From Bisgaardia hudsonensis (lineage in GTDB: Bacteria > Pseudomonadota > Gammaproteobacteria > Enterobacterales > Pasteurellaceae), in the NCBI RefSeq assembly GCF_004345785.1, contig NZ_SLXI01000001.1, positions 248,001 through 312,000 on the forward strand: DNA of 64,000 nt, in the 5' to 3' direction. Numbering within the stretch: the first letter of the stretch is position 1; each line of letters starts with the position of its first letter. The notes beneath the pieces are model-generated. The model saw only the letters and a list, made by a program, of their open reading frames with translations. It ran no database searches and was not told where the DNA came from. Shown piece after piece: positions 1-64,000 of the stretch. The position numbers and the translations under genes are program-made.

Positions 1-494
1 ATCAGAGTCATTTGGCTTTTGAAGAGCGTATTAAGACAAATTATGATCATCCTAATTCGATCGATCGTGATTTATTAATTGAACATTTACAAAAATTAAA
101 ACAAGGTATCTCGGTTGATATTCCTGTATATAGCTATGTTGAGCATACAAGGACAAGTGAAGTTACACATTTTAGCCCTAAAAAAGTAATTATTTTAGAG
201 GGAATTTTACTTTTGACTGATGAGAAGGTGAGAAGGGAGTCTAATATCTCGGTGTTTGTTGATACGCCTTTAGATACTTGTTTTATTCGTCGTTTAAAAC
301 GAGATATGGAAGAACGTGGACGTTCTTTGGAGTCCGTTGTAGAACAGTACAATAAAACCGTTCGACCGATGTTTTTTCAATTTATTGAGCCATCAAAACG
401 CTATGCAGATATTATCGTTCCAAGAGGTGGAAAAAATAGAATTGCGATCAATATGTTAAAAGCACAGATTATGCATTTATTAGGGAAAAATTAG
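1..494 (+). CDS. udk: uridine kinase, 5' end cut by window edge
   Basis: Phosphorylates uridine and cytidine to UMP and CMP in the cytoplasmic pyrimidine salvage pathway. The visible part is the C-terminal three quarters of the enzyme. The open frame runs straight into the left edge (first codons read Q-S-H-L), so the P-loop lies outside the window; the TTG at 12 is not the real start. Recognisable family segments are YSYVEHTR, the Walker B-like [23 protein letters not shown] and the closing [13 protein letters not shown], all very close to E. coli Udk. The gene ends 8 nt before dcd, and udk-dcd-asmA is also the E. coli order, so the genes are probably co-transcribed. Confidence 0.95.
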
Positions 495-502
495 GGATAA
501 AG

Positions 503-1087
503 ATGAGATTATGTGATTTAGACATTGAACGTTATTTAGATGAAGGATTGATTTCGTTAGATCCTAGACCAGATAATAACCAAATTAATGGCGCAACTGT
601 TGATGTGAGATTAGGTAATTCTTTTCGCGTATTCAAAGAACATACTGCTCCTTATATAGATCTCAGTGGACCTAAAGAGGAAGTTTCTGCTCAACTAGAA
701 GCCGTAATGAGTGATGAGATCTTAATTAAAGATGATGAAGCCTTTTTTCTACATCCTGGAGAATTAGCATTGGCGACAACGTTAGAAGAGGTGAAATTAC
801 CTGCTAATATAATTGGTTGGTTAGATGGGCGTTCTTCACTGGCTAGATTAGGTTTAATGGTGCATGTTACGGCTCATCGTATTGATCCTGGTTGGGAAGG
901 CAAGATTGTTTTAGAGTTTTTTAATTCAGGTAAACTACCTTTAGCATTACGACCGAATATGGTAATAGGGGCGTTGAGTTTCGAGATTTTAAGTCGAGAT
1001 GCGGTTCGTCCTTATAATGCCCGCCAGAATGCGAAATATAAAAATCAACAAAGTGCGGTAGCAAGCCGAATTGATAAGGATAAATAA
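503..1087 (+). CDS. dcd: dCTP deaminase
   Basis: Deaminates dCTP to dUTP, the main source of dUMP for thymidylate synthesis in enterobacteria and relatives. The 194-residue length matches the 193-residue E. coli enzyme. The catalytic block is intact: Ser111 and Arg115 lie in [10 protein letters not shown] and the catalytic Glu138 in [10 protein letters not shown]. The start follows a GGGATAAAG ribosome binding site right after udk. A USS (AAGTGCGGT at 1051-1059) lies inside the 3' end of the coding sequence. Function is secure from family conservation. Confidence 0.96.
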
Positions 1088-1091
1088 CCTT

Positions 1092-2420
1092 ATGAGAAAA
1101 TTTGCCATTATCTTTTTTATTCTAGTGGTGGCATTCTTTTCTTTCAGTTATTTACAAATAGATAAAATACGTACTCAGCTTACTAAATCATTGGTTGAGA
1201 ACGAGATCGCTTTTTCTAAAATAGAGATCAATTTATTTCCCTTACCTACGGTTATTATTCAGCAACCTCAATTTATTTATGAAAAAGATAGGATTTTTTT
1301 TCATTATGCCAGATTTGATTTATCAATACCTTCACTACTATTTGCTGAATTAGCTTTTAAATATATTTCTTTTTCTAATGGAATTAATTCATTTTATAAT
1401 ATTAATGGATTAAATATTAATCTGTCAGAAACCGATTTGAAATTAGATGAATTAATGGTGTTGATTGATAAATTTAAAAAAAATCAAATTTTTGACCGCA
1501 CTTTAAAACAAAATTATTTTAATTTAGATATCAGTTTTCGTAACAATTCAAAGAAAATGATTCATTTCTCTAGTCATATTAATCTTGATAAAACAATTAA
1601 TTTTAATCAGGCAAGTCTGAGTATTTCATCTGATAATCTATCAAAGAAAAATATTATAAAAATAAATCAAGGGATAATTTATCGACAAGATGATTTAAAC
1701 TATAAGTTATTAGTAGGTGATTTGTGGGTGAATGAAGGGCATTTTGTGGATACAACGGTATTTTTTCGGCTACCCCAAAATAATGAACAAAATTATTATT
1801 TGACTATTAATGATAAAAATAATTATGTAAAAATCAATGTATTTCAAGAAAATGAAATAAATCAACTACTTACTCTAAATGTTTTTTTATCAATGGAATC
1901 CTCTGATTTACTTAAATCGTTGCAATTACCGATGATATCTTCTGGTAAATTAAAAGCAAAAGCTAATATCAATATCAAAGATGGTACTATTTTAGATAGT
2001 AATTATCTCTTAGCAGCTGAAAAGGGGACTATTTATGGATTGAATTTGCTCTCTATTATTAGACAATATGTACCTATTAATTATGATGAAGATTCACTTA
2101 ATAACAAGAATATTAATACTTATTTTACTAACCTTTATTTAAATGGTCATTATAGAGATAAGCAGTTTTTATTTTCTGAAATATCATTAACTATGGATGA
2201 CCTTATTGCAACAGGTCAAGGACGTGCCACATTATTAAATTCTGAATGTGATATTAATCTGGAATTTGCATTAAATCGAAATAAATACTCAGAATATACC
2301 TCGTTAAGACTACCGGTTCATTTTTTTGGTCAATGTGATAATCCTCAGTATAAATTACAAGTCAATCAACAGCTATTACGTCAACTAAAATCATTATTAT
2401 TGAAAAAATTTAGACATTAA
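1092..2420 (+). CDS. asmA: AsmA-like inner-membrane-anchored protein
   Basis: AsmA-family proteins are anchored in the inner membrane with a large periplasmic domain and influence outer-membrane assembly and lipid transport. The protein has one N-terminal membrane segment (about residues 4-24) and a long, Asn/Ile/Lys-rich beta-type periplasmic part. I start it at the ATG at 1092 rather than the in-frame TTG at 1071, which would overlap dcd; an AAGGA sits just upstream. At about 443 residues it is shorter than E. coli AsmA (617), mainly in the middle. Assignment rests on position after udk-dcd, the N-terminal anchor, and an AsmA-type C-terminal region around the segment reading LDDLIATGQGRA-like in character; sequence similarity by eye is weak. 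Confidence 0.65.
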   Translation: MRKFAIIFFILVVAFFSFSYLQIDKIRTQLTKSLVENEIAFSKIEINLFPLPTVIIQQPQFIYEKDRIFFHYARFDLSIPSLLFAELAFKYISFSNGINSFYNINGLNINLSETDLKLDELMVLIDKFKKNQIFDRTLKQNYFNLDISFRNNSKKMIHFSSHINLDKTINFNQASLSISSDNLSKKNIIKINQGIIYRQDDLNYKLLVGDLWVNEGHFVDTTVFFRLPQNNEQNYYLTINDKNNYVKINVFQENEINQLLTLNVFLSMESSDLLKSLQLPMISSGKLKAKANINIKDGTILDSNYLLAAEKGTIYGLNLLSIIRQYVPINYDEDSLNNKNINTYFTNLYLNGHYRDKQFLFSEISLTMDDLIATGQGRATLLNSECDINLEFALNRNKYSEYTSLRLPVHFFGQCDNPQYKLQVNQQLLRQLKSLLLKKFRH

Positions 2421-2435
2421 TATATTTGTCAAAAT

Positions 2436-2464
2436 AAAAAAAGTAGCGTTTAACGCTACTTTTT
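2436..2464. terminator. bidirectional intrinsic terminator between asmA and the purine permease
   Basis: AGTAGCG (2442-2448) pairs with CGCTACT (2454-2460), flanked by A-runs on the left and T-runs on the right. It can therefore stop transcription from both convergent genes. Confidence 0.85.
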
Positions 2465-2479
2465 ATATATACCTATTCT

Positions 2480-3787
2480 TTATTTTTTACTCTTTATTGA
2501 TTCTTCAGGTAACACTAAATTAAGAATAAGAGCAAGTATTGAGCCTACGGTTATTCCAGAACCAAATACTTCTTTAAAAAAGTGCGGTAGTTTATCTAAC
2601 AGTTCTGGGCGAGTAGTAACCGCTAGTCCACAACCAATAGAAATGGCAATAATTAATCCATTACGTTTAGAATGTTCTACTTTATCGAGCATTTGGATAC
2701 CTGCAGCAATAATCATTGCGAACATCATTAATCCTGCACCACCAAGTACAGGTAATGGAATGGAAACAATTAATGCACCAAATACAGGAAATAAACCCGC
2801 TAGTACTAATAATCCGCCAGTAAATGCAACAACATAGCGACTTGCGACACCAGTTAGTGAAATCACACCAATATTTTGTGAAAAAGAAGAAAAAGGTGTT
2901 GTTGACATTATCGCAGCCAATGCCGATCCTAGTCCATCACAAAGCACTCCACCACGTAGATGTTTACCTGTAATTTCTGTTTGTGTTGCATTACCGAGTG
3001 CAAGGAAATTACCATTAGATTCTACAATAGTGACGAGATATGCGATTGACATACCGATAATTCCTGAAATTGGAAAAGCTAAACCAAAATGTAATGGTTG
3101 TGGTAATGCAAATACTTGTGCGGTTTTTACTCCGTCAAAATTAACCCAGCCTAATAGTAAAGCGATGATATAGCCAGTCATCATTCCAATTACGATAGCC
3201 GCGGCAGAAAAAATGCCTTTTCCCCATTGTACAAGAGCGACAACAATGATTAATACAAAAGTTGCCATTGTCAGATTTTCAGGTGTAGCATAATTCGCAT
3301 CAGTGGGTTGTCCACCAGCAAACCAGTCAACTGCAACAGGAATGAGGCTTAATCCTATCATCATAACGACTGTTCCCGTTACAACTGGTGGAAAAAGTTT
3401 ACGAATATATGGCATAAAAAAGCTACCGATAATCATAACGATAGAACCAATTAATGATGCACCTAATATACCAGCAACACCTGATTCACTAAACCCAATA
3501 GCTAATGCGGCTGCCACAAAAGTAAAGCTAGTTCCCATTACACTTGGTAGGCGAATGCCTATTGGTCCTAGCCCTCGACATTGTATGATTGTTACAATTC
3601 CAGAGACTAATAATGCGGCATTAACAAGGATAATGGTATCGGTTGTCGGAAGCTTTAGAACATTTCCAATGACTAATGGAACGGCAATTATACCGCCTAA
3701 TGCGGCAAGTAAATGTTGTGCTGCAAGTAGAAGCGTTAAGCCTAAAGGTGGTTTATCTTCTACGTTGTACAATAAGTTATTATTCAT
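2480..3787 (-). CDS. NCS2-family xanthine/uracil-type permease, probably for a purine
   Basis: A 435-residue inner-membrane nucleobase:cation symporter with about 12-14 hydrophobic segments. The NCS2 signature QNIGVISLTGVASRY is present near residue 290, and the start QHLLAALGGIIAVPLVIG is typical of the family's TM1. The spacing and the T-G-V-A-S-R form suit the xanthine/uric acid branch better than UraA, but substrate cannot be fixed by eye. A PurR-type operator over its promoter (3841-3856) supports a purine substrate. It lies downstream of betT but is separated by a terminator, so it is its own transcription unit. Confidence 0.88.
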   Translation of the reverse strand: MNNNLLYNVEDKPPLGLTLLLAAQHLLAALGGIIAVPLVIGNVLKLPTTDTIILVNAALLVSGIVTIIQCRGLGPIGIRLPSVMGTSFTFVAAALAIGFSESGVAGILGASLIGSIVMIIGSFFMPYIRKLFPPVVTGTVVMMIGLSLIPVAVDWFAGGQPTDANYATPENLTMATFVLIIVVALVQWGKGIFSAAAIVIGMMTGYIIALLLGWVNFDGVKTAQVFALPQPLHFGLAFPISGIIGMSIAYLVTIVESNGNFLALGNATQTEITGKHLRGGVLCDGLGSALAAIMSTTPFSSFSQNIGVISLTGVASRYVVAFTGGLLVLAGLFPVFGALIVSIPLPVLGGAGLMMFAMIIAAGIQMLDKVEHSKRNGLIIAISIGCGLAVTTRPELLDKLPHFFKEVFGSGITVGSILALILNLVLPEESIKSKK

Positions 3788-3818
3788 AAGATACCCTAAT
3801 TTAGTAAAAAGAGTGCGA

Positions 3819-3856
3819 ATTATACTTGAATTTTTATTTTAAGAAAACGATTGCGT
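3819..3856 (-). promoter_or_regulatory. promoter with overlapping PurR-type operator for the NCS2 permease
   Basis: On the minus strand a perfect -10 TATAAT (3819-3824) follows a weak -35 at 3842-3847 with 17 bp spacing. The 16-mer AAGAAAACGATTGCGT (3841-3856, plus strand) matches the E. coli PurR consensus ANGCAANCGNTTNCNT at every fixed position but one, and it covers the -35. A bound purine repressor would block RNA polymerase here. The operator identity is inferred from the E. coli consensus. Confidence 0.7.
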
Positions 3857-3880
3857 CATAGGATAGATGGATAAAAATCA

Positions 3881-3914
3881 TAAAAAAAGCGAACCTCGTA
3901 AATAAGGTTCGCTA
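3881..3914 (-). terminator. intrinsic terminator of betT
   Basis: AGCGAACCT (3888-3896) pairs with AGGTTCGCT (3905-3913). On the minus strand the stem is followed by seven T residues. It ends the bet transcript before the permease gene. Confidence 0.88.
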
Positions 3915-3934
3915 TTATTTTTTAGATGATTTTA

Positions 3935-5941
3935 TTAACGTTCAAGATGTAAATATTGCATATGACGTTCATATTGATTCAGAATATCGACTAATACTTG
4001 TTCTTTGGTATAACCGACTAAGTCGTATTCTTGCGATCCTTCATCAAGGAAGACCTCTGCTCTGTAATAGTATTCTGCATGAGTAGTTTGCGTATTTAAG
4101 GTAAAACTTGGACGTTCAGCCTTAACTAGATAAACTTCGTAAACAAAATCAGTTTCATCGCCATGACCTACTTTTAGGCTTAATCCTTTAAATCCTTGAT
4201 GTTCAGCGTTTTCAACTAATCTTGTTTGCAGTCCACCTGTTTGTAGCTCTTTTGATACTTCTTGCATTGCGGTTAATACAACAGATTGCATAAACACTTC
4301 TACTTGATTTTTATTTGGGAAGTTGACGATACGTTGTAATCTCGCTTTCCAATTTTTACCACTATTAATCACATTGGCAGTATCGGTTGCATTGGCTTTA
4401 CGTTTATTACCCTCTTGTTTGAGCGACTTCCAAATGGATATCATATATAAGATTAAAATGATTGAAAATGGTAATCCAGCGATAACAGACACTGATTGTA
4501 ATGAGCTAAAACCACCAGCAAATAGTAATCCTAGTGTGATTGCTCCTGTTGCAGATGCCCAAAATAATCTTAACCAAATTGGTGCGTCCGCATCATTTTC
4601 TAATCCACGAGAGCTTAAATTAGATAATACTAATGCACCAGAGTCAGCGGAAGTAATAAAGAATATTAAACCGATAATGACACCAGAGAAAGATAAAATA
4701 TTACTATAAGGGTAGTATTCAAATAAGGCAAACATACCCATTGCAGCATTATTAATTGCGGTTTCACCAAGCTCTTTTGCACCACCAGCAACGAGATCAA
4801 TCGCTGAATTTCCAAAGATTGAGAACCAAGCAAAGATGAATCCAAGTGGGATAAACATTACACCAAATACAAATTCTCTTAAGGTACGGCCACGACTAAT
4901 TCTTGCAATAAATAAGCCTACGAATGGAGCCCAAGCTACCCACCACGCCCAGAAGAAAACTGTCCACCAAGATTTCCATTCTGCACCAGATTTGCCTTCA
5001 TAAGCATAGACATCAAATGTTTTTACTAAAATTGATTGGAAATAATCACCAATATTTTGAGTAAAAGCATTAAATAAGTGAACAGTATTACCCATTACTA
5101 AAACAGCAATAAGCAGTAAAATTGCGGTAAACATATTAAATTCAGATAGTCGGCGAACGCCTTTTTCAACGCCTGTCATCGCGGATAAAGCTGCCGCTAT
5201 TACAACAGTGATGATAATAATACTTTGTACTAATTTACTGGATTCAATACCAAAAACGTGTGTTAAACCTGCATTTGCTTGTAATACACCAATTCCTAAA
5301 CTGGTGGATATTCCCATTAATGTACAGACAACACCAAAGGTATCCACACTATCGCCTAGCCAACCTTTCACCAATTTTTCACCAAAAATAGGTGTTAATG
5401 CACTACGAAGTGCTAATGGCATATTTTTTCTATAAGCAAAGTAAGCTAATGCCATACCGATTAGGGCATAAATTCCCCAACCGTGCAATCCCCAGTGGAG
5501 AAATGCTTGTGGTATTGCTGCTCGCATTGCTTCTGCACTTGCTGGTTCAATGCCTGCGTGTGGCGTTAAATAATGCATTAAGGGTTCTGATGCACCAAAG
5601 AAAAGTAAATCAATACCAATACCAGCGGAGAATAGCATTGCCGCCCAAGCGAGAAATGGAAATTGCGCTTTCTCTTGGTCTTGACCTAGCTTGATATTAC
5701 CATAGCTTGATACACCAACAAAAATAGCAAAGATACTATAAGCCGCAACAGCTAGCATATAATACCAACCAAAATTATCGGACACCCAAGTCATTCCTGA
5801 ACTAAGTAATGCTTGGCTATAATCTGGAAATAGAATTGTCCAAACTATTAATATAATTGAAATAATCGCAGAACCAAGAAAAACAGTTTTGTTTAATCTT
5901 AGTACTTGTGTTGTTTCATTATCTGAAAAAGAATTATTCAT
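3935..5941 (-). CDS. betT: BCCT-family choline transporter
   Basis: High-capacity choline importer of the betaine/choline/carnitine family. It has about 12 membrane segments and the BCCT signature in TM8, WWTVFFWAWWVAWAPF, with aromatic choline-binding residues. At 668 residues it carries the long cytoplasmic C-terminal tail (about residues 510-668) characteristic of BetT-type osmosensing transporters. It is the last gene of betB-betA-betT, 93 nt after betA. It supplies the choline that BetA and BetB oxidise to the osmoprotectant glycine betaine. Confidence 0.93.
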   Translation of the reverse strand: MNNSFSDNETTQVLRLNKTVFLGSAIISIILIVWTILFPDYSQALLSSGMTWVSDNFGWYYMLAVAAYSIFAIFVGVSSYGNIKLGQDQEKAQFPFLAWAAMLFSAGIGIDLLFFGASEPLMHYLTPHAGIEPASAEAMRAAIPQAFLHWGLHGWGIYALIGMALAYFAYRKNMPLALRSALTPIFGEKLVKGWLGDSVDTFGVVCTLMGISTSLGIGVLQANAGLTHVFGIESSKLVQSIIIITVVIAAALSAMTGVEKGVRRLSEFNMFTAILLLIAVLVMGNTVHLFNAFTQNIGDYFQSILVKTFDVYAYEGKSGAEWKSWWTVFFWAWWVAWAPFVGLFIARISRGRTLREFVFGVMFIPLGFIFAWFSIFGNSAIDLVAGGAKELGETAINNAAMGMFALFEYYPYSNILSFSGVIIGLIFFITSADSGALVLSNLSSRGLENDADAPIWLRLFWASATGAITLGLLFAGGFSSLQSVSVIAGLPFSIILILYMISIWKSLKQEGNKRKANATDTANVINSGKNWKARLQRIVNFPNKNQVEVFMQSVVLTAMQEVSKELQTGGLQTRLVENAEHQGFKGLSLKVGHGDETDFVYEVYLVKAERPSFTLNTQTTHAEYYYRAEVFLDEGSQEYDLVGYTKEQVLVDILNQYERHMQYLHLER

Positions 5942-6034
5942 AATAAATCTCTGTATTAAGTTAATATTATTTTTAATAAGGTTTTAATTTACCAAGTAGC
6001 GAAGTAAAACCTTATCAAAAGTTAAAAAGTGCGG

Positions 6035-7732
6035 TTATTTTTTAGGTTGATATTTTCTAAGTGGTGCTTTACGTAATGGTGCACCATTGGCAACAAAATA
6101 GTCCGCTGTTGATCGAGGTAATTGAATGCCTTTTATTTTATCGGCAATTTTTTCTGCCATCATTACAGTCGTTGCGTTTAAGTTACCACTAATAATATTT
6201 GGCATAATAGAGGCGTCAACGACTCGCAAGCCCTCAATACCATGCACAAGTCCTTCACCATTTACCACTGAATTATTATCTTCACCCATCGCACAAGTAC
6301 AAGATGGGTGGTAGGCGGTTTCTGCATGGTTACGTACATAGTCATCTAATTGCTCATCGGTAACGACATCTTCTGAAGGGGATAATGCTTTACCTCGGAA
6401 GGGATCAAGTGCTGGTTGATGCATAATCTCTCTGGTAATACGCATAGCTTCCCTAAATTCTCTCCAGTCTTGTTCATGAGACATATAATTAAATAAAATA
6501 CTTGGGTGAACTGTTGGATCAATAGATTTTAATTTAACACGCCCACGGCTAGGTGAACGTAATGAACCTACATGAGCTTGGAAACTATGTGAATCACTTG
6601 CATTGGTTCCATCGTAACGAACTGCTAATGGCAAAAAGTGATATTGGATATTTGGATGTGTAAATTCTTCGTGAGTACGAATAAAACCACCGCCTTCAAA
6701 ATGATTAGTTGCACCTAATCCTGTTCCTAAGAATAGCCATTCTGCACCAATAGGTGGTTTATTCCACCATTTATTTGCAGGAGCAATAGAAACAGGTTGA
6801 GTACATTCATATTGCATATAAAGCTCTAAATGATCTTGTAAATTATTACCTACACCTGGTAAATCAAGTATTTCATTTATACCTAATTCTTTAAGCCATT
6901 CTCCAGGCCCTATTCCTGAACGTTGTAATAATTGCGGTGAAGCAATAGCACCAGATGAGACGATAACTTCTTGTGTCACGTGGAAAGTTTTAATTGTTCC
7001 TTTGTGTAACACTTTTACACCAACGGCTCTTTTTCCTTCAAATAAGATCACATCAGTTAATGCGTGCGTCAAAATAGTTAAATTTTCACGAGGTTTGGCG
7101 AGATCAAGATAACCACGAGCAGTAGAGGCTCTGCGACCTTTTGGTGTTACGAAGCGATCCATTGGACCAAAGCCTTCTTGTTGATAGCCATTTAAATCAT
7201 CTGTTCTTGGATAACCTGCTTGCACGCCTGCTTCGATCATTGCTTCATATAATGGATTTTGATTTGGTTTAGCTGTAGTCATTTCAACTGGGCCACCAAC
7301 GCCGTGATAGTCATTTTCGCCAGCATCTCTATTTTCAGCCTTTTTGAAATAAGGAAGGCAATCTAGATAAGACCAATTTTCAAGTCCTTTTATTTTTGCC
7401 CAATCATCAAAATCTAAAGCATTACCACGAATATAGCACATACCATTAATTAATGATGAGCCTCCTAAGCCTTTACCACGACCACAATCCATTATACGAT
7501 TATTCATATGTGGTTCAGGATCGGTTTTATAACCCCAGTTATACATTCTTCCTTGTAATGGCATAGCCAATGCAGCTGGCATTTGAGTTCTGAAATCAAA
7601 ACGATAATCAGGATGTCCAGCTTCTAATAATAAAACTTTTGTATTAGGATTTTCGGTTAAACGAGTAGCAAGCACATTTCCTGCTGAGCCAGCGCCGACA
7701 ATAATATAATCAAATTCTTTTTTTTCTGTCAT
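6035..7732 (-). CDS. betA: choline dehydrogenase
   Basis: FAD-dependent GMC oxidoreductase that oxidises choline to betaine aldehyde, and can also oxidise the aldehyde. The FAD-binding GAGSAG lies at about residues 12-17, the GMC signature [20 protein letters not shown] at about 84-103, and the active-site His segment [10 protein letters not shown] near residue 465, followed by the conserved Asn in [12 protein letters not shown]. Length 565 fits E. coli BetA (556). The ATG is preceded by AAGGAAA. It lies 43 nt downstream of betB. Confidence 0.95.
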
Positions 7733-7775
7733 AATTAGTTTCCTTGTTATTCTTTATTTTATTCGTGTATAGTTA

Positions 7776-9257
7776 TTAGAATACTGATTCAAATTTTCCC
7801 AATTCGACTTGAATTGATTTAGTTTGTGTATAATGAAGTAATGTTTGTATGCCATTTTCTCGCCCTATACCTGATTGCTTGTAACCACCAACAGGCATTT
7901 GAGCCGCTGATTCTCCCCAAGTATTAATCCAACAAATTCCTGATTCTATTTGTGCAATAATACGATGTGCTTTTATTAGATCTTTAGTTACTATGCCAGC
8001 CGCTAATCCATATTCTGTATTATTTGCACGTTGAATCACTTCTTCTTCTGTGTCATAGCCTAAGATTGACATCACTGGTCCAAAGATTTCTTCTCTTACT
8101 ATTTCCATATCATCAGTACAATCTGTGAATACGGTAGGATAAACAAATGCGCCTTTTGATAATTTAGTATCGGTTGTTTTTTTTCCACCACAGAGTAAAC
8201 GAGCTTTAGATTGTTTACCTAATTCAATGTAATGTAAGACTTTTTCCATATGTGGAAAACTTGCTAATGGCCCCATATTAGTATTTTCATTCATTGGATC
8301 ACCAATGTTAATTCGTTTTACTTTTTCTATGATTTTATTTTCAAAGGCTTCTTTTATAGAATTTGCTACGAATACTCTTGTTCCATTGGTGCAGACTTGT
8401 CCTGTGCTATAAAAATTCGCCATCATTGCAATATCTGTTGCAAGTTCAATATCGGTATCTTCACAAATGATTAATGGTGATTTACCGCCAAGTTCCATCG
8501 TAACATCTTTTAAAGAAGAGCTTGCTGCAGCACTCATTACTTTTTTACCTGTTGGTACACTTCCAGTAAAAGAGATTTTAGCTATTTCAGGGTGATTTGT
8601 TAAAGCACTACCTACTTCATGATTTCCTTGAACCACATTGAAAACACCATCTGGTAATCCTGCCTCAGTAAATATTTCCGCTAATTTTAAAGCAGATAGT
8701 GGCGTAACCTCTGATGGTTTAAAAATCATAGCATTACCAGCCGCAAGAGCAGGGGCTGCTTTCCACATCGCAATTTGTATAGGATAATTCCAAGCACCGA
8801 TACCAGCTACAACTCCTAACGGTTCTTGGCGAGTATAAACAAAACTGGTTTCTCTAAGGGGAATTTGTCTGCCTTCAATGGCTGTCGCTAAGCCAGCATA
8901 ATATTCAATCACATCAGCTCCAGTAACAATATCAACATATTTTGTTTCAGAAATTGCTTTCCCTGTATCTAAGGTTTCAAGTATTGCTAGTTCATCATTT
9001 CGATTACGTAAAATTTCTACTGCTTTTAACAAAATTCGACTACGTTCTACGGCAGTCATTGTAGCCCAAATTTTTTGCCCTTTTTGTGCGGCTTTTACTG
9101 CTTCATTGATTTGTGAAATGGTGGTTTGTTGAATAGTTGTTAATACTTGGTTATTTGCGGGATTAATACTCTGAAAAGTGGGAAGTGAATTATCTACGGG
9201 TAAATATTGACCATTGATATAAGCGGTGGGGGTTTGATTAAAATATTTATTAATCAT
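7776..9257 (-). CDS. betB: betaine aldehyde dehydrogenase
   Basis: NAD(P)-dependent aldehyde dehydrogenase that makes glycine betaine from betaine aldehyde. The catalytic Glu motif MELGGKSPL and the nucleophile Cys in GQVCTNGTR are both intact, and the 493-residue length matches E. coli BetB (490). It is the first gene of the betB-betA-betT unit and has a good AGGAGA ribosome binding site. No betI regulator precedes it; upstream is about 390 bp of non-coding AT-rich DNA. Confidence 0.95.
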
Positions 9258-9589
9258 AAGTTCTCCTAAATTAATATTTAATAATGGAGCCCTGATAATA
9301 TAGATGATGTTAGTAGTAAGTAGTGTTTTATTATTAACAATAAAGGTAGAAATTTGTATATTTCATATGATGTACTCTTTTTTATCAGAAATGTATCAAT
9401 GCGGCAAATATAGTGTGATTTCTTTATATACAGGACTTTTCTGTCTTTCTAATATACGCTTTTAGAAATAGGAAATCAAATTTTATACTGATTTTTATTT
9501 GTTTTATATTATATTACTTTGGTGATTTATCTTTTTCACTATTATTATACTAATTTTTAACAAAAAAATAATATTCTATTAAACTATCT
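9258..9589. other. non-coding region upstream of betB
   Basis: AT-rich spacer with no open frame or RNA gene that I can support. No BetI-like gene or obvious dyad operator was seen. The betB promoter must lie here, but no convincing -35/-10 pair stands out; TTGATA near 9400 (minus strand) lacks a good -10. Confidence 0.6.
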
Positions 9590-9628
9590 AAAAAAAGACC
9601 GCACTTTTAGGATTGGTGCGGTCTTTTT
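9590..9628 (-). terminator. USS-pair terminator of pth-ychF
   Basis: GACCGCAC (9597-9604) pairs with GTGCGGTC (9616-9623), made from two inverted uptake-signal cores, with A-run and T-run flanks. It lies just after the ychF stop on the minus strand. Confidence 0.9.
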
Positions 9629-9651
9629 CTGTAAGTCAAATCTTAGTTAAA

Positions 9652-10743
9652 TTAGACGTTAAATCTAAAATGCATTACATCGCCATCTTGAACAATGTAA
9701 TCTTTTCCTTCTAATCGCCATTTTCCAGCTTCTTTTGCACCATTTTCGCCTTTATATTGAACAAAGTCTTCATAAGCAATTACTTCTGCTCGAATAAAGC
9801 CCTTTTCAAAATCGGTATGAATGACCGCGGCTGCTTTAGGTGCTGTTGCGCCTATGGCAACAGTCCAAGCTCGAACTTCTTTTACACCAGCAGTAAAATA
9901 GGTTTGTAAGTTGAGTAATGAATAGCCAGCTCGAATAACACGGTTTAATCCTGGTTCTTCAATACCAAGATCTTGTAAAAACTCTACTTTTTCTTCATCA
10001 TCAAGCTCTGCTATTTCTGATTCAATAGCTGCACAAACAGGAACAACGACCGCACCTTCTTTCTCTGCTATTTCACGCACACGATCTAAGTAGGGATTAT
10101 TTTCAAAGCCATCTTCATTAACATTAGCAATATACATTGTTGGTTTTAAAGTAAGGAAATTATAGCTTTTAATAGCGTGTAATTCGTCTTTATCTAATCC
10201 TACGGATCGGATCATTCCAGCATTTTCTAATACAGGTAAGATTTTTTCCATAATAGATAATTCAAATTTAGCTTCTTTATCACCACCTTTTGCACGTTTT
10301 TGTAAACGTTGGATTGCACGTTCACAACTATCTAAATCAGATAAAGCTAATTCTGTATTGATAATTTCAATATCAGAAGCTGGATCAATTTTCCCCGCTA
10401 CGTGGACAATATCATCATTTTCAAAACAGCGTACTACATGACCAATAGCATCAGTTTCACGAATATTAGCTAAAAATTTATTTCCTAATCCTTCACCTTT
10501 ACTTGCTCCAGCGACTAAACCTGCGATATCCACAAACTCCATAGTGGTAGGTAAGACACGTTGTGGGTTAACAATTTCAGCAAGTGCATCTAATCGAGGA
10601 TCAGGCATTGGTACGACACCAGTGTTGGGTTCAATGGTACAGAAAGGGTAGTTTGCCGCTTCAATACCAGCTTTTGTTAATGCGTTAAAAAGGGTTGATT
10701 TACCAACGTTAGGTAAACCCACGATACCACATTTAAATCCCAT
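9652..10743 (-). CDS. ychF: ribosome-binding ATPase YchF
   Basis: Obg-family P-loop protein that binds ribosomes and is implicated in stress and translation control. It shows GLPNVGKST (residues 9-17, Walker A), the G3 element DIAGL (72-76), and NVNE (207-210) in place of NKxD, the change that gives YchF its ATP rather than GTP preference. A C-terminal TGS domain ends in [16 protein letters not shown]. Length 363 is the same as E. coli YchF. It follows pth by 59 nt, the usual pth-ychF pairing. Confidence 0.96.
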
Positions 10744-10802
10744 AATATTTTCCTTTGTAGTTGTTTGGCTTTTTCTTTAGTTGCCAGTAAATAAATAATC
10801 TG

Positions 10803-11390
10803 TTATTCAGCTTTAAAGCTATTTAAACGATTTGTTGCTTTGTTAATTCCATCTTTAATGAGTATTTCTATACATATAGTTGCTTCATCTAATACTTTAT
10901 TTATCAGTTGCCAATCAGTCGGAGAAGGTTTACTGAGTACATAAGAAGATACTAAGTTTTTGTCGCCTGGATGACCAATTCCTATGCGTAGTCGGTAGAA
11001 ATTTTTATTATTGCTAAGTTGAGCAATGGTATCCTTTAATCCATTATGACCACCGTGCCCGCCGCCTTGTTTAATTTTTGCGACACCAGGAGGAAGATCA
11101 AGTTCATCGTGAATAATTAAGATTTCTTCTGGTGAAATACGATAAAAATTAGCTAAAGTAGCAATTGATTTACCACTTAAATTCATAAACGTAGTAGGTA
11201 CTAGAAAGCGGATCTCTTTTCCATTGACTAAAGTGCGGGCAGTTTTCCCAAAGAATTTATTTTCTTCTTTTAAATTAAAATTAAATTGTTTGCTTAATTG
11301 ATTAATCAACCATTCACCTGCATTGTGGCGAGTTTCTGTGTATTTATCACCGGGATTAGCTAGCCCAACAATTAATTTTATTTCTGACAT
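10803..11390 (-). CDS. pth: peptidyl-tRNA hydrolase
   Basis: Releases tRNA from prematurely dropped peptidyl-tRNA, an essential recycling step. The catalytic set is visible: Asn in GLANPGDKY, the catalytic His in ETRHNAGEW (about residue 22) and Asp in [10 protein letters not shown] (about 95). The [11 protein letters not shown] segment is also typical. Length 195 matches the family (about 194). First gene of the pth-ychF unit. Confidence 0.96.
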
Positions 11391-11548
11391 TTCTGTATTT
11401 CCAATAATATTAAAGATGTATTTAGCTTATTAACAGCTAAAAAATAGCTATACATTGTATCGGAAAAGAAATCGTTACTCAATTATAAGAGAAGAAAAGA
11501 ACGGATTGTTAGGTAATAGAAAATAATAAATTAATATGCTTAATATAA

Positions 11549-11576
11549 CAAAAGCACCTGATAAGGTGCTTTTATG
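11549..11576 (-). terminator. intrinsic terminator of glnA
   Basis: AAAAGCACC (11550-11558) pairs with GGTGCTTTT (11565-11573). It lies 20-45 nt beyond the glnA stop on the minus strand, with a short T-run. Confidence 0.85.
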
Positions 11577-11594
11577 TTTAAATTTGATAAACAA

Positions 11595-13013
11595 TTAAGA
11601 GTAATACATCTCAAATTCAACAGGATGAGGCGTCATATTAAGACGTTCCACTTCTTTGCGTTTCATCGTAACAAAAGCGTCAATAAATTCTTTACTAAAT
11701 ACATTACCTTGAATGAGGAAGTCATAATCTTTTTCAAGTGAATTGAGTGCTTCTTCTAATGAACTTGCCACAGCTGGAATTTCTTTTAATTCTTCAGGTG
11801 GAAGATCATAAAGATTTTTATCCATTGCATCGCCAGGATGTATTTTATTGCTAATACCATCTAATCCAGCCATTAATAATGCAGAAAATGCAAGATATGG
11901 GTTTGCCATTGGATCAGGGAAACGTGCTTCTATACGAATGGCTTTTGGTGTAGTTACCGCAGGAATACGAATAGATGCAGAACGATTGCTCGCAGAATAG
12001 GCTAATAAAACAGGTGCTTCAAATCCAGGAACTAAACGTTTATATGAGTTCGTTGAAGGATTGGTAAAGGCGTTTAATGCTTTTGCGTGTTTAATAATAC
12101 CACCAATGAAATAGAGTGCGGTTTCAGATAGTCCTGCATATTTGTCGCCTTGGAAAAGATTTTTTCCATCTTTGCTTAATGACATATTACAGTGCATTCC
12201 TGAGCCATTATCGCCAGTAATAGGTTTTGGCATAAAGCAAGCGGTTTTACCATGTTCATAAGCCACATTTTGTACGACGTATTTATAAATTTGTGTTTCA
12301 TCGGCTTTTGATACTAGCGTATTGAATTTAGTCGCAATTTCATTTTGACCAGCGGTAGCAACCTCATGATGATGCGCTTCTATTACTAATCCCATTTCCT
12401 CTAAGATTAAACACATCTCAGAACGAATATCGTGAGCAGTATCATTTGGCGCTACTGCACAATATCCGCCTTTTTTGAGTGGGCGATAACCATTGTTACC
12501 ATCTTCGTAGCGACGGTTGGTATTCCAAGCTGCTTCTATGTCATCTACTTCATAAGAATTACCATTTGATGAAATACCAAAACGTACATCATCAAATAAG
12601 AAAAATTCAGGTTCTGGACCAACAAAAGCTTCATCTGCTATGCCAGTAGAACGCATATAAGTTTCTGCACGAATGGCAATGGAGCGAGGATCTCGATCAT
12701 AACTTTGCATTGTTGTTGGTTCATAAATACTACAACGAATGGAAAGGGTTGGAATTTGAGCAAAAGGATCGACAACAGCTGTTTCTGCAATAGGCATTAA
12801 CAGCATATCTGCTTTATTGATTGCTTTCCAGCCTTCAACAGAAGAACCATCAAACATTTTCCCATCTTCAAAAATGTCTTCATCAATTAGACTTGCAGGT
12901 AAAGAAACACCATGTTCTTTTCCTTTTATATCCGTAAAACGCAGAAGAACAAATTTGATATCATTTTCTTCTATGAGTTTAAATACATTCGCAATAGCTG
13001 CTGCATTTGGCAT
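11595..13013 (-). CDS. glnA: glutamine synthetase, type I
   Basis: ATP-dependent synthesis of glutamine from glutamate and ammonia; a cytoplasmic dodecamer. The 472-residue length fits GSI-beta. Conserved elements include [20 protein letters not shown], the ATP-binding [17 protein letters not shown] region, and Tyr402 in NLYDLPPEE, the residue adenylylated in enterobacterial enzymes. The C-terminus [13 protein letters not shown] is characteristic. The start has a GAGGG site 10 nt upstream. It is monocistronic, with its own terminator. No glnL/glnG genes follow. Confidence 0.97.
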
Positions 13014-13144
13014 AAATTAAGACCCTCTGTTTATTCTAGTGAATATGGTAAAGAAGTTATTATAAATCAAGTTACTCAAAATATCATAGAATAAAATTAT
13101 TCAAGAATAAATTTCTTTTTATAGTTTAATTGTTGAAAAAGTAG

Positions 13145-13206
13145 TATAATCAGCCCCCTTTCATATAGTATTGTAGAAAAGTTATTCGATTTTTCTACAT
13201 ATATGA
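13145..13206 (+). promoter_or_regulatory. typA promoter -10 and leader stem-loop
   Basis: A perfect TATAAT (13145-13150, weak -35) is followed by a long hairpin: TCATAT (13161-13166) pairs with ATATGA (13201-13206) and GTAGAAAA (13173-13180) with TTTTCTAC (13191-13198). The predicted start, about 13157, would place this structure at the very 5' end of the typA mRNA. Confidence 0.55.
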
Positions 13207-13243
13207 TAAGACTACTTATATATTTATTAAAAAGAAAATTCAA

Positions 13244-15094
13244 ATGACAAATAAAATTGATACAAATAAATTGCGTAATATCGCAATTATTGCTCACGTT
13301 GACCATGGTAAAACTACACTTGTTGACAAATTATTACAACAATCTGGTACTTTTGGTGAAGTACGTGGTGAAGCTGATGAGCGAGTAATGGACTCGAATG
13401 ATATTGAGAAAGAACGTGGTATCACGATTCTTGCAAAAAATACGGCAATAAATTGGAATGATTACCGAATTAATATTGTAGATACACCAGGACATGCTGA
13501 CTTCGGTGGCGAGGTTGAGCGTGTACTTTCAATGGTGGATTCTGTGTTATTAGTTGTTGATGCGTTTGATGGTCCAATGCCACAAACTCGTTTTGTAACA
13601 CAAAAAGCATTTGCACATGGTTTAAAACCAATAGTGGTAATTAATAAAGTGGATAGACCTGGAGCGAGACCTGACTGGGTAGTTGATCAAGTTTTTGATC
13701 TTTTCGTTAATCTTGGTGCAACTGACGAACAATTAGATTTCCCTATTATTTATGCTTCAGCATTAAATGGTGTGGCTGGGCTTGAGCACGAAGAATTAGC
13801 TCCAGATATGACACCATTATTTGAAGCAATCGTAAAACACGTTAGCCCACCTGATGTACATTTAGACGCCCCATTCCAAATGCAAATATCACAATTAGAC
13901 CATAATAATTATGTCGGTGTTATTGGTATTGGACGTATTAAACGTGGTTCAGTTAAATCCAATCAAGCGGTAACATTAATTGATGAAAATGGTAAGACAC
14001 GTAATGGACGTATCGGGCAAGTATTAGGACATTTAGGTTTACAACGTTATGAAGTAGAAGAAGCCTTTGCTGGTGATATTGTTGCGATTACAGGTCTTGG
14101 CGATTTAAATATTTCAGATACTATTTGCGATATTAATAATGTAGAAGCACTACCACCATTAACCGTTGATGAACCAACTGTAACAATGTTTTTCTGTGTT
14201 AATACTTCACCATTCTGTGGTAAAGAAGGAAAATATGTCACATCTCGTCAAATCCTTGAACGTTTGAAGAAAGAATTAGTACATAACGTTGCCTTACGAG
14301 TTGAAGAAACAGAAGATCCTGATGCATTCCGTGTTTCTGGTCGTGGTGAATTACATCTATCTGTATTGATTGAAAATATGCGTCGTGAAGGCTATGAATT
14401 AGCGGTATCTCGTCCGAAAGTTATTTTCAAAGAAATTGATGGACGTAAACAAGAGCCTTACGAACAAGTAACTATTGATATTGAAGAACAACATCAAGGT
14501 TCAGTAATGGAAGCGTTAGGGTTACGCAAAGGTGAAGTACGTGATATGGCACCAGATGGTAAAGGGCGTACTCGCTTAGAATATGTCATTCCAAGTCGTG
14601 GATTAATTGGTTTCCGTAATGAATTTATGACGATGACTTCAGGTACGGGATTATTATACTCAAGCTTTAGTCATTATGGTGATGTTAAAGCTGGTGAAAT
14701 TGGTCAACGAATGAATGGCGTATTAATTTCTAACGGGACAGGTAAAGCATTGGCTTATGCTCTATATGGTTTACAAGATCGTGGTAAATTAATGATTGAT
14801 CACGCTGTTGATGTTTATGAAGGTCAAGTTATTGGTATTCATAGTCGTTCTAATGATTTAACTGTCAATGCGTTACAAGGTAAAAAGTTAACAAATATGC
14901 GTGCATCAGGAAAAGATGAAGCATTAACATTGACTACACCAATTCATTTTACTTTAGAACAAGCATTAGAGTTTATTGATGATGATGAGTTAGTGGAAGT
15001 AACGCCTGTATCTGTGCGTATTCGTAAGCGTTTATTAACTGAAGTTGAACGTAAGCGAGCAGGGCGTACTACAACAAGCACAAGCGTGCGCTAA
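13244..15094 (+). CDS. typA: ribosome-dependent GTPase TypA/BipA
   Basis: Translational GTPase needed for 50S assembly at low temperature and for stress adaptation. The G motifs are [14 protein letters not shown] (about residues 18-31), [12 protein letters not shown] and [11 protein letters not shown], with EF-G-like domains and the BipA-specific C-terminal domain. Length 616 is close to E. coli (607). The leader carries a long hairpin at its expected 5' end and the ribosome binding site is weak (AAGAAAA). It is divergent from glnA, as typA commonly is in gamma-proteobacteria. Confidence 0.96.
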
Positions 15095-15110
15095 TTAATT
15101 ATTAGTGATA

Positions 15111-15147
15111 TAAAAAACACCGCACAGTTAAAAGTGCGGTGTTTTTT
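15111..15147. terminator. USS-pair bidirectional terminator between typA and grxA
   Basis: ACACCGCAC (15117-15125) pairs with GTGCGGTGT (15134-15142), with A6 and T7 flanks. The stem is built from two inverted uptake signals. Confidence 0.9.
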
Positions 15148-15174
15148 TATTTAGGAAAATAAGTTTGCTAATTT

Positions 15175-15450
15175 TTAAGAAAATAACTTGCTAAACCAGC
15201 TACCACCTTTTCCCATCAATGCTTCAAAATCAGTACAGCCACCAATATGTTTTTCATCAATAAAGATTTGTGGAACAGTGGTAACTGTTTTACCTGCTAG
15301 CACAGATAAATCATCTTTTGTCATTCCTGCTTCATTAATATCTGTATATTGATAATCAAAATCAGATGCTGTATTTTTCAATTCTTCAGCTAAATTTTTT
15401 GCTCTTACACAGAATGGACAGCCAGCACGACCATAAATTTTTACAAACAC
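15175..15450 (-). CDS. grxA: glutaredoxin 1
   Basis: Small dithiol oxidoreductase that reduces ribonucleotide reductase and other proteins with glutathione. The active site CPFC is at residues 11-14, followed by VRAKNLAEEL as in E. coli GrxA, the cis-Pro loop TVPQIF and GGCTDF near the C-terminus. Length 91. An extra cysteine in GGCTDF replaces the Tyr of E. coli GGYTDF. Convergent with typA and apparently monocistronic. Confidence 0.92.
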   Translation of the reverse strand: MFVKIYGRAGCPFCVRAKNLAEELKNTASDFDYQYTDINEAGMTKDDLSVLAGKTVTTVPQIFIDEKHIGGCTDFEALMGKGGSWFSKLFS

Positions 15451-15647
15451 GATAAACCCCTTTTTTAAATTTAAAACACACCGATTGTACCTTATTTTGT
15501 CGGAAAGCCTAAAACGTTTTTCAGGATTGCTGTGATTGGTATAATCATTTCTAAATTATCTTGATGAAAAACTAAATTAATTTCCACCGCTCTTTAGTGG
15601 TCTGTTATAATTCAGATTAATAGCATATGATTAAATTGAGAATATTA

Positions 15648-17807
15648 ATGAAACAACTTTTTGCTACCACCTCTCGTGGTTTTGAAGAATTACTAAAAGT
15701 GGAATTAACAGAGCTTGGTGCAACAGAATGTCGTGTTGTACAAGGTGGTGTTCATTTCCAAGCAACAGATGAAATACAGTATAAAGTATTACTTTGGTCA
15801 AGATTAAGCTCAAGGATTTTATTACCTCTAGTTGAAACTAAAATTTATAGTGATCTGGATCTGTATTCCACGGTTATTAGTCAAAATTGGTTGGAACTTT
15901 TTGATGAGCGAACCACTTTTTTAGTGGATTTTAATGGAACAAATCAAGATATTCGCCATACCCAATTTGGGGCAATGCGAGTAAAAGATGGGATTGTTGA
16001 TTATTTTGAACGTAATGGCAAAGCTCGTCCGACAGTTGATAAAGATAATCCAGATATTCGTATTCATACTTATTTAAATCGTGAAAATTTAATTGTTTCT
16101 TTAGATTTAAGTGGCGATGCGTTACATATTCGTGGTTATCGAGAAGAAACGGGTAAAGCGCCTTTAAGAGAAACCTTAGCTGCCGCAATTGTGTTACGTT
16201 CAGGTTGGCAACAAGGCACGCCTTTGTTAGATCCAATGTGTGGTTCTGGTACATTGCTAATTGAAGCCGCACAAATGGAAGTCAAAATTGCACCGCAGTT
16301 ATATCGTTTACGTTGGGGATTTGACTTTTGGAAAGGGCATAATCAAGATGCTTGGGACAAGGTAAAAAAAGAAGCGTTATCTCTCGCAGAGTTCGAATGT
16401 TCTAAAAATACTCAAGCACATTTTTATGGATTAGATTTAGATCATCGAGTATTAGAAAAAGCGAAAAAAAATGCTAAAAGTGCAGGTGTTGCTCATCTTA
16501 TTCAATGGAAACAAGGGGATATTGCTAGCTTGCAAAATCCATTTGATAAGGAAAGTATTGGTACAGTTATTTGTAACCCGCCTTATGGTGAACGTATTGG
16601 TACGACCCCTGCATTAATCGCCTTATATTCTGTATTTGGACAACGTCTAAAACAGCAGTTCGTAGATTGGAATGTATCTATTTTTAGTGGCGAACCGACA
16701 TTACTAGATTGTTTACGTTTACGTTCCCATCGTCAATTTAAAGCCAAAAATGGACCTTTAGACTGCGTACAGAAAAACTACCGTATTAGTCAGCGTAAAT
16801 TATCAGATAATGCAGATAAAAGTGCGGTAGAAAATTCGCTAGAATTTAATGAGAATAGCGTACAAATGGCACCTGATTTTGCTAACCGTTTACAGAAAAA
16901 TATTAAAAAAATTGAAAAATGGGCAAAACAACAAGGTTTAGATGCTTATCGTTTATATGACGCGGATTTACCTGAATACAATTTAGCGGTCGATCGCTAT
17001 GCGGATAATATTGTTATTCAAGAATATGCAGCCCCAAAAACGATTGATGAAAATAAGGCACGCCAACGTTTATTAGATGCCGTGAGTGCTACATTAGCAG
17101 TAACAGGAATTGAAACCAATAAATTAATTTTAAAAGTACGTCAAAAGCAGAAAGGTACCAATCAATATGAAAAATTAGCACACAAAGGTGAATATTTTTA
17201 TGTAACAGAATATGGTGCTAAATTGTGGGTAAATTTGACGGATTATTTGGACACAGGATTATTTTTAGATCATCGCTTAACACGTAAAATGCTTGGCGAA
17301 ATGGCAAAGGATAAAGATTTTTTAAATTTATTTGCTTATACGGGATCGGCTACTGTTCACGCAGCATTAGGGAAAGCAAAATCAACAACCACAGTGGATA
17401 TGTCGAATACCTATCTTAATTGGGCAGAGCAAAATCTTTTACTTAATGATATTGAAGGTAAGCAACATAAATTGATACAAGCGGATTGTTTACAATGGTT
17501 AGAACATTGCGATCGCCAGTTTGATTTGATTTTTGTTGATCCGCCAACATTTTCAAATTCAAAGAGAATGGAAGATAGTTGGGATGTACAGCGTGATCAT
17601 ATTAAATTAATGAGTAATTTAAAACGTATTTTAAGAAAAGAAGGGACGATTGTTTTTTCCAATAATAAACGTGGTTTTAAAATGGATTTTGATGGATTAG
17701 CTACATTAGGACTAACTGCGGTGGAAATTTCAGCTAAAACCTTACCATTAGATTTTCAACGTAATAAACAAATTCATAATTGTTGGTTAATTACATTGAA
17801 GGCATAA
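15648..17807 (+). CDS. rlmL: 23S rRNA (guanine) methyltransferase RlmL/RlmK fusion
   Basis: Bifunctional enzyme: the N-terminal half makes m2G2445 and the C-terminal half m7G2069 in 23S rRNA. An N-terminal THUMP region is followed by the RlmL catalytic NPPYGER motif and a second Rossmann methyltransferase with [12 protein letters not shown] start at the ATG at 15648 ([11 protein letters not shown], aligning with E. coli MNSLFAS) rather than the in-frame ATG at 15627; this gives 719 residues. A USS lies inside near 16820. It is followed 25 nt later by gloB. Confidence 0.95.
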
Positions 17808-17832
17808 TTCTTAATAATAAAATAGGGCATAT

Positions 17833-18534
17833 ATGTTACAAGCAATACCGGCATTAACAGATAATTATATTTGGGTATATGGTCGAGAAAATTTACCCGT
17901 GATCATTATTGATATACCAGAAACGGAAAATTTATTTCAGTTTATTACGGCTAATGGATTAATGGTGGAAGCCGTATTACTCACCCATAAACACGCCGAT
18001 CATATTGCTGGGGTAGCAAAGTTTAAAGCGCGTTATCCTAATGTTCCTGTGTTTGGACCAGAAGAATGTGCAACTGAAGTTACCCATATCGTAAAAGAAG
18101 GGCATTTTACGACAAATAATTACCATATTGATGTTTTAGAAACAGGTGGTCATACCGAACAACATATTAGTTTTATAGTGGACAATCATCTATTTTGTGG
18201 TGATGCGTTATTTTCAGCAGGTTGTGGGCGTGTATTTACAGGGAATTATCAGCAAATGTTTGATTCAATGCAAAAATTTAATGGATTACCTGATGATTCG
18301 ATTGTTTGCCCTGCTCACGAATATACCCTAAGTAATTTACGTTTTGCAGAAACAGTTGTTGAGGATAAAAGTGCGGTACAAAATTATTTAGAAAAAGTTG
18401 AAGCATTACGTTCTAAAGGATTGCCAAGTTTACCGACTACACTTATTTTAGAAAAAAAGATTAATCCCTTTTTGCAAGCTAAAAATCTAGAAGAATTTAT
18501 TATATTAAGAAAGGCAAAAGATAACTTTAAATAA
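17833..18534 (+). CDS. gloB: hydroxyacylglutathione hydrolase (glyoxalase II)
   Basis: Hydrolyses S-D-lactoylglutathione to lactate and glutathione, the second step of methylglyoxal detoxification. The metallo-beta-lactamase zinc motif THKHADH is at about residues 51-57, with further ligands in TGGHTEQH and [13 protein letters not shown]. Length 233, slightly shorter than E. coli GloB (251). Closely follows rlmL and is probably co-transcribed with it. Confidence 0.93.
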
Positions 18535-18717
18535 GGTAATGCTATTGCTGAAATAGTCAATCTTATTTGCTGAAATTGAAACTTTTAATTAGAATAGGCA
18601 CTCTTTTATTATTTTATTTTCTTGTGGGCGAATTTATTACCGTATCTTAGGATATTATCCTTATTTCATAGGTATTTATTCATTGTATTATTGAGTTAGA
18701 TTGCGGTATTTATTGTT

Positions 18718-20013
18718 ATGACAATTCTCGTATTAGGTATTAATCACAAAACAGCACCTGTTGCTATTCGTGAGAAAGTTGCGTTTTCAGATGAAAAACG
18801 TTGTTTTGCATTGCAAAATATTCACGAATTAGCCTTAGCAGATAGTGCCGTAATTTTATCTACCTGTAACCGAACCGAAATTTATTTTCATAATAAAGGT
18901 ATCGCACCAGAAGAAACAGATTGTTGGTTAGATAAAATAATACAATGGTTTGCAACAATCCATCATCTTGAAGTCAATGAATTAAATGATTATCTTTACA
19001 ATAGACAGAATTTACAAGCTACACAACATTTAATGCGAGTCGCTTGTGGATTGGATTCGTTGATTTTAGGTGAACCACAAATTTTAGGACAAGTAAAACA
19101 GGCTTTTCAAGTTGCAGAGGCATTTTATCCGGCTAATCAATATCCTTTTTCTAGCGAACTTTCTCGATTATTCCAAAAAGTATTTTCTACCGCAAAACGT
19201 GTAAGAACTGAAACGAATATCGGCGAAAGTGCGGTTTCAGTGGCTTATGCCGCTTGTAGTTTAGCTCGTCAGATTTTTGATAGCTTACGTACGTTAAATA
19301 TTTTACTTGTCGGAGCAGGGGAAACCATTGAATTAGTAAGTCGCCACTTGTTACGACACGGAGTGAAATCATTAACGATTGCGAATCGAACCTTAGAAAA
19401 TGCGAATAGTTTAGTCGATAAATTAAATACGGATAAGGGCATTAATATTATACCTTTATCAGCGATTTCGGAAACATTAGGAAAAGTGGATATTATTATT
19501 AGTTCGACTGGTAGCCCTAATGTATTAATTACTCAAGAAATGGTTATACAAGCTCAGAAATTACGCAAGAATACGCCAATGTTAATTGTGGATATTGCCG
19601 TCCCAAGAGATGTAGATGAGTCTGTTAGTGAATTAGAAAGTGTGTATCATTATACGGTTGATGATTTACAAAATATTATTCAACAAAATTTAAGTAATCG
19701 TGAACAGGCAGCAGAACAAGCAGAGCAGATTATTCAACAAGAGAGCGTTGATTTTTTTGAGTGGTTGAAGGTTCGCCAATTCTCTGGACTTATTCGTACT
19801 TATCGTAGTAATGCGGAGCAAGTTCGTCAAGAATTGTTAGAAAAAGCATTACAATCTCTAAATCAAGGTGAAAGTGCGGAACAAATTTTACAAGAATTGA
19901 GTTATAAGTTAATGAATAAATTAACCCATCAACCGACACAAGCTATGCAAGCGATGGTAAAAACAGGAAATTCAACAGGATTGAGAGCATTCTCAAAAGT
20001 AATTGATAAATGA
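18718..20013 (+). CDS. hemA: glutamyl-tRNA reductase
   Basis: First committed step of C5-pathway tetrapyrrole (haem) synthesis: reduces Glu-tRNA to glutamate-1-semialdehyde. The catalytic Cys is in [11 protein letters not shown] (about residue 50), the substrate region is [17 protein letters not shown], and an NADPH-binding VGAGET segment follows. Length 431 matches the family. The ribosome binding site is poor. Presence of hemA shows a C5 haem pathway is at least begun here, unlike haem-auxotrophic H. influenzae, which lacks early steps. Confidence 0.95.
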
Positions 20014-20064
20014 TTACATATTAGAAACTAATATAGTTCAGAATTAATAGGGAGAATTTGGAAT

Positions 20065-20571
20065 ATGCAAAATACAAAAATTATTTATTTAGCGGGCGGC
20101 TGTTTTTGGGGAACAGAAGCCTTTATGCAACGTATTAATGGCGTGATTGATGCAGAATCAGGTTATGCTAATGGTAATACCTTAAACCCAACCTATCAAG
20201 ATGTATGCAGTAATAGCGGACACGCTGAAGTGGTTAAAGTTACTTACGATAATACCCAAATTAGTTTAGAAAAATTATTGGATTATTATTTTAAAGTGAT
20301 CGATCCAACTAGCCTAAATCAACAAGGTGCAGACAAAGGCGTACAATATCGAACAGGTGTGTATTATGTGGATCCTAATGATAAGCTGATTATTGAAAAA
20401 TCCTTAGCTGATCTACAAAAACAATATTCTCAACCTTTGGTAGTAGAAAACTTGCCACTAGAGCATTATTTCCCAGCGGAAGCATATCATCAAGATTATT
20501 TAGATAAAAATCCAAATGGTTATTGCCATATTGATATTCAATTAATGAATGATCTGCTTAAAAATCAATAA
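20065..20571 (+). CDS. msrA: peptide methionine sulfoxide reductase A
   Basis: Reduces methionine-S-sulfoxide in proteins. The catalytic Cys13 is in the signature GGCFWGTEAF, and the downstream Tyr/Glu-rich region and YHQDYLDKNPNGYC tail are typical of the short single-domain MsrA (168 residues); no MsrB domain is fused. It follows hemA by 51 nt with an AGGGAGAA site. Confidence 0.95.
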   Translation: MQNTKIIYLAGGCFWGTEAFMQRINGVIDAESGYANGNTLNPTYQDVCSNSGHAEVVKVTYDNTQISLEKLLDYYFKVIDPTSLNQQGADKGVQYRTGVYYVDPNDKLIIEKSLADLQKQYSQPLVVENLPLEHYFPAEAYHQDYLDKNPNGYCHIDIQLMNDLLKNQ

Positions 20572-20600
20572 ATATTAATCTTTTCTATATTTTCTATTTA

Positions 20601-20649
20601 TAAAAGTGCGGTATATTTTTTTAATTTTTAAAAAATACACCGCACTTTA
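20601..20649. terminator. USS-pair bidirectional terminator between msrA and hflX
   Basis: AAAGTGCGGT (20603-20612) pairs with ACCGCACTTT (20639-20648), extended by an inner AT stem. Two inverted uptake signals form the outer stem between convergent genes. Confidence 0.85.
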
Positions 20650-20652
20650 CTT

Positions 20653-21984
20653 TTACTCAATTAGCTTAATTTGACTTATATCCAAAATTTCTTTTACGTC
20701 TTGTTGCTTTATTAATTTAAGCCATTCAATGTGATCAATTTTAATATCAATCATAAAATCGCCATTATCAGAAATGATTTCCTGTTGAATACAATTTAAT
20801 TGATAAAGTTTATGGCGTAATTTTCCAGCTTGTGGTGGTAATAATAGCCTGAAATAAGACATTTTGTTTCGCAATTTTTCTATTATTGCTTTAAATAGTA
20901 GATCGATGCCTTGATTATGATGAGCAGAAATATAAACAGCTACAGGGATATTTTCATCATCATATTCAATATGTGGCATAATTGTATCAAGTTGGTCAAT
21001 TTTATTATAAACAAGTAGTAATGGTATTTTATCAGCATTAATTTCGGCAAGTACTTCATTGACGGCTTGGATATTTTCAAGTTTTCTTGGATCTGAGGCA
21101 TCGACAACGTGCAGTAATAAACTGGCTTCGATGGTTTCTTGTAACGTGGATTTAAAAGCGGAAACGAGATCGTGAGGTAAGTCTCTAATAAAACCGACTG
21201 TATCCGCAAGAATGGTTGTACCGACATCTTGAATTGATAAGCGTCTTAAGGTAGGGTCAAGCGTGGCAAACAATTGATCAGCCGCATAAACATCAGCACT
21301 GGTTAAGCGATTAAATAGCGTCGATTTTCCTGCATTGGTATAACCTACAAGAGAAATAGTGGGAATATCTGCTTTTTGACGAGTTTGACGATTTTGATTA
21401 CGTTGTTTATTGACTTTTTCTAAACGGCTTTGTAACTGACCGATACGCACTTTGATTAAACGTCTATCTGTTTCTAATTGGGTTTCTCCGGGGCCTCGTA
21501 AACCCACCGCCCCTTTTTGTTGATCTAAGCCTGTTTTTCGGCGAATTAGTTGTGTAGAAAGGTATTTTAATTGTGCGAGTTCAACTTGTAACTTTCCTTC
21601 GTGTGATCTTGCTCGTTGTGCAAATATATCTAAGATTAAACCAGTACGATCAACCACTCGACATTCACATAGACTTTCAAGATTACGAGTTTGTGCTGGC
21701 GTTAGGCTATGATTAACAAGAATAACATCGGCTTTTAGTGCTTTTACTGTTTCCGCGATTTCTTCAGCTTTTCCTTTTCCTACAAAATATTTTGCTTGTG
21801 GTGTAGTACGAGAAGTGGTAATTGTAGAAAGAATATTGACATTAGCTGATTCTGCCAATAATTTAAATTCTGTTAAGTCTTCAATATTTTTATTTTGTAA
21901 AAAGAAGGTATGAACGATGATGGCATTGTCTTGGGTATTTTCTTTATTATTTAGGGATATATTATTTTCAGATTGCGATGACAT
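20653..21984 (-). CDS. hflX: ribosome-splitting GTPase HflX
   Basis: GTPase that splits stalled 70S ribosomes, important in heat stress. The HflX N-terminal domain with VGKGKAEEI is followed by the linker [15 protein letters not shown] and a GTPase domain with [21 protein letters not shown] and NKID. Length 443 is close to E. coli (426). It is the last gene of the tsaE-amiB-mutL-miaA-hfq-hflX cluster, 139 nt after hfq. Confidence 0.95.
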
Positions 21985-22123
21985 ATGGTAACCAAAGGGT
22001 ATAGGATAATACCACTACACTTGTATTATTGTGTTGAGTATTATTGTGGTAAGACAAATTAGCCTCTATATTATAATTCTATTAATTTTGTTTTACATAG
22101 AGGCTATGTTGATTAACGGATAA

Positions 22124-22420
22124 TTACTCGCTTTTATCTTCTTCAGCTACACTAGGAACATCTTGTTGATGAGTTTGATGATATTGTTGCTGATTTGTTT
22201 GTCCATTATGATGAGAAACAGTACGAGCAGGTACGACTGTTGATATTGCGTGTTTATAGACCATTTGATTAACGGTATTTTTTAGTAAAATAACGAATTG
22301 ATCAAAAGATTCTATTTGACCTTGTAATTTGATTCCATTGACTAAATAGATTGATACAGGGATACGCTCACGACGTAACGCATTTAAGTAAGGATCTTGT
22401 AACGATTGTCCTTTTGCCAT
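22124..22420 (-). CDS. hfq: RNA chaperone Hfq
   Basis: Sm-like hexamer that pairs small RNAs with mRNAs. The Sm1 segment ([19 protein letters not shown]) and Sm2 segment ([10 protein letters not shown]) are intact, including Gln8 and the YKH motif that binds U-rich sRNA tails. The C-terminal tail (about residues 66-98) is rich in His and Gln and ends acidic. Length 98, similar to E. coli (102). It would be the chaperone for the sRNA candidate at 28491-28562. Confidence 0.97.
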
Positions 22421-22548
22421 ATTAAGTTTCCTTTTAAATTTAGTTATAGTTATTAATTTATAATGATATTGAATACTATAATAAAAACTTATAATATATC
22501 TTAATCAATATAACAATAATTTATTAAAATGTCATCTCTGACCATAGA

Positions 22549-23481
22549 TTATTTTACTATTTGTATTATTTGTTCTGTCGCTTTTTCTATATTTAAGCTA
22601 TCTAACCATTGAATCGGGCTATTCCAACCTCTTAACCAAGTGATTTGTCTTTTGGCGAGTTGCCTTGTTGCACATATCCCTCTAAAAACCATTTCATTAT
22701 GGTCATATTGACCTTGTAAAAATTCCCACATTTGACGATAACCCACACAGCGAATAGAGGGTAAATTAATATGTAGATCGGGACATTGATACAATTTTTC
22801 GACTTCTTGTTGAAAGCCTTGTTCAATCATTTTATAAAATCGTTGTTCTATTCTTTGATGTAGAACTGAACGATCTTCTGGGGCAATAGCAAATTGGTAA
22901 ATATGGTAAGGTAGTGTTTCTCCCTTTTGTTCCGTTAATTCAGTCAGCGATTTTCCTGTAATATAGAATACTTCTAATGCTCGATTAATACGTTGACTAT
23001 CATTTGGATTTATACGCTGTGCTGATATTGGATCAATTTTTTTTAATTCTTGATGTAATCCAGCCCAGCCTATTAACTTGGCTTTATTTTCTATTTGTTC
23101 TCTGATTTTTTCATCAGCAGAAGGAAGTGGTGAAAGCCCCTCTAATAATGCTTTATAATAAAGCATCGTACCACCAACTAGGAGTGGGATTTTTCCCTGC
23201 TCCGTTATGTTCTGCATTTCAATTAAGGCATCGTTGCGAAAATCAGCGGCAGAATAACTTTCGCTGGGATCTTTTATATCAATTAATCGGTGTGGGGCTA
23301 AAGCTAATTCTTGCTTGCTTGGTTTTGCTGTGCCAATATCCATTCCTCGATAAATCAAGGCTGAATCAACACTTATTACTTCGATGGGTATTTCTTGCCT
23401 TAATTTTATAGCGAGATCAGTCTTTCCTGAAGCTGTTGGTCCCATTAAAAATAATGCTGTTGGTTTCTTATTTTTTATCAT
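22549..23481 (-). CDS. miaA: tRNA dimethylallyltransferase
   Basis: Adds the isopentenyl group to A37 of tRNAs that read codons starting with U. A P-loop, [13 protein letters not shown] (about residues 12-24), is followed by the [17 protein letters not shown] substrate segment. Length 310 fits the family (316 in E. coli). The start lies 2 nt from the mutL stop, so the two are translationally close. Confidence 0.96.
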
Positions 23482-23483
23482 TT

Positions 23484-25340
23484 TTATAGTTTTTCTAAGT
23501 AATTTTGCCAGTTAATTGGTATTAATAACGTGTTTAATTGAATATTGTTTTGTTGATTAATACGCTGTTCGACTTCAGTTAATAAATTAATGGCATCAGC
23601 AAAAATTAATATATCATCTAATTCAATAGCTTCACTAAGTGCGGTTAATAATTCTGATGTTTTTGTGATATTTTTAGTGAGAATATAGGTGATTAATTTT
23701 TGTAAATTTTGACTACGTAAACAAGTTGGAACAGCCATTAAAGTGATTCTATGTTGCTTTTGATTCTCATTAAACTCAAATCCTAGCGTTTGAAATAAAG
23801 GCTGTTGTACTTGCCATTGTTGGTATTGATTATCATCAAGGTGAAACATTATTGGCATCAGTAAAGGTTGTTGAGTTGGATTTACACATAAACTGAGTTC
23901 AATTTTTAACTGTTGCAATTTTTTGATAGACAGTAAGTAAAATTGCTGATTTTGTTGTAATAATAATGCCTTATTTTCTATCAATGCTAATGTTTGTAAC
24001 ATTGAGGACTGAACTTGAGGTTGCTCATTTTTTTGGATCACAAGTGGTGTCGCTTGTGTTTGTAATGTTTGTTCTATTGGTTGCTGAATTTTATTGTTTT
24101 GTATTAAATCAGTATAGGCTTGTTTCTCTATTTTTGTGGGTAAATCTTGATGATATTGAGATTGAAAATAGGCCTTTCCACTCTGATTATTTGGTGTATT
24201 GACTCTATTATGAGAAAAAATATTTTCTCCCGCCGCGGCTCTGTTTGGCTTATTTGTTGATGATGTTGACCATTGGGCTATTGGCTCTGCAATTTTATCT
24301 GAAACAGTAGATTCAGTTTGGTTATTATTGTAAAAATCTAGTTGTTGATGATTAAGTGCATTACTGATCCCTTGATAAATAAAATCATGAATTAAACGAG
24401 CTTGATGAAAACGAACTTCATGTTTTGTTGGGTGAACATTTACATCTACTTCATTAGGATTAAGATCGATAAAAATCACAAAAGCAGGGTATTCATCTTG
24501 AGATAAATATTCAGCATAGGCTTGGCGAATAGCATGGTTGATGACTTTATCTTTGACCATTCTGCCATTAATATAACTATAATTTAAATCATTTTGATTT
24601 CTTTTAAAACTAGGCGTTGTTACCCACCCATATAAATGCAGATCATTATGTTTCCAATCAATTCGTAACGCGTGCTTTACAAAGTCTTCCCCACAAATTG
24701 CACTCAGGCGTTTTTGCTCTTGTGTTTGATTAGTTGCATTTCGGTATTGTCTTAGGATTTTTCCATTATGAGTAAGCGTAAAAGCAATGTTTGGTTTCGC
24801 TAAAGCAATACGGCGAATGACTTCATCAATATGAGTAAATTCCGTTTTTTCAGTGCGTAAAAATTTACGGCGAGCAGGGGTATTAAAAAATAAATTCGCC
24901 ACCTCGACTGTTGTTCCTACTGGGTGAGAAGTAGGTTGAATAGTGGTTTCCATATCTCGCCCTTGTGCATAAACTTGCCAAGCTTCCGTTTGATTTTCTG
25001 TTTTTGAGCTTAAGGTTAAACGAGAAACAGAGCTGATACTAGCAAGGGCTTCCCCTCTAAAGCCAAGGCTTAAAATAGTTTCTAAATCTTCAAGACAAGT
25101 TATTTTACTTGTGGCATGACGGGCTAAAGCAAGTGCGAGTTCATCTTTTGAAATACCGATGCCATTATCTCGGATACGGATAAGGGTCGCTCCACCATTT
25201 TCAATATCTACTTGAATACGTGTAGCACCTGCATCTAAGCTATTTTCTACAAGTTCTTTGACAACTGAAGCTGGACGTTCAACCACTTCACCTGCCGCAA
25301 TTTGATTCGCTAATTGTGGTGGTAAAATTTTAATTGTCAT
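23484..25340 (-). CDS. mutL: DNA mismatch repair protein MutL
   Basis: ATPase that links MutS mismatch recognition to MutH and UvrD. The GHKL motifs are complete: [21 protein letters not shown] and [10 protein letters not shown] in the first 110 residues. A long Gln/Asn-rich linker (about 340-440) joins the C-terminal dimerisation domain, which lacks the endonuclease DQHA motif, as in MutH-containing bacteria. Length 618. 8 nt after amiB. Confidence 0.96.
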
Positions 25341-25348
25341 TTTATATC

Positions 25349-26527
25349 CTAGTCTTGTAGTTTTATTTTCTGTCCCACAAAAATATGACCATTTTTTAGT
25401 TTAGGGTTTAACTTTAATAAATTATTTATAGGAATTTTATATTCTCTTGATATTGCATATAAAGTCTGATCCTTTTTTACTATATGGTATTTAGGACTTG
25501 TTTTACTATCACTTTTATTCAAAGTGCGGTTATTTTTTTCTCTTTTTTGCGTATTGGTATTTTTGCCATTATCTGGAATTTTAATCGTTTCACCAATCCA
25601 CAATGTATTTCGCTTGAGATTATTTAGCGTTTGAATATCTTTCATCATTACGATGTATTTATCCGCTAATCCACTTAAGGTATCGCCTGATTGTACTTTA
25701 TGGCGAATACCACTATCTTTAACATTGCTAGTTGCAGTTGAGGTAGTCGCATATTTTTTTTCTGATTTTATATGAGCCTTACGGTATTCAACCAAGCTAT
25801 CGTAGATGACTTTAGCTAATTTTTTACGATAATGGCGATTATTTAATTTTTTTTCTTCCTCTGAATTTGATAAGAAACCTGTTTCTACCAAAATAGAAGG
25901 AATATCTGGTGAACGCAGTACGCCGAGGCTAGCATGTTGTGGGGTACTACGACTTAATGTGGCTATTTTCGCAAAGTGTTTTAAAACTATTTCACCCAAT
26001 TCATAACCTGCACGCTGACTATGCCCAAATTGGAGATCAAGTACAGTTTGATCGAGATATCTTTCATTATGCGAGGCTAATACATTTCCAGCACCACCAA
26101 GTAATTCAGAGCGTTTTTCATGATCTTCTAACCATTGCCCCATTTCACTACTGGCTCGTCTGTTGGATAATACCCAAACAGACGCCCCTCTCAATAAAGA
26201 GGATTCCGATGAATCAGCGTGAATGGAAACAAGATAATTAGCTTTATGTTTTCTTGCTATTTCTGAACGATGTGGTACAGAAATAAAATAATCATTACTA
26301 CGAGTTAATACGCCACGGAAATTAGGGTCCTTATCCAAATATGCTTTTAATTCTTTTGCGATGGAAAGCGTAACATTTTTTTCATAAATATTTAAATTTC
26401 GGCTAATTGCACCAGGGTCTTTCCCTCCATGACCAGGATCTATTGCGATAGTCCAGACTGCCGCAAATGCATTAGGAATAGCAAAGAAAGAAAGTAAGGT
26501 TAAAATAAGTTTATATGCTTTTTTCAT
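25349..26527 (-). CDS. amiB: N-acetylmuramoyl-L-alanine amidase with two LysM domains
   Basis: Periplasmic zinc amidase that cleaves septal peptidoglycan during daughter-cell separation. It has a signal peptide (about residues 1-22), an Amidase_3 domain with [18 protein letters not shown] and [10 protein letters not shown] zinc/catalytic motifs, then two LysM peptidoglycan-binding repeats (about 268-313 and 346-391). Length 392. The regulatory alpha-helix expected of EnvC-activated amidases lies around residues 150-180. Position between tsaE and mutL is the conserved one. Confidence 0.94.
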
Positions 26528-26542
26528 TAAGTTAATATCGTT

Positions 26543-27019
26543 TTAAGTATGCTTTAATTGTTGGATAATTTGTTCACCATGTGAGTTTTGGCTCATAATA
26601 TGAATTTGACGTGCATCATCAAAATAATCAATATTTATGATTAAATCAGCTTCTTGTAAAAATCCATTTCCTTTTTCTGACCATTCAATCAAGCAGATGC
26701 TATCTTGATTGAAATAATCACGAATCCCCATAAACTCAAGCTCTTCGGGATCACTTAGACGGTATAAATCAAAATGATAAATATTTTTTTGAGCAAGATG
26801 ATATTCCTCAACTAGTGTATAGGTGGGGCTTTTTACATTTCCTTGATAGCCCAAGCTTTGGATCATACCTCGAGTTAATGTTGTTTTACCGGCACCAAGA
26901 TCACCATTAAGATAAATTGTTGTGCCTTTTGCATTTTCAGCATTACAAATTGATTGCATTAATTTTGCCCCAAAGCGACACATTGTATATTCATCAGCAA
27001 TATAAATTGAATAATCCAT
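26543..27019 (-). CDS. tsaE: tRNA threonylcarbamoyladenosine biosynthesis ATPase TsaE
   Basis: ATPase subunit of the TsaB-TsaD-TsaE complex that makes t6A37 in ANN-reading tRNAs. Walker A is GDLGAGKTTLTRG (about residues 40-52) and the family segment KSPTYTLVEEY follows. Length 158 (E. coli YjeE 153). First gene of the conserved cluster, 15 nt ahead of amiB. Confidence 0.95.
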   Translation of the reverse strand: MDYSIYIADEYTMCRFGAKLMQSICNAENAKGTTIYLNGDLGAGKTTLTRGMIQSLGYQGNVKSPTYTLVEEYHLAQKNIYHFDLYRLSDPEELEFMGIRDYFNQDSICLIEWSEKGNGFLQEADLIINIDYFDDARQIHIMSQNSHGEQIIQQLKHT

Positions 27020-27084
27020 ATTTTTTCTTTTTGTTAAAAATTTTAAAAAATTCTACCGCACTTTCTTATGATTATACAGTTTAA

Positions 27085-27142
27085 ATCAAAAAAATCTGTA
27101 TCTTATTTCATTGAATTTTTTCAACTTATTAGATACAGATTT
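27085..27142 (-). terminator. intrinsic terminator of tyrS
   Basis: A perfect 12-bp stem, AAATCTGTATCT (27092-27103) with AGATACAGATTT (27131-27142), encloses a small TTGAA/TTCAA hairpin. On the minus strand it is followed by seven T residues, 27 nt past the tyrS stop. A USS (ACCGCACTT) sits next to it near 27055. Confidence 0.88.
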
Positions 27143-27168
27143 ATTGTTTATCTTTAAAGTATAAATAA

Positions 27169-28356
27169 TTATTTTACTGTAATACGAGCAAATTTACGTT
27201 TACCTACTTGATATACCGCCGTTGATGTCTTAATTATTAATTTTGTATCATCAACTTTTTCGCCGTCAATTTTAACCGCTCCTTGTTTAACCATACGCAT
27301 TGCATCAGATGTTGAATTGACTAAGTTGGCTTCTTTTAATAAGTTAGCTAATCCGATTTCACCCTCAAAGGTAAATTCTGGCATTTCATCGGGTATTGCT
27401 CCCTTTTGGAAGCGGTTAATAAATTCTTGTTCTGCTGCATCGGCATCGGCATCGGAGTGGAAACGTGCAATAATTTCTTTAGCAAGTAGAATTTTTACAT
27501 CACGAGGATTGCGTCCATTTTCTACTTCTTGTTTTAACTGCTCAATTTCTGTTAGTGGACGGAATGAAAGTAAATTATACCAGTCCCACATTAAATCATC
27601 AGAAATAGACATTACTTTACCAAACATTTCTGATGGGATATCGTCAACGCCAATGTAATTTCCTAATGATTTAGACATTTTTTTCTCGCCATCTAACCCT
27701 ACTAACAGTGGTAAGGTAATGGCAACCTGTGGTTTTTGTCCTGCTGATTTTTGTAATTCGCGTCCCATTAATAAATTAAAGGTTTGATCTGTTCCACCGA
27801 GTTCAACATCGGCTTCTAAGGCAACGGAGTCTTGACCTTGTAGTAATGGATAAATAAATTCGTGAATAGCAATTGACTGATTATTCGCAAAACGTTTTTT
27901 AAAATCATCTCGTTCTAGCATTCTAGCTACGGTATAGTTTGAGGCTAAACGAATCATACCTACTGTACCGAGTTCATTTAACCATTCAGAATTAAAGACT
28001 ACTCGTGTTTTTTGAGGATCAAGAATTTTAAAAATTTGTTCTTTGTAAGTTTCGGCATTACGTAATACATCTTCACGAGAAAGCGGTGGACGAGTGGCAT
28101 TTTTACCAGAAGGATCGCCTACTGTTGCAGTAAAATCACCAATTAGAAAAATAACTTCGTGACCAAAATTTTGAAATTGACGTAATTTATTTAAAACAAC
28201 AGTGTGTCCTAAATGAATATCAGGCGCAGTAGGATCTGCTCCTAATTTTACTCTTAGTGGGCGATTTTCTTTTAATTTTTCGATCAGATCTTGTTCTGAA
28301 TAGATTTGATCGGTGCCACGTTTTAATTCCGCAAGAACAGTATTAATATCTGTCAT
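27169..28356 (-). CDS. tyrS: tyrosyl-tRNA synthetase
   Basis: Charges tRNA-Tyr. Class I signatures: the HIGH variant HLGH in APDIHLGHT (about residue 48) and KMSKS in KKMSKSLGN (about 230), with a C-terminal S4 RNA-binding domain. The 395-residue length and sequence belong to the H. influenzae/TyrZ type rather than the 424-residue E. coli TyrS. No T-box or other leader is visible. Monocistronic. Confidence 0.96.
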
Positions 28357-28490
28357 TTATAAATTCCTGTTTATTTGTAATATTTAGTTATTGTGCTTAG
28401 TATTATAAGGATTATTAATAAAATGAAAAGTAAAGATAAATTTGTTTTAGGTGAGATATGAAATTATCTACTTTTTCAAGTGAACTAAAT

Positions 28491-28526
28491 AAAAAAAAAG
28501 CACATCTTTTGTGGGGGAGATGTGCT
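28491..28526 (-). terminator. intrinsic terminator of the candidate sRNA (and of ydfG read-through)
   Basis: A 9-bp stem with a 10-nt C-rich loop is followed on the minus strand by nine T residues. It lies about 90 nt after the ydfG stop, so it ends both any ydfG transcript and the predicted short RNA. Confidence 0.88.
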
Positions 28527-28562
28527 AAAAATGTTGGAGTGATTATCTATTGTTATTTTGAT
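28491..28562 (-). ncRNA. candidate Fur-repressed small RNA, about 70 nt
   Basis: No open frame lies here. A sigma70 promoter with an embedded Fur box (28569-28597) reads leftwards and predicts a start near 28562. A clean intrinsic terminator ends the transcript: stem AGCACATCT (28499-28507 complement) with AGATGTGCT (28518-28526) and nine T residues (28491-28499 on the minus strand). The loop is C-rich (CCCCCACAAA) and the 5' half is A/U-rich and single-stranded, with CACUCCAAC as a possible anti-Shine-Dalgarno seed. Promoter, operator, short non-coding body and a U-rich tail fit an Hfq-dependent iron-sparing sRNA like RyhB in function. It may correspond to H. influenzae HrrF, which I could not compare. 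The hairpin might instead only terminate ydfG. Confidence 0.65.
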
Positions 28563-28568
28563 GTGTTT

Positions 28569-28597
28569 ATGATAATCATTATCAAATTATCTGTCAA
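28569..28597 (-). promoter_or_regulatory. sigma70 promoter overlapped by a perfect 7-1-7 Fur box
   Basis: On the minus strand, TTGACA (28592-28597) and TATCAT (28569-28574) are separated by exactly 17 bp. TGATAAT-C-ATTATCA (28570-28584, plus strand) is a perfect inverted repeat matching the Fur 7-1-7 consensus and covers the -10. Iron-loaded Fur would block initiation. Confidence 0.8.
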
Positions 28598-28617
28598 TAT
28601 CTAAATGCAAATAATTC

Positions 28618-29376
28618 TCAATTATTTTTCTTTGATACATTTAATGCTGAAAATGTCTGAGCAGTTGGCATTATTTCTATGCTATTAATATTGACGTGAG
28701 ATGGCTGTTGATTAAGCCACAACACAATATTAGCTATATCCTCAGGTTTTATATAATTTACATTTTCATATAAGTTTTGTGCTTTTTGCTCATCACCTTT
28801 AAACCTAACTAAAGAAAAGTCCGTTTCGCCACATAAACCAGGTTCAACATTGGATACCCTGATATTTTTGCCTGCAAGATCGGCTCTTAAATTAAGAGAG
28901 AATTGTTTCACAAAGGCTTTAGTTGCTCCATAAACATTACCACCAGGGTAAGGATAGGTCCCTGCGATAGATCCTATATTGATAATATGTCCTGTATTGC
29001 GTTCGACCATATTGGGTAGCACTAATCGAGTCATAAACATTAATCCTTTGATATTTGTGTCAACCATATTTTGCCAATCGTCAAGATTTGCTTTATTCGC
29101 TACTTCTAAACCTAATGCAAGTCCAGCATTATTTACTAACAAATCTATATTTTGATATTCTTGGGGAATAGAATTAAAGGCTTGCTGTGTTTCTGGTAGA
29201 TTTTGAATATCAAAATTTAAAGGAATAAATTTTTCTTGAAATTGTTGCTTTAATTCATTTAATTTAGGTAAGCGTCGCCCTGTACCAATAACGAGATAAC
29301 CATTGTTAATTAATGTTTTGGTAATTGCTAATCCAAAACCTGATGTAACCCCTGTAACTAATGCAATTTTTGACAT
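28618..29376 (-). CDS. ydfG: NADP-dependent 3-hydroxy acid / L-allo-threonine dehydrogenase YdfG-like
   Basis: Classical short-chain dehydrogenase of 252 residues. The cofactor loop GVTSGFG (about residues 9-15), NNAG, and the active-site YGATK (about 152-156) are present. Alignment by eye with E. coli YdfG is good throughout, including GNVYGATKAFV and HVNINSIEIMP near the end. YdfG oxidises L-allo-threonine and serine and reduces malonic semialdehyde. It ends only 21 nt from the -35 of the candidate sRNA promoter. Follows sfsA by 65 nt. Confidence 0.88.
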   Translation of the reverse strand: MSKIALVTGVTSGFGLAITKTLINNGYLVIGTGRRLPKLNELKQQFQEKFIPLNFDIQNLPETQQAFNSIPQEYQNIDLLVNNAGLALGLEVANKANLDDWQNMVDTNIKGLMFMTRLVLPNMVERNTGHIINIGSIAGTYPYPGGNVYGATKAFVKQFSLNLRADLAGKNIRVSNVEPGLCGETDFSLVRFKGDEQKAQNLYENVNYIKPEDIANIVLWLNQQPSHVNINSIEIMPTAQTFSALNVSKKNN

Positions 29377-29441
29377 AATTAACTTTCCTTATTGCTATAA
29401 CTTAAATACAAAACTGAATATGATTTAAACATATTTTTTAT

Positions 29442-30158
29442 TTATTCTACAAATGGTACAAGCTTAGTTAGAGAAAGTGCGGTCGGTTTTTCTTGAGAAA
29501 ATTCAAATTCCCCTGCATAGGCATAAGCTTCCACCCCCTCTTGTATTGCTTGCTTTAATAATTCTGCATATTTGGGATCAATATATTCTGCCGCCTTAAA
29601 ACAATCAAAACCATTGTGTAATCCTGCAAAAAAAACCACCGCTCTATGCCCTAATTTTTTCATTGCCATTAATTCTCGCAAATGTTTTTGACCACGAGTA
29701 GTAACCGCATCAGGAAACATACCAATAGTATTTTTAACTAAAGTAATGGATTTTACTTCTACATAACAATCTGGCAGATTCTCGCCTTTTAATAAAAAAT
29801 CAATACGACTATTTTCTTCGCCATATTTTACTTCAGGGTAAATTTCATCATACATTGCTAATTCTTTGATTTTTTTATTTTCTAAGGCTTCTTGAGTAAG
29901 TTGATTTGAACGATGTGTATTAATACAGACCATATTGCCATTTTTTAACTGGGTAAGTTCCCAAGATTGTGGGTATTTTCTTGTTTTACTATCAGAGGTT
30001 GAATACCAAATGGTATCGCCTTTTTCACCACAGCCCGTCATTGCTCCTGTATTTGCACAATGGATTGTAATTATTTCGCCATTGCTTAATTCCACATCAG
30101 CGAGAAAACGTTTATAACGGCGAATTAATGTTGCCGATTTTAATGTTGGGAGTTGCAT
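29442..30158 (-). CDS. sfsA: DNA/RNA nuclease-like protein SfsA
   Basis: SfsA was named for suppression of a sugar-fermentation defect in E. coli; it has an OB-like N-terminal region and a restriction-endonuclease-like C-terminal fold. Conserved pieces are [10 protein letters not shown] near the N-terminus, EVKSITL (about 133-139) and GVEAYAY near the end. Length 238 (E. coli 234). A USS lies in the 3' end near 29476. It is divergent from the TonB receptor gene. Biochemical role in the cell is uncertain. Confidence 0.92.
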
Positions 30159-30307
30159 AACGCGTCCTTTTATTATGAGAAATAAAATTATTCTACTATA
30201 TAACCAATATATTTGGTTTGGTAAAGCCGATTATAAACATAGTACAAAAGTATTAAAAAATATATACATTTTATCCTATCACATTGAAAATTATAAATTT
30301 ACCAATT

Positions 30308-30351
30308 TTGTTAATTTACCCTTGATAATGATAATGATAATGGTTATTATC
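30308..30351 (+). promoter_or_regulatory. TonB-receptor promoter with extended Fur box
   Basis: Three consecutive GATAAT hexamers followed by GTTATTATC (30324-30351) form overlapping Fur sites in the GATAAT-array sense. A possible -35 TTGTTA (30308-30313) lies 16 bp from a GATAAT -10 at 30330-30335. The receptor ATG is 31 nt downstream, so iron repression is expected. Confidence 0.8.
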
Positions 30352-30382
30352 ACTACTTTTGTAGCTATTAAGGATAAAAGGT

Positions 30383-33300
30383 ATGTTGAATAAAAAAATT
30401 GCACTAAGTTTTATTATTACTGCATTTTATGGATATTATGGCATCGCAGCAGAAACTCAGCTTAGCGATGTATATATTCAAGGAGCTAAAAAAGTTCATA
30501 AAAAATCTACTGAACTGACTGGTCTTGGAAAAGTGGTAAAAAATTCTCAGGATTTAGAAAAAGAAATGGTATTAAATATTCGAGATCTCACTCGTTATGA
30601 TCCGGGTATTGATGTGGTTGAACAAGGTAGAGGAGCATCAAGTGGTTATTCCATTCGGGGTATGGATAAAAACCGTGTAGGGATAACCGTTGATGGAATT
30701 CCACAGTTATCACATTATAAAGTTGAACAATCTGGTAAGTATGCCGCTAATGATATTTTCAGTGGCGCAATAAATGAAGTTGAGTATGAGAACATCAAGA
30801 GTATTGAAATCAGTAAAGGGGCGAGTTCTTCTGATTTTGGTAGTGGTTCGCTTGGTGGTAATATCAAAATGCGTACTAAAAATGCTGATGATATTATCCA
30901 GTCAGGAAAAAGCTGGGGAACAAATCTTAAATCGGCTTATAGCAGTAAAAATCGTAATTTTACCAATTCTGTTGCCTTTGCTACTCGTCATAAAAATGCA
31001 GATTTTCTTTTAATTCATACTCAAAAGAAAGGAAATGAAACGGCTGTACATAAAGATGTATTAGATGAATCATATGATGTAACCCATTCTCGTTACTATT
31101 TGGTTCCTAAGGATTATGATGAGGCGGGGAATGTAACGAAAGATGATGTAACAAGATATTATGTACTTGAAGATGAAAATGGTCATCGTTCTGAACTTAT
31201 TCCTGACGTACATATTAGCCCTTCTAATATTGTTTATGACAAAATTAAACTTAATCCACCAATACATAAGACAGATCGAATAGGGAGAAAGCTTTATCAT
31301 GTATGTAACCCTGAAAATTGTTCACCTGAAGGTTTAAAAGCTTCTACGCCTTATCCAGAAGGAGAACAGAATAATTGGCCATATTGGATTGAATATGAAC
31401 TTGATCGTAGCAATCCCAAAGTGGTTGATATAGAAAAATCAGTAAAAGAAAAAATAGCAGCTAAAGATTATACAGGGACAGATAGCCCTGTGCCTGATAA
31501 ATTAGATTATGGTTCAAAATCTACTTTGGTAAAATTGGGTTACCAATTAGAAAGTGATAAACGCTTTGGTGTTGTTTATGAAAATACTGAACAAAAATAT
31601 AATATTAGAGATATGAGAACTCCTGCTTTTTGGGCGAGTGACGATGAAAAATTAAAAAAGAAGAGTCGTATAAACCCACATTATCATTCTATTAATGCTG
31701 GAGATAATCTTATCATTCCAATTAGTATGAATTTTGGAAGATTGGGTTATAACGAAAATAATCGTTTAAAGGATCCTACGAATCCTGTGGTTATCAGAAC
31801 TTTACCATATGGTGGTGGAGAAACCCGAGAGTTTTTATATCTTCCTAGTTCTGTGCTAAAAGATGGTGAACGTATTCGCCAGTATGGAACAGAGTGGGAT
31901 GATGGAAAAGAATATCTTGTAGTTGAGGGAGCTAGTTATCCTAATTACGGTAAAGTTATGAGACGCGTAGAGATAAAGGCAGGAGAAGAGATTAGATTGA
32001 CGGATAGCGAAGCGGCTCAAAGCAATGATGGAGGACGAGTTCGTACAGGTACCAATTATCGTTATACTCGTTTAAGATTTATTGATGAACAGCATAACAA
32101 GGAAAGAATTGGGGTAAATTATCAACAAAAAGATATGAAATTCCTTGATGATTTAGAATTGGCTTATGATTTTCAACGTATTAAAACTAAAACTACGGAA
32201 TATAATCTCAATTGTTCTGTTTATCCTAAAGTAGATAAAAATTGTCGTGCGAGCATGAAAAATCCCTATTCATATTATGAAACGCAAACTCATATTTACA
32301 AAGAAGAACACCATATTGTTAAACTTGATATGAATAAAGCATTTAACACAGGTTCTTGGAAACATCGTTTAAATATGTTAGTGGGCTATGATGTGGCTTC
32401 TGCTCATACACAACGAACTAATTATTTTTCTGAAAATGCTGTATTGACGATGAAATGGATTGGCGGTGAAGCTACAAAAGCAGATCCTCATATTAGAAAA
32501 ATTGATAAAGGCAGATCGGGAATTTTTACTAATCTTAATTGTGGTGATAGTATCGGTTTGGAATGTGTTCCATACAATTTAACTTCAAAAAATCTGTTTA
32601 TTGGTTTTAATGATAAAATTAAAATTAATCGATATCTTGATCTAGGATTAGGATTGCGTTATGACCAGCATAAGGTTAATTCTAAAGAGGGCTGGAAAAT
32701 TAAAGCTAATTACGAGAATTTATCTTGGAATATCGGTACGGTTGTTAAACCAGTTAAAAATGTTTTCCTTTCTTATCGTGTATCCAGCGGTTTTCGTGTG
32801 CCAAGTTTTCACGAACATTTTGGTTATACTCCTCAAAGAAAATTCCCTTACTCAAGTCGTAACCTTTCTCCAGAGAGAGTGGTAAACCAAGAGTATGGAT
32901 TAGGTTTCTATGGTGATTTTGGTTCTCTTGAAGTGAACTATTATCGAAATAAATATAAAGATCTTATTATTACTTCTCGATATACAGGTCTTGATGTTGA
33001 GAAAGATGAGGCTGCTGGCTTTAACTATCGTAACGCAGAAAATGCGATTTTAGAGGGAATAAACATCTATGGTCGTTTAGACTTTAATGGTGTTTATAAT
33101 AAAATTCCAGAGGGGCTTTATTCGACTTTCCACTTTAACAAGATAAAAGTAAAAAATCATTACTATAGTGCATTAAATAAAGAGAGTACTGAAAATGGTA
33201 AGGTTGTTAAGCACGAACTAGATGCTTTGGGGTCTTCTTTTGAAGCCATTCAGCCATCTAAATTTACCCTTGGTCTTGGCTATGATAGTCCTGATGAAAA

Positions 33301-33616
33301 ATGGGGTATGCAAGCAATAATGGTACATTCAAAAGCGAAAAAACTAAGTGAGATAATTTCTACTCGTAGTGGATTATCCGTAGTGAATAACTTGCCTAAA
33401 GCGTGGACAACTTATGACTTAATTGGTTACTATAAACCACTTGATTCAATTACTCTCCGTGCTGGTGTATTTAATATCTTCAATAAGAGATATACGACTT
33501 GGTCTTCTATGCGTCAAGTTTCGCAAAATGCTACCCATAATTTAAATATTGGTAATTATGGTTCTTTGACATCTCCAGGGCGTAACTTCTCTCTTACTAT
33601 TGAGGCTAAGTTTTGA
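30383..33616 (+). CDS. TonB-dependent outer-membrane receptor, haemoglobin/transferrin/lactoferrin type
   Basis: Iron- or haem-source receptor of 1,077 residues. A signal peptide (about 1-22) is followed by a plug with NIRDLTRYDPGIDVVEQGRG and GYSIRGMDKNRVG, the hallmark of the TbpA/LbpA/Hgp family, and a beta-barrel that ends in Phe (LTIEAKF). It is larger than most TbpA proteins. Residues about 215-380 and 430-560 carry Lys/Asp/Tyr-rich extracellular loops I do not recognise. Three closely spaced Cys pairs (308/313, 611/621, 720/728) probably form loop disulfides. No TbpB/HpuA-type lipoprotein partner and no CCAA phase-variable repeat are present. Ligand (haemoglobin, haptoglobin complex or transferrin) cannot be decided. 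Strong Fur box upstream. Confidence 0.9.
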   Translation: MLNKKIALSFIITAFYGYYGIAAETQLSDVYIQGAKKVHKKSTELTGLGKVVKNSQDLEKEMVLNIRDLTRYDPGIDVVEQGRGASSGYSIRGMDKNRVGITVDGIPQLSHYKVEQSGKYAANDIFSGAINEVEYENIKSIEISKGASSSDFGSGSLGGNIKMRTKNADDIIQSGKSWGTNLKSAYSSKNRNFTNSVAFATRHKNADFLLIHTQKKGNETAVHKDVLDESYDVTHSRYYLVPKDYDEAGNVTKDDVTRYYVLEDENGHRSELIPDVHISPSNIVYDKIKLNPPIHKTDRIGRKLYHVCNPENCSPEGLKASTPYPEGEQNNWPYWIEYELDRSNPKVVDIEKSVKEKIAAKDYTGTDSPVPDKLDYGSKSTLVKLGYQLESDKRFGVVYENTEQKYNIRDMRTPAFWASDDEKLKKKSRINPHYHSINAGDNLIIPISMNFGRLGYNENNRLKDPTNPVVIRTLPYGGGETREFLYLPSSVLKDGERIRQYGTEWDDGKEYLVVEGASYPNYGKVMRRVEIKAGEEIRLTDSEAAQSNDGGRVRTGTNYRYTRLRFIDEQHNKERIGVNYQQKDMKFLDDLELAYDFQRIKTKTTEYNLNCSVYPKVDKNCRASMKNPYSYYETQTHIYKEEHHIVKLDMNKAFNTGSWKHRLNMLVGYDVASAHTQRTNYFSENAVLTMKWIGGEATKADPHIRKIDKGRSGIFTNLNCGDSIGLECVPYNLTSKNLFIGFNDKIKINRYLDLGLGLRYDQHKVNSKEGWKIKANYENLSWNIGTVVKPVKNVFLSYRVSSGFRVPSFHEHFGYTPQRKFPYSSRNLSPERVVNQEYGLGFYGDFGSLEVNYYRNKYKDLIITSRYTGLDVEKDEAAGFNYRNAENAILEGINIYGRLDFNGVYNKIPEGLYSTFHFNKIKVKNHYYSALNKESTENGKVVKHELDALGSSFEAIQPSKFTLGLGYDSPDEKWGMQAIMVHSKAKKLSEIISTRSGLSVVNNLPKAWTTYDLIGYYKPLDSITLRAGVFNIFNKRYTTWSSMRQVSQNATHNLNIGNYGSLTSPGRNFSLTIEAKF

Positions 33617-33674
33617 TAGATTGATGAAGCTATTATTTTAGTATTTAAAATTGAATTAAATTATTTTTAAATGT

Positions 33675-33738
33675 AAAAATCCCTTATTTTTCTAACCAAT
33701 GTTATTTATTAGAGAAATTTGGGATTTTCTTCTTTTTT
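33675..33738 (+). terminator. probable terminator of the TonB receptor gene
   Basis: AAAATCCC (33676-33683) pairs with GGGATTTT (33721-33728), with an imperfect inner stem and a T-rich tail (TCTTCTTTTTT). The loop is long, so strength is uncertain. Confidence 0.6.
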
Positions 33739-33770
33739 CTATTAAAAAGACAAGGTATAGTTAGCTTGGT

Positions 33771-33812
33771 TTGACTCTTGTCAATGGGGAGTAAGCAAAC
33801 TGCTTATTTTTT
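33771..33812 (+). promoter_or_regulatory. dyad and short hairpin upstream of pntA
   Basis: TTGAC-TCTT-GTCAA (33771-33784) is a perfect dyad with the geometry of an FNR/CRP-family half-site pair but the wrong outer bases for FNR. A small hairpin TAAGCA/TGCTTA (33792-33806) is followed by six T residues (33807-33812). The pntA ATG is 25 nt further on. Confidence 0.4.
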
Positions 33813-33836
33813 GATTTATAATTTTGAGGAAACATT

Positions 33837-35366
33837 ATGTTAATTGGTGTACCTAGAGAACTGCTTGATAATGAAAGTCGAGTGGCTGCAACGCCAAAGA
33901 CTATTCAACAAATTTTAAAGCTTGGCTTTGATGTGATTGTTGAAAAAGATGCTGGCTTTAGAGCAAGTTTTGAAGATCAAGCTTTTATTGAAGCTGGTGC
34001 GAGTATTGGCACAGTAGCAGAAGTTTGGCAATCAGATATTATTTTTAAAGTGAATGCACCGACAGATTCAGAAATAGAATTAATTAAAGAAGGTGCTACT
34101 TTAGTGAGTTTTATTTGGCCTGCGCAAAATCCACAATTAATGGAGAAATTATCCGCTAAAAAGATTAATGTGTTAGCAATGGATGCGGTGCCTCGTATTT
34201 CTCGCGCACAATCTTTAGATGCATTAAGCTCTATGGCAAATATTGCGGGCTATCGTGCAGTTGTTGAGGCCGCACACGAATTTGGTAGTTTCTTTACTGG
34301 ACAAATTACTGCTGCAGGGAAAGTGCCGCCTGCAAAAGTGTTAGTTATTGGTGCTGGTGTTGCTGGTCTTGCTGCGATTGGTGCAGCAAATAGTTTAGGG
34401 GCTATTGTTCGAGCTTTTGACTCTCGTCCTGAAGTGAAAGAGCAAGTTGAAAGTATGGGCGCGAGCTTCCTTGAAATTGATTTTAAAGAAGAAGGCGGTA
34501 ATGGTGATGGCTATGCGAAAGTGATGTCTGAAGAGTTTAATCGCAAAGCATTGGAGCTTTATGCTCAACAAGCCAAAGAAGTCGATATTATTATTACTAC
34601 TGCATTAATTCCAGGAAAACCTGCTCCACGATTAATTACTAAAGAAATGGTTGATTCTATGAAACCAGGTAGTGTGATTGTGGATCTTGCCGCTGCAACT
34701 GGTGGTAACTGTGAATATAGTAAAGCAGGTGAAGTTGTTACGACAGAAAATCAAGTAAAAGTAATTGGTTATACGGATTTACCTAGTCGCTTACCGACAC
34801 AATCTTCACAACTTTATGGTACTAATCTGGTTAATTTACTGAAACTACTTTGTAAAGATAAAGACGGTAATATTCATATTGATTTTGAAGACGTGGTATT
34901 GCGTGGTGTAACCGTTATTCGTGAGGGTGAGGTTACATGGCCTGCACCACCAATTAAAGTTTCAGCACAACCACAACAAAAAGCAACGAAACCTATTGAG
35001 AAAAAACAAGAGAAACAGACTGATCCTAGAGTGAAATATGGGATTATGGCTGGTGTGGGGGTTGCTTTCTTATGGTTAGGTTCAGTAATGCCTGCTGCAT
35101 TTTTATCGCATTTTACTATTTTTATCCTTTCTTGTGTAGTGGGCTATTATGTGGTTTGGAATGTTAGCCACGCATTACATACGCCATTAATGGCAGTAAC
35201 TAATGCTATTTCGGGAATTATTATTGTCGGTGCATTATTGCAAATATCACAAGGTATTTTCTTTACTAGTTTATTGTCTTTTATTGCTATTTTGGTTGCG
35301 AGCATCAATATTTTTGGTGGTTTTAAAGTAACGCAACGTATGCTTTCAATGTTTAGAAAAGGTTAA
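33837..35366 (+). CDS. pntA: proton-translocating NAD(P) transhydrogenase, alpha subunit
   Basis: Couples proton re-entry to hydride transfer from NADH to NADP+, supplying NADPH. The N-terminal NAD-binding domain I has the Rossmann motif [13 protein letters not shown] (about residues 172-184). A Lys/Gln-rich linker (about 383-398) leads to the C-terminal membrane domain of four helices. Length 509 (E. coli 510). GAGGAAAC precedes the ATG. Followed 11 nt later by pntB. Confidence 0.97.
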
Positions 35367-35377
35367 GGAGATAACGT

Positions 35378-36838
35378 ATGTCTGAAGGATTAGTTCAAGC
35401 GGCTTATATTATCGCTGCATTACTTTTCATTATGAGTTTAGCAGGACTCTCTAAACACGAAACTGCTAAAGCTGGTTGTTGGTATGGTATTGTCGGTATG
35501 ACAATCGCACTAATTGCGACCATTTTTGGACCGCACTCTGAAGGAACATTTTGGATTATTATCGCAATGATCATCGGTGGGGCGGTTGGTATTCAAAGAG
35601 CATTAAAAGTTGAAATGACCGAAATGCCAGAACTTGTTGCTATTTTGCATAGTTTTGTTGGCTTAGCGGCAGTTTTAGTTGGCTTTAATAGTTTTGGTTT
35701 ACATATTCCTGCCATTTTTGAAATGCCTGAAGGTGTAGAATATGTAACAGAAACAGCAAAAGCTGCTTTAGAAGCGAAAAAAATTGCTTTTGAGGAAGAA
35801 CAAGCGGTATTAGCAAATATTCATAACATTGAAGTATTTTTAGGAATATTTATTGGTGCGGTAACTTTTACTGGTTCCATTGTCGCCTTTGGTAAATTAC
35901 GTGGCATTATTAATTCTAAAGCATTAATGTTACCACATCGTCATAAATTGAATTTATTAGCATTAATCATTTCTTTCTTATTAATGATTTCTTTCTTAAA
36001 TGAGCCACATAATATTTTCCCTATGTTAATTATGACGATTATCGCATTAGCATTTGGTTGGCATTTAGTTGCCTCAATTGGTGGAGCGGATATGCCAGTT
36101 GTGGTTTCAATGCTAAATTCTTATTCTGGCTGGGCAGCCGCGGCGGCTGGTTTTATGCTTAATAATGATTTATTAATTATTACTGGTGCGTTAGTTGGTT
36201 CATCTGGTGCGATTCTTTCTTATATTATGTGTAAGGCAATGAACCGTTCGTTTATTAGCGTTATTGCTGGTGGTTTCGGTAATGATGTTGTTGCTTCATC
36301 TGATGAAGAACAAGGCGAACATCGTGAAACCTCTGCAGAAGAAGTAGCTGAATTATTGAAAAATGCTAATTCAGTTATTATCACGCCGGGATATGGAATG
36401 GCAGTTGCACAAGCACAATATCCAGTTGCAGAATTAACTCAAAAATTGCGTGATCGTGGTGTGAATGTACGTTTTGGTATTCACCCTGTTGCGGGACGTT
36501 TACCGGGACATATGAATGTGTTGTTAGCGGAAGCTAAAGTGCCTTATGATATTGTATTAGAAATGGATGAGATTAATGATGATCTTTCTAGTACTGATGT
36601 TGTTTTGGTTATTGGTGCAAATGATACAGTTAATCCTGCTGCAATGGATGATCCAAATAGCCCGATTGCTGGAATGCCAGTATTAGAAGTATGGAATGCA
36701 GCAAATGTTATTGTATTTAAACGTTCAATGGCAGTAGGCTATGCAGGTGTTCAAAATCCATTATTCTTTAAAGAAAATACACAAATGTTATTTGGTGATG
36801 CAAAAGAAAGAGTTGATGATATTTTAAAAGCTCTCTAA
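35378..36838 (+). CDS. pntB: proton-translocating NAD(P) transhydrogenase, beta subunit
   Basis: Membrane domain (about nine helices) plus the C-terminal NADP(H)-binding domain III with [10 protein letters not shown] and [14 protein letters not shown]. At 486 residues it is longer than E. coli PntB (462). The extra roughly 20 residues are an Ala/Glu/Lys-rich stretch (about 120-146) just before [20 protein letters not shown], in the first periplasmic/cytoplasmic loop region. Otherwise a standard subunit, translated together with pntA. Confidence 0.97.
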
Positions 36839-36861
36839 TTTGTCAACATTAGATATTAAAG

Positions 36862-36907
36862 TAAAACCACACATTTTAGGATTCATACCCTATTATGTGT
36901 GGTTTTT
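36862..36907. terminator. terminator downstream of pntB
   Basis: AAAACCACACAT (36863-36874) pairs with ATGTGTGGTTTT (36895-36906) and ends in TTTTT. A USS (AAGTGCGGT) follows near 36934. It could also serve the convergent potD copy. Confidence 0.85.
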
Positions 36908-37006
36908 GATTATTAATTAAAAGTGCGTAATTAAAAGTGCGGTATTTTTTTAGTGAGTTTTTATAAAAAACAACTTATTTTAACAAGCTCGCTATTCACA
37001 AATTTC

Positions 37007-38098
37007 TTATTGTGATGCTTTTAACTGTTGATAATACGCTTCATAATATTTGACTGCTTCGCCTACATCATTTTGCCAAGGGTAATTTTGTAGCATTTCT
37101 GATGTTGGATAAATAGCAGGATCTTTTGTAATCTCATCAGGAAGTTGCTTTAATGCTTCAATATTTGATGTTGGATAACCAATTTCTTTAGTTAATTTTG
37201 CAGCTATTTTTGCACTTAACATATAGTTAATTAGTTTGTGTGCTGCATCTGGATTTTTAGATGTTGAGGTAATGGCTAAATTATCTACCCATAATATCGT
37301 CCCTTCTTTTGGAAAGACCATATCTAGTGGTGCTTGTTCTTTTTTCGCTATACGAACAGAACCATTCCAAAGTTGTCCGACAGATACTTCACCAGAGATA
37401 AATGAATTAGCGGGATTATCTGAATTAAATGCAAGTATATTTGGGCGTAGTTTTAATAATTCTTGATAAGCTTGTTCAATTATTTTTGGATCTTGTGTAT
37501 TTGGATCTTGTCCTATTTTTAATAATGCAATGTTAAATACTTCTCGAGTATCATCAAGTAATTGGATTTTACCAGCAAACTCTGGTTTCCATAAATCACT
37601 CCAAGATGTAAAATCTTCGCCTTTATAATCATTCGTATTGAAGGCAATCCCCGAGTTTCCTAAAAATTGTGGTAAAGAATACTGATTTCCTTTGTCATAA
37701 GGTTTATTTAACCAATCAGGGTTTAATTCTTTTATAACAGGTAATTTGCTATGATCTAATGGCATTAACATACCTTCACTTACCATTTTTGCTACAAAAT
37801 AGTTAGTCGGTGCAATAACATCATAACCACCATTTTCACCTTGTGTTTTTAGTTTTGCGTACATTGTTTCATTTGATTCTAAGCTTGAAACAATAACTTT
37901 AATTCCTGTTTCTTTGGTGAAATCATCTAACAAACCATCGGGAACATATTCTGTCCAAGTATAAAGATAAACAGTATTATTTGTTGGGGGGGATGTTTCA
38001 GATAATGTAGTTTCATTAGTTTTAGTTTCTTTATCGTTACATGCGGTAAGAGAAACTGCGATCATTCCTAGTGCGAAAAGACCTGCAAATTTTTTCAT
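37007..38098 (-). CDS. potD: spermidine/putrescine-binding lipoprotein, second potD copy
   Basis: Periplasmic substrate-binding subunit of the PotABCD polyamine ABC transporter. The signal peptide ends in a lipobox (SLTAC at about residues 16-20), so it is probably lipid-anchored. Mature family segments include LYTWTEYVP, GYDVIAP, NSDNPANSFISGEV and WNGSVRIAKKE. I use the ATG at 38098 (363 residues, AGGAG upstream) because it matches the other copy exactly; the longer in-frame start at 38125 adds nine unlikely residues. It is more than 80 percent identical by eye to the copy at 38278-39369. Two hairpins separate the two genes. Confidence 0.92.
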   Translation of the reverse strand: MKKFAGLFALGMIAVSLTACNDKETKTNETTLSETSPPTNNTVYLYTWTEYVPDGLLDDFTKETGIKVIVSSLESNETMYAKLKTQGENGGYDVIAPTNYFVAKMVSEGMLMPLDHSKLPVIKELNPDWLNKPYDKGNQYSLPQFLGNSGIAFNTNDYKGEDFTSWSDLWKPEFAGKIQLLDDTREVFNIALLKIGQDPNTQDPKIIEQAYQELLKLRPNILAFNSDNPANSFISGEVSVGQLWNGSVRIAKKEQAPLDMVFPKEGTILWVDNLAITSTSKNPDAAHKLINYMLSAKIAAKLTKEIGYPTSNIEALKQLPDEITKDPAIYPTSEMLQNYPWQNDVGEAVKYYEAYYQQLKASQ

Positions 38099-38151
38099 TA
38101 ATATCATTCTCCTGTTGAGTGGCAATTAGTTTTTATAAATATATAAAAATA

Positions 38152-38177
38152 AAAACTCTTGTCATACAAACAAGAGC
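38152..38177 (-). terminator. hairpin ahead of second potD
   Basis: CTCTTG (38157-38162) pairs with CAAGAG (38171-38176); the minus strand continues TTTTTATTTTTAT. It is terminator-like and lies about 55 nt upstream of the second potD start. Confidence 0.65.
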
Positions 38178-38240
38178 CACTTCATTCTATGTGTTATAGT
38201 TGGATTTGTGAAGTATTATTTTTTATAAGAGGAAAATGAA

Positions 38241-38268
38241 AATAATGCCTCATTGAGAGGCATTATGA
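38241..38268 (-). terminator. hairpin after first potD
   Basis: ATAATGCCTC (38241-38250) pairs with GAGGCATTAT (38256-38265), followed on the minus strand by a T-rich stretch. It lies just after the stop of the first potD copy. Confidence 0.7.
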
Positions 38269-38277
38269 ATTAGTAGA

Positions 38278-39369
38278 TTATTGTGCTGCTTTTAATTTTT
38301 GGTAATACTCTTCGTAATATTGAACTGCATCACCAACATCATCTTGCCAGTAGCTATTATTTAAGATTTCTGACGTAGGATAAATTGCAGGATCTTTTGT
38401 AATTTCTTCTGGAAGAAGTTTTAATGCTTCAATATTAGAAGTTGGATAGCCAATTTCTTCTGTTAAGCGTGCTGCAGTTTTAGCACCTAGCATATAATTA
38501 ATGAGCTTATGTGCACCATCTGGGTTTTTAGAGGTTTTAGGAATTGCTAGAGTATCGACCCAAAGTACAGGACCTTCTTTTGGGAAAACCATATCTAAAG
38601 GCGCTTGTTCTTTTTTCGCAATACGTACGGAACCATTCCATAATTGCCCTACGTTAACTTCACCAGCGATAAATGAATTAGCTGGATTGTCAGAATTGAA
38701 TGCTAGAACGTTTGGACGTAGTTTTAATAATTCTTGGTAAGCTTGCTCTATAATTTTAGGATCTTGAGTATTTGGATCTTGACCTAATTTTAATAACGCA
38801 ATGTTAAAGACTTCACGTGCATCATCAAGTAATTGAACTTTTCCAGCAAATTCAGGTTTCCATAAATCACCCCAAGCAGTAAAATCTGATCCCTTGTATT
38901 CATTAGTATTAAATGCGATACCTGGCGCACCAAGCAGTTGTGGTAGTGAATACTTGTTGCCTTTATCATAAGGTTTATTTAACCAATTAGGGTTTAATTC
39001 TTTAATAACAGGTAATTTGCTATGGTCTAGTTCCATCAGCATGCCTTCTCGAGCCATTTTTGATACGAAGTAGTTAGATGGTGCAATTACATCATAACCG
39101 CCATCTTCGCCTTGTGTCTTGATTTTTGCATACATTGTTTCGTTTGATTCTAAGCTTGAAACGATAACTTTAATTCCTGTTTCTTTGGTAAATTCATCTA
39201 ATAAACCATTTGGAACATATTCTGTCCAAGTGTAGAGATAAACAGTGTCATTAGCTGGCTGAGCGATTTCCGGTGCTTTAGTTTCAGCTGTTTTAGTTTC
39301 TTTATCGTTACAAGCTGTAAGAGAAACTGCGATCATTCCTAGTGTGAAAAGACCTGCAAATTTTTTCAT
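38278..39369 (-). CDS. potD: spermidine/putrescine-binding lipoprotein, first potD copy
   Basis: Polyamine-binding subunit, 363 residues, next to potC. It has the same lipobox (SLTAC) and the same overall architecture as its tandem partner. Differences cluster in positions such as LLGAPGIAF versus LGNSGIAF and LAIPKTSKNPDG versus LAITSTSKNPDA, so substrate range may differ slightly. A terminator-like hairpin lies between potC and this gene; the binding protein may therefore be expressed partly independently of potABC. Confidence 0.93.
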   Translation of the reverse strand: MKKFAGLFTLGMIAVSLTACNDKETKTAETKAPEIAQPANDTVYLYTWTEYVPNGLLDEFTKETGIKVIVSSLESNETMYAKIKTQGEDGGYDVIAPSNYFVSKMAREGMLMELDHSKLPVIKELNPNWLNKPYDKGNKYSLPQLLGAPGIAFNTNEYKGSDFTAWGDLWKPEFAGKVQLLDDAREVFNIALLKLGQDPNTQDPKIIEQAYQELLKLRPNVLAFNSDNPANSFIAGEVNVGQLWNGSVRIAKKEQAPLDMVFPKEGPVLWVDTLAIPKTSKNPDGAHKLINYMLGAKTAARLTEEIGYPTSNIEALKLLPEEITKDPAIYPTSEILNNSYWQDDVGDAVQYYEEYYQKLKAAQ

Positions 39370-39423
39370 TTATATCATTCTCCTGTTAAGAGTAAAAATT
39401 TAACTTATGTAAATATAAGCCAC

Positions 39424-39459
39424 AAAAAAGCCTTGCTCTTAAAATACAAGGGCAAGGCT
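39424..39459 (-). terminator. hairpin between potC and first potD
   Basis: AGCCTTGC (39429-39436) pairs with GCAAGGCT (39452-39459); six T residues follow on the minus strand. A complete intrinsic terminator inside the pot gene cluster. Confidence 0.8.
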
Positions 39460-39506
39460 AATTTTATTTGGAATTCACTTATTTGTGAAGTTTTATTTTT
39501 ATAAAG

Positions 39507-40274
39507 CTATTTTTCTTTTCTCGCAATCAACTGGCTTAATATTACAAGTGTTAATGAGAAGATGATCATAATTGTTGCTAATGCATTTACTTCAGGTGTT
39601 ACACCTGTTTTTACTAAAGAGAAGATTCTCAGAGGTAAAATTTCATAGCTTACGCCACTAACAAACGATGAAACAACTACATCATCTAGTGAAATAGTAA
39701 AGCTCAGCAACCAGCCGGAAACAATGGCAGGCAAGGCTAAAGGAAAAATGATTTTTCTTAGTATTGTAACTTCAGGTGCTCCCAAATCCTTTGCCGCTTC
39801 CAGCATTTTTGAATCGAACCCTTTTAAGCGAGAGTACACGCTAACAACCACATAAGGTAAGCAGAATGTCACATGAGCTAAGAGTAAAGACCAAAAACCA
39901 AGTGCAATACCTGCAATCATAAACAATGCTAATAGTGATACAGCCATCACGATATCTGGCGACATCATTACAATAAATAGCATACCATTTACAGCTTGTT
40001 TACCACGAAAACGATAGCGATATAATGCTATTGCCGTAAGTCCACCTATAATCGTTGCCAAAGTAGCAGCACCAAATGCGATGGTAACCGAGTGGATTGC
40101 CGCTTGAATTAAGGTGTCGTTGTTAAATAAACGCTCATACCAATGCCAACTAAATCCTTTCCAATGTAATCCATAACGATCTTGGTTAAACGAATTTGTG
40201 ACGAGTATAATAATGGGGATATACAAATAAGCGTATACCACAAACATAAATATATTACGTAGGAAACGACTCAT
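39507..40274 (-). CDS. potC: spermidine/putrescine ABC transporter permease PotC
   Basis: Second membrane subunit of PotABCD, 255 residues, about six helices. The ABC-permease EAA loop [20 protein letters not shown] contacts PotA. Its ATG overlaps the potB stop as TAATG, so translation is coupled. Order potA-potB-potC-potD is the same as in E. coli and H. influenzae. Confidence 0.95.
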   Translation of the reverse strand: MSRFLRNIFMFVVYAYLYIPIIILVTNSFNQDRYGLHWKGFSWHWYERLFNNDTLIQAAIHSVTIAFGAATLATIIGGLTAIALYRYRFRGKQAVNGMLFIVMMSPDIVMAVSLLALFMIAGIALGFWSLLLAHVTFCLPYVVVSVYSRLKGFDSKMLEAAKDLGAPEVTILRKIIFPLALPAIVSGWLLSFTISLDDVVVSSFVSGVSYEILPLRIFSLVKTGVTPEVNALATIMIIFSLTLVILSQLIARKEK

Positions 40275-41134
40275 TATTCTAACTCCATTTTTTTATTCAA
40301 TAATTTACTGGTTTTATAGTAAATGAAGATTAACAATGCCATTAGAATGGTTAAGGCTATGCTGATAGCTGATCCAAATGGCCAGTTACGTGAGATAAGG
40401 AATTCACTTTTAATTACGTTACCTACAAGCAATACTTTTGCACCACCTAATAAGTCTGCCACATAGAACATTCCCATTGCTGGGAGCAGTACAAGCAAAC
40501 AACCCGCTACAATGCCTGGCATTGTAAGAGGGATAATGACTTTTAAAAAACGTTGAAAACCATTTGCACCGAGATCTTTAGCAGCCTCAAGCAAACGGTA
40601 ATCTAATTTCTCAATAGAACTATACAAAGGTAAAATCATAAAAGGTAATAATAGGTAAACCAAACCAATAATCACAGCTACTTCCGTATTTAAAATACGA
40701 ATAGGTTCATCAATAATACCAATCGATAGTAATGTACTATTTAGAATACCTTTTACACCTAAGAATATTTTCATTCCATAAATTCGAATTAAGGAATTTG
40801 TCCAGAATGGTAGTACAACTAAAAATAATAATAACGGGCGATATTTGGGATTAATTTTAGACATCATAAATGCAAAAGGATAGCCAACAATCAAACAAAT
40901 GATTGTGGCAATACCCGACATATATAATGAATTCCATACAACTTGGGCGTATAGAGGCTCAAATAAACGTGCATAGTTTTCTAATGTAAAGGGAAGTGCA
41001 TAGAAATCGCTACTATCCCTTGTTAAAAAACTAACAACGAGTACCAAAATATTTGGTGTTAGAACGAAGAATAGTAACCACGCAAAAATAACAAAAATGG
41101 TTACATTTTGAAATTTATTACTGGCTATTTTCAT
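40274..41134 (-). CDS. potB: spermidine/putrescine ABC transporter permease PotB
   Basis: First membrane subunit, about six helices, with the EAA loop [20 protein letters not shown] and the conserved [15 protein letters not shown] segment. I start at the ATG at 41134, 12 nt after a GGAGG; the upstream TTG at 41146 abuts that site too closely. The start overlaps the potA end by 17 nt, indicating translational coupling. 287 residues. Confidence 0.93.
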
Positions 41135-42236
41135 CGTTGAGTACAACCTCCCACCCTTCGTGCCACGTTAATGCCACTTTTTGACCAACAGAATGATCAA
41201 TGTGAGGATCATCTTCATTAAAGAACTCACTAACTAAGACTTTCATATTATTATGATCCAGAATTACAGTGGATTCTAATGTCATTCCTTTATAGCTACG
41301 ATCAACAATATGTCCAATAATAGCTTTAGAATTTTCATTTTCATCAAGTTCTTCAATTACAATATCTTCAGGACGTAATAAAACTTTAAGTTTTTGATCC
41401 GCACTTACATCCATATCGGTGTCAATTTCACAAATACGGCCTTCCACATTTGCAATGACTTTATTTGCCGTTTTACGTTCAATAACTTTTGCATCAAAAA
41501 TGTTAATTTCACCGATAAATTTTGCAACAAAAAGATTCTTAGGGTCTTCGTAAATATCTCGTGGAGAACCATCTTGCTCAATATTACCTTTATTCATTAC
41601 AATGATTCTATCTGACATTGTTAATGCTTCTTCTTGATCATGGGTTACGAAGATAAACGTAATTCCTAATTGGCGTTGTAATGCTTTTAATTCATTTTGC
41701 ATTTCTTTACGTAGTTTATAATCAAGAGCGGATAAAGATTCATCTAATAATAATACTTCTGGTTTGTTCACTACAGCACGAGCGATAGCGATACGCTGTT
41801 GTTGTCCACCTGACAATTGAGCAGGTTTGCGTTTCGCCATATCATCTAAGCGAACCATACGTAATGCTTCCATTACACGAGTTTGAATCTCATCATTTGG
41901 TACTTTTTGCATACGTAATCCAAATGCAACATTTTCAAAAATCGTCATATGTGGAAAGAGTGCATAACTTTGGAATACCGTATTAACGTGACGTTTCTCG
42001 GCTGGGACGTTGGTAATATCTTCCCCATTGAGAATAATGGAACCTTCATCGAGTTCTTCAAGTCCTGCAATTAAACGTAAAACAGTTGTTTTACCACAGC
42101 CAGAAGGACCTAGAATTGTTAAAAATTCACCGTTGTTAATTGCGAGGTTAAAATTATTAATGATATTTTTATCACCAAAAGATTTACTTAGAGAACGAAG
42201 CTCAATTATTGGCTTGCTTTGAACAGATTTTTCCAC
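41118..42236 (-). CDS. potA: spermidine/putrescine ABC transporter ATP-binding protein PotA
   Basis: ATPase subunit that powers polyamine uptake. Walker [13 protein letters not shown], signature LSGGQQQR and Walker [12 protein letters not shown] are intact, with the C-terminal TOBE regulatory domain (about residues 250-372). I choose the GTG at 42236, giving 372 residues that match the H. influenzae and E. coli N-termini. An upstream in-frame start at 42320 would add 28 residues without homology. First gene of potABC(D)(D). Confidence 0.93.
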
Positions 42237-42449
42237 TAGCTTTGGTTTTCTCCCTAATGAACCTAGAAATAGGTATTGAGTAGAAATAAAATACTTACAA
42301 CATATTCTGTAAGTAACCATAAAAATTAGGGCTCTAATGATATAGTGATTAAAGCATAATTAAAAGTAATAATTTGACTCTATGTATATTTTGATTGTTT
42401 TTTAATCTTTTATTTTATGTGGTTATTCATTGAAATTAGTGGGATTATT

Positions 42450-42491
42450 TTGTTATATATCAATGTATTGTTTTATTAGTAGAATTAGAAT
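42450..42491 (+). promoter_or_regulatory. FNR-type class II promoter of the pepT-like gene
   Basis: TTGTT-ATAT-ATCAA (42450-42463) matches the FNR consensus TTGAT-N4-ATCAA at 9 of 10 fixed positions. A -10 TAGAAT (42486-42491) predicts a start near 42498, which puts the FNR centre at -41.5, the exact class II position. Salmonella pepT is known to be anaerobically induced through FNR. Confidence 0.65.
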
Positions 42492-42524
42492 GTAAATCAA
42501 ACTTTAATTTAGTAAGAGGATCGT

Positions 42525-43778
42525 ATGAACAATATTAATTTAGATAAAAAGCGATTGCTCGAATCTTTTTTACATTATATTAGTTATGATACACAAGCTA
42601 AAAATGGAGCCAAAAAATCACCTACATCAGTTGGACAAGCAAGGTTAGCTAAGCATATATACCAAGAGTTATCTGCATTAGGTTTAAAAAATATAGAATT
42701 AAATAAATTTTCTGTATTAACCGCTTTCTTGCCCTCTAATGTTAATCCTAAAACACCAACGATAGGGTTTATTATGCACCTTGATACGCCAACAGAGTGT
42801 AATTGTAAAAATACCTATCCAGAAGTAATACCTGAATATCGAGGTGGTGATATTTCTTTAGGTGTGGGTGATGAATACATTAGCCCTGTTTATTATCCTT
42901 TTTTGCAACGGTTGATAGGAAAAACTCTGATTGTTGGAGATGGCAAAAATCTCATTGGAGTAGAGAATAAAGCGAGTATTGCTGAAGTCATTAATGCATT
43001 GACTTATTTAGTACAAAATAATATTCCGCACTGTAATATTCAAATTGCGATTATTCCGGATAAAGAAATTGGGTTAGGATTAAATTTATTACCAATTGAT
43101 AAACTTTCTTGTGATTGGGCATATAGCTTTAATGGCGGTGAAATAGGTAATGTATATGATGAAAGTTTTTATAGTGCAGAGGCGCTAATTACCCTTTATG
43201 GCTCTCATATACATACTGATATTGCAAAGGGACGTATGCAAAATGCGTTAGCACTTGCTTGTGAATTTCAACAAGGTTTTCCTAAAGATGAAGTACCTGA
43301 AAAAACAGAAAATAAAGAAGGTTTTTTTCATTTAGTTAATTTTGAAGGAGACGTGGAGCAAGTAAAATTAAATTATTTAATTTGTGATTTTGATTTGGTG
43401 AGTTTTGAACAAAGAAAGGCTTTTTTAGCAATGATGGTAGTAGATTTTAACCGCCATAAAAAATTGTTTAGACGTGCTGAAATTGAATTAGTCGATCGCT
43501 ATGTGAATATTGCAGAACAGACCTGTGATTTTTCTCAGTCTATTCATTTAGCAAACAAAGCTATAAAAAGTTGTAATATAGAACCTAAAAATAAACCAAT
43601 TAGAAGTAATGCTTTAGGGTCTATGTTATCTCAAAAAAATATTGTATGTCCTAGCCTTGCAACTGGTGGATATAACTTTCATAGTAAGCATGAAGTGATT
43701 ACTTTAGAGGATATGGAAAGCGCTACCAAAATTATTATTGAGATAGCAAGACAAGCAGTGGATATGTTGAAAAAATAG
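42525..43778 (+). CDS. PepT-like M20 protein with substituted catalytic residues
   Basis: Full-length (417 residue) homologue of the tripeptidase PepT, and located where pepT lies beside potABCD in E. coli and H. influenzae. Retained: His85 and Asp87 (MHLDT), Glu181, His230 and His386. Changed: the bridging metal ligand Asp becomes Glu147 (VENKAS for ADNKAG), the general-base Glu becomes Lys180 (PDKEIG for PDEEIG), the second-zinc Asp becomes Asn203 (FNGGEIG), and the RGGTDGA loop becomes RSNALGS at 360-366. It is therefore probably not an active aminotripeptidase, yet the frame is unbroken. It might have a binding role or an altered activity, or be an early-decay gene. An FNR-type promoter lies upstream. 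Confidence 0.88.
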   Translation: MNNINLDKKRLLESFLHYISYDTQAKNGAKKSPTSVGQARLAKHIYQELSALGLKNIELNKFSVLTAFLPSNVNPKTPTIGFIMHLDTPTECNCKNTYPEVIPEYRGGDISLGVGDEYISPVYYPFLQRLIGKTLIVGDGKNLIGVENKASIAEVINALTYLVQNNIPHCNIQIAIIPDKEIGLGLNLLPIDKLSCDWAYSFNGGEIGNVYDESFYSAEALITLYGSHIHTDIAKGRMQNALALACEFQQGFPKDEVPEKTENKEGFFHLVNFEGDVEQVKLNYLICDFDLVSFEQRKAFLAMMVVDFNRHKKLFRRAEIELVDRYVNIAEQTCDFSQSIHLANKAIKSCNIEPKNKPIRSNALGSMLSQKNIVCPSLATGGYNFHSKHEVITLEDMESATKIIIEIARQAVDMLKK

Positions 43779-43784
43779 TAACTA

Positions 43785-43816
43785 AAATGCCTAGAAAATA
43801 ATAATTCTAGGCATTC
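43785..43816. terminator. hairpin between the pepT-like gene and manA
   Basis: AATGCCTAGA (43786-43795) pairs with TCTAGGCATT (43806-43815) between convergent genes. The T-run on the plus strand is weak. Confidence 0.65.
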
Positions 43817-43841
43817 TATATTGAGTTTTTACTAAATAAAA

Positions 43842-45038
43842 CTATGGTAATTTTGCTATGACAGCATAACCCATTTCGATACTTGATATTTGGTAATTTG
43901 TGTTAGCACTGATAAAGACTGATTCTCCTTGTTGTAGAGTAAATGATGTATTTTCTGTTTTTATATTTATTTTTCCTTGCATTACCAGTAGTATCTCTGC
44001 ATCTTTTGCATTTAATTCATAGAGTTCATTTTGTGTATAATTAATATTTGTTAGTGCAAAATCGGTTGCAGGAGTAGTATAGGTAAAAATGCCCTCATCG
44101 GGTGCAGATGGGATTATTTGTGGTGTGATTTCTTCACAATTTATTATTTTTAAAAGTTCAGGAATATCTATATGTTTCGGCGTTAATCCACCACGAATAA
44201 CATTATCTGATGTTGCCATTAATTCAATATTTTGACCTCGTAGATAAGCGTGTGGGATTCCCGCATCTTGATAGATTCCCTCACCTTTTTTCAGATGAAC
44301 AATATTAAATAAATAAAAACAAATTAAGCCTGCATCTAGCTTATCCATAGCAATGTCCATTGCTTCTATTGTGTATAATAACCAATAGTCAGGGTTTTCT
44401 AATCCAAGTTTATTCTTTTGATATAAGTCTTGATTCGCTTTTATAATTGGCAATATCCATTGACTTAACTGTTGTTGGTTAGCTTGCATAATCTCTGCAT
44501 AAAAATCTGCTAAATTTACTTTCTTTAGTTTTTCAGCGAGTGTTGTTAAAGAAGGGCGAGTATTTAAGGTTTCAATAATACTTTCTTTATTTTTAAAGCC
44601 GTGTAATAACCAAAAATCAGAAAGTGCAATCATCATTTCTGGTTTATGATTTTGATCTTTATAAGTTCTGGTTGGGGCATCTAAATTAATGCCTTTCTGA
44701 TTCTCTAAATCAAAACCAATTTTAGCTTGTTTTTTCGTTGGATGTAGTTGTATAGAAAGTGGTTTTGCAACATCTAAAATTTTTAGTAAGTAGGGAAGTT
44801 CTGGTTGATTATTTTCTTGGCTAAGTGCGGTTGGATTTTCAGATAAAAATGTGAGTAATGATTTTTCTTGCCCATCAACATTGATTATTGAAGGTGCTAA
44901 ACGGTGTGTACCTAACCACCATTCCGCGTAATATTGATTTTCTTCTTTTTCTATTTGTAATAGATCGGGTATATAATTTTTGCCGCCCCATACATAGTTT
45001 TGCAACTTTCCTTTTAGTTTATAAATAGCTTGCTTCAT
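43842..45038 (-). CDS. manA: mannose-6-phosphate isomerase, class I
   Basis: Zinc enzyme interconverting mannose-6-phosphate and fructose-6-phosphate. Zinc-ligand motifs are QLHPTK (about residue 97), the Glu in HKPEMMIAL and the His in GIPHAYLRGQNIELMATSDN. The conserved RGGLTPKHID also marks the family. Length 398 (E. coli 391). It follows yobD by 9 nt and completes the mannose route begun by manXYZ. A USS lies inside near 44823. Confidence 0.94.
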   Translation of the reverse strand: MKQAIYKLKGKLQNYVWGGKNYIPDLLQIEKEENQYYAEWWLGTHRLAPSIINVDGQEKSLLTFLSENPTALSQENNQPELPYLLKILDVAKPLSIQLHPTKKQAKIGFDLENQKGINLDAPTRTYKDQNHKPEMMIALSDFWLLHGFKNKESIIETLNTRPSLTTLAEKLKKVNLADFYAEIMQANQQQLSQWILPIIKANQDLYQKNKLGLENPDYWLLYTIEAMDIAMDKLDAGLICFYLFNIVHLKKGEGIYQDAGIPHAYLRGQNIELMATSDNVIRGGLTPKHIDIPELLKIINCEEITPQIIPSAPDEGIFTYTTPATDFALTNINYTQNELYELNAKDAEILLVMQGKINIKTENTSFTLQQGESVFISANTNYQISSIEMGYAVIAKLP

Positions 45039-45047
45039 TTATTGTCC

Positions 45048-45503
45048 TTATTTTTTATATCCACCGAAAAAATTGACGATTTTTTCTATATCTTGAGTGT
45101 TGTCAGGGATTATGCTTAAATGTTTTGTATTCTTTAAATCAATCACAATAATATGGTTATCTGCGAGATTAACGGCTTTAATTTTATCATAGGTAATGTA
45201 AATATTTTCATAGAAGAATCCTTTTTCTTTAAACAATATTTGTGGATAACGAATAAAAGCAATATAAATACTTAAAACAATCGTCATTGATAATAGATAA
45301 ATGGTAACGGTTGGAATGTTAGCTTTAGTTTGATAAAAAATGATAGCGATTAATCCTATAAAAATCAGTGAATCAATTTTTGCTCGTTTTTTTAACCGCA
45401 CTTTTAATTTATTTTTTCCTTTGAGGTAATCCATACCAAATTGATCATAAAATGCGTATAAGAAGAATAAAAAGATACTAGAGAGAATAAGAATATTGAT
45501 CAT
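45048..45503 (-). CDS. yobD: UPF0266 membrane protein YobD
   Basis: Small inner-membrane protein, 151 residues, with about three helices (about 2-20, 45-62, 67-88) and a cytoplasmic C-terminal domain. Matches to E. coli YobD are YDQF, KIDSLIFIGLI and KGFFYENIYI. E. coli yobD also lies directly after manXYZ, so the link to mannose PTS is conserved, but its function is unknown. Internal USS near 45395. Confidence 0.85.
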   Translation of the reverse strand: MINILILSSIFLFFLYAFYDQFGMDYLKGKNKLKVRLKKRAKIDSLIFIGLIAIIFYQTKANIPTVTIYLLSMTIVLSIYIAFIRYPQILFKEKGFFYENIYITYDKIKAVNLADNHIIVIDLKNTKHLSIIPDNTQDIEKIVNFFGGYKK

Positions 45504-45521
45504 AATAATTTAAACTTAATA

Positions 45522-45560
45522 AAAAAACAGCCTTCCAGTTGTTTTACAAAAGGAAGGCTA
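45522..45560 (-). terminator. terminator after manZ
   Basis: AGCCTTCC (45529-45536) pairs with GGAAGGCT (45552-45559); on the minus strand seven T residues follow. It separates manXYZ from yobD-manA, probably as a partial terminator. Confidence 0.85.
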
Positions 45561-45579
45561 GGATTGTGATATAAATAGA

Positions 45580-46416
45580 TTAAGCTAGTACACCTGTTGC
45601 GGCACCTAAAATACCGATAACAAAGATACCTACGATAATCCATAAAGCATTAACACGATTGCGTAACAACCACATACAAGCAAAAGTACAAAGTAATGGT
45701 AATAGACCTGGCATTAAGCTATCTAGGATATTTTGTACCGTAGTTATTTCTAATGTGCCATCTTGTTTGTGAATTTCAGACACTACTAATGGAACAGTAA
45801 TACTTGTCCATTTTTGTACTAAGGCACCCATAATAAATAAACCAAGTATTGAAGCACCTTCAGTTAATTTTTGTAGTAAACCACCGCTCATATCTTTTAC
45901 TACATCTAATCCTTTCTTATAGCCATAAGTTACACCATAGTAACGAGTTGCTAAGCGTACTGCGTTGAATAAGAAAAAGAATAATAAAGGACCTAAAAGG
46001 CTACCACTAAGTGCAATACCTGCACCTAATGCTGCAAATACAGGACGTGCAGTTCCCCAGAAAATTGGATCACCTACACCTGCTAATGGTCCCATTAGAC
46101 CAACTTTAATACCATTGATTGCCGCATCGTCAATTTCTTTACCGTTTGCACGTTCTTCTTCCATTGCGATAGTTACACCTAATACTGGTGCTGCCACAAA
46201 TGGTTGAGTATTAAAGAATTCTAAATGGCGTTTAATCGCATCTTTGCGTTCCTGAGAATTTGGATCTGGATATAAACGTTTAATTACTGGTACCATTGAG
46301 TATGCAAAACCAAGAGATTGCATACGTTCAAAGTTCCACGAACCTTGGAATAGGTTAGAACGTATTACTACGGCATTTAAATCACTTTGTGTTATTTTTC
46401 TATTTTCTGTTGTCAT
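45580..46416 (-). CDS. manZ: mannose-family PTS enzyme IID
   Basis: Membrane component of the EII-Man complex, 278 residues. It has the IID start QGSWNFERMQSLGFAYSMVP and the conserved GPLAGVGDPIFWGTARP. Together with ManY it forms the sugar channel. 14 nt after manY. Confidence 0.95.
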   Translation of the reverse strand: MTTENRKITQSDLNAVVIRSNLFQGSWNFERMQSLGFAYSMVPVIKRLYPDPNSQERKDAIKRHLEFFNTQPFVAAPVLGVTIAMEEERANGKEIDDAAINGIKVGLMGPLAGVGDPIFWGTARPVFAALGAGIALSGSLLGPLLFFFLFNAVRLATRYYGVTYGYKKGLDVVKDMSGGLLQKLTEGASILGLFIMGALVQKWTSITVPLVVSEIHKQDGTLEITTVQNILDSLMPGLLPLLCTFACMWLLRNRVNALWIIVGIFVIGILGAATGVLA

Positions 46417-46430
46417 TTTTTTATCCCTAA

Positions 46431-47231
46431 TTAGTCTAATCTGTTATCAAGATTGTTATTGCCATTTGATACAACTTGTACCACTTTACTTTGATTGTAT
46501 TTAGGGTGTAGTTGGATATATAACGCTGCCATAATCGCACCAAGAATACCTAATGCAACAAGGTTGAAGTCTGTAAATGCTGCAACAACAAAACCTGCAT
46601 AGAAGAATGGCATTAAATGGCCTGCACGCATCATATTGATAACCATTGCATAACCTACAACAGCGATGATACCACCGGCAATTTTAAGTCCCATAGTTAC
46701 TACAACAGGAATAGCACCCAACATTGCTTGTACTGTGTCAGTTCCTGCGGTTAATGCAACGATTAATGCGGGAATTGCGATACGCATTGCTTGTAGAATT
46801 AATGCACTACGATGAATCCAATCTAAGCGAGTTAAGTTACCATCTTCAATGGATTTATCTGCAGCATGTTGGAAACCAACTGTAATAGCACGAACAACAT
46901 AAGTTAATACTTGTCCTGCAGCTGCAAGTGGGATAGCAATCGCAATACCAGTTGAGATATCTTGACCACCAACAATAACTAAAATAGTTGAAACTACTGA
47001 GGCTAATGCTGCATCAGGTGCTAATGCTGCACCGATATTCATCCAACCTAAAGCAAGAAGTTCTAATGAACCACCTACGATAATACCTGTTTTCATATCG
47101 CCTAATACTAAACCAATAAGTGTACAGGCAATTAGTGGGCGGTGAGTTTGAAATTCATCAAGAATAGAGCCCATACCCGAGATACAAGCTACAAGGAATA
47201 CAAGAACAACTTGTAATACTGAAATTTCCAT
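46431..47231 (-). CDS. manY: mannose-family PTS enzyme IIC
   Basis: Sugar-translocating membrane subunit, 266 residues, with several helices and the IIC segment GLVLGDMKTGIIVGGSLELLAL. It pairs with ManZ and receives phosphoryl groups from ManX. 12 nt downstream of manX. Confidence 0.95.
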   Translation of the reverse strand: MEISVLQVVLVFLVACISGMGSILDEFQTHRPLIACTLIGLVLGDMKTGIIVGGSLELLALGWMNIGAALAPDAALASVVSTILVIVGGQDISTGIAIAIPLAAAGQVLTYVVRAITVGFQHAADKSIEDGNLTRLDWIHRSALILQAMRIAIPALIVALTAGTDTVQAMLGAIPVVVTMGLKIAGGIIAVVGYAMVINMMRAGHLMPFFYAGFVVAAFTDFNLVALGILGAIMAALYIQLHPKYNQSKVVQVVSNGNNNLDNRLD

Positions 47232-47243
47232 AAAATAGTTTCC

Positions 47244-48215
47244 TTAAATTAGATTATTTTTCTTTAATAGATCCATCATATATTGACGGCTATCATTTGA
47301 TACTTTACGAACATCAAGCTCGATACCCATTGCATCAATTTCTTTAAATGCTTCAATGTCTTTATCATCAACGGATACCGCACTGGTAATCATTTTTTTA
47401 CCATCTTTATAGGCAATACCACCAATGTTGATAGACTTCATATCTACGCCAGCTTTGAGTAGTTTGACTACATCAGTTGGATTAGTAAAAAGTAACATCA
47501 TTCGTTCATCAGCGTACTCTGGATTGTTATAAACACGAATCATTTTTTCAACCGTAACAACATGAGCAGTTACACCAGGAGGCGCAACACTTTTAAGCAT
47601 ACTTGAACGCACTTCATCTTTTGCTACATCATCATTTACAACAACAATGCGTTTTACTCGGCTTTCTTTTGTCCAACGGGTTGCGACTTGACCATGGATT
47701 AGACGATCATCAATACGAGCAAGACCAACAACAAGGTTACCTTCTTTTGCAGGCTCTGTTTGTTCCACTTGATTTTGCGTTTGTTCTACGACTGGTGCTG
47801 TTTCTATGGTTTTTTCTTCATATTTTAATGCTCTAACACCCATACGACCTGTCTCAAGAGCTATATTTACTAGCTCTTTTAGCGTTGGTTTATCATCACG
47901 TCCCATAAATGTTTCTACTAGCATTGGAACATTGACGCCTGTTACCACGTCCATATTCTCTTTACCTTCTGAAACTCGATTTGCTGCGTTAAATGGACTG
48001 CCACCCCAAGTATCAACAAGAAATAAAATTTCATCACAATGTGATAATGTGTTATCAAGTTTTTCTTGATATTTTGAAATGATTGTTTCAGCATTTTCTC
48101 CTGAAACAAAGTCAATAGTAGCAACATTATCTTGCTCACCTATTAACATCTCAGTTGTCTTAAGCAGTTGCTCTGCTGCGACACCATGAGTAGCTATGAT
48201 AATCCCTATAGTCAT
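47244..48215 (-). CDS. manX: mannose-family PTS enzyme IIAB
   Basis: Cytoplasmic phosphoryl carrier, 323 residues. IIA domain with His10 (ATHGVAA) and IIB domain with His174 (DDRLIHGQVATRW), joined by a Gln/Glu/Pro-rich linker (about 132-158). Transfers phosphate from HPr to mannose, glucose or amino sugars during uptake. First gene of manXYZ; a perfect CRP site lies about 97-112 bp upstream of its ATG. Confidence 0.95.
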   Translation of the reverse strand: MTIGIIIATHGVAAEQLLKTTEMLIGEQDNVATIDFVSGENAETIISKYQEKLDNTLSHCDEILFLVDTWGGSPFNAANRVSEGKENMDVVTGVNVPMLVETFMGRDDKPTLKELVNIALETGRMGVRALKYEEKTIETAPVVEQTQNQVEQTEPAKEGNLVVGLARIDDRLIHGQVATRWTKESRVKRIVVVNDDVAKDEVRSSMLKSVAPPGVTAHVVTVEKMIRVYNNPEYADERMMLLFTNPTDVVKLLKAGVDMKSINIGGIAYKDGKKMITSAVSVDDKDIEAFKEIDAMGIELDVRKVSNDSRQYMMDLLKKNNLI

Positions 48216-48311
48216 TAAGACTCCTTATTATTGAGATAGTTACTTGAAATATTTTATATAATTAAAATAAACAAAAGGGGTGTATTCTAAAGGATATACA
48301 AATAAAATAAT

Positions 48312-48327
48312 GTGATCTGTATCACAA
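48312..48327 (-). promoter_or_regulatory. CRP (cAMP receptor protein) site upstream of manXYZ
   Basis: TGTGA-TCTGTA-TCACA is a perfect CRP core. With a TATAAA-like -10 at 48253-48258 (minus strand), its centre lies about 73 bp before the predicted start, a class I geometry. The mannose operon would thus be under catabolite control. Confidence 0.8.
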
Positions 48328-48398
48328 AAAACTAGTTGCAATCTTTTTATTTATTTTAAGAGGTGAAAGTTTAGCCAAATGAAGTGAATTTAATATGT

Positions 48399-48428
48399 AA
48401 AAGCGATAATTTTAAAATTATCGCTTTA
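48399..48428 (-). terminator. terminator of tmaR
   Basis: AAAGCGATAATTTT (48400-48413) pairs with AAAATTATCGCTTT (48414-48427), a perfect palindrome just after the tmaR stop on the minus strand. Confidence 0.75.
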
Positions 48429-48433
48429 ATATA

Positions 48434-48778
48434 TTATTTCATTACTTTTGAAAATAATTCAGCATGCTCTTTTTTCTTATCTTTCATTTTTGCACTAATT
48501 TCACGGCGTTGTTTAGAAAGATCAGCGTTGCGGATTGCGTAATCATCAACACGGTTTTCGTAATCATCACGCATATTTTCGATAATTGCACGAACATCAT
48601 CAATTGTCATATCATTGCGTATGTATTGATTAAGATTATCTAATAATAAAATACGTTTTTGGTTATCTCGAATTTTTCTATTATTATCCTCAATATCACG
48701 ACGTAGTTTATTTTTTTGTCTATACATACGCACATACTCCAATACTTCTTGGAAAGATTGTTTATTCACTGCTTCCAT
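48434..48778 (-). CDS. tmaR: PTS localisation protein TmaR
   Basis: TmaR (formerly YeeX) brings PTS enzyme I to the cell poles in E. coli and regulates sugar uptake. The protein (114 residues) is a charged, mostly helical coiled coil with close matches to E. coli: [15 protein letters not shown] and [10 protein letters not shown]. The adjacent manXYZ operon provides a sensible functional context. Confidence 0.93.
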
Positions 48779-48982
48779 ATTTTTCTCTCATCTAAGTTGA
48801 TAAAAACAAACTCCGTATAATTTAGTCGTTTTTTCTCTAACCGTCAAAGTATTCATTGTATTTTTGAGAATAAAATCAAAAAATACCATAATTTGAAAAA
48901 ATGAAGTTGATTAGCATTAGTGTAAATGCTAAAAATAACAAATTAATTTGATAAATATTAACTCAATATTAGGAAGTAAAGA

Positions 48983-50065
48983 ATGACACAAGTATTCAAT
49001 TTTAGTGCAGGTCCTGCAATGATGCCCAAAGAAGTATTACAACAAGCTCAAGCAGAATTGTTGAATTGGCAGGAACAACAAACTTCGGTAATGGAAGTGA
49101 GTCATCGTGGTAAGCTTTTTATGGATCTTATTACGCAAGCAGAACAAGATTTTCGTCAACTTTATTATATTCCTGAGAACTATAAAATTCTGTTCTTACA
49201 AGGAGGGGCAAGAGGACAATTTGCAGCCATTCCAATGAATTTAATTGGTAAGAAAAATAAAGCACTTTATTTAACAAGTGGGCATTGGTCAGCAACTGCT
49301 GCTAAAGAAGCACGCTTATTTTGTGAAATTGATGAAATTAATATTTTAGATCAAGATCCAGAATTAAAGATTAATCGCTTAGATTTCTCGGATATTGCCG
49401 AACAGTATGATTATGTTCATTACTGTCCAAATGAAACCATTAGTGGTGTAGAAATTTTTGATATTCCTAAAGTAGGCAATACAACATTGGTTGCGGATAT
49501 GTCTTCCACCATTCTTTCTCGTAAAATAGATATTAGTCAGTTTGGAATCATTTATGCTGGAGCTCAGAAAAATTTAGGACCAGCAGGGATTACTATTGTC
49601 ATTGTGCGTGAAGATTTAATTGGTAATGCTCGTCAAGAAACACCATCAATCTGGAATTACGCAGTGCAAGCCAAAAGTGATTCAATGATTAATACTCCAC
49701 CGACATTTGCGTGGTACTTATGCTCTTTAGTATTCAAACATCTTCTTAAACAAGGTGGATTGGAAGGCGTTGAAAAATGTAATCAAGAAAAAGCTAATTT
49801 ACTTTATCAATATTTAGATGAAAGTTCATTTTACAAAAATAATGTGGTAAAAAATAACCGCTCTTTAATGAATGTTACCTTTACTACTGGCAATGATGAG
49901 CTTAATGCCAAATTTGTTGCAGAAGCCACAAAAGCAGGATTACAGGCATTAAAAGGCCATAAAGTATTAGGGGGTATGCGAGCTTCTATTTATAACGCAA
50001 TGCCAATTGAGGGGGTTCAAGCATTGATCCAATTTATGAAAAAATTTGAGGCGGAAAATAATTAG
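48983..50065 (+). CDS. serC: phosphoserine aminotransferase
   Basis: PLP enzyme that transfers an amino group from glutamate to 3-phosphohydroxypyruvate in serine synthesis, and to the pyridoxine precursor. It begins with FNFSAGPAMMPKEVL, and the PLP lysine is in YAGAQKNLGPAG (about residue 197). Length 360 (E. coli 362). AGGAAGTAAAG precedes the ATG. Upstream, TTAGCATT/AATGCTAA (48911-48932) forms an inverted repeat of unknown role. Confidence 0.96.
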   Translation: MTQVFNFSAGPAMMPKEVLQQAQAELLNWQEQQTSVMEVSHRGKLFMDLITQAEQDFRQLYYIPENYKILFLQGGARGQFAAIPMNLIGKKNKALYLTSGHWSATAAKEARLFCEIDEINILDQDPELKINRLDFSDIAEQYDYVHYCPNETISGVEIFDIPKVGNTTLVADMSSTILSRKIDISQFGIIYAGAQKNLGPAGITIVIVREDLIGNARQETPSIWNYAVQAKSDSMINTPPTFAWYLCSLVFKHLLKQGGLEGVEKCNQEKANLLYQYLDESSFYKNNVVKNNRSLMNVTFTTGNDELNAKFVAEATKAGLQALKGHKVLGGMRASIYNAMPIEGVQALIQFMKKFEAENN

Positions 50066-50088
50066 AAATAGGTTATTATCAGATAAAT

Positions 50089-50118
50089 CAGGACACAATG
50101 ATTTGTGTCCTTTGTTTT
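50089..50118 (+). terminator. hairpin between serC and the DUF711 gene
   Basis: AGGACACAA (50090-50098) pairs with TTGTGTCCT (50103-50111), then TTGTTTTTA. It is a credible intrinsic terminator, so the downstream genes need read-through or their own promoter. Confidence 0.75.
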
Positions 50119-50140
50119 TATAGAGAAATGGGGAAATAAG

Positions 50141-51361
50141 ATGAGCTATAAAAATAAATCATTATGTCGAGTAAGAACTATCACACTTTTTTTATCGTTA
50201 ACGAATAACCGAGATACTTGGGAAACTATATTATATACAGCAAAAAAAGAATTTGATTTACTTGTGCCTAGCATTCAGCAAAAAGGTTATGAGGTTCAAA
50301 CGATTCGTATTGTTACGAATCCCTTTGGCGAATATTTAAATCTTAGTTCTTTAGAAACGGCAAAAAGTGATCTTGCTTATCTTAAATCTTTACTCTCAAA
50401 ATTAAATGAACGTGGACTAAGAGTGCGATTTGCTATTGGAGAAGCTAAAACTTCTCAAGAAATAGCATTATTACCCGAATTAATTAAAGATTATGGCGAT
50501 CTCTGTAATGCTTGTGTAAATATAGATATTGATGAGAATGGCATATTAAATGATCAGTTCATTAAGCAATCAGCTCAAGCAGTAAAAAAAATTGCCGAGA
50601 TAACACCGAGAGGGGAGGGAAATTTTAATTTTACAGTTAATTTTAATTGTAAACCCTTTATCCCTTATTTCCCCGCGAGTTATCATCGCAGTAATCTTGA
50701 AAATGGCTTTGTTATTGGATTTGAAACACCGGATCTTTTGGTTAAGGTATTGAAAGATATTCCCAAAGATAATCATAATAAGTTCTTAAAGGAATGTTAT
50801 GAGAAGATGTTAGAAGCTTTACAATATCATATTGATGAAGTGCTATCTGCTATAAATGCGGTTAAATTATCGGGAAATTTTAAATTTGTTGGAGTTGATA
50901 GCTCTGCTGCACCATCGAAAAATTGTGCCTCAATGACAGAAGTATATCAATTAATGAATGTACCTTATTTTGGTGCGGCTGGTACGGTGGAGATTTCTTC
51001 ATTATTGACGAAGGTATTTAAATCAATTCAGAATACCCCTCTGGTTGGTTTCTCTGGATTAATGCTTGCAGTAGTTGAAGATATAGGATTAGCAACTGGT
51101 ACAGAAAATTCTCAATTTGATATTCGATCATTATTAACTTATAGTGCTGTTTGTGGTATAGGATTAGATACCGTGCCTATTCCAGAAAATACTTCTGCTG
51201 AAAAAATAGCGGCGTTAATGCGAGATACTGGGACGATGGCATTTCGTTTAAATAAACCTCTTACTGTGAGACTTTTTCCTATCCCAAATCGACAAGCTGG
51301 GGAAATGACTTATTTTGAGAGTGATGATTTATGTAATAGTCGTATTTTATCTGTTCCATAA
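50141..51361 (+). CDS. DUF711/UPF0210 family protein
   Basis: Protein of about 406 residues in the DUF711 (UPF0210) family, whose fold is grouped with pyruvate formate-lyase-like proteins but which has no known reaction. Family-like segments are VRTITLFLSL near the start, KFVGVDSSAAPSKN, AAGTVEISSLLTKVF and GFSGLMLAVVEDIGLA. I start at the ATG at 50141, which has a GGGGAAATAAG site; an upstream in-frame TTG adds an unrelated stretch. It lies between serC and hisC and may be involved in amino-acid metabolism by context only. I do not assign a function. Confidence 0.75.
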   Translation: MSYKNKSLCRVRTITLFLSLTNNRDTWETILYTAKKEFDLLVPSIQQKGYEVQTIRIVTNPFGEYLNLSSLETAKSDLAYLKSLLSKLNERGLRVRFAIGEAKTSQEIALLPELIKDYGDLCNACVNIDIDENGILNDQFIKQSAQAVKKIAEITPRGEGNFNFTVNFNCKPFIPYFPASYHRSNLENGFVIGFETPDLLVKVLKDIPKDNHNKFLKECYEKMLEALQYHIDEVLSAINAVKLSGNFKFVGVDSSAAPSKNCASMTEVYQLMNVPYFGAAGTVEISSLLTKVFKSIQNTPLVGFSGLMLAVVEDIGLATGTENSQFDIRSLLTYSAVCGIGLDTVPIPENTSAEKIAALMRDTGTMAFRLNKPLTVRLFPIPNRQAGEMTYFESDDLCNSRILSVP

Positions 51362-51441
51362 TATCTTAAAAAACATAATATCTTTAAAAAGTAATCATCA
51401 TATAAAAGAAAATACATTATAAAAATAAAAAAGGAATAAAT

Positions 51442-52560
51442 ATGCAATTTATCAACATCGCCAATGAGGGCGTTAAATCGCTTTCTCCTTACCAAGCGGG
51501 CAAACCAATAGAAGAATTAGAAAGGGAACTTGGTATTCAAAATATCGTTAAACTGGCTTCGAATGAAAATCCATTTGGTTTTCCTGAAAGTGCGAAACAA
51601 GCTATTATTCAACAATTAAATGATCTTACTCGTTATCCTGATTCAAATGGTTTTGAGTTAAAAAAGGCTATTGCGGAAAAATTTGATTTGGATATGAGTC
51701 AAATCACCTTAGGCAATGGTTCAAATGATTTACTTGAATTATTTGCTCATACCTTTGCAAGTGAACAAGATGAGATTATCTATTCTCAATACGCATTTAT
51801 TGTTTATCCTTTGGTGACGAAAGCGATTAATGCGATTGCACGAGAAGTGCCAGCAAAAAATTGGGGTCATAATTTATCTGGATTTTTAAAAGTAATTAAT
51901 CAGAAAACAAAATTAATTTATATTGCAAATCCAAATAACCCGACAGGCAATTTTTTAAGCCAATCTGAAATTGAACATTTTTTATTTCAAGTACCTGAGC
52001 ATATTATCGTGGTATTAGATGAGGCTTATACAGAATTTACCGCACCTGAAGAAAGAATAAATTCTTTCGCTTTAGCTAAACAATACCCTAATTTGATCAT
52101 TTGTCGCACTTTTTCTAAAGCTTATGGTTTAGCTGGATTGCGTATTGGGTATGCGGTATCTCACCCTGAAATTGCAGATTTACTGAATCGAGTACGCCAA
52201 CCATTTAACTGTAATTCATTGGCATTAGCCGCTGCGATAGCAGTCATTAATGATAATGAATTTGTGAAAAAAGTGGCAGAAAATAATCGTCTTGAAATGA
52301 AACGTTATGAGGATTTTTGTTTAAAACATCAGTTGCACTATATCCCGTCAAAAGCTAATTTTATTACTATTGATTTTAAACAACCTGCTAGCAAAATTTA
52401 TGAGGATTTATTACGTGAAGGGGTGATTGTAAGACCTATTGCGGGTTATGGACTACCTAATCATTTACGAGTGAGTATTGGTTTACCAGAAGAAAATACG
52501 AAATTTTTTACCGCACTTACTGCAATTTTAAAAAAAATAATTATTTTAGCAACGCAGTAA
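51442..52560 (+). CDS. hisC: histidinol-phosphate aminotransferase (HisC2 type)
   Basis: PLP-dependent class II aminotransferase, 372 residues, making histidinol phosphate; it may also act on aromatic keto acids. Conserved: [19 protein letters not shown] and the PLP lysine in [14 protein letters not shown]. It is the isolated paralogue grouped with serC and aroA rather than with a his operon. Internal USS near 52509. 31 nt before aroA. Confidence 0.93.
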
Positions 52561-52591
52561 AGCAAAGATTAATCATAAGGAAACGATAATA

Positions 52592-53884
52592 ATGGAAAAA
52601 ATCAAATTAGCACCAATTTCAAGAATGGAAGGAGAAATTAATTTACCGGGTTCAAAAAGCCTGTCTAATCGGGTGCTACTACTATCTGCTCTTGCTAAAG
52701 GAACAACAACAGTAACAAATTTATTAGATAGTGATGATGTTCGCCATATGCTTAATGCCTTAAAACATTTAGGGGTAAATTATCAACTTTCTAAAGATAA
52801 AACTACCTGTGAAATTGAAGGAAAAGGTGGTGTTTTGCAATGGCAAGATGGTGTTGCATTGTTTTTAGGAAACGCAGGAACCGCAATGCGTTCTTTAGCT
52901 GCCGTATTATGTTTAAAAGGGCATACCCCTAGTGAAATTATTTTGACGGGCGAACCTAGAATGAAGGAACGGCCAATAAAACATCTTGTTGACGCATTAC
53001 ATCAACTTGGCGCTAATATTGAGTATTTTGAAAATGAAGGTTATCCACCAGTAGTTATTCGTAATACAGGTATCCAAGGGGGAAAAGTACAAATTGATGG
53101 TTCAATTTCTTCGCAATTTTTGACCGCACTTTTAATCGTTTCTCCTTTGGCTGAAAGTGATCTCGAAATAGAAATAAAAGGCGAGTTAGTGTCTAAACCC
53201 TATATTGACATCACTCTAGCGATGATGAAAGATTTTGGGATAGAGGTAATTAATGAAAATTACCAACGATTTTTTGTCAAAGGTCAGCAATGTTACATTT
53301 CTCCGAAACAATATATGGTAGAAGGCGATGCTTCTTCTGCCTCTTATTTTTTAGCCGCTGGTGCGATTAAAGGGAAAATAAAAGTGACAGGAATTGGCAA
53401 AAATTCAATTCAAGGTGATAAACAATTTGCGGATGTATTGGAAAAAATGGGGGTAAAAATCACTTGGGGAAAGGATTTTATTCAAGCGGAGAAATCAGCA
53501 CTCAAAGGCATTGATATGGATATGAATCATATTCCTGATGCGGCAATGACGATTGCAACTACGGCGTTATTTGCAGAAGGAGAAACTGTGATTCGCAATA
53601 TTTATAACTGGCGAGTAAAAGAAACAGATCGCTTAACTGCAATGGCAACGGAATTACGTAAAATTGGTGCAGAGGTAGAAGAGGGGGAAGATTTTATTCG
53701 TATTCAACCACTTGAGTTAGATAGATTTAAAGAAACAGAAATTGAAACCTATAATGATCATCGAATGGCTATGTGCTTTGCTTTAGTGGCATTATCCAAT
53801 ACTTCGGTTACTATTTTAGATCCAAATTGCACTTCAAAAACATTCCCAAGTTTTTTCGAAAAGTTCTTGGGAATGGTTGTGTAG
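52592..53884 (+). CDS. aroA: 3-phosphoshikimate 1-carboxyvinyltransferase (EPSP synthase)
   Basis: Sixth step of the shikimate pathway. Class I signatures [28 protein letters not shown] and [14 protein letters not shown] are intact; length 430 (E. coli 427). Its final codons also form the stem of the recN terminator on the opposite strand. serC, hisC and aroA together serve amino-acid synthesis. Confidence 0.96.
53835..53876 (-). terminator. recN terminator embedded in the aroA coding end
   Basis: CATTCCCAAG (53841-53850) pairs with CTTGGGAATG (53866-53875), a perfect 10-bp stem lying inside aroA. Only on the minus strand is it followed by TTTTT (53836-53840), so it acts for recN, whose stop is at 53898. 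Confidence 0.8.
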
Positions 53885-53897
53885 AAATGAAAGTTTG

Positions 53898-55574
53898 TTA
53901 GGCAACTAAATTTAATAACTCTTCCGCATTTGCTAATGCACTTTCTGTGATTTTACTACCACCGAGTAATTTAGCGAGAGCTTTTACTCGCTGTGGTTGT
54001 GAAAGTGCGGTCATTTTAGTTTCTGTTTTATTATCAACAGTTAGTTTCTCTACTGAAAAATGATGATGTCCACAAGAGGCGACTTGCGGCAGATGGGTAA
54101 CACAAATAACTTGGCATTTTTCACCTAAATGGCGTAATAATTTTCCGACGACGTTTGCGGTAGCTCCACTTATACCGACATCAATTTCATCAAAAATTAA
54201 GGTTGGAATAGAGGATTGATCCGAGGTTAATACTTGAATGGCTAGTGCAATACGAGAGAGCTCGCCACCAGATGCGACTTTTGCGAGTGGTTGTGCTGAT
54301 TGCCCGAGATTACTACGTAAATTAAAGATAATATTATCAGCACCATTAGCGGTAATTTTACTATTATCGGTATTTACAGCGATTGAAAATTCTGCATTTT
54401 CCATTGCCAATTTTTTAATTGATTTTGTTACTTGTTGTGCTAGTTTCTCTGCACCTTGTAAGCGACTTTTATAAAGATTTTCGGCATTTTTTTGCATTGC
54501 TTTATAAGCCTGTTGTTCTTGTTTAATTAGTTTTTCTTCGCTTTCTGAAAAATCAATAAGAGAGTTAAGCTGATCTTTAAGATCTTGATGAAATTTAACA
54601 AGATTTTCTGGTTTTATATTGTGTTTTTTAGCTAATTGAATAGCTTGTCCAATACGTTGTTCAATTTCTTGTAATCTCGTTGGATCTTGTTCAATATTAG
54701 CTGATAAATGTTGAATTTCGCTAGTGGCTTCTTGAATTTGAATAAGGGCCTCTTCCAGCATTTTTTGTGCATCAGAATAATTTTGATCTAATAGACATAA
54801 TTCAGTGACATATTGAGCTGTTTTATAGAGTAGTGTATCAATATTGACACTTTCATTTTCACTTAATAATTGCAAGGCTGATTGTGATAAAGCAGTAAGT
54901 TCTTCACTACTTGAAAGTCGAGTATGCTCTTCTTCTAATTCTAGGTATTCGTTTTCTTTTAAAGCGAAATGATCAAGTTCTTCTACTTGATATTGTAGAA
55001 GCTGTTTTTTAGCTTCATTTTCAGCACATTTTTGTTGGAAAGTTTTCACTTGAAGTTGTAAATCTTTCCAAGTGCGGTAGCTTTCTTGCATATTTTTTAT
55101 AAGGTGATTATGTGCACAAAATTTATCTATAAGTTGTAGTTGATGATCATTTTTTAATAGTTGCTGAGAGGCGTGCTGACCATTGATCTGAATGAGAAAT
55201 TGTCCAATTTCTTTGAGTAAATTTACTGAAACTGGAATACCGTTAATGAAAGCTTTCGAACGCCCATCTGAATTAATAATACGACGTAAAATACAGTTTT
55301 CGGGAATTTCTGTATCTTGTAGTTCATGTTCTTGCAGCCATTGATAAGCTGGATTATCCGTTTTTATTTGAAAACTAGCACAAATATCGGCTCTATCTTG
55401 CCCTTCTCGTAACATTGAACTTTCAGTACGTTGTCCTAAGCATACACCTAAAGCATCAATGGCAATGGATTTACCAGCTCCCGTTTCCCCTGTGATAACA
55501 GACATTCCTTGAGATAATTCAATATTTAATTGGCGAACAATAGCAAAATTATTAATAGTTAATTGTGTAAGCAT
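53898..55574 (-). CDS. recN: DNA repair protein RecN
   Basis: SMC-like ATPase that acts early in double-strand-break repair. Walker A GETGAGKSIAIDAL (about residues 29-42), long coiled-coil arms (about 150-370), and C-terminal LASGGELSRIALAIQVL and DEIDVGISG motifs. Length 558 (E. coli 553). Two consecutive LexA boxes lie upstream, as in E. coli where recN is a major SOS gene. USS inside near 54001 and 55070. Confidence 0.96.
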   Translation of the reverse strand: MLTQLTINNFAIVRQLNIELSQGMSVITGETGAGKSIAIDALGVCLGQRTESSMLREGQDRADICASFQIKTDNPAYQWLQEHELQDTEIPENCILRRIINSDGRSKAFINGIPVSVNLLKEIGQFLIQINGQHASQQLLKNDHQLQLIDKFCAHNHLIKNMQESYRTWKDLQLQVKTFQQKCAENEAKKQLLQYQVEELDHFALKENEYLELEEEHTRLSSSEELTALSQSALQLLSENESVNIDTLLYKTAQYVTELCLLDQNYSDAQKMLEEALIQIQEATSEIQHLSANIEQDPTRLQEIEQRIGQAIQLAKKHNIKPENLVKFHQDLKDQLNSLIDFSESEEKLIKQEQQAYKAMQKNAENLYKSRLQGAEKLAQQVTKSIKKLAMENAEFSIAVNTDNSKITANGADNIIFNLRSNLGQSAQPLAKVASGGELSRIALAIQVLTSDQSSIPTLIFDEIDVGISGATANVVGKLLRHLGEKCQVICVTHLPQVASCGHHHFSVEKLTVDNKTETKMTALSQPQRVKALAKLLGGSKITESALANAEELLNLVA

Positions 55575-55587
55575 AACTACTCCTTTA

Positions 55588-55603
55588 CTGTATATGATGA
55601 CAG
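55588..55603 (-). promoter_or_regulatory. LexA (SOS) box 1 of recN
   Basis: CTGT-ATATGATG-ACAG fits the CTGT-N8-ACAG SOS consensus. It lies 14 bp upstream of the recN ATG, overlapping the expected start of transcription. Confidence 0.8.
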
Positions 55604-55610
55604 TTTACAA

Positions 55611-55626
55611 CTGTTTTTATATACAG
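55611..55626 (-). promoter_or_regulatory. LexA (SOS) box 2 of recN
   Basis: CTGT-TTTTATAT-ACAG, a second full match 23 bp from box 1 (centre to centre), close to two helical turns. Confidence 0.82.
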
Positions 55627-55646
55627 TAAAGTTTTTTTTATAATTT

Positions 55647-56561
55647 TTATGCTCCGTGTTTTAGCCAGCCTAATTTACTACATAATACATTGTAATAATT
55701 ATAATTTTTTAAGTGTAATAGGCAAAGTTTATCATTACTTTTTTTAATATGTACAATATCATCAGGTGTAAACGGAAGGGTGATTTGACTATCGCAACCT
55801 ACTTCTAATTGTGATGAGTTATATTCTGCAAAACGAACAGAAATTTGACTATCTCCATCAATCACTAATGGTCTTGATGATAAGGTATGAGGATACATAG
55901 GAACAAGAGAAATGGCATTAAGTTTTGGGGTTAAGATCGGTCCACCAGCAGATAAGGAGTAAGCTGTTGAGCCTGTTGGCGTTGAGATAATCAGACCATC
56001 TGATTTTTGTGAAAATGCAAAATTACCATTGATATAAACATGAAAATCGATCATATGAGCAATTTTAGCTGGGTGAATAACCGCTTCATTTACAGCATTA
56101 CCTGTGGCAATAATTTTACCTTCTCTTTCGATACAAGCTTCCAGTAAGAAACGTTCTTCTACAAAAAATTCACCATCCTTTAGACAGGATTCCAGTTGGG
56201 CATAAGCATTTTTAGGATCAATATCAGTTAAAAAACCTAAATTACCACGATTAATTCCGATCAGTGCTATGTTATATTTTGCTAAGATTCTAGCTCTTCC
56301 TAGCATATTACCATCACCACCAATGACGATAGCAAGTTGAGCTTGTTCACCTATTTGTTCAATACTCGCAAGATGTTTTTCTGGCAAGGATAACATTTTG
56401 CCAATTTCGTATTCTACGAGAACTTGATAGCCTTTTTCTGAAAGCCATTGAAACAAATTCTTGTGCATTTGTAAGGTTGTATCTCGGCGTGGTTTACCAA
56501 GAAGTCCTATTGTATGAAAAGAAATATGTAATTCGTTATTATTAAAATTATGCTTAAGCAT
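55647..56561 (-). CDS. nadK: NAD kinase
   Basis: Phosphorylates NAD to NADP. Signature motifs are [11 protein letters not shown] (about residues 77-87), [11 protein letters not shown], and [18 protein letters not shown]. Length 304 (E. coli 292), with an N-terminal segment preceding the conserved IGLLGKPR. The order nadK-recN, divergent from grpE, is conserved with E. coli. Confidence 0.95.
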
Positions 56562-56724
56562 ATTAATTCCACATTATAGTAGATGAACTACTCTTGAATT
56601 AAGAAAATTAGTCGTTATATTACACATAAAGCATATCAGTTTCTAGTTATTCTGAATGATGAAACTGTTAATTTTTATGTTTTTTGTTACAATACCTCAA
56701 ATTTTTTGATAAATGGAGAAAAGA

Positions 56725-57351
56725 ATGTCAGAACAAGAGCAAAAGATTGATAATGAAAATAATTTAGATCTTGAACAAGAAAATAATCAAAGTGAGGCAA
56801 TGGAAGCTGTTGAAAGTGAGGTTGAAGACACTCAAAATATTGATGTTCAAAATGATGAGGAACAAGATGTTTTGGAAGAGGCAATTGCTCGTGTTCAAGA
56901 ATTAGAAGCACAATTACAAGAAGCGAGCAAGAAAGAGCAAGAAATTGTACTGAGAACAAGAGCTGAGATTGATAATATGCGTCGTCGTGCCGAACAAGAT
57001 GTGGAAAAGGCACATAAATTTGCTTTAGAAAAATTTGCTAAAGATTTATTAGAAACGATTGATAATTTAGAAAGGGCTTTAATGACCGCTGAAAATGTAG
57101 AAGGTGAAGCGATTAAAGCTTTGGTTGATGGAGTTGATTTAACCTTAAAAGGCTTATTGTCAACAGTAGCGCGTTTTGGTGTAGAACCAGTTGGTATTGT
57201 TGGTGATGTGTTTAACCCAGATCTACATCAAGCGATTTCAATGCAACCAACAGAAGGTTTTGAAACAAATCAAATTACTACTGTGTTGCAAAAAGGCTAT
57301 TTGTTAAATGGTCGAGTCATTCGTCCTGCAATGGTAATGGTTGCAGCATAG
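56725..57351 (+). CDS. grpE: nucleotide exchange factor GrpE
   Basis: DnaK nucleotide-exchange co-chaperone. An acidic N-terminal region (about residues 1-60) is followed by the coiled coil and the beta domain ending [17 protein letters not shown] use the ATG at 56725 (MSEQEQ) because GGAG sits 8 nt ahead; this site is inside the longer frame that starts at 56713. Length 208. A TACAAT -10 (56688-56693) is visible upstream but no clear sigma32 promoter. Confidence 0.95.
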
Positions 57352-57377
57352 TTATTCTTTTATCATATAAACATTAG

Positions 57378-57411
57378 AAAAAAAGAACCGCACTTTAGGC
57401 GGTTCTTTTTG
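57378..57411. terminator. USS-containing terminator between grpE and purA
   Basis: AAAAAGAACCGC (57380-57391) pairs with GCGGTTCTTTTT (57399-57410); the left arm runs into an uptake signal (ACCGCACTT). A-run and T-run on both sides serve both convergent genes. Confidence 0.88.
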
Positions 57412-57435
57412 TTTTACTGTTATTTTGAAAAGTAA

Positions 57436-58746
<1,311 letters not shown>

Positions 58747-58772
58747 TTAGCTTTGGTTTATTTAGTAATAAC

Positions 58773-58788
58773 GAACAATCGGCTACTT
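58773..58788 (-). promoter_or_regulatory. tentative PurR-like box upstream of purA
   Basis: GAACAATCGGCTACTT matches the PurR consensus ANGCAANCGNTTNCNT at about eight of eleven fixed positions. It is a weaker match than the box at 3841-3856. Confidence 0.3.
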
Positions 58789-58895
58789 TACTATTTTCCG
58801 ATATGAATCTCAACGTAAAAAATCATTTTCTTCGCATTTTATCTGATAAAAAGCTATCTATTCTAGTTAGTTTTTATTAAGAATTATAGCGTATA

Positions 58896-60248
58896 TTATT
58901 CAAATAATTTTTTGTGTAATATACGAACAATATCATCAGCTTCGCCGCTAGAAACTAGAGTGCATACATTATTTGGGCTTGCTCCGTAGCTTATCATCCT
59001 TACATTATATTGATCTATAGCATTAAAAATTTGTTTTGCAATTCCTATTGATGTATGCAAATTATTTCCAACTAAAGCAACCAAAGCGAGTCCTGTATCA
59101 ATATTAACGTTAGCCACTTTTTCCAACTCTAATAATAATTCAGGAGAAAGTAATTCCGTTTTAGAAGATGTTGAACCTTTTAGATCTAATGTCAAGGCTA
59201 CACTCACTTCTGATGTTGTTATAGTGTCAACAGATATTTTATGTTTTGCTAATATTGAAAAGATATGTGCTATAAAACCTTGAGCATGTAGCATACTCAA
59301 ACTTGTTAATGTAAGTAATGTTTGTTCTCTTCTTAATGCGATAGCTCTGAATGTTGGTCTTGGTTGTGGATCGCTAATCACCCAAGTTCCCCCTTCTTCT
59401 GGAGATTTACTTGAACCAACATAAACAGGAATATTACTTCTTACCGCAGGTAGTAATGTTGCTGGGTGTAAAACTTTTGCTCCAAAAGTAGCCATTTCAG
59501 CAGCTTCAGAAAAACTTATAGTGTCTATTTTTTTGGCATTTTTAACAATTCGTGGATCAGTAGTGTATATACCCGCAACATCAGTCCAAATTAATACATT
59601 TTTTGCATTAAGCACTTCAGCAAGCAATGCTGCCGAGTAGTCACTTCCACCTCGACCCAAGGTTGTCGTTTTTCCTTCAGAGTTTCTACCTATAAAACCT
59701 TGTGTAATGATTAATTCACCTTCATTAATTAATGGTTTTAAAATAAGATCACTGTTTTTCTGTGTGACTTCATCATTTGGAACTGCTTTACCAAATTGGC
59801 TATCAGTTGTAATGATTGTTCTTACATCAATCCAAGTAGCTTTAATGTTAAGTTCTGCAAGTAATTGAACAAAAATTAAGGTTGACATCATCTCACCTTG
59901 ACTAATTAATTCATCAGTAAGTGCGGGTGATGTAGCAAGATTTGCCGCTTCAGAAAGGTTTTCGATAGTTTTTAAGATAAGGTCAATTTTAAGCTTTATT
60001 TTTGAACTATCTTTTAATTTAATTAATATCGCTTCTTGAATTTTTGTTATCTCTGATATTAATTGTTTTTGTTTTTCTATGTCGCAGCCTCTAGCAAGCT
60101 CTACGAGTAAATTTGTTACACCAGCAGAAGCAGAGAGTACTACTACACGAGTATTCGGATCAGATATAATAATTTTTGCACAGGATTGCATTGCTTCATA
60201 ATCTGCAACACTAGTCCCTCCAAATTTAGCCACAGAAAGAGCAGACAT
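58896..60248 (-). CDS. lysC: lysine-sensitive aspartokinase III
   Basis: Phosphorylates aspartate, the first step to lysine, threonine and methionine. N-terminal KFGGTSVADYEAM, then TLGRGGSDYSA and two C-terminal ACT domains. Length 450 (E. coli LysC 449), single-function, no homoserine dehydrogenase fused. It has its own promoter and lies 159 bp after proA. Confidence 0.94.
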   Translation of the reverse strand: MSALSVAKFGGTSVADYEAMQSCAKIIISDPNTRVVVLSASAGVTNLLVELARGCDIEKQKQLISEITKIQEAILIKLKDSSKIKLKIDLILKTIENLSEAANLATSPALTDELISQGEMMSTLIFVQLLAELNIKATWIDVRTIITTDSQFGKAVPNDEVTQKNSDLILKPLINEGELIITQGFIGRNSEGKTTTLGRGGSDYSAALLAEVLNAKNVLIWTDVAGIYTTDPRIVKNAKKIDTISFSEAAEMATFGAKVLHPATLLPAVRSNIPVYVGSSKSPEEGGTWVISDPQPRPTFRAIALRREQTLLTLTSLSMLHAQGFIAHIFSILAKHKISVDTITTSEVSVALTLDLKGSTSSKTELLSPELLLELEKVANVNIDTGLALVALVGNNLHTSIGIAKQIFNAIDQYNVRMISYGASPNNVCTLVSSGEADDIVRILHKKLFE

Positions 60249-60298
60249 AATAATTGTTTCCTTAATTTTTAGATAATAAATATTGTGTAACTAGTTTA

Positions 60299-60327
60299 TA
60301 AATAACGATTAATATAAGCTTTGTCAA
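60299..60327 (-). promoter_or_regulatory. lysC promoter
   Basis: On the minus strand TTGACA (60322-60327) is followed 17 bp later by TATTTA (60299-60304). A 20-bp AT palindrome (60340-60359) lies immediately upstream. No lysine riboswitch fits in the remaining leader. Confidence 0.5.
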
Positions 60328-60407
60328 ATAAAAAATTATTTTAATAATTAATTATTAAATTTTTTAGAAATTATATATCAAATACAATTTTTTATTAGAT
60401 AGATGAT

Positions 60408-61667
60408 CTAAGTTCTAATCGTATAATTTCCAATACCAACCCATTTATATGAGGTTAACGCTTCTAATCCCATAGGGCCTCTTGCGTGTAATTTTTGTGT
60501 GCTTACAGCGACTTCAGCGCCTAATCCAAATTGTCCGCCATCGGTAAATCGGGTACTAGCATTTATATAGACTGCCGCAGCATCAACTTGCTGAATAAAT
60601 TGATGAGCGAGTTGTTGTGATGATGTTAGAATCGCTTCGGAGTGTTGTGTTCCATATTCAGAGATATGTTCAATAGCTTGATTAATATCTTTTACAATAA
60701 TTACATTAAGATCCAAGGAACCCCATTCTTGACGTAATGCTTGTTCTTCAATTTGAGAAACTGGAGCATTTACGCTTTGTAGAATTAAAAGTGCGGTCTT
60801 ATCTGCGTGAAATTTTACATTTTTATCTTTTAATGATGCGGCAAGTTTAGGTAAGAATATATTAGCTATGTTTTCTTGAACTAATAACGTTTCCAATGTA
60901 TTACAAGTGCTTGGACGTTGCGTCTTTGCATTTTTTATAATATCTAAGGCGCGCTCTAGGTCAGCACTCTGTTCTACAAATGTATGGCAAACACCAACAC
61001 CACCAATAATTACAGGTATGGTTGAATGCTCTTTACAAAGTTTATGCAGTCCTGCTCCACCTCGAGGAATAATCATATCAACATATCGATCTAATTTTAA
61101 TAATTGTAATACAAGCTCTCTATTAGAATCATTGATTGATTGTACTGCATACTTCGGTAAGTTTGCTTGTTGTAATGCATCTTGAATGACTTCAACTAAT
61201 ACTTGATTTGAGTATTTTGTTTCTTTTCCACCACGTAAAATAACAGCATTTCCTGTTTTTAAACATAGTGCTGCAACATCAATAGTTACATTAGGACGAG
61301 CCTCATAGATTGTTCCTATGACACCTAAAGGTACTCTAATTCTTTCTATTTTGAGTCCACTATCTAATGTACCGCCATCAATAATTTTGCCAACTGGATC
61401 GGTTAGTGAAACAATATGACGCACATCATTCGCGATATTTTGTAAACGTTCAGTGGTTAATAATAAGCGATCAATTAATGCGTCTGATAATTTATTTTCT
61501 TTCGCTATTTTTATATCTTTTTGATTTGCTAAAAGAATTTTTTCAGCTTGTTGTTCTAGCTGATCGGCGATAATTTTTAATACGTTATTTTTTTCTTTCT
61601 CAGAAAGTTGAGCTAATATGAATGCTGCTTTTTTCGCTTGTTTTCCTATATCAATGAGATTAATCAT
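60408..61667 (-). CDS. proA: gamma-glutamyl phosphate reductase
   Basis: Second step of proline synthesis: NADPH-dependent reduction of gamma-glutamyl phosphate. The active-site Cys is in [13 protein letters not shown] (about residue 255) and the segment [13 protein letters not shown] is C-terminal; length 419 (E. coli 417). proB is not in the window. USS near 60788. Confidence 0.95.
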
Positions 61668-61789
61668 TTTTTAACCTTATTATCTATAATTTTTATTAAT
61701 CAGAAGAAATTTTATTATTAGTTAGATGAGTATTTTAGAGGTCAATAGCGTAAAATACTACCAAAAGATTAAATAAAATTATCTTAATT

Positions 61790-61819
61790 TTGACCAATAG
61801 CATAAATTTATTACATAAT
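61790..61819 (+). promoter_or_regulatory. possible promoter of the unknown membrane-protein gene
   Basis: TTGACC (61790-61795) and CATAAT (61814-61819) are 18 bp apart, about 40 nt upstream of the ATG at 61859. Confidence 0.45.
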
Positions 61820-61858
61820 AGACCATCACTATAATTAAATTTTTAATTTGGAAGGAAT

Positions 61859-62668
61859 ATGTTTGAAGAAAAAGGTCATAAAAAGCTCATTATGTTATCA
61901 ATTTTACCCGTTTTTATTATTTTAGGTATTGATATTTTTTCAATGATTTTACAAGGTCAGCCAAAAGCACTTTCTCATCTGAATGTCGCAGTACTTACTG
62001 CTCAATGGATTTGTCTTTTGGTCTTTATTAAAGGTGAAATCTGTAATGGGCAAAGGGCAAGGCTTATAAATATTAATTTATATTTTCTTATTTATTGGAC
62101 CGTTTGGCTGATCTTGAGTGTATTTTCCAATTATCACTATATTTTAACTGATATTGTTAGTTTATGTGGTATTGCAACAATAATTGCAATCTGGCAACAA
62201 CCAACAGATCCTCAAATGAGGAAGTCAATTTTAGTTATTGGTGTACTATTAGCTGGATTAGCTACCATTACTTCATTATTTATATTTATTGAATTACCTA
62301 TATTTTATGGAATATATTATAATGTTTTTGCTCAAATTTTAACGGGTATTATTTTAGCAAATTTAATGTTAGTGATTTCAAAAAATCGTTTACAGGGGTT
62401 TATTTCTTTATTATCTATTGCAATAATCATTGGCTTACTTGTAAATGCAGTATTTATATTAGGTATGCTTGGATATGCATACATTAATAACTTTAATTTT
62501 ATTAATGAATTTGCTTGGGTCGTTTATTTCTTATTTCATTTAATGATAGCTTGTATTGTAGGAATGCATATTTTCAAAGGTATTAGATTAGAATACTTAA
62601 CATTAATCATTTTACTGTTTATTAGTGCTAATTTACCTATTTGGGGGATTTTTTCTTCGATTAAGTAG
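61859..62668 (+). CDS. polytopic membrane protein of unknown function
   Basis: A 269-residue protein that I do not recognise. It is almost entirely hydrophobic, with about eight predicted membrane segments (roughly 11-31, 43-59, 74-91, 95-112, 124-144, 152-176, 182-206, 219-265). No signature motif is visible. GGAAGGAAT precedes the ATG, a strong ribosome binding site, so it is very likely real. Base composition is like its neighbours. Confidence 0.8.
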   Translation: MFEEKGHKKLIMLSILPVFIILGIDIFSMILQGQPKALSHLNVAVLTAQWICLLVFIKGEICNGQRARLININLYFLIYWTVWLILSVFSNYHYILTDIVSLCGIATIIAIWQQPTDPQMRKSILVIGVLLAGLATITSLFIFIELPIFYGIYYNVFAQILTGIILANLMLVISKNRLQGFISLLSIAIIIGLLVNAVFILGMLGYAYINNFNFINEFAWVVYFLFHLMIACIVGMHIFKGIRLEYLTLIILLFISANLPIWGIFSSIK

Positions 62669-62863
62669 TCTATATAAAAAAGCATTCAATATATTGTCCT
62701 TTTAACCAATCATTTATGATCATAGATTGTATTATTTTGCAGTATGTTAGCGTAATTATAAAAATTATTCTGTTTTTTAGTAGATAAATTGTTAAAAAGT
62801 AATGTTTTTATTATATATCAATTAATTTTTTGAGGTATAGCTGTAAATTTCTTAGAAGAATTA

Positions 62864-62936
62864 GAAGAGATAGTTTTGAGGTGATGGGGGAAATCTCTTC
62901 AGCGATTAGAATTAACGCTGACCACTGAGGAGATTT
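62864..62936. other. convergent intergenic region with alternative base-pairing
   Basis: 62669-62952 has no gene. The segment at 62891-62900 (AAATCTCTTC) can pair either with GAAGAGAT (62864-62871) or with GAGATTT (62930-62936), while CAGCG/CGCTG (62900-62920) makes an inner hairpin. A possible plus-strand promoter, TTGTTA (62789-62794) and TATATA (62812-62817) at 17 bp, lies ahead. No T-run follows, so it is not a simple terminator. Function unknown. Confidence 0.4.
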
Positions 62937-62952
62937 ATATTTAGATCTTAAA

Positions 62953-63492
62953 CTATTTATTTTTAGAAAAAGCTTTTTCTATATCTTCAGGAGTTGTAAT
63001 AACAAGCTTTGAATCATCCGCAAATATTATTTTTCCTGCTAATGTTTTTGATTTAAGTTCAGTTTTTGGATTCAAAATCAATTTTCTTACATTTTCAGGA
63101 TAATGAATTGCTAATTTAGTTAATGTAATTTTTTCGGAAGAATTTGCTTGTAATGTTTTTTCGAATACTGCGGGAACATTTGTAATATCAATAATAGTTG
63201 ATTCGGCGGTTAAAATATTAAACCACTGGATTTCTTTTATTGCTTTATTACTAATATTTTCCAACGTATAGGCAAAAGAAACAAAATCGTTACCTTTTTC
63301 ATCTTTTCCTATAAAACGTTGTTCTGGAAGAATCCTTACGGTCATGTTAAAAAGTTGAAGTGCTTGGTCTTTTACTCCTTGAGATTGAACTGGTAAATTT
63401 TGTTGTTTCTGACTATCTTTATCATAACAAGCAGTAAGTAAAGTAGCACAAGCAATTAGTGTAGTTGATAAAATTGTTTTTGTTAATTTCAT
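62953..63492 (-). CDS. putative lipoprotein of unknown function
   Basis: A 179-residue protein with a clear lipoprotein signal: basic start, hydrophobic core and lipobox LLTAC (about residues 18-22). The mature part looks like an immunoglobulin-like beta domain (YTLENISNKAIKEIQWFNIL), as in the YcfL/DUF1425-type or DUF-type lipoproteins, but I cannot assign it. Probably surface- or periplasm-anchored. Convergent with the membrane-protein gene. Confidence 0.85.
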   Translation of the reverse strand: MKLTKTILSTTLIACATLLTACYDKDSQKQQNLPVQSQGVKDQALQLFNMTVRILPEQRFIGKDEKGNDFVSFAYTLENISNKAIKEIQWFNILTAESTIIDITNVPAVFEKTLQANSSEKITLTKLAIHYPENVRKLILNPKTELKSKTLAGKIIFADDSKLVITTPEDIEKAFSKNK

Positions 63493-63740
63493 AAATAATG
63501 ACTCTTTTGAATATTGTTAATAATTTAGTCCTTATGACAATAGATAATGATAGAAAATATTTGATACAAGGTCAAATAAAATACTTATATTGAGAGGTGC
63601 TTTACATTAGATATACTTTTGATGGTAAAGTCTAGTTATTTATATATTTTTTAGAAAATAATAATTTTTTTAATACACAAACTACTATTTTAGTTATACT
63701 ATCAATTAGTTAATAAAATTTATAAACAGAATGCAAAATT

Positions 63741-64000
63741 ATGCTAAAAATCAACCAATCTTCTTTAGTTTCTTATAGTGCTGATAAAATGTACGAATTA
63801 GTTAACGATTATGAAAAATACCCTGAATTTGTGCCAGGTTGTATTGCGAGTAGTACGATAAATAAAACTGATTCAGAGCTTATCGCAGAGCTTGTAATTA
63901 AGAAAGTAGGTATTTCTCAATCTTTTACTACTCATAACAAAATGAAAGAGAATACCTCAATTACAATGCAGTTAGTTAAAGGTCCTTTTAAATATTTACA
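63741..64000 (+). CDS. ratA: RatA/COQ10-type START-domain protein, 3' end cut by window edge
   Basis: The open frame from the ATG at 63741 runs off the right edge. Its first 86 residues match E. coli RatA (PasT): SYSADKMYELVNDYEKYPEF, then PGC, KVGISQSFTT and LVKGPFK. RatA binds 50S subunits and is related to ubiquinone-binding COQ10 proteins. Upstream, 63493-63740 has no gene. smpB is often its neighbour but would be outside the window. Confidence 0.85.
   Translation, partial: MLKINQSSLVSYSADKMYELVNDYEKYPEFVPGCIASSTINKTDSELIAELVIKKVGISQSFTTHNKMKENTSITMQLVKGPFKYL

Follow-up and report, generated by a model that had tools for sequence, protein, structure and literature searches.

Two Fur-bound small RNAs (sRNAs) are induced by low iron in Aggregatibacter actinomycetemcomitans; one is a homologue of HrrF and the other is predicted to target nitrite reductase (PMC5156373). 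The respiratory reductases of this species fall under iron restriction and are Fur activated (PMC5156373), and nrfA is downregulated under iron restriction in two genera (PMC3091793, PMC5156373). In Shewanella, RyhB represses nrfA and destabilizes its mRNA (PMC5826389). A 2010 study of Actinobacillus pleuropneumoniae commented that a role for such an sRNA "remains to be demonstrated" (PMC3091793), and HrrF was reported from RNA-seq as the sole Fur-regulated sRNA of Haemophilus influenzae 86-028NP (PMC4144887). Here we describe a locus of Bisgaardia hudsonensis, a member of the Pasteurellaceae, that almost certainly encodes a real small regulatory RNA (28491-28562) switched off by Fur when iron is plentiful.

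The locus is in a 64,000-nt stretch of genomic DNA, all of which was analyzed (the window). It occupies positions 28491-28597 and is on the minus strand. Its features are as follows.

28592..28597, minus strand: -35 hexamer TTGACA (sequence reading)
28569..28574, minus strand: -10 hexamer TATCAT, inside or adjacent to the Fur box; TATCAT in 48/61 upstream regions
28570..28584, minus strand: Fur box, perfect 7-1-7 palindrome TGATAATGATTATCA (14/14 matches)
28606..28620, minus strand: weaker Fur-like element TGAGAATTATTTGCA just upstream of the promoter, seen in the sequence and kept in most orthologues
28491..28562, minus strand: sRNA, about 72 nt, non-coding; predicted start at about 28562, placed from the promoter
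28533..28549, minus strand: conserved single-stranded seed UAGAUAAUCACUCCAAC, complementary to nrfA ribosome-binding sites
28499..28526, minus strand: terminator hairpin of 9 bp with invariant CCCCAC in its loop (28508-28517); second seed
28491..28499, minus strand: U9 tail of the intrinsic terminator (sequence reading)

A first-pass annotation of this DNA had described a promoter fully overlapped by a perfect Fur palindrome, without giving the strand. The promoter, TTGACA-17 bp-TATCAT, is indeed present on the minus strand, with 11/12 matches, and is the top promoter-like site of the region. The palindrome is also perfect; the whole genome has two such 7-1-7 boxes and none of a reversed control pattern. 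However, "fully overlapped" was slightly too strong because the box spans the promoter spacer and most of the -10 hexamer, and the -35 hexamer is outside its 15 bp. An element similar to the one just upstream of the promoter, GAGAATTATTT(G/T)CATT, precedes the sRNA in many relatives, and the upstream element may have a regulatory function. The same annotation had read about 70 nt without an open frame, ended by a strong terminator with a C-rich loop and nine T residues, and all of this is present. From the predicted start there are about 36 unpaired nucleotides and then a single hairpin with the C-rich loop CCCCCACAAA. The fold has an energy of -11.2 kcal/mol (z = -4.5), which 0/200 dinucleotide shuffles equaled. 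Our terminator scan did not call this hairpin, but only because the loop limit of the scan is 8. No ATG occurs between the predicted start and the terminator, and the stem covaries (see below), which marks the RNA as non-coding. The conserved Fur box overlapping a sigma-70 promoter fits the class of Fur-repressed sRNAs.

The first homologue search, by blastn with a 118-bp query, detected clear homologues across most of the other Pasteurellaceae genera, whereas 24 genomes from other families gave no convincing match. A covariance model was built from an in-register subset and then from a structure-fitted set, and was fitted to 31 copies. An alignment of the interval across the Pasteurellaceae had been suggested in the first-pass annotation, and the interval proved to be conserved. 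The model found the sRNA in 137/140 Pasteurellaceae genomes and 42/43 genera (E <= 0.001), G011 being the only genus among the 43 with no detected copy. Carriers include Haemophilus seminalis, H. sputorum, A. actinomycetemcomitans, Pasteurella canis, and Mannheimia and Actinobacillus species, and all 10 examined species of the genus of H. seminalis have it. In a 149-genome sample of the order there was a single match outside the family (G037, 38.8 bits), which we rejected as merely a similar terminator.

Homologues keep the Fur box, a TATCAT-type -10, the core (A/G)UAAUCACUCCAAC, and the loop CCCCAC. The longer core UAAUCACUCCAA(C) and the loop are nearly invariant across them, and the -35 hexamer is TTGACA in many and weaker in others. 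Compensatory changes were found at 9/10 stem pairs in the covariance alignment, in which 97.3% of stem cells pair, compared with 31 to 58% in slid controls. The covariation score was 0.715 versus 0.222 for shuffled alignments, and 0/500 shuffles reached it; the alignment is structure fitted and so biased in favor of the stem, yet the margin is large. The best Fur box matches at 12 to 14 of 14 positions in every one of the 61 distinct upstream regions, whereas the best of 50 shuffles per region mostly has 10 or 11.

Some genomes show variations. Two carry tandem copies, G020 (L102/L174, C1:338126-338201 and C1:338329-338403) and G085 (L167, C17:15469-15543 and C17:15628-15702), and both copies have a promoter and a Fur box of their own, a pattern resembling that of PrrF1/PrrF2. 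A second copy in L111 seems to have decayed. An insertion of about 25 nt separates promoter and core in L196, L197, L163, and L172 (Haemophilus seminalis, Rodentibacter, and relatives). A record titled Pseudomonas stutzeri NCTC11607 (L015/L193) resembles a Pasteurellaceae genome, with a size of 1.9 Mb, this sRNA, and a Haemophilus-like nrfA.

The neighboring genes are as follows.

27169..28356, minus strand: tyrS, conserved downstream neighbor, same strand as the sRNA (TIGR00234; synteny)
28618..29376, minus strand: ydfG-type SDR gene, upstream neighbor in this genome only among those examined (synteny)
29442..30158, minus strand: sfsA, usual upstream neighbor in relatives (TIGR00230; synteny)

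The flanks of 30 sRNA loci mostly have sfsA upstream and/or tyrS downstream. The usual order is sfsA-sRNA-tyrS, and in B. hudsonensis ydfG is interposed between sfsA and the sRNA. Therefore, the first-pass description of the sRNA as downstream of ydfG is correct for this genome but is a local arrangement. Close relatives of ydfG occur in Helicobacter, Streptococcus, and Neisseriaceae records, which suggests horizontal transfer. A lactoferrin/transferrin-family TonB-dependent receptor gene (TIGR01776; 30383-33616, plus strand) adjoins sfsA, about 1.8 kb from the sRNA.

The hairpin directly follows a same-strand gene from which no other terminator separates it, and it may additionally end read-through transcripts. 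The locus might thus be no independent RNA gene but simply a terminator for ydfG (or sfsA) transcripts beside a fortuitous Fur box. We consider this very unlikely. A bare terminator leaves the invariant core outside the hairpin and the invariant loop unexplained, the promoter and Fur box are at a nearly fixed distance in 61/61 upstream regions, and the sRNA is kept where the upstream gene differs. It is just as improbable that the Fur box serves a downstream gene such as tyrS and that the RNA is the 5' leader of that gene. Although tyrS is on the same strand, about 135 nt past the terminator, a strong terminator with nine U residues intervenes and tyrS is not an iron gene. Also, several genomes keep the sRNA with a downstream gene that is different or on the opposite strand. 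An independent, Fur-repressed RNA gene is the reading that we carry forward.

The first-pass annotation had left open whether this RNA is an HrrF homologue or a distinct one, and had proposed a covariance search with the HrrF and RyhB models. Rfam 15 had no match at the gathering score within the window. At E <= 10 there were 21 matches in 28440-28640, but none was HrrF, RyhB, or JA01-04, so neither proposed model recognizes the sRNA. Membership in the RyhB, PrrF, or JA01-04 families was rejected at both thresholds. In ten orthologous loci, including those of two A. actinomycetemcomitans strains (L186 and L191), there was no Rfam match at the sRNA. An unrelated Aggregatibacter Rfam family was detected elsewhere in the same loci, indicating that this search was sensitive.

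That the sRNA is HrrF itself, a recent paralogue, or a relocated HrrF copy appears extremely unlikely. The two RNAs do share a regulator, a family range, and a similar length, and CUCCAA(A)CA occurs in both in the species that we looked at. However, HrrF (RF02728) is a separate gene in B. hudsonensis (G000:C1:87720-87842; 77.0 bits, with an Rfam cutoff of 77), and RF02728 matches neither the candidate (E <= 10) nor its orthologues. A local alignment of the two RNAs was no better than shuffles, and their neighbors differ (sfsA/tyrS for the sRNA and pmbA/hpt for HrrF). Most Pasteurellaceae genomes carry both; HrrF was found in 109/140 (E <= 0.01) compared with 137/140 for the new sRNA (E <= 0.001), counts that are not strictly comparable because one model was built on a broader set. 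Orthology with HrrF is thereby refuted, and the alternative of a distinct sRNA was the right one because HrrF is rejected and RyhB is unmatched. HrrF of B. hudsonensis and those of L112 and L120 contain (A/G)CUCCAA(A)CA, which resembles the new core, and there may be partial overlap between the two RNAs in seed and targets. Judged against Rfam and the literature examined, the sRNA represents an RNA family that is new, distinct, and spread across the Pasteurellaceae, with a function of a known type. Because it has no Rfam entry, it goes unnoticed in current genome annotation.

This finding questions the claim that HrrF is the sole Fur-regulated sRNA in Haemophilus. Haemophilus copies of the new sRNA keep TTGACA, TATCAT, and the Fur box TGATAACAATTATCA (13 of 14). 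In the RNA-seq study (PMC4144887), the sRNA was either missed or silent in the medium used, or strain 86-028NP differs.

We took the hypothesis of a nitrite reductase target beforehand from the A. actinomycetemcomitans work (PMC5156373) and compared nrfA loci of Pasteurellaceae and others. In Haemophilus, Aggregatibacter (including A. actinomycetemcomitans), and several other genera, the nrfA leader has the sequence (U)UGGAGUGAUUAUC-GUG(start). It can form 13 to 14 uninterrupted Watson-Crick pairs with the sRNA core, from the Shine-Dalgarno sequence up to the GTG start codon; a single mismatch interrupts the match in Pasteurella, Volucribacter, and others. The pairing has a z score of -8.5 in H. 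seminalis and -5.2 in A. actinomycetemcomitans DSM 8324, and 0/400 dinucleotide shuffles per leader were as good. Through its insertion of about 25 nt, the H. seminalis sRNA gains further pairs within the first nrfA codons (GCGUUC with GAACGC), and the energy reaches -31.5 kcal/mol. In Actinobacillus relatives, the nrfA ribosome-binding site UUUGUGGGGG(A) instead pairs over 9 to 11 nt with the terminator loop. A shorter site, UUGUGGGAGG, occurs in several additional genera, and the sites of G035, G031, and Muribacter are weak or partial. The B. hudsonensis site, UGUUGGGGGUAUC, is moderate (-14.2 kcal/mol; 6/400 shuffles as good). The first-pass annotation had named CACUCC and CCCCCAC as pairing seeds of a Fur-repressed sRNA, and this is strongly supported; both are invariant or nearly so, and which of them pairs with the nrfA ribosome-binding site depends on the clade. 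A Fur-box-like palindrome of the TGATAAAAATTATCA type lies about 70 to 110 nt upstream of the nrfA start in many genera (L275, L286, L341, L344, and others) and might be a direct Fur site at nrfA, besides the sRNA.

CUCC and CCCCC can pair with any purine-rich Shine-Dalgarno sequence. The sRNA could therefore be genuine and Fur repressed with neither nrfA nor iron genes as its main targets, the matches simply reflecting anti-Shine-Dalgarno seeds. The moderate nrfA score in B. hudsonensis fits this, as do its top-ranked genes, which include non-iron genes such as cdd. However, the nrfA match runs 8 to 10 nt past the Shine-Dalgarno sequence to the start codon. By different seeds in two clades, nrfA ranked first among the sampled genes, 1 of 396 by the core in Aggregatibacter (G030) and 1 of 715 by the loop in Actinobacillus (G010). 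In B. hudsonensis it ranked 12 by core and 8 by loop among 728 genes. These ranks come from about 20 to 40% of each genome, with the nrfA stretches included on purpose, heuristic start codons, and no accessibility term. Furthermore, G011, the genus with no detected sRNA, has neither a core-type nor a loop-type nrfA site, and nrfA does fall under iron restriction in the two genera cited above. We regard the anti-Shine-Dalgarno explanation as unlikely, and nrfA, encoding the pentaheme nitrite reductase, as the clearest predicted target of the sRNA.

Other candidate targets came from the same rankings. In Actinobacillus, top genes by the core seed include iscS, glpB, fdnG, pfkA, ilvD, hemC, glpT, ispH, and frdA, and those by the loop seed include nrfA, a DASS transporter, and nrfD. 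The third core-seed match in Aggregatibacter is cyaY. We compared the top 28 Actinobacillus places with the 67 genes of A. pleuropneumoniae whose expression declines when iron is restricted (PMC3091793). Shared genes are nrfA, nrfD, fdnG/fdxG, frdA, and pfkA, with a di/tricarboxylate transporter also shared by family. The expected overlap is 0.9 (Poisson P of about 0.002 for five, assuming about 2,100 genes per genome), with the comparison scored by hand between related, not identical, species. The genes nrfD, fdnG/fdxG, frdA, iscS, ilvD, and cyaY are likely further targets, as judged from predicted pairing. An exact search for the antisense of the seed (GTTGGRGTGRTT) across relatives mostly returned chance coding sites, and a match to it in G011 is not the sRNA, with no terminator or loop following. 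In two genera (L251, L256; G015, G016), codons 4 to 8 of ccmD match the antisense of the sRNA core. We did not count this match because the site is in a conserved protein motif (SWSDF), making a coding coincidence possible. The cydA and sucA matches in B. hudsonensis were treated as weak because they are not backed by strong sites in the comparison genomes.

Altogether, the promoter, Fur box, RNA, conservation, and nrfA complementarity are established at the level of sequence and comparison. Published expression data from relatives agree, with an iron-repressed RNA, direct Fur binding, and a fall of nrfA under iron restriction. The strong predicted nrfA pairing and the many iron genes among the top matches suggest a RyhB-type sRNA. 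We think it likely that this is a family-wide, RyhB-like, Fur-repressed trans-acting RNA that pairs with the Shine-Dalgarno regions of mRNAs for iron-rich proteins to save iron. When iron is sufficient, Fe-Fur would occupy the box overlapping the promoter and block transcription. When iron is scarce, presumably in B. hudsonensis too, the RNA of about 72 nt would be made and would end at its own terminator. Its two nearly invariant seeds, the linear UAAUCACUCCAAC and the CCCCCAC of the terminator loop, would then pair with Shine-Dalgarno regions, block ribosome entry, and so save iron by translational repression, perhaps with mRNA decay and Hfq involvement. In this way the sRNA probably keeps nitrite reductase and other iron-rich respiratory enzymes from being translated. 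The hfq gene is within the window (22217-22402), the sRNA has the usual U tail (U9), and it may be of the Hfq type as first annotated. However, HrrF stability is Hfq independent (PMC4144887), so Hfq dependence cannot be assumed for the new sRNA.

We also lean toward a broader interpretation. This second Fur-repressed, nearly universal RNA, wider in distribution than HrrF, may be the true RyhB equivalent of the Pasteurellaceae. It would reach the same target, nrfA, through the linear core on the Haemophilus/Aggregatibacter/Pasteurella side and through the C-run of the terminator loop on the Actinobacillus side, so that regulation was kept and the pairing site swapped. One sRNA would thus seemingly have retained its target while switching its seed. 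If our proposal is correct, the Pasteurellaceae, which include pathogens and commensals of humans and animals, have in this sRNA the RyhB-like connection that had been missing between Fur and the long-observed shutdown of anaerobic respiratory enzymes when iron is restricted.

How does the sRNA compare with those already described? RyhB (Enterobacteriaceae, Vibrio, and Shewanella) is likewise Fur repressed, and the predicted repression at ribosome-binding sites of iron-using proteins would be a further likeness. However, RyhB has no sequence or covariance-model match to the new sRNA, a different seed, and a different locus, which makes it an analogue and not a fellow member. PrrF1/PrrF2 of Pseudomonas and NrrF of Neisseria are also Fur repressed and iron sparing, and PrrF is tandem, as the new sRNA is in two relatives. 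The sole PrrF match at the sRNA (16.1 bits and E = 1.5, compared with a cutoff of 90) shows no relation, and there is no NrrF match at the sRNA. HrrF has the same layout, with a Fur box over the promoter, a length of about 70 to 100 nt, an intrinsic terminator, and a range restricted to the Pasteurellaceae. In contrast, its locus is pmbA-hpt, whereas the new sRNA is between ydfG and tyrS (sfsA/tyrS in relatives), and its reported targets are modABC, asnAC, and nrdB, not nrfA. JA01-JA04 (RF02729-RF02732) are iron- or Fur-regulated sRNAs of A. actinomycetemcomitans, in the same bacterial family, but their models match neither the sRNA in the window nor its A. actinomycetemcomitans orthologues. 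A further counterpart is the second low-iron-induced sRNA of A. actinomycetemcomitans 624 (PMC5156373), which is iron repressed, Fur bound, and not HrrF and has a predicted nitrite reductase target. It is probably the same RNA as the one described here.
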